NCBI GenBank assembly: GCA_031285525.1
Contig: JAITWB010000216.1
Span: 1-7,702, forward strand
Length of the DNA stretch: 7,702 bases
Reading direction: 5' to 3'
Source: Spirochaetaceae bacterium
Lineage (GTDB): Bacteria; Spirochaetota; Spirochaetia; Treponematales; Treponemataceae
Position 1 is the first letter of the stretch, and every line of letters starts with the position of its first letter. Under the pieces are notes generated by a model. The model was not told where the DNA came from and ran no database searches. It saw nothing but the letters and a program-made list of their open reading frames with translations. Below, piece by piece: positions 1-7,702 of the stretch. A program made the translations under genes and the position numbers.

Positions 1-761
1 AGAACAATACTGATAGTACCCCCGCAAGCGGTTTAATCCGGCTTCAGGCGTATCTCGCCCATGCAGGGGTTGCCAGCAGGCGAAGCTCCGAAAACCTTAT
101 TACCGAAGGTCATGTTACCGTAAACGGCGAACTCGTGACCGTGCTGGGAACCAAGGTCACCTCCGATGACAAGGTTTGCGTTGACGGCGTTCCGGTTCAG
201 CCGGAAGAAACCTTTCATTATGTACTATTAAATAAACCCTCCGGGGTTGTCTGTTCCCTCGCCGACGAGAAGAACCGTCCCGTGGCGGCGGATATTCTGA
301 GGCCCCACTTCAAAGAGCGGCTCTACAATGTGGGCAGGCTCGATATGTTTTCCTCGGGACTCATCATCTTTACCAACGATGGTCAGTTTGCCGCAAAAGT
401 CTCCCACCCCTCGGCGGAGCTGGAAAAAGAATACATCGTTGAGACTTCGACCTCCTTTCCCGAGTCTCTCACCGATAGATTCACGAAAGGGATTCGGATC
501 GACTCGGTGTTCTACAAATGCCGCACCGCAGAGCGTCTTTCATCGAGAAAGATGCGGGTCGTATTAGTGGAAGGCAAGAACCGGGAAATCCGGCGGGTCT
601 TTGAACATTTCGATGTCCGGGTAAAAAAACTCACCCGTATACGTATCGGCTCGATTTCAATGCTCTGGCCTCTCGGATCGGAATTTGAAGGACGAGCCAT
701 GCAGGAAGGGGAATTCAGGGAGCTGGCTCCTGAGGAAGTGCAGGGGATTTTGAGAGTGTGA
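1..761 (+). CDS. RsuA/RluB-family 16S/23S rRNA pseudouridine synthase, 5' end missing
   Basis: This enzyme isomerises a specific uridine in rRNA to pseudouridine in the cytoplasm. The frame is open from base 3 and no ATG, GTG or TTG occurs in frame before 135, so the start lies upstream of the window. GTG at 135 cannot be the start because it would cut off a clear S4 RNA-binding domain: fragment residues 12-60 include LQAYLAHAGVASRR and GHVTVNGE. The catalytic domain follows with HYVLLNKPSGVVCS (72-85), then GRLDMFSSGLIIFTNDG (111-127), where Asp114 (bases 342-344) is the expected catalytic aspartate, and the late motif EGKNREIRR. S4 plus GRLD plus NREIRR is the RsuA/RluB/RluE/RluF signature. 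Which of these subfamilies it belongs to, and so which rRNA and uridine it modifies, cannot be settled here. About 252 residues are visible, close to full length. Confidence 0.93.
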   Translation, partial: NNTDSTPASGLIRLQAYLAHAGVASRRSSENLITEGHVTVNGELVTVLGTKVTSDDKVCVDGVPVQPEETFHYVLLNKPSGVVCSLADEKNRPVAADILRPHFKERLYNVGRLDMFSSGLIIFTNDGQFAAKVSHPSAELEKEYIVETSTSFPESLTDRFTKGIRIDSVFYKCRTAERLSSRKMRVVLVEGKNREIRRVFEHFDVRVKKLTRIRIGSISMLWPLGSEFEGRAMQEGEFRELAPEEVQGILRV

Positions 762-830
762 ACAAATACCTCTTCCTCCTCCTATAAAATATCATATTTC
801 TCTGTACAAAATCGATATTTTTGCTATATT
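759..830 (+). promoter_or_regulatory. candidate sigma70-type promoters upstream of htrA
   Basis: Two candidates can be read. One has -10 TATATT at 825-830 preceded by TGC (extended -10), with TGTACA at 803-808 as -35 and a 16-nt spacer. It would start transcription near 837, leaving a leader of about 40 nt before the GTG at 876. The other has -10 TATAAA at 783-788 with TGAACA at 759-764 and an 18-nt spacer. Both -35 boxes match the consensus at only four of six positions. Either could drive htrA and, by read-through, the accessory genes and uvrB, since no terminator is visible between them. Confidence 0.35.
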
Positions 831-863
831 AGTAAGGAGGAGTTTTCAAAACCCTGCATTTTG

Positions 864-869
864 AAGGAG
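864..869 (+). promoter_or_regulatory. ribosome binding site that fixes the htrA start
   Basis: AAGGAG lies 6 nt before GTG at 876-878, which is ideal spacing. The upstream in-frame TTG at 861 overlaps this site region and has no well-placed Shine-Dalgarno of its own; the AGGAGGAG at 835-842 is 18 nt away. GTG 876 is therefore preferred as the start. Confidence 0.7.
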
Positions 870-875
870 ATTACG

Positions 876-2120
876 GTGAAACTATATAGCAAACAGCAGG
901 TCATTTTTGCAGCGGTCTGTTCAGCCTTAATCGTATTCCTGGGAGCGGTAGGCTTCGGCCTTATTAGGTTTACCGGGTTGGAAGCAAAAACGGATGACAC
1001 CTTTATCCCGGAGGCTGTACAGTCGCCTTCTTTCGTCCTTCATACCTCTGGGGAGCAGAACTCCCCGGCCAAACCGGAGCAGCTCTACACCGTAGACACG
1101 GTTCAGGGCTATACTCAGGATGAACTCCAGAACATCGCTGTCTACGAAAAATGCAACGAAGCGGTAGTCAATATCACCACCGAAATCATGTCCATAAACT
1201 GGTTCCTTGAACCGGTACCCCAGGAAGGCGGCTCTGGTTCGGGGTCGATCATAGACACCCGAGGCTATGTACTCACCAACACCCACGTCATCAAGGACGC
1301 CTATAGGATATATATATCCCTCTCCGATGGAACCCAGTATGAGGGAAAAGTGATAGGCAGCGATGCCGCAAGCGATTTGGCGGTGGTGAAATTCGACCCT
1401 CCCCAAAACATGGAGATTAAAACCATCACCTTCGGAGATTCCTCCAATCTGAAGGTAGGGCAGAAGGTGCTCGCCATCGGCAACCCCTTCGGCTTTGAAC
1501 GCACCCTGACCACCGGCATCGTTTCCGGTCTGGGAAGACCCATACAGACCTCGGCAAACAACATCATCCGGGACATGATACAAACCGATACGGCAATTAA
1601 CCCGGGAAATTCCGGCGGTCCCCTTTTGGATACACAGGGGCGGATGGTCGGTATCAATACCATGATCTATTCTCCCAGCGGCGCTTCCGCAGGGATCGGC
1701 TTTTCTGTTCCCATAACCACCGCCCAGCGGGTCGTTTCTGACCTTATCCAGTTCGGCACCGTGCGCCGGGGCGTCCTCGAAGCGCAGCTCGTGCAGCTTA
1801 CCCCTTCGATTGCCAACTACGCAAAACTCTCCACCAGCAAGGGACTTCTGGTCTCCCAGATCCAGAACAACAGCAACGCCGCAAAAGCGGGTATCCGCGG
1901 CGGCACGGAACCGGTACGCTACGGCTCCAGCAGAAACAGCTCCGTCATCTACCTCGGCGGTGACATCATAACCGCCATAAACGACATCCCTGTTGCTGCT
2001 CTGGCAGATTACTACTCCGCCCTGGAAAGTCAAAAGCCCGGAGACACGGTAACCGTCACTGTTCTGCGGGGAAAACAGCAGATCGACCTTAAAGTGACCC
2101 TTGCGGAGGGGAATAGATAG
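876..2120 (+). CDS. HtrA/DegS-type membrane-anchored serine protease, one PDZ domain
   Basis: This is a periplasmic quality-control or signalling serine endoprotease of the trypsin-like HtrA (S1C) family, 414 aa from the GTG start. Residues 8-32 form a hydrophobic N-terminal segment with no obvious cleavage site, so it is probably an inner-membrane anchor as in DegS; a signal peptide is not excluded. Residues 35-80 are a low-complexity linker. The protease domain has all three catalytic residues: His137 in YVLTNTHVI, Asp167 in GSDAASDLAVV, and Ser246 in INPGNSGGPLLD. A single PDZ domain covers about 297-410, with the carboxylate-loop-like stretch SKGLLVSQI and GGDIITAIND. The symbol is left blank because htrA, degP, degQ and degS cannot be separated on this evidence; one PDZ domain favours DegS or HtrA over DegP. 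It is followed by the accessory module after a gap of only 5 to 17 nt. Confidence 0.93.
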   Translation: MKLYSKQQVIFAAVCSALIVFLGAVGFGLIRFTGLEAKTDDTFIPEAVQSPSFVLHTSGEQNSPAKPEQLYTVDTVQGYTQDELQNIAVYEKCNEAVVNITTEIMSINWFLEPVPQEGGSGSGSIIDTRGYVLTNTHVIKDAYRIYISLSDGTQYEGKVIGSDAASDLAVVKFDPPQNMEIKTITFGDSSNLKVGQKVLAIGNPFGFERTLTTGIVSGLGRPIQTSANNIIRDMIQTDTAINPGNSGGPLLDTQGRMVGINTMIYSPSGASAGIGFSVPITTAQRVVSDLIQFGTVRRGVLEAQLVQLTPSIANYAKLSTSKGLLVSQIQNNSNAAKAGIRGGTEPVRYGSSRNSSVIYLGGDIITAINDIPVAALADYYSALESQKPGDTVTVTVLRGKQQIDLKVTLAEGNR

Positions 2121-2137
2121 TAAGGGTGAGCGGAGAT

Positions 2138-3187
2138 ATGCTGATTAATAGCAATGAGTATTTTGAAATACTAAACAAGATAAAGAAACACATCCGTGAT
2201 GCTCAATACAGAGCTGTTCTTGGTGTAAATCAGGAGCAAATTGTGCTGTTTTGGAATATCGGGAAAATCATTATCGCCAATACTAAATATGGGGCAAAGT
2301 TTATTGATAACCTTGCAAGAGATATAAAAACAGAATTTCCAAATATGAAAGGTTATTCTGTTAGAAACCTGAAATATATGCGTAAATTCGCAGAGTTTTT
2401 CCCCGATGACTCAAAAGTGCAATCACTGCTTGCACTTTTGAGCTGGACTCATAATATAAGAATTATGGATGCTGCAAAAACGGCTCAACAATATGAATGG
2501 TATGCAAAACAAACCGTAGAGAACAGTTGGTCTGTTCGTGTTTTGGAATATCATATTGAAACAAAAGGATATGAACGGCAAGCATTGCCTGAAAAGAAAG
2601 CAAGTAATTATCAAAGACTATTGCCAAACCCGCAAAGTGACTTGGCTATTGAAACTTTAAAAAGTGCCTATGTGTTTGATTTTATAGAAAAACGAAAGGG
2701 AATCATCGAGCGGGAAATAGAAAACGAACTTGTAGCAAATATTGCCAAAACACTACTTGAACTTGGTACTGGTTTTGCTTTTGTGGGCAACCAATACCAT
2801 TTAGAGGTAAGCGATATAGATTATTATATCGATCTGTTGTTTTACAATACAAAACTCCGTTGTTATATTGTGATAGAGTTGAAAAATACAGCCTTCAAGC
2901 CTGAATATGCAGGAAAGCTCAATTTTTATCTTTCCGCTGTTGATGACATGCTCAAACATCCCCATGATAATCCTTCCATTGGCATTCTGCTTTGTAAAAC
3001 AAGAGACAAACTAACGGCGGAATATGCCTTGAAAGACATACACAAACCGATAGGAGTGAGCGAATACACATTAAGTGATTTTGTTCCCGCCGAATTTGCT
3101 GATACACTGCCAAGCGCCGAGGATATTGAAAGAAGAGTGTTGACGCAATTCGATATTGACGATTCTGAGGAAACAAACGGACCATGA
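2138..3187 (+). CDS. DUF1016 / YhcG-family PD-(D/E)XK nuclease-like protein (copy A)
   Basis: This is a putative DNA-acting protein of the YhcG/DUF1016 family; its biochemical target is not established. The N-terminal half matches the DUF1016 N-terminal domain: IKKHIRDAQYRAVLGVN, LFWNIGKIII, then KGYSVRNLKYMRKFAEFFP and the conserved LLSWTHN. The C-terminal half has the PD-(D/E)XK core, with DYYIDLLFYN supplying Asp and IVIELK supplying the E-x-K pair (Asp236, Glu251, Lys253 counted from GTG 2126), followed by GKLNFYLSAVDD and PSIGILLC. Length is about 349 aa, usual for the family. GTG 2126 is an alternative start adding four residues; ATG 2138 fits the usual N-terminus better, but neither start has an ideally spaced Shine-Dalgarno. 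The gene overlaps fic by 4 nt (ATGA). A 33-bp palindrome sits in the codons just before LSWTH. Family membership is secure; nuclease activity is inferred from intact motif residues. Confidence 0.88.
   Translation: MLINSNEYFEILNKIKKHIRDAQYRAVLGVNQEQIVLFWNIGKIIIANTKYGAKFIDNLARDIKTEFPNMKGYSVRNLKYMRKFAEFFPDDSKVQSLLALLSWTHNIRIMDAAKTAQQYEWYAKQTVENSWSVRVLEYHIETKGYERQALPEKKASNYQRLLPNPQSDLAIETLKSAYVFDFIEKRKGIIEREIENELVANIAKTLLELGTGFAFVGNQYHLEVSDIDYYIDLLFYNTKLRCYIVIELKNTAFKPEYAGKLNFYLSAVDDMLKHPHDNPSIGILLCKTRDKLTAEYALKDIHKPIGVSEYTLSDFVPAEFADTLPSAEDIERRVLTQFDIDDSEETNGP
2410..2442 (+). repeat. palindrome inside DUF1016-A, codon-phased
   Basis: The left arm CTCAAAAGTGCAA (2410-2422) and right arm TTGCACTTTTGAG (2430-2442) are perfect 13-bp inverted repeats with 7 nt between them. 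The inner C2424-G2428 and A2425-T2427 also pair, leaving T2423/C2429 as the only mismatch around the centre C2426. The centre is the first base of a CTG Leu codon in the peptide KVQSLLALLS, directly before LSWTH. The reverse strand read in the same phase would give KVQAVIALLS. Confidence 0.92.
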
Positions 3188-4233
3188 GCGACTTCGAAGA
3201 ATATATCAGACAAGGGGAGCCGGATAAAAAAGAAAAAGGGATTATCTGGCAAACCGCTATTGGATTACAGCAAGTTGACGGGCTGACCCCATCTGCATAT
3301 CTGATTGAAACAGCAAGGCAAAACATTGAAGGCGATATCACTTTTGACGAAGTGAAAAACCGTATCGATGCCTATTATAAAACACAATCGATCAGGCAGA
3401 ATGGTATAGAGGATGATCGAACAGAGGAAGCCGATAAGGTTTCTGCCAGAATAGCCGAGATCTTATCGGAAAAAACCTTTTCCTTCTCTCCTGCCGAATA
3501 TATCGGAATTCATCGTCGGCTTTTTAGTGGGATATATAAGTTTGCCGGTAAAATCAGAGATTACAACATCACAAAGCAGGAATGGATACTGGATGGTGAA
3601 ACAGTACTTTATTCGTCTTCATCACTGATAAAGGAAACGCTTGAATATGACTTTAGAGAAGAAAAGAATTTCAAATATAAAGGCTTAACAAGACAGGAAC
3701 AGGTAGAACATATTGCAGAATTTATCTCCGGCTTATGGCAAATTCACGCATTCGGAGAAGGAAATACGCGAACAACAGCGGTCTTTGCGATTAAGTACCT
3801 GCGGACATTTGGATTTACGGTTGAAAATGAACCCTTTGCCAATCATAGTTGGTATTTCCGCAATGCTTTGGTGAGATCCAATTACAGTGACTGGACGAAT
3901 AATATCCATGCAACACAAAAATATCTGCTCCGTTTCTTCGGCAATCTGCTTTTTAGTGAACAGAACGTACTAAGAAATAGAGAACTACATGTCAAATGGC
4001 CTTTTGTCACCGATAACGGGGGAAATGTCACCGATAGGGATTCAAGAATACTGGTATTGATACAGGAAAATACGCATATTTCCACTGCAAAAATGGCAGC
4101 GATTCTTTCTGTCAGTAAACGGACAATATTAAGAGATATTGAGAAATTAAAACAATCAGGGCAGCTATCTCGTGAAGGAGATGAAAAGACGGGAAGGTGG
4201 ATAATTGTTGTGGAGGGAGAAAAAAATGAATAA
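3184..4233 (+). CDS. Fic-domain nucleotidyltransferase with N-terminal VbhA-like antitoxin segment and C-terminal winged helix
   Basis: Fic enzymes usually transfer AMP from ATP to hydroxyl side chains of target proteins; VbhT/FicT-type toxins modify type II topoisomerases. The core motif here is HAFGEGNTR (188-196), matching HxFx(D/E)GNxR, so the catalytic His188, the Mg-binding Glu192 and the anion-binding Gly-Asn are present. The second arginine of the classical HPFxEGNGRxxR motif is replaced by Ala199. Residues 5-67 (EYIRQGEP, WQTAIGLQQVDGL, then LIETARQNIEGDITFDEV) resemble VbhA-type antitoxins, here fused N-terminally. At the place of the inhibitory S/TxxxEG there is LQQVDG. Residues 287-343 form a winged helix (TAKMAAILSVSKRTILRDIE), suggesting DNA binding and self-regulation. 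Length is 349 aa. It starts at ATG 3184, overlapping DUF1016-A by 4 nt, with GAGGA at 3167-3171 somewhat distant, and overlaps DUF1016-B by 8 nt. Confidence 0.88.
   Translation: MSDFEEYIRQGEPDKKEKGIIWQTAIGLQQVDGLTPSAYLIETARQNIEGDITFDEVKNRIDAYYKTQSIRQNGIEDDRTEEADKVSARIAEILSEKTFSFSPAEYIGIHRRLFSGIYKFAGKIRDYNITKQEWILDGETVLYSSSSLIKETLEYDFREEKNFKYKGLTRQEQVEHIAEFISGLWQIHAFGEGNTRTTAVFAIKYLRTFGFTVENEPFANHSWYFRNALVRSNYSDWTNNIHATQKYLLRFFGNLLFSEQNVLRNRELHVKWPFVTDNGGNVTDRDSRILVLIQENTHISTAKMAAILSVSKRTILRDIEKLKQSGQLSREGDEKTGRWIIVVEGEKNE
4005..4036 (+). repeat. short direct repeat in the Fic-winged helix linker
   Basis: TGTCACCGATA occurs at 4005-4015 and again at 4026-4036, with a 21-bp period that keeps the frame. 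It encodes the repeated peptide VTD in VTDNGGNVTDRD, between the Fic domain and the winged helix. It probably reflects a small in-frame linker duplication. Confidence 0.6.
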
Positions 4234-5365
4234 AATACAGAAATCAGCAACAGTACCGATAGCAGAAACGGGCAATTTTATCGTGCAATTAAAACAAATC
4301 ATACAAATTGCCCGGCAAAAAGCATATTCAGCTGTAAACTTTGCACAAATAGAGGCAAATTGGCTTATTGGCCAGCAAATTGTAGAGCAAGAGCAGCAAG
4401 GCAAAAAACGAGCCGAATACGGAAAACAAATTATAAAACTTGCTTCCGAAGAATTGACGAAGGAGTTTGGGAAAGGGTTTTCGGCTACGAATCTTAAAAA
4501 TTTCAAAGCTTTTTACGTAGCTTTCAGTGATTTACCAATAAGTCAGGCACTGCCTGACTTATTGGTAGAGAAAAAAAGTCATACAGTGCCTGACCAATTA
4601 AAACCAACCTTACCCTTGTTAAGTTGGTCTCATTATGAGCGTCTTTTAAGGGTAAAAGATGAAAAGGCAAGAAAATGGTACAGCCAAGAAGCGGTAAAAC
4701 AAATGTGGTCATATCGCACTCTGGATCGAAATATTGCAACCCTTTATTATCATAGAATGTTGTCTTCTCAAGAAACCGAACAGATTGAGCAGGAAATGAA
4801 GGTGAATACTGCAGCTTTTCAACAGGACACACTCGAATTTATCAAAAATCCTACGGTTTTGGAGTTTCTTGGGTTGTCTGCAAATAAAGGCTATACGGAA
4901 GGCGCATTGGAACAAGCAATCATAGACCAGATGCAGACATTTATACTCGAACTTGGTAAAGGTTTCGCTTTTGTTGCCCGTCAACAACTTATCCGCACCG
5001 AAACGCAAGATTTTTATATCGACTTGGTTTTTTACAACTATATGCTCAAATGTTTTGTGATTCTCGAACTTAAAACCAACAAAATAACTCACCAGGATAT
5101 TGGGCAGTTGGATATGTATGTGCGTATGTATGACGACTTAAAGAAACCCGCAGGAGATAACCCCACTATTGGTATTTTGCTTTGTACCGAAACAGATAAT
5201 ACTATTGCACGATATTCGGTTTTGAAAGAAAATAAACAACTTTTTGCAAGCAAATATATGCCCTATCTGCCTACCGAAGAAGAATTGAAGGCAGAAATAG
5301 AAAGGCAAAAAGAATTATTGGCAATGCGAAAGGAAGCAGACCAACAACAAAAGGAAACCCTATGA
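4226..5365 (+). CDS. DUF1016 / YhcG-family PD-(D/E)XK nuclease-like protein (copy B)
   Basis: This second YhcG/DUF1016 protein has 379 aa and is only moderately similar to copy A. The N-terminal domain reads ANWLIGQQIVEQEQQGKKRA, then KGFSATNLKNFKAFY and LLSWSHYERLLRV. The PD-(D/E)XK core is FYIDLVFYN with Asp266 and VILELK with Glu281 and Lys283, followed by DIGQLDMYVRMYDD and PTIGILLC. Residues 350-379 are a charged, probably helical tail (EEELKAEIERQKELL) that copy A lacks. ATG 4226 is chosen because GGAGGGAG (4212-4219) sits 6 nt upstream; an in-frame TTG at 4205 would only add seven residues from the Shine-Dalgarno region. The segment before LSWSH (about 102-131) is roughly 19 residues longer than in copy A and contains a perfect 35-bp palindrome plus a third half-site. 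The gene overlaps fic by 8 nt and uvrB by 4 nt. Nuclease activity is inferred. Confidence 0.88.
   Translation: MNKIQKSATVPIAETGNFIVQLKQIIQIARQKAYSAVNFAQIEANWLIGQQIVEQEQQGKKRAEYGKQIIKLASEELTKEFGKGFSATNLKNFKAFYVAFSDLPISQALPDLLVEKKSHTVPDQLKPTLPLLSWSHYERLLRVKDEKARKWYSQEAVKQMWSYRTLDRNIATLYYHRMLSSQETEQIEQEMKVNTAAFQQDTLEFIKNPTVLEFLGLSANKGYTEGALEQAIIDQMQTFILELGKGFAFVARQQLIRTETQDFYIDLVFYNYMLKCFVILELKTNKITHQDIGQLDMYVRMYDDLKKPAGDNPTIGILLCTETDNTIARYSVLKENKQLFASKYMPYLPTEEELKAEIERQKELLAMRKEADQQQKETL
4533..4567 (+). repeat. perfect 35-bp palindrome inside DUF1016-B, codon-phased
   Basis: Left arm TACCAATAAGTCAGGCA (4533-4549) and right arm TGCCTGACTTATTGGTA (4551-4567) are perfect 17-bp inverted repeats around the single centre base C4550. 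The centre is the first base of CTG in LPISQALPDLLV. The opposite strand read in the corresponding phase encodes LPISQAVPDLLV, a single residue different. Confidence 0.95.
4584..4594 (+). repeat. extra half-site of the DUF1016-B palindrome
   Basis: CAGTGCCTGAC here is the exact reverse complement of 4542-4552 in the palindrome and shares TGCCTGAC with its right arm. It encodes TVPD in HTVPDQLK, an echo of QALPDLL upstream. It makes a second possible inverted pairing across a 31-nt spacer. Confidence 0.8.
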
Positions 5366-7344
5366 GACCATTCAAAGTAATATCCCCCTATGAACCCTCA
5401 GGGGATCAAGGCACTGCAATCGCCGCACTCAGTAACGGCTTGGAAAAAGGAGATCGCTTTCAAACCTTAAAGGGTGTTACCGGGTCGGGCAAAACCTTTT
5501 CCATGGCAAAGATTATCGAACAGACTCAGCGTCCGGCATTGATTATCAGCCACAACAAGACTCTGGCGGCACAGCTCTACAGGGAATTCAAAACCTTCTT
5601 CCCCCATAATGCGGTGGAGTACTTCGTGTCCTATTACGATTACTACCAGCCCGAAGCCTATGTCCCCTCACGGGATCTGTATATAGAAAAGGATGCTGCC
5701 ATCAACGACGAGATCGACCGGCTCAGGCTTGCAGCCACCTTCAGCCTCATGGAGCGGCGGGATGTTATCGTTGTTTCGACGGTTTCCTGTATCTACGGAC
5801 TCGGTCTCCCCGAAACCTACCGGGAGATGAGTATTCACATCGATAAGGGCGATATCCTTGCCACGGATATATTCAGAAAAAAGTTGATCACCCTCCAGTA
5901 TGAGCGGAACGACGCAGTCCTCGAACGGGGGCGCTTCCGCATTCGGGGGGACGTGATGGAGATATTCCCCGCCTATATGCAGGAAGCCTATCGGATAGAG
6001 CTGGACTGGGAGCGGGTGGTACGCATTAGGCGTTTCGATCCTATTTCAGGAGAAACCCGGGAGGAGCTGGACGAAACTACGATCTATCCGGCGAAACACT
6101 TTATCGTCCCCGAAGGCTCCCTTGATGTTGCGGTAACACGGATCAAGGCTGAACTGGACAGTCGTCTCGAAACCCTCAATGCTCAGGGAAAACTTTTGGA
6201 AGCGGAACGGCTCAAAACCCGCACCGAATACGATATCGAGATGCTCGTGGAGATGGGCTACTGCCCGGGTATCGAAAACTATTCCGCCCCCATAGCAGGC
6301 AGAACTCCCGGACAGCCTCCGGCGACCCTCATTCACTACTATCCCAAGGACTACCTCTGTTTCATCGACGAATCCCACGTTACCCTTTCTCAGATCGGCG
6401 CCATGTATGAGGGGGATAGATCCCGCAAACAGAACCTCATAGACTTCGGATTCCGGCTCCCTAGCGCCCTTGATAACAGGCCTTTGAAGTTCGGGGAATT
6501 CGAAACCATGCTGAACCAGACCGTCTTCGTGTCCGCCACCCCGAGGGAGGAGGAACTCAAGCGAAGTACTCAGGTTGTGGAGCAGCTCATCCGTCCTACG
6601 GGACTCCTCGACCCCATAGTTGAAGTGCGCCCCAGCGAAGGGCAGATGGAGGATATCTACGGGGAGATAAAGACGCGGCTCAACAAAAACGAACGCTGTC
6701 TCCTTCTGACCTTGACCAAGAAGATGGCGGAAGATCTCACCGATTACCTGACCACTCTCAACCTCAAGGTGAAATATATCCACTCCGAGGTCGAAACCTT
6801 TGAGCGGGTAGAGATCCTCAAGGGACTGCGCACCGGAGAGTTTGATATTCTGGTGGGTATAAACCTGCTCAGGGAAGGTATCGATCTTCCCGAGGTTTCA
6901 TTTATCGCCATCCTCGACGCAGACAAGATCGGTTTCCTCCGGTCAACCACCAGCCTCATCCAGATAATCGGGCGGGCGGCGCGTAACCAGAATGGTATGG
7001 TCGTCATGTACGCCGACAGAATGAGCCCCGCCATGGAAGCCGCCATCGGGGAGACCACCCGGCGCCGGGCGATACAGCAGCAATACAACGAAGAGCATGG
7101 CATCACTCCTACCACCATCTCAAAGGCGGTGGAAGACATCCTCATCCGTCAGTCCGAGGAAAAGAAGGAAGCCGCCCATACCGAAGCCGCAGTGCTCAGG
7201 AACAGCTTCAACACCCTCATCCCTGCCCAACGGAAGGCTCTCATCAAGGCTCTTGAGAAGCAGATGCTGGAACACGCAGAACGGCTCGAATTCGAAGCCG
7301 CCGCCGCACTCCGGGACGAGATAGAGGACTTGAAGAAGGGATGA
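5362..7344 (+). CDS. uvrB: UvrABC excinuclease subunit B
   Basis: UvrB is the DNA-damage-verifying helicase-like subunit of nucleotide excision repair. It is loaded onto damage by UvrA and then recruits UvrC. The protein is full length at 660 aa. Visible in order are: Walker A GVTGSGKT (38-45), motif Ia HNKTLAAQLY (64-73), the damage-probing beta-hairpin region FVSYYDYYQPEAYVPS (88-103), Walker B FIDESHVT (334-341), the SAT motif at 391-393, GINLLREGIDLPE (499-511), motif VI QIIGRAARN (534-542), and the C-terminal UVR motif (about 620-658) that contacts UvrC. Residue 523 is Ile in DADKIGFLR where many UvrBs have Glu. ATG 5362 overlaps the DUF1016-B stop as ATGA, with AAGGA (5351-5355) 6 nt upstream inside that gene, so its translation should be coupled to the accessory module. 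GC content returns to that of htrA exactly here. Confidence 0.98.
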   Translation: MRPFKVISPYEPSGDQGTAIAALSNGLEKGDRFQTLKGVTGSGKTFSMAKIIEQTQRPALIISHNKTLAAQLYREFKTFFPHNAVEYFVSYYDYYQPEAYVPSRDLYIEKDAAINDEIDRLRLAATFSLMERRDVIVVSTVSCIYGLGLPETYREMSIHIDKGDILATDIFRKKLITLQYERNDAVLERGRFRIRGDVMEIFPAYMQEAYRIELDWERVVRIRRFDPISGETREELDETTIYPAKHFIVPEGSLDVAVTRIKAELDSRLETLNAQGKLLEAERLKTRTEYDIEMLVEMGYCPGIENYSAPIAGRTPGQPPATLIHYYPKDYLCFIDESHVTLSQIGAMYEGDRSRKQNLIDFGFRLPSALDNRPLKFGEFETMLNQTVFVSATPREEELKRSTQVVEQLIRPTGLLDPIVEVRPSEGQMEDIYGEIKTRLNKNERCLLLTLTKKMAEDLTDYLTTLNLKVKYIHSEVETFERVEILKGLRTGEFDILVGINLLREGIDLPEVSFIAILDADKIGFLRSTTSLIQIIGRAARNQNGMVVMYADRMSPAMEAAIGETTRRRAIQQQYNEEHGITPTTISKAVEDILIRQSEEKKEAAHTEAAVLRNSFNTLIPAQRKALIKALEKQMLEHAERLEFEAAAALRDEIEDLKKG

Positions 7345-7351
7345 TATTATT

Positions 7352-7414
7352 GCATGAGAGCTTCGTATCACTCGATACTAACCTTTAGTGTCGAGTGATA
7401 CGAAGCTCGCGTGT
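7352..7414. repeat. long hairpin repeat downstream of uvrB
   Basis: The left arm at 7358-7381 (GAGCTTCGTATCACTCGA then TACTAA) and right arm at 7385-7408 form a 24-bp stem with one T7376-G7390 wobble and a 3-nt loop CCT. After one mismatch the pairing continues for 5 bp with wobbles (7352-7356 with 7410-7414). No T-tract follows, so it is a poor fit for an intrinsic terminator. It could protect the uvrB 3' end or be a REP-like or MITE-like palindrome. Confidence 0.9.
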
Positions 7415-7454
7415 CGAGGCACACTAAGCCTTAGTATCGAGCGATACGAGATAG
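7410..7454. repeat. decayed second hairpin sharing the same repeat unit
   Basis: CGTGTCG (7410-7416) pairs with CGATACG (7442-7448) including one G-T wobble. Inside, ACTAA (7423-7427) pairs with TTAGT (7431-7435) around the loop GCC, leaving an internal mismatched bulge. The unit TTAGTATCGAGCGATACGA (7431-7449) differs at two positions from 7385-7403 and matches the complement of 7363-7381 at 18 of 19 positions, so it is a further copy of the hairpin arm. Confidence 0.75.
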
Positions 7455-7529
7455 TCACTCCAATCCGCTCAGATGTAAAAATATACTATTTTCTTCCTCC
7501 AAAGCCCAACACTTGAGTCCTTTCTGCCG

Positions 7530-7535
7530 TATAAT
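7530..7535 (+). promoter_or_regulatory. consensus -10 element just before the last gene
   Basis: TATAAT is a perfect -10 hexamer, but no good -35 lies at 16 to 18 nt (TTGAGT at 7513-7518 is only 11 nt away). Transcription would start near 7541-7543, at the ATG pair of the following gene. Either the mRNA is leaderless or the true start is further downstream. Confidence 0.4.
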
Positions 7536-7539
7536 AAGT

Positions 7540-7702
7540 ATGATGCAAAGCTATTCAGGCAATGATGACTCTAATGTGTCTGACATAAGAGTATCTGACA
7601 CTGCTGTATCTCAAACAGTAGACCCGACCCTACTGCGGGATGATGCGTTGAACGGAGGTGAGCGGGGGCAACAGGCTTTTGCTCGGCTCTGGGCGGCGTA
7701 TT
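7540..7702 (+). CDS. unrecognised protein, N-terminal fragment running off the window
   Basis: Two successive ATG codons (7540 and 7543) open a frame that stays open for 54 codons to the window edge. I do not recognise the protein. The first 40 residues are polar and look disordered, with a threefold VSD-type repeat; GQQAFARLWAAY at the end looks like the start of a folded amphipathic helix. An ECF-type sigma factor region 2 can begin this way, but that is only a weak resemblance. No Shine-Dalgarno precedes 7540, while GGAGGTG occurs inside the frame at 7654-7660 without a suitable start behind it. The frame itself is moderately supported; the start is uncertain. Confidence 0.55.
   Translation, partial: MMQSYSGNDDSNVSDIRVSDTAVSQTVDPTLLRDDALNGGERGQQAFARLWAAY
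7576..7620 (+). repeat. three imperfect 15-nt tandem repeats in the last gene
   Basis: The units GTGTCTGACATAAGA, GTATCTGACACTGCT and GTATCTCAAACAGTA follow each other without gaps and encode VSDIR, VSDTA and VSQTV. The period is a multiple of three, so copy-number change would keep the frame. Confidence 0.65.

Follow-up and report, generated by a model that had tools for sequence, protein, structure and literature searches.

Genes of the DUF1016/YhcG family, a very common and uncharacterised nuclease gene family, were often found to carry a palindrome inside their own coding sequence, and the arms of this palindrome obey a near-readable code which is fixed by two flanking elements of the encoded protein. 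The best explanation as a whole, to which we assign a probability of about 0.8, is that a ParB-like N-terminal domain would act as a dimer on this in-gene target; promoter-independent autoregulation as its outcome is a far less certain step. No description of a palindrome inside DUF1016/YhcG genes was found in the literature searched.

Palindromes in the two genes of the window

The window, which is the whole stretch of 7,702 nucleotides analysed, contains two DUF1016/YhcG genes, A and B (Table 1). Both Pfam domains were found above the curated cut-offs of 32.8 and 32.5 bits in each gene (134.7 and 207.4 bits in gene A; 143.2 and 177.4 bits in gene B), and relatives of the window proteins numbered at least 7,999 in each of two protein searches. 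The Fic/DOC gene located between genes A and B is listed as a neighbour.

Table 1. Genes, palindromes and putative DNA-reading elements of the window
Feature	Position	Strand	Remarks
DUF1016/YhcG gene A	2126..3187	+	353 aa; DUF1016_N (PF17761) E 3.1e-39; YhcG_C PDDEXK (PF06250) E 1.4e-61
Gene A putative DNA-reading element 1, GYSVRNLKYMRKFAEF	2351..2398	+	Recognition-helix N-end, Arg at position 4; residue-arm coupling
Palindrome A, in-gene	2410..2442	.	Centre C2426; left arm d9-d3 GTGCAAT
Gene A putative DNA-reading element 2, LSWTHNIR	2438..2461	+	x = Thr, residue 6 = Ile; x-d3 and residue 6-d4 coupling
Fic/DOC protein with HTH	3184..4233	+	Fic E 1.8e-11; PDC-S72
DUF1016/YhcG gene B	4226..5365	+	379 aa; DUF1016_N E 7.2e-42; YhcG_C E 2.4e-52
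Gene B putative DNA-reading element 1, GFSATNLKNFKAFYVA	4475..4522	+	Thr at position 4; residue-arm coupling
Palindrome B, in-gene	4533..4567	.	Centre C4550; left arm d9-d3 AGTCAGG; 17/17 paired
Gene B second palindrome copy, imperfect, AAGTCATACAGTGCCTGACCAATT	4573..4599 (about)	.	Repeat I3, 81% complementary to first copy
Gene B putative DNA-reading element 2, LSWSHYER	4619..4642	+	x = Ser, residue 6 = Glu; coupling

Both palindromes were confirmed to be real and codon-phased. The arms of palindrome A (2410-2425 and 2427-2442) are 94% complementary and those of palindrome B (4533-4549 and 4551-4567) are 100% complementary, and none of 5,000 synonymous-codon permutations per gene matched the observed scores of 13 in gene A (null maximum 11) and 17 in gene B (null maximum 14). 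The first-pass annotation had put each centre at the first position of a CTG codon, which was verified by position (phase 0). Its comparison of the two copies was also reproduced on recomputation: distances 1, 2, 5, 6, 10, 12, 13 and 14 from the centre are identical, distances 4, 7, 8, 9, 11, 15 and 16 have changed on both sides yet are still paired, and distance 3 of copy A (T/C) is the sole break in symmetry up to distance 16. The first-pass annotation overlooked that the two palindromes differ in their distance from LSW.H (4 codons against 23). The outer end of palindrome A overlaps the first two codons of element 2 of gene A, and element 1 of this gene is backed by its coupling to the arm and, in the AF2 model of P0121, by helix 75-87. 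The second copy in gene B was absent from the first-pass annotation. In the closest relatives of the window genes, compared as proteins, the peptides bear the same signature.

Palindrome and residue-base coupling across the family

Of 204 non-redundant DUF1016/YhcG genes, 97 had a strong palindrome shortly ahead of L(S/T)W.H where 0.75 would be expected under synonymous permutation, which bears out the comparison with codon-shuffled controls that had been proposed for the window palindromes. This set was drawn from 237 ORFs after removal of 27 redundant or short and 6 unanchored ones; in another count, 171 ORFs were kept out of 209, after 28 had been dropped as unanchored, 9 as redundant and 1 for ambiguous bases. 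Redundant genes were those with more than 60% of four-residue words in common, and by our very rough estimate genes of up to 88% identity may remain. A total of 59 of the 204 genes missed p<0.05 and 62 had no in-gene element by the boxed criterion. Among left-out genes (72 of 111 new ORFs, with 62 unique elements), a strong palindrome was found in 23 against 0.18 expected, and 30 of the 72 reached p<0.01; a few rows of this set were plainly misassigned but kept, namely the helix motif of L399, L401 and L402 and chance palindromes in L318 and L326. The common frame is AATT-[7-bp arm]-CRNTG-[arm']-AATT, with 125 different arms among 196 elements, and pairing within it covaries at the DNA level across the family.

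The two protein elements found to set the arms, GFSx[R]NLx[Y] and LSW[x]Hx[R], flank the stretch coded by the palindrome, and the amino acids at six positions predict bases of the site. For example, arginine at helix position 4 is accompanied by G at arm position 7 (55/57), and arginine as the sixth residue past the leucine of LSW by C at arm position 4 (56/60). The x of LSW[x]H couples to d3 and residue 6 to d4. In genes left out of training the main residue-base rules were followed in 18/19 and 12/13 cases, and in the most distant half of these genes in 9/10 and 7/8. Some rules are loose (helix7 Lys and helix4 Thr), the prediction of d5 is hardly above the commonest base (132 against 128 of 157), and in window gene B the base at d3 is G although serine usually goes with A there. 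The left-out test was repeated at 40, 25 and 15% redundancy and with relatives collapsed; at the 15% level, which holds 15 elements only, the arginine-4 rule gave G in 3/3 against 1/9 and the second arginine rule gave C in 0/1, with few cases for other rules.

The 196 elements yielded 146, 151 and 157 distinct helix-arm pairs in successive analyses, the rest being duplicates or without the helix motif; coupling tests used 151 pairs, 66 of which belong to a single cluster, and base-rule counts used 157. Coupling tests with z over 5 numbered 10/105 in the helix, 9/210 from the motif on and 7/280 N-terminal to the helix, where coupling to d8 reached a z of 8.6. Coupling thus extends beyond the two elements, and since a partial r of 0.40 was still obtained for a column lying 252 residues downstream, some shared ancestry is left in the signal. 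The first-pass suggestion of a selected binding site for the DUF1016 proteins is strongly supported by this coupling of arm bases to two putative DNA-contacting elements, which holds in training and left-out genes. Because the palindrome changes in step with the putative DNA-reading residues of the protein, each DUF1016 protein is very likely to bind the gene that encodes it.

Genomic distribution and E. coli alleles

In the genomes searched, the palindrome types tested were absent outside the family. With up to three mismatches, a Pseudomonas-type palindrome was found in 9 of 17 genomes, at one place each and inside a DUF1016 gene, and none was found outside DUF1016 genes in the 17. The 13-base core CAGACANTGTCTG occurred at 7 places in 24 genomes; 5 of these fall within DUF1016 genes or a fragment, and the other 2 are unextended chance matches. 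A dispersed repeat was therefore rejected for the palindromes tested, and the mobile element offered as one option in the first-pass annotation fares worse. Two intergenic copies were observed in one Succinivibrio genome with a search pattern of gap 0-2; as the spacing usual inside the gene falls outside this range, the pattern tells little else about other palindrome types genome-wide. The density of kin copies was 0.72 per kb in the gene, 0.16-0.19 in intergenic sequence near it and 0.05 far from it. Since intergenic copies near the gene are just mildly enriched, the copy inside the gene is the principal one and a promoter operator was rejected as a general rule; an identical copy just upstream of the gene was seen in one case (L167).

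E. coli alleles differ in their palindrome blocks, in copy number (1-3) and in the adjoining helix, while the remainder is far more alike. MG1655 yhcG has three palindromes in tandem; its copies 2 and 3, and copy 2 of strain L253, have arms unlike copy 1. In class-1 strains the downstream site is still of the CTGCAGA type, though their helix predicts C at d7. In strains L304 and L305, which lack yhcG, the spacer between nanQ and gltD has a lone perfect palindrome with the same sequence as copy 1 in the yhcG gene of several other strains (e.g. L251 and L254), and a target-like palindrome is thus present in yhcG-less E. coli and also inside yhcG. Truncated yhcG was found beside IS or transposase genes in four strains, and yhcG is also described as a neighbour of IS5 (PMC1174868).

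Candidate mechanism, alternatives and related systems

The patterns above argue strongly for a ParB-like dimer that would bind the palindrome inside its own gene. The N-terminal HTH domain of the nuclease would make this contact, with arm positions d5-d9 of each half-site read by GFSx[R]NLx[Y], at the recognition-helix N-end, and d3 and d4 read by LSW[x]Hx[R], where a later helix starts. As the palindrome is spelled in codons between the two putative reading elements, protein specificity and DNA site would be inherited or exchanged as one block. At a site some 300 bp inside its own gene, the bound protein could block or silence transcription, and such silencing would keep the nuclease safe wherever the mobile gene lands. 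Binding may thus most likely restrain the protein's own expression; promoter-independent autoregulation, taken as a single step, we rate at slightly short of even odds. More tentatively, DUF1016 genes may be self-addressed, where one stretch of DNA is both the code of a DNA-binding domain and its cognate target, an exchangeable specificity cassette and private allele tag at which the nuclease would act by cutting, silencing or excluding copies of the same address. To our knowledge, such self-recognition is not known from any restriction, partition or homing system.

The palindrome might instead be bound as the cleavage target of the PDDEXK domain rather than as an operator, for self-targeting in gene conversion or homing or for exclusion of same-allele sister elements. 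The presence of this domain, the palindrome retained by L304 and L305, the variation between otherwise similar E. coli alleles and the truncated genes are in favour of this idea, but the gene would then cut itself in its own cell. A homing endonuclease target is also normally absent from the allele carrying the nuclease, and we regard cleavage of this site as rather unlikely.

A hairpin in the mRNA (or single-stranded DNA), acting through stability, pausing or autoregulation via RNA binding, would agree with the stem-like covariation and with the unpaired centre that is sometimes seen where arms are separated by 5-9 nt. However, G-T-type mismatches were not favoured over A-C-type (15 against 27, with no G-U preference) and the pair adjoining the centre (d1) covaries though a hairpin cannot form it; both disfavour an RNA stem-loop. 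For the foldback or inversion substrate that the first-pass annotation had also offered, the observation at hand is the same absence of a G-U preference. Furthermore, the protein code is followed at four or more of seven bases by some non-coding (8/17) and 4-nt-spaced in-gene versions (8/15), and we give a hairpin a very small chance. An equally small chance is given to the spread through DUF1016 genes of a selfish palindromic element, either REP-like or similar to PARCELs and the coding palindromes of Rickettsia. Tandem copies at a spacing of 8-36 codons and the in-frame position, which in gene B lies within a loop predicted to be disordered, are in line with such an element, but the Pseudomonas-type palindrome in 17 genomes and CAGACANTGTCTG in 24 were, apart from the two chance matches, confined to DUF1016 genes or fragments, and there is a protein-dependent code instead of a common arm sequence. 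Finally, the arms encode residues near the helices, and codon bias together with coevolution of this peptide and the neighbouring helices might leave the DNA without any function. The T..S/A..P covariation in the protein (TS 212, AP 55, AS 16, TP 11) would be expected under either view, but synonymous permutation retains the protein and loses the palindrome, and the d1 pair covaries while involving a third codon position. The arm is mostly shared by tandem copies lying 14-47 codons away from the motif, and amino-acid coevolution alone is further disfavoured by the code-fitting non-coding copies, though all candidate non-coding palindromes pooled without filtering (119 within 500 bp) are near chance, at 2.1-2.2 matches of 7 against 1.8-1.9; a lack of DNA function is considered extremely improbable.

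In B. subtilis, parS is found inside the parB gene, and we know of no family-wide rule of this kind with a co-evolving site. Binding as a ParB-like dimer would suit the two-fold symmetric site, where two protein elements are coupled to each half-site, and profile and fold comparisons weakly suggest that the N-terminal domain is a ParB-type DNA-binding domain, with ParB fold scores below what the tool regards as distinctive when models are helical. In Pfam, the two window proteins matched no ParB CTPase/ParBc family at E up to 0.001, nor did ten homologues at E up to 1. Searches by sequence found no solved relative, apart from a single weak match to a ribosomal protein (E 0.89), and the Foldseek matches listed fall mostly on the nuclease half. 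ParB/Noc with parS/NBS is among the closest known systems (PMC7383237); DUF1016 proteins differ from it in having a PDDEXK nuclease domain in place of the CTPase, and their site varies from gene to gene.

REP elements with their RAYT transposases are likewise short palindromes tied to a nuclease-type gene, and they vary from genome to genome. REPs reach high copy numbers in genomes (PMC3733652) whereas the tested DUF1016 site is single and intragenic; many dispersed extragenic copies were not found for one palindrome type in 17 genomes or for the 13-base core in 24. Rickettsia palindromic elements (PMC4316617) and PARCELs (PMC2996958) are also in-frame coding palindromes, partly in tandem, but they form recognisable sequence families that are spread over many genes. 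The DUF1016 palindrome differs in belonging to one gene family, at a fixed site between two putative DNA-reading elements and with arms following the host protein, and the same element was not found in unrelated genes for the palindromes searched in 17 and 24 genomes. In 2005, a PD-(D/E)XK domain was predicted for YhcG/COG4804/pfam06250, with an N-terminal domain of about 200 aa without a confident match and no function for the protein, and palindromes go unmentioned in the part of that paper dealing with YhcG (PMC1189080).

Thousands of bacterial proteins previously without an assigned function, the YhcG protein of laboratory E. coli among them, gain a molecular handle from these observations, and many DUF1016 genes would spell the DNA sequence that their protein should bind. 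This would be a rare case of one stretch of DNA under protein-level and DNA-symmetry constraint simultaneously, and the family would form a natural library of matched protein-site pairs in which the evolution of specificity in a ParB-like domain may be followed.

Palindromes in the window and across the DUF1016 family

The window encodes a pseudouridine synthase, an HtrA-type protease, the DUF1016/YhcG gene A, a Fic-HTH protein, the DUF1016/YhcG gene B and UvrB. The G+C content is 37-40% in the DUF1016-Fic-DUF1016 cluster (2126-5365) against 53% in the flanks, from which we infer that the three middle genes, between htrA and uvrB, were probably acquired. The first-pass annotation had described palindromes with covarying arms at matching positions of genes A and B, and this description was borne out by a repeat search and a positional re-check. 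When the synonymous codons of each gene were permuted 5,000 times, no permutation matched that gene's palindrome. A second, imperfect copy is also present in gene B.

Features of the window and of loci with palindromes outside genes (signed distances are relative to the DUF1016 gene)
Feature	Position	Details
Gene A	2126..3187 (+)	DUF1016_N and YhcG PDDEXK nuclease domains
Palindrome A	2410-2442	Centre C2426
Fic-HTH protein	3184-4233	Best PADLOC match PDC-S72, E 4e-137
Gene B	4226..5365 (+)	DUF1016_N and YhcG PDDEXK nuclease domains
Palindrome B	4533-4567	Centre C4550
Imperfect inverted repeats downstream of uvrB	7353-7449	Arms 29 nt; AGCTTCGTATCACTCGATACTAA and kin; differ from the DUF1016 palindromes
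Non-coding copy, locus L050	+138 bp	6/7 bases matched; gene without in-gene copy
Non-coding copy, locus L167	-41 bp	6/7 matched; CTCTACA arm identical to in-gene arm
Non-coding copy, E. coli locus L253	+30 bp	7/7 matched
Palindrome, E. coli loci L304 and L305 (without yhcG)	~2501-2528	Perfect, 27 bp; between nanQ and gltD

DUF1016 genes were collected from named contigs, viral contigs, species genomes and E. coli, and 204 non-redundant anchored genes were kept from 237 ORFs. Each gene was scored by its best palindrome in the 105 nt that precede the L(S/T/P)W.H motif, and only distances 3 to 13 from the centre (d3 to d13) were counted. The dyad symmetry above codon-shuffled controls expected of a selected palindrome was found, with a score of at least 9 in 97/204 genes against 0.75 expected when synonymous codons were permuted within the gene. 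By the same permutation 145 genes reached p<0.05 and 115 reached p<0.01, while 59/204 fell short of p<0.05; an earlier pass over 171 genes gave the same picture. There were 131 palindromes scoring at least 8, of which 117 were base-centred, 112 of these on the first codon base and 61 of the 112 exactly four codons ahead of the motif. With the centre fixed at four codons, pairing at d1 to d13 lay above the synonymous control and dropped to control level at about d15, resulting in the frame AATT-arm(d9-d3)-CRNTG-arm'-AATT. On sequence grounds the palindrome is a hallmark of the DUF1016/YhcG family, and by the boxed criterion the in-gene element is absent in 62/204 genes. Some genomes hold 13-19 DUF1016_N matches (G001, a member of the Fibromonadales, G866, G965 and G976), and helices and arms vary among the genes of G001.

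Arm diversity and the residues that predict the arm

A dispersed repeat was considered and rejected for the palindrome types tested. The ATTCGTGACGCACTGCGTCACGAAT type (at most 3 mismatches) was found in 9/17 genomes, at one place each and always inside a DUF1016_N match, and of the 7 places in 24 genomes with CAGACANTGTCTG, 2 lack extension and the other 5 are in DUF1016 genes or a fragment. The 196 elements chosen by at least 6/7 pairs at d3-d9 carry 125 distinct left arms, and every one of these positions shows all four pair types; the palindrome structure is conserved and the sequence is not. Among peptides of 240 homologous proteins, Q-T-x-S was observed 212 times and Q-A-x-P 55 times, with 11 and 16 mixed (Fisher 8e-34), in keeping with pairing of ACA to TGT and of GCA to TGC. 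Mismatches at d3-d9 comprised 15 of G-T type and 27 of A-C type, and there is therefore no wobble preference. The centre-adjacent pair, which was not used in choosing the elements, also covaries (A-T 97, G-C 40, G-T 30, A-C 24), alike in low- and high-GC3 genes. The lack of wobble preference and this covariation point to duplex DNA, and away from RNA, as the probable functional form.

In 83 single-copy genes, with whole-protein distance controlled, GFSxRNLxxMR was the stretch outside the palindrome-coded peptide that best followed the arm (partial r 0.42), exceeding all 500 permutations under each of the four clusterings used. Residues were also tested singly, with permutation confined to 20 clusters of related C-terminal halves (largest 66/151 rows). 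A second coupled element emerged, in which the x of LSWxH goes with d3 (z 20) and residue 6, three past x, with d4 (z 13.3); helix position 7 with d8 (z 11.9) and helix position 4 with d7 (z 11.1) come next. Shared ancestry is incompletely removed from these couplings, since d8 is also coupled to residues upstream of the helix (z up to 8.6; above 5 in 7/280 tests) and isolated distant columns reach a partial r of 0.40.

The rules were fixed in writing before a search of 398 and 296 genomes from two phyla, partly overlapping the earlier genomes, and the left-out genes (72/111 ORFs) had at most 60% of four-residue words in common with the first set. A score of at least 9 was observed in 23/72 against 0.18 expected, p<0.01 in 30/72, and all 38 palindromes scoring at least 8 were base-centred in phase 0. 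The distant subset, with at most 25% shared words, comprised 33/62 elements; at the 15% level 15 elements remained and relatives were collapsed.

Residue-base rules from 157 unique helix-arm pairs and their outcome in left-out genes (other residues in brackets)
Rule	157 pairs	Left-out	<=25% subset	15% level
Helix 4 R, d7 G	55/57	18/19 (4/43)	9/10 (2/23)	3/3 (1/9)
Helix 4 A, K, N or Q, d7 C	16/16	13/15 (12/47)	7/8 (4/25)	
Helix 7 Y, d8 T	28/28	2/2 (35/60), too few cases		
Helix 7 E, d8 C	11/12	4/5 (0/57)	zero cases	
Helix 2 D, d6 G	19/21	5/5 (16/57)	2/2 (10/31)	
Helix 8 R, d5 C	12/14	18/19 (2/43)	11/12 (1/21)	5/6 (1/6)
LSWxH S, d3 A	56/63	19/26 (1/36)	9/10 (1/23)	4/5 (1/7)
LSWxH G, d3 C	22/22	11/11 (14/51)	4/4 (5/29)	
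LSWxH Y, d3 G	8/8	2/2 (14/60), too few cases		
Residue 6 R, d4 C	56/60	12/13 (2/49)	7/8 (0/25)	0/1 (0/10)
Residue 6 K, d4 T	6/7	1/3 (2/59), too few cases		
Helix 4 T, d7 (loose)	T 10, C 10, G 8, A 3			
Helix 7 K, d8 (loose)	G 25, T 21, C 2, A 1			

Arginine-guanine is a classical contact. With related genes left out, bases were predicted correctly in 93 (d9), 116 (d8), 111 (d7), 121 (d6), 132 (d5), 132 (d4) and 126 (d3) of 157 cases, where always choosing the commonest base gives 59, 84, 76, 102, 128, 18 and 61; the gain at d5 is slight. Tandem copies inside one gene mostly have a common arm (25 genes listed), with exceptions.

Both window genes were part of the set behind the rules. Gene A (helix 4 Arg, 7 Lys, 8 Tyr; LSWTH; residue 6 Ile) has the arm GTGCAAT, which agrees with the favourites at d4-d7 and d9. 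Its sole asymmetry is at d3, where one half-site carries T and the other G, the two bases used there by genes with Thr (16 and 30 cases out of 51). In gene B (Thr, Lys, Asn; LSWSH; Glu) the arm is AGTCAGG, with d4-d8 among the favoured bases and A at d9 and G at d3 outside them.

Non-coding copies and E. coli yhcG

An amino-acid effect alone is disfavoured as the source of the code, since copies outside coding sequence can also follow it. Seventeen boxed copies lie no more than 300 bp from a gene with a readable helix; at least 4/7 bases are as predicted in 8 of them and 6 or 7 in 3 (loci L050, L167 and L253), and among boxed copies more than 600 bp off (n=32) 4 or 5 bases matched in 3 and none higher. 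Four-nt-centred in-gene copies matched at least 4 bases in 8/15. When the box filter was dropped, the 119 candidates up to 500 bp away matched 2.1-2.2 against 1.8-1.9 of 7, slightly above chance. The E. coli +30 bp site also lies behind class-1 alleles, whose helix predicts a different arm. In locus L050 (G567:C48) two cognate-type palindromes, at 4071 and 6769 (the second ~2.8 kb downstream of the DUF1016 gene), flank a neighbouring open frame.

The yhcG gene of an MG1655 derivative has three palindrome copies, at codons 106, 119 and 132, against a single copy in an O157:H7 record. Two copies are present in a second allele class (L253, L263, L264), the first arm with three paired changes (CGCCAG to GTGCAG), and the preceding helix in the same block also differs between the classes (GFSAKNLRQMR versus GFSTRNLWQFK). 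Fourteen aligned alleles show 19-23 variable sites per 60 columns in this block and 1-11 elsewhere. A further palindrome of this kind, with the arm CTGCAGA, occurs ~30 bp past the stop codon in the five yhcG-positive loci inspected, and several other strains carry the nanQ-gltD palindrome unchanged as their yhcG copy 1. In four strains (L265-L268) a truncated yhcG adjoins IS or transposase genes by annotation, with truncations partly near the palindrome array.

Predicted binding and its role

These data strongly suggest that a dimer of the N-domain would bind the palindrome in its own gene. The YhcG-family N-domain has been described as having no confident match (PMC1189080). We found no account of a DUF1016/PDDEXK palindrome or operator in the literature searched, to which most subscription papers are external, and absence from print is not implied. 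Promoter-independent autoregulation is favoured as a possible role of the predicted binding, with self-targeted cleavage or exclusion as its main rival. The palindrome lies between the coding stretches of the two putative reading elements, so specificity and site would stay linked, also through horizontal transfer and recombination, and the E. coli allele block suggests such linkage.
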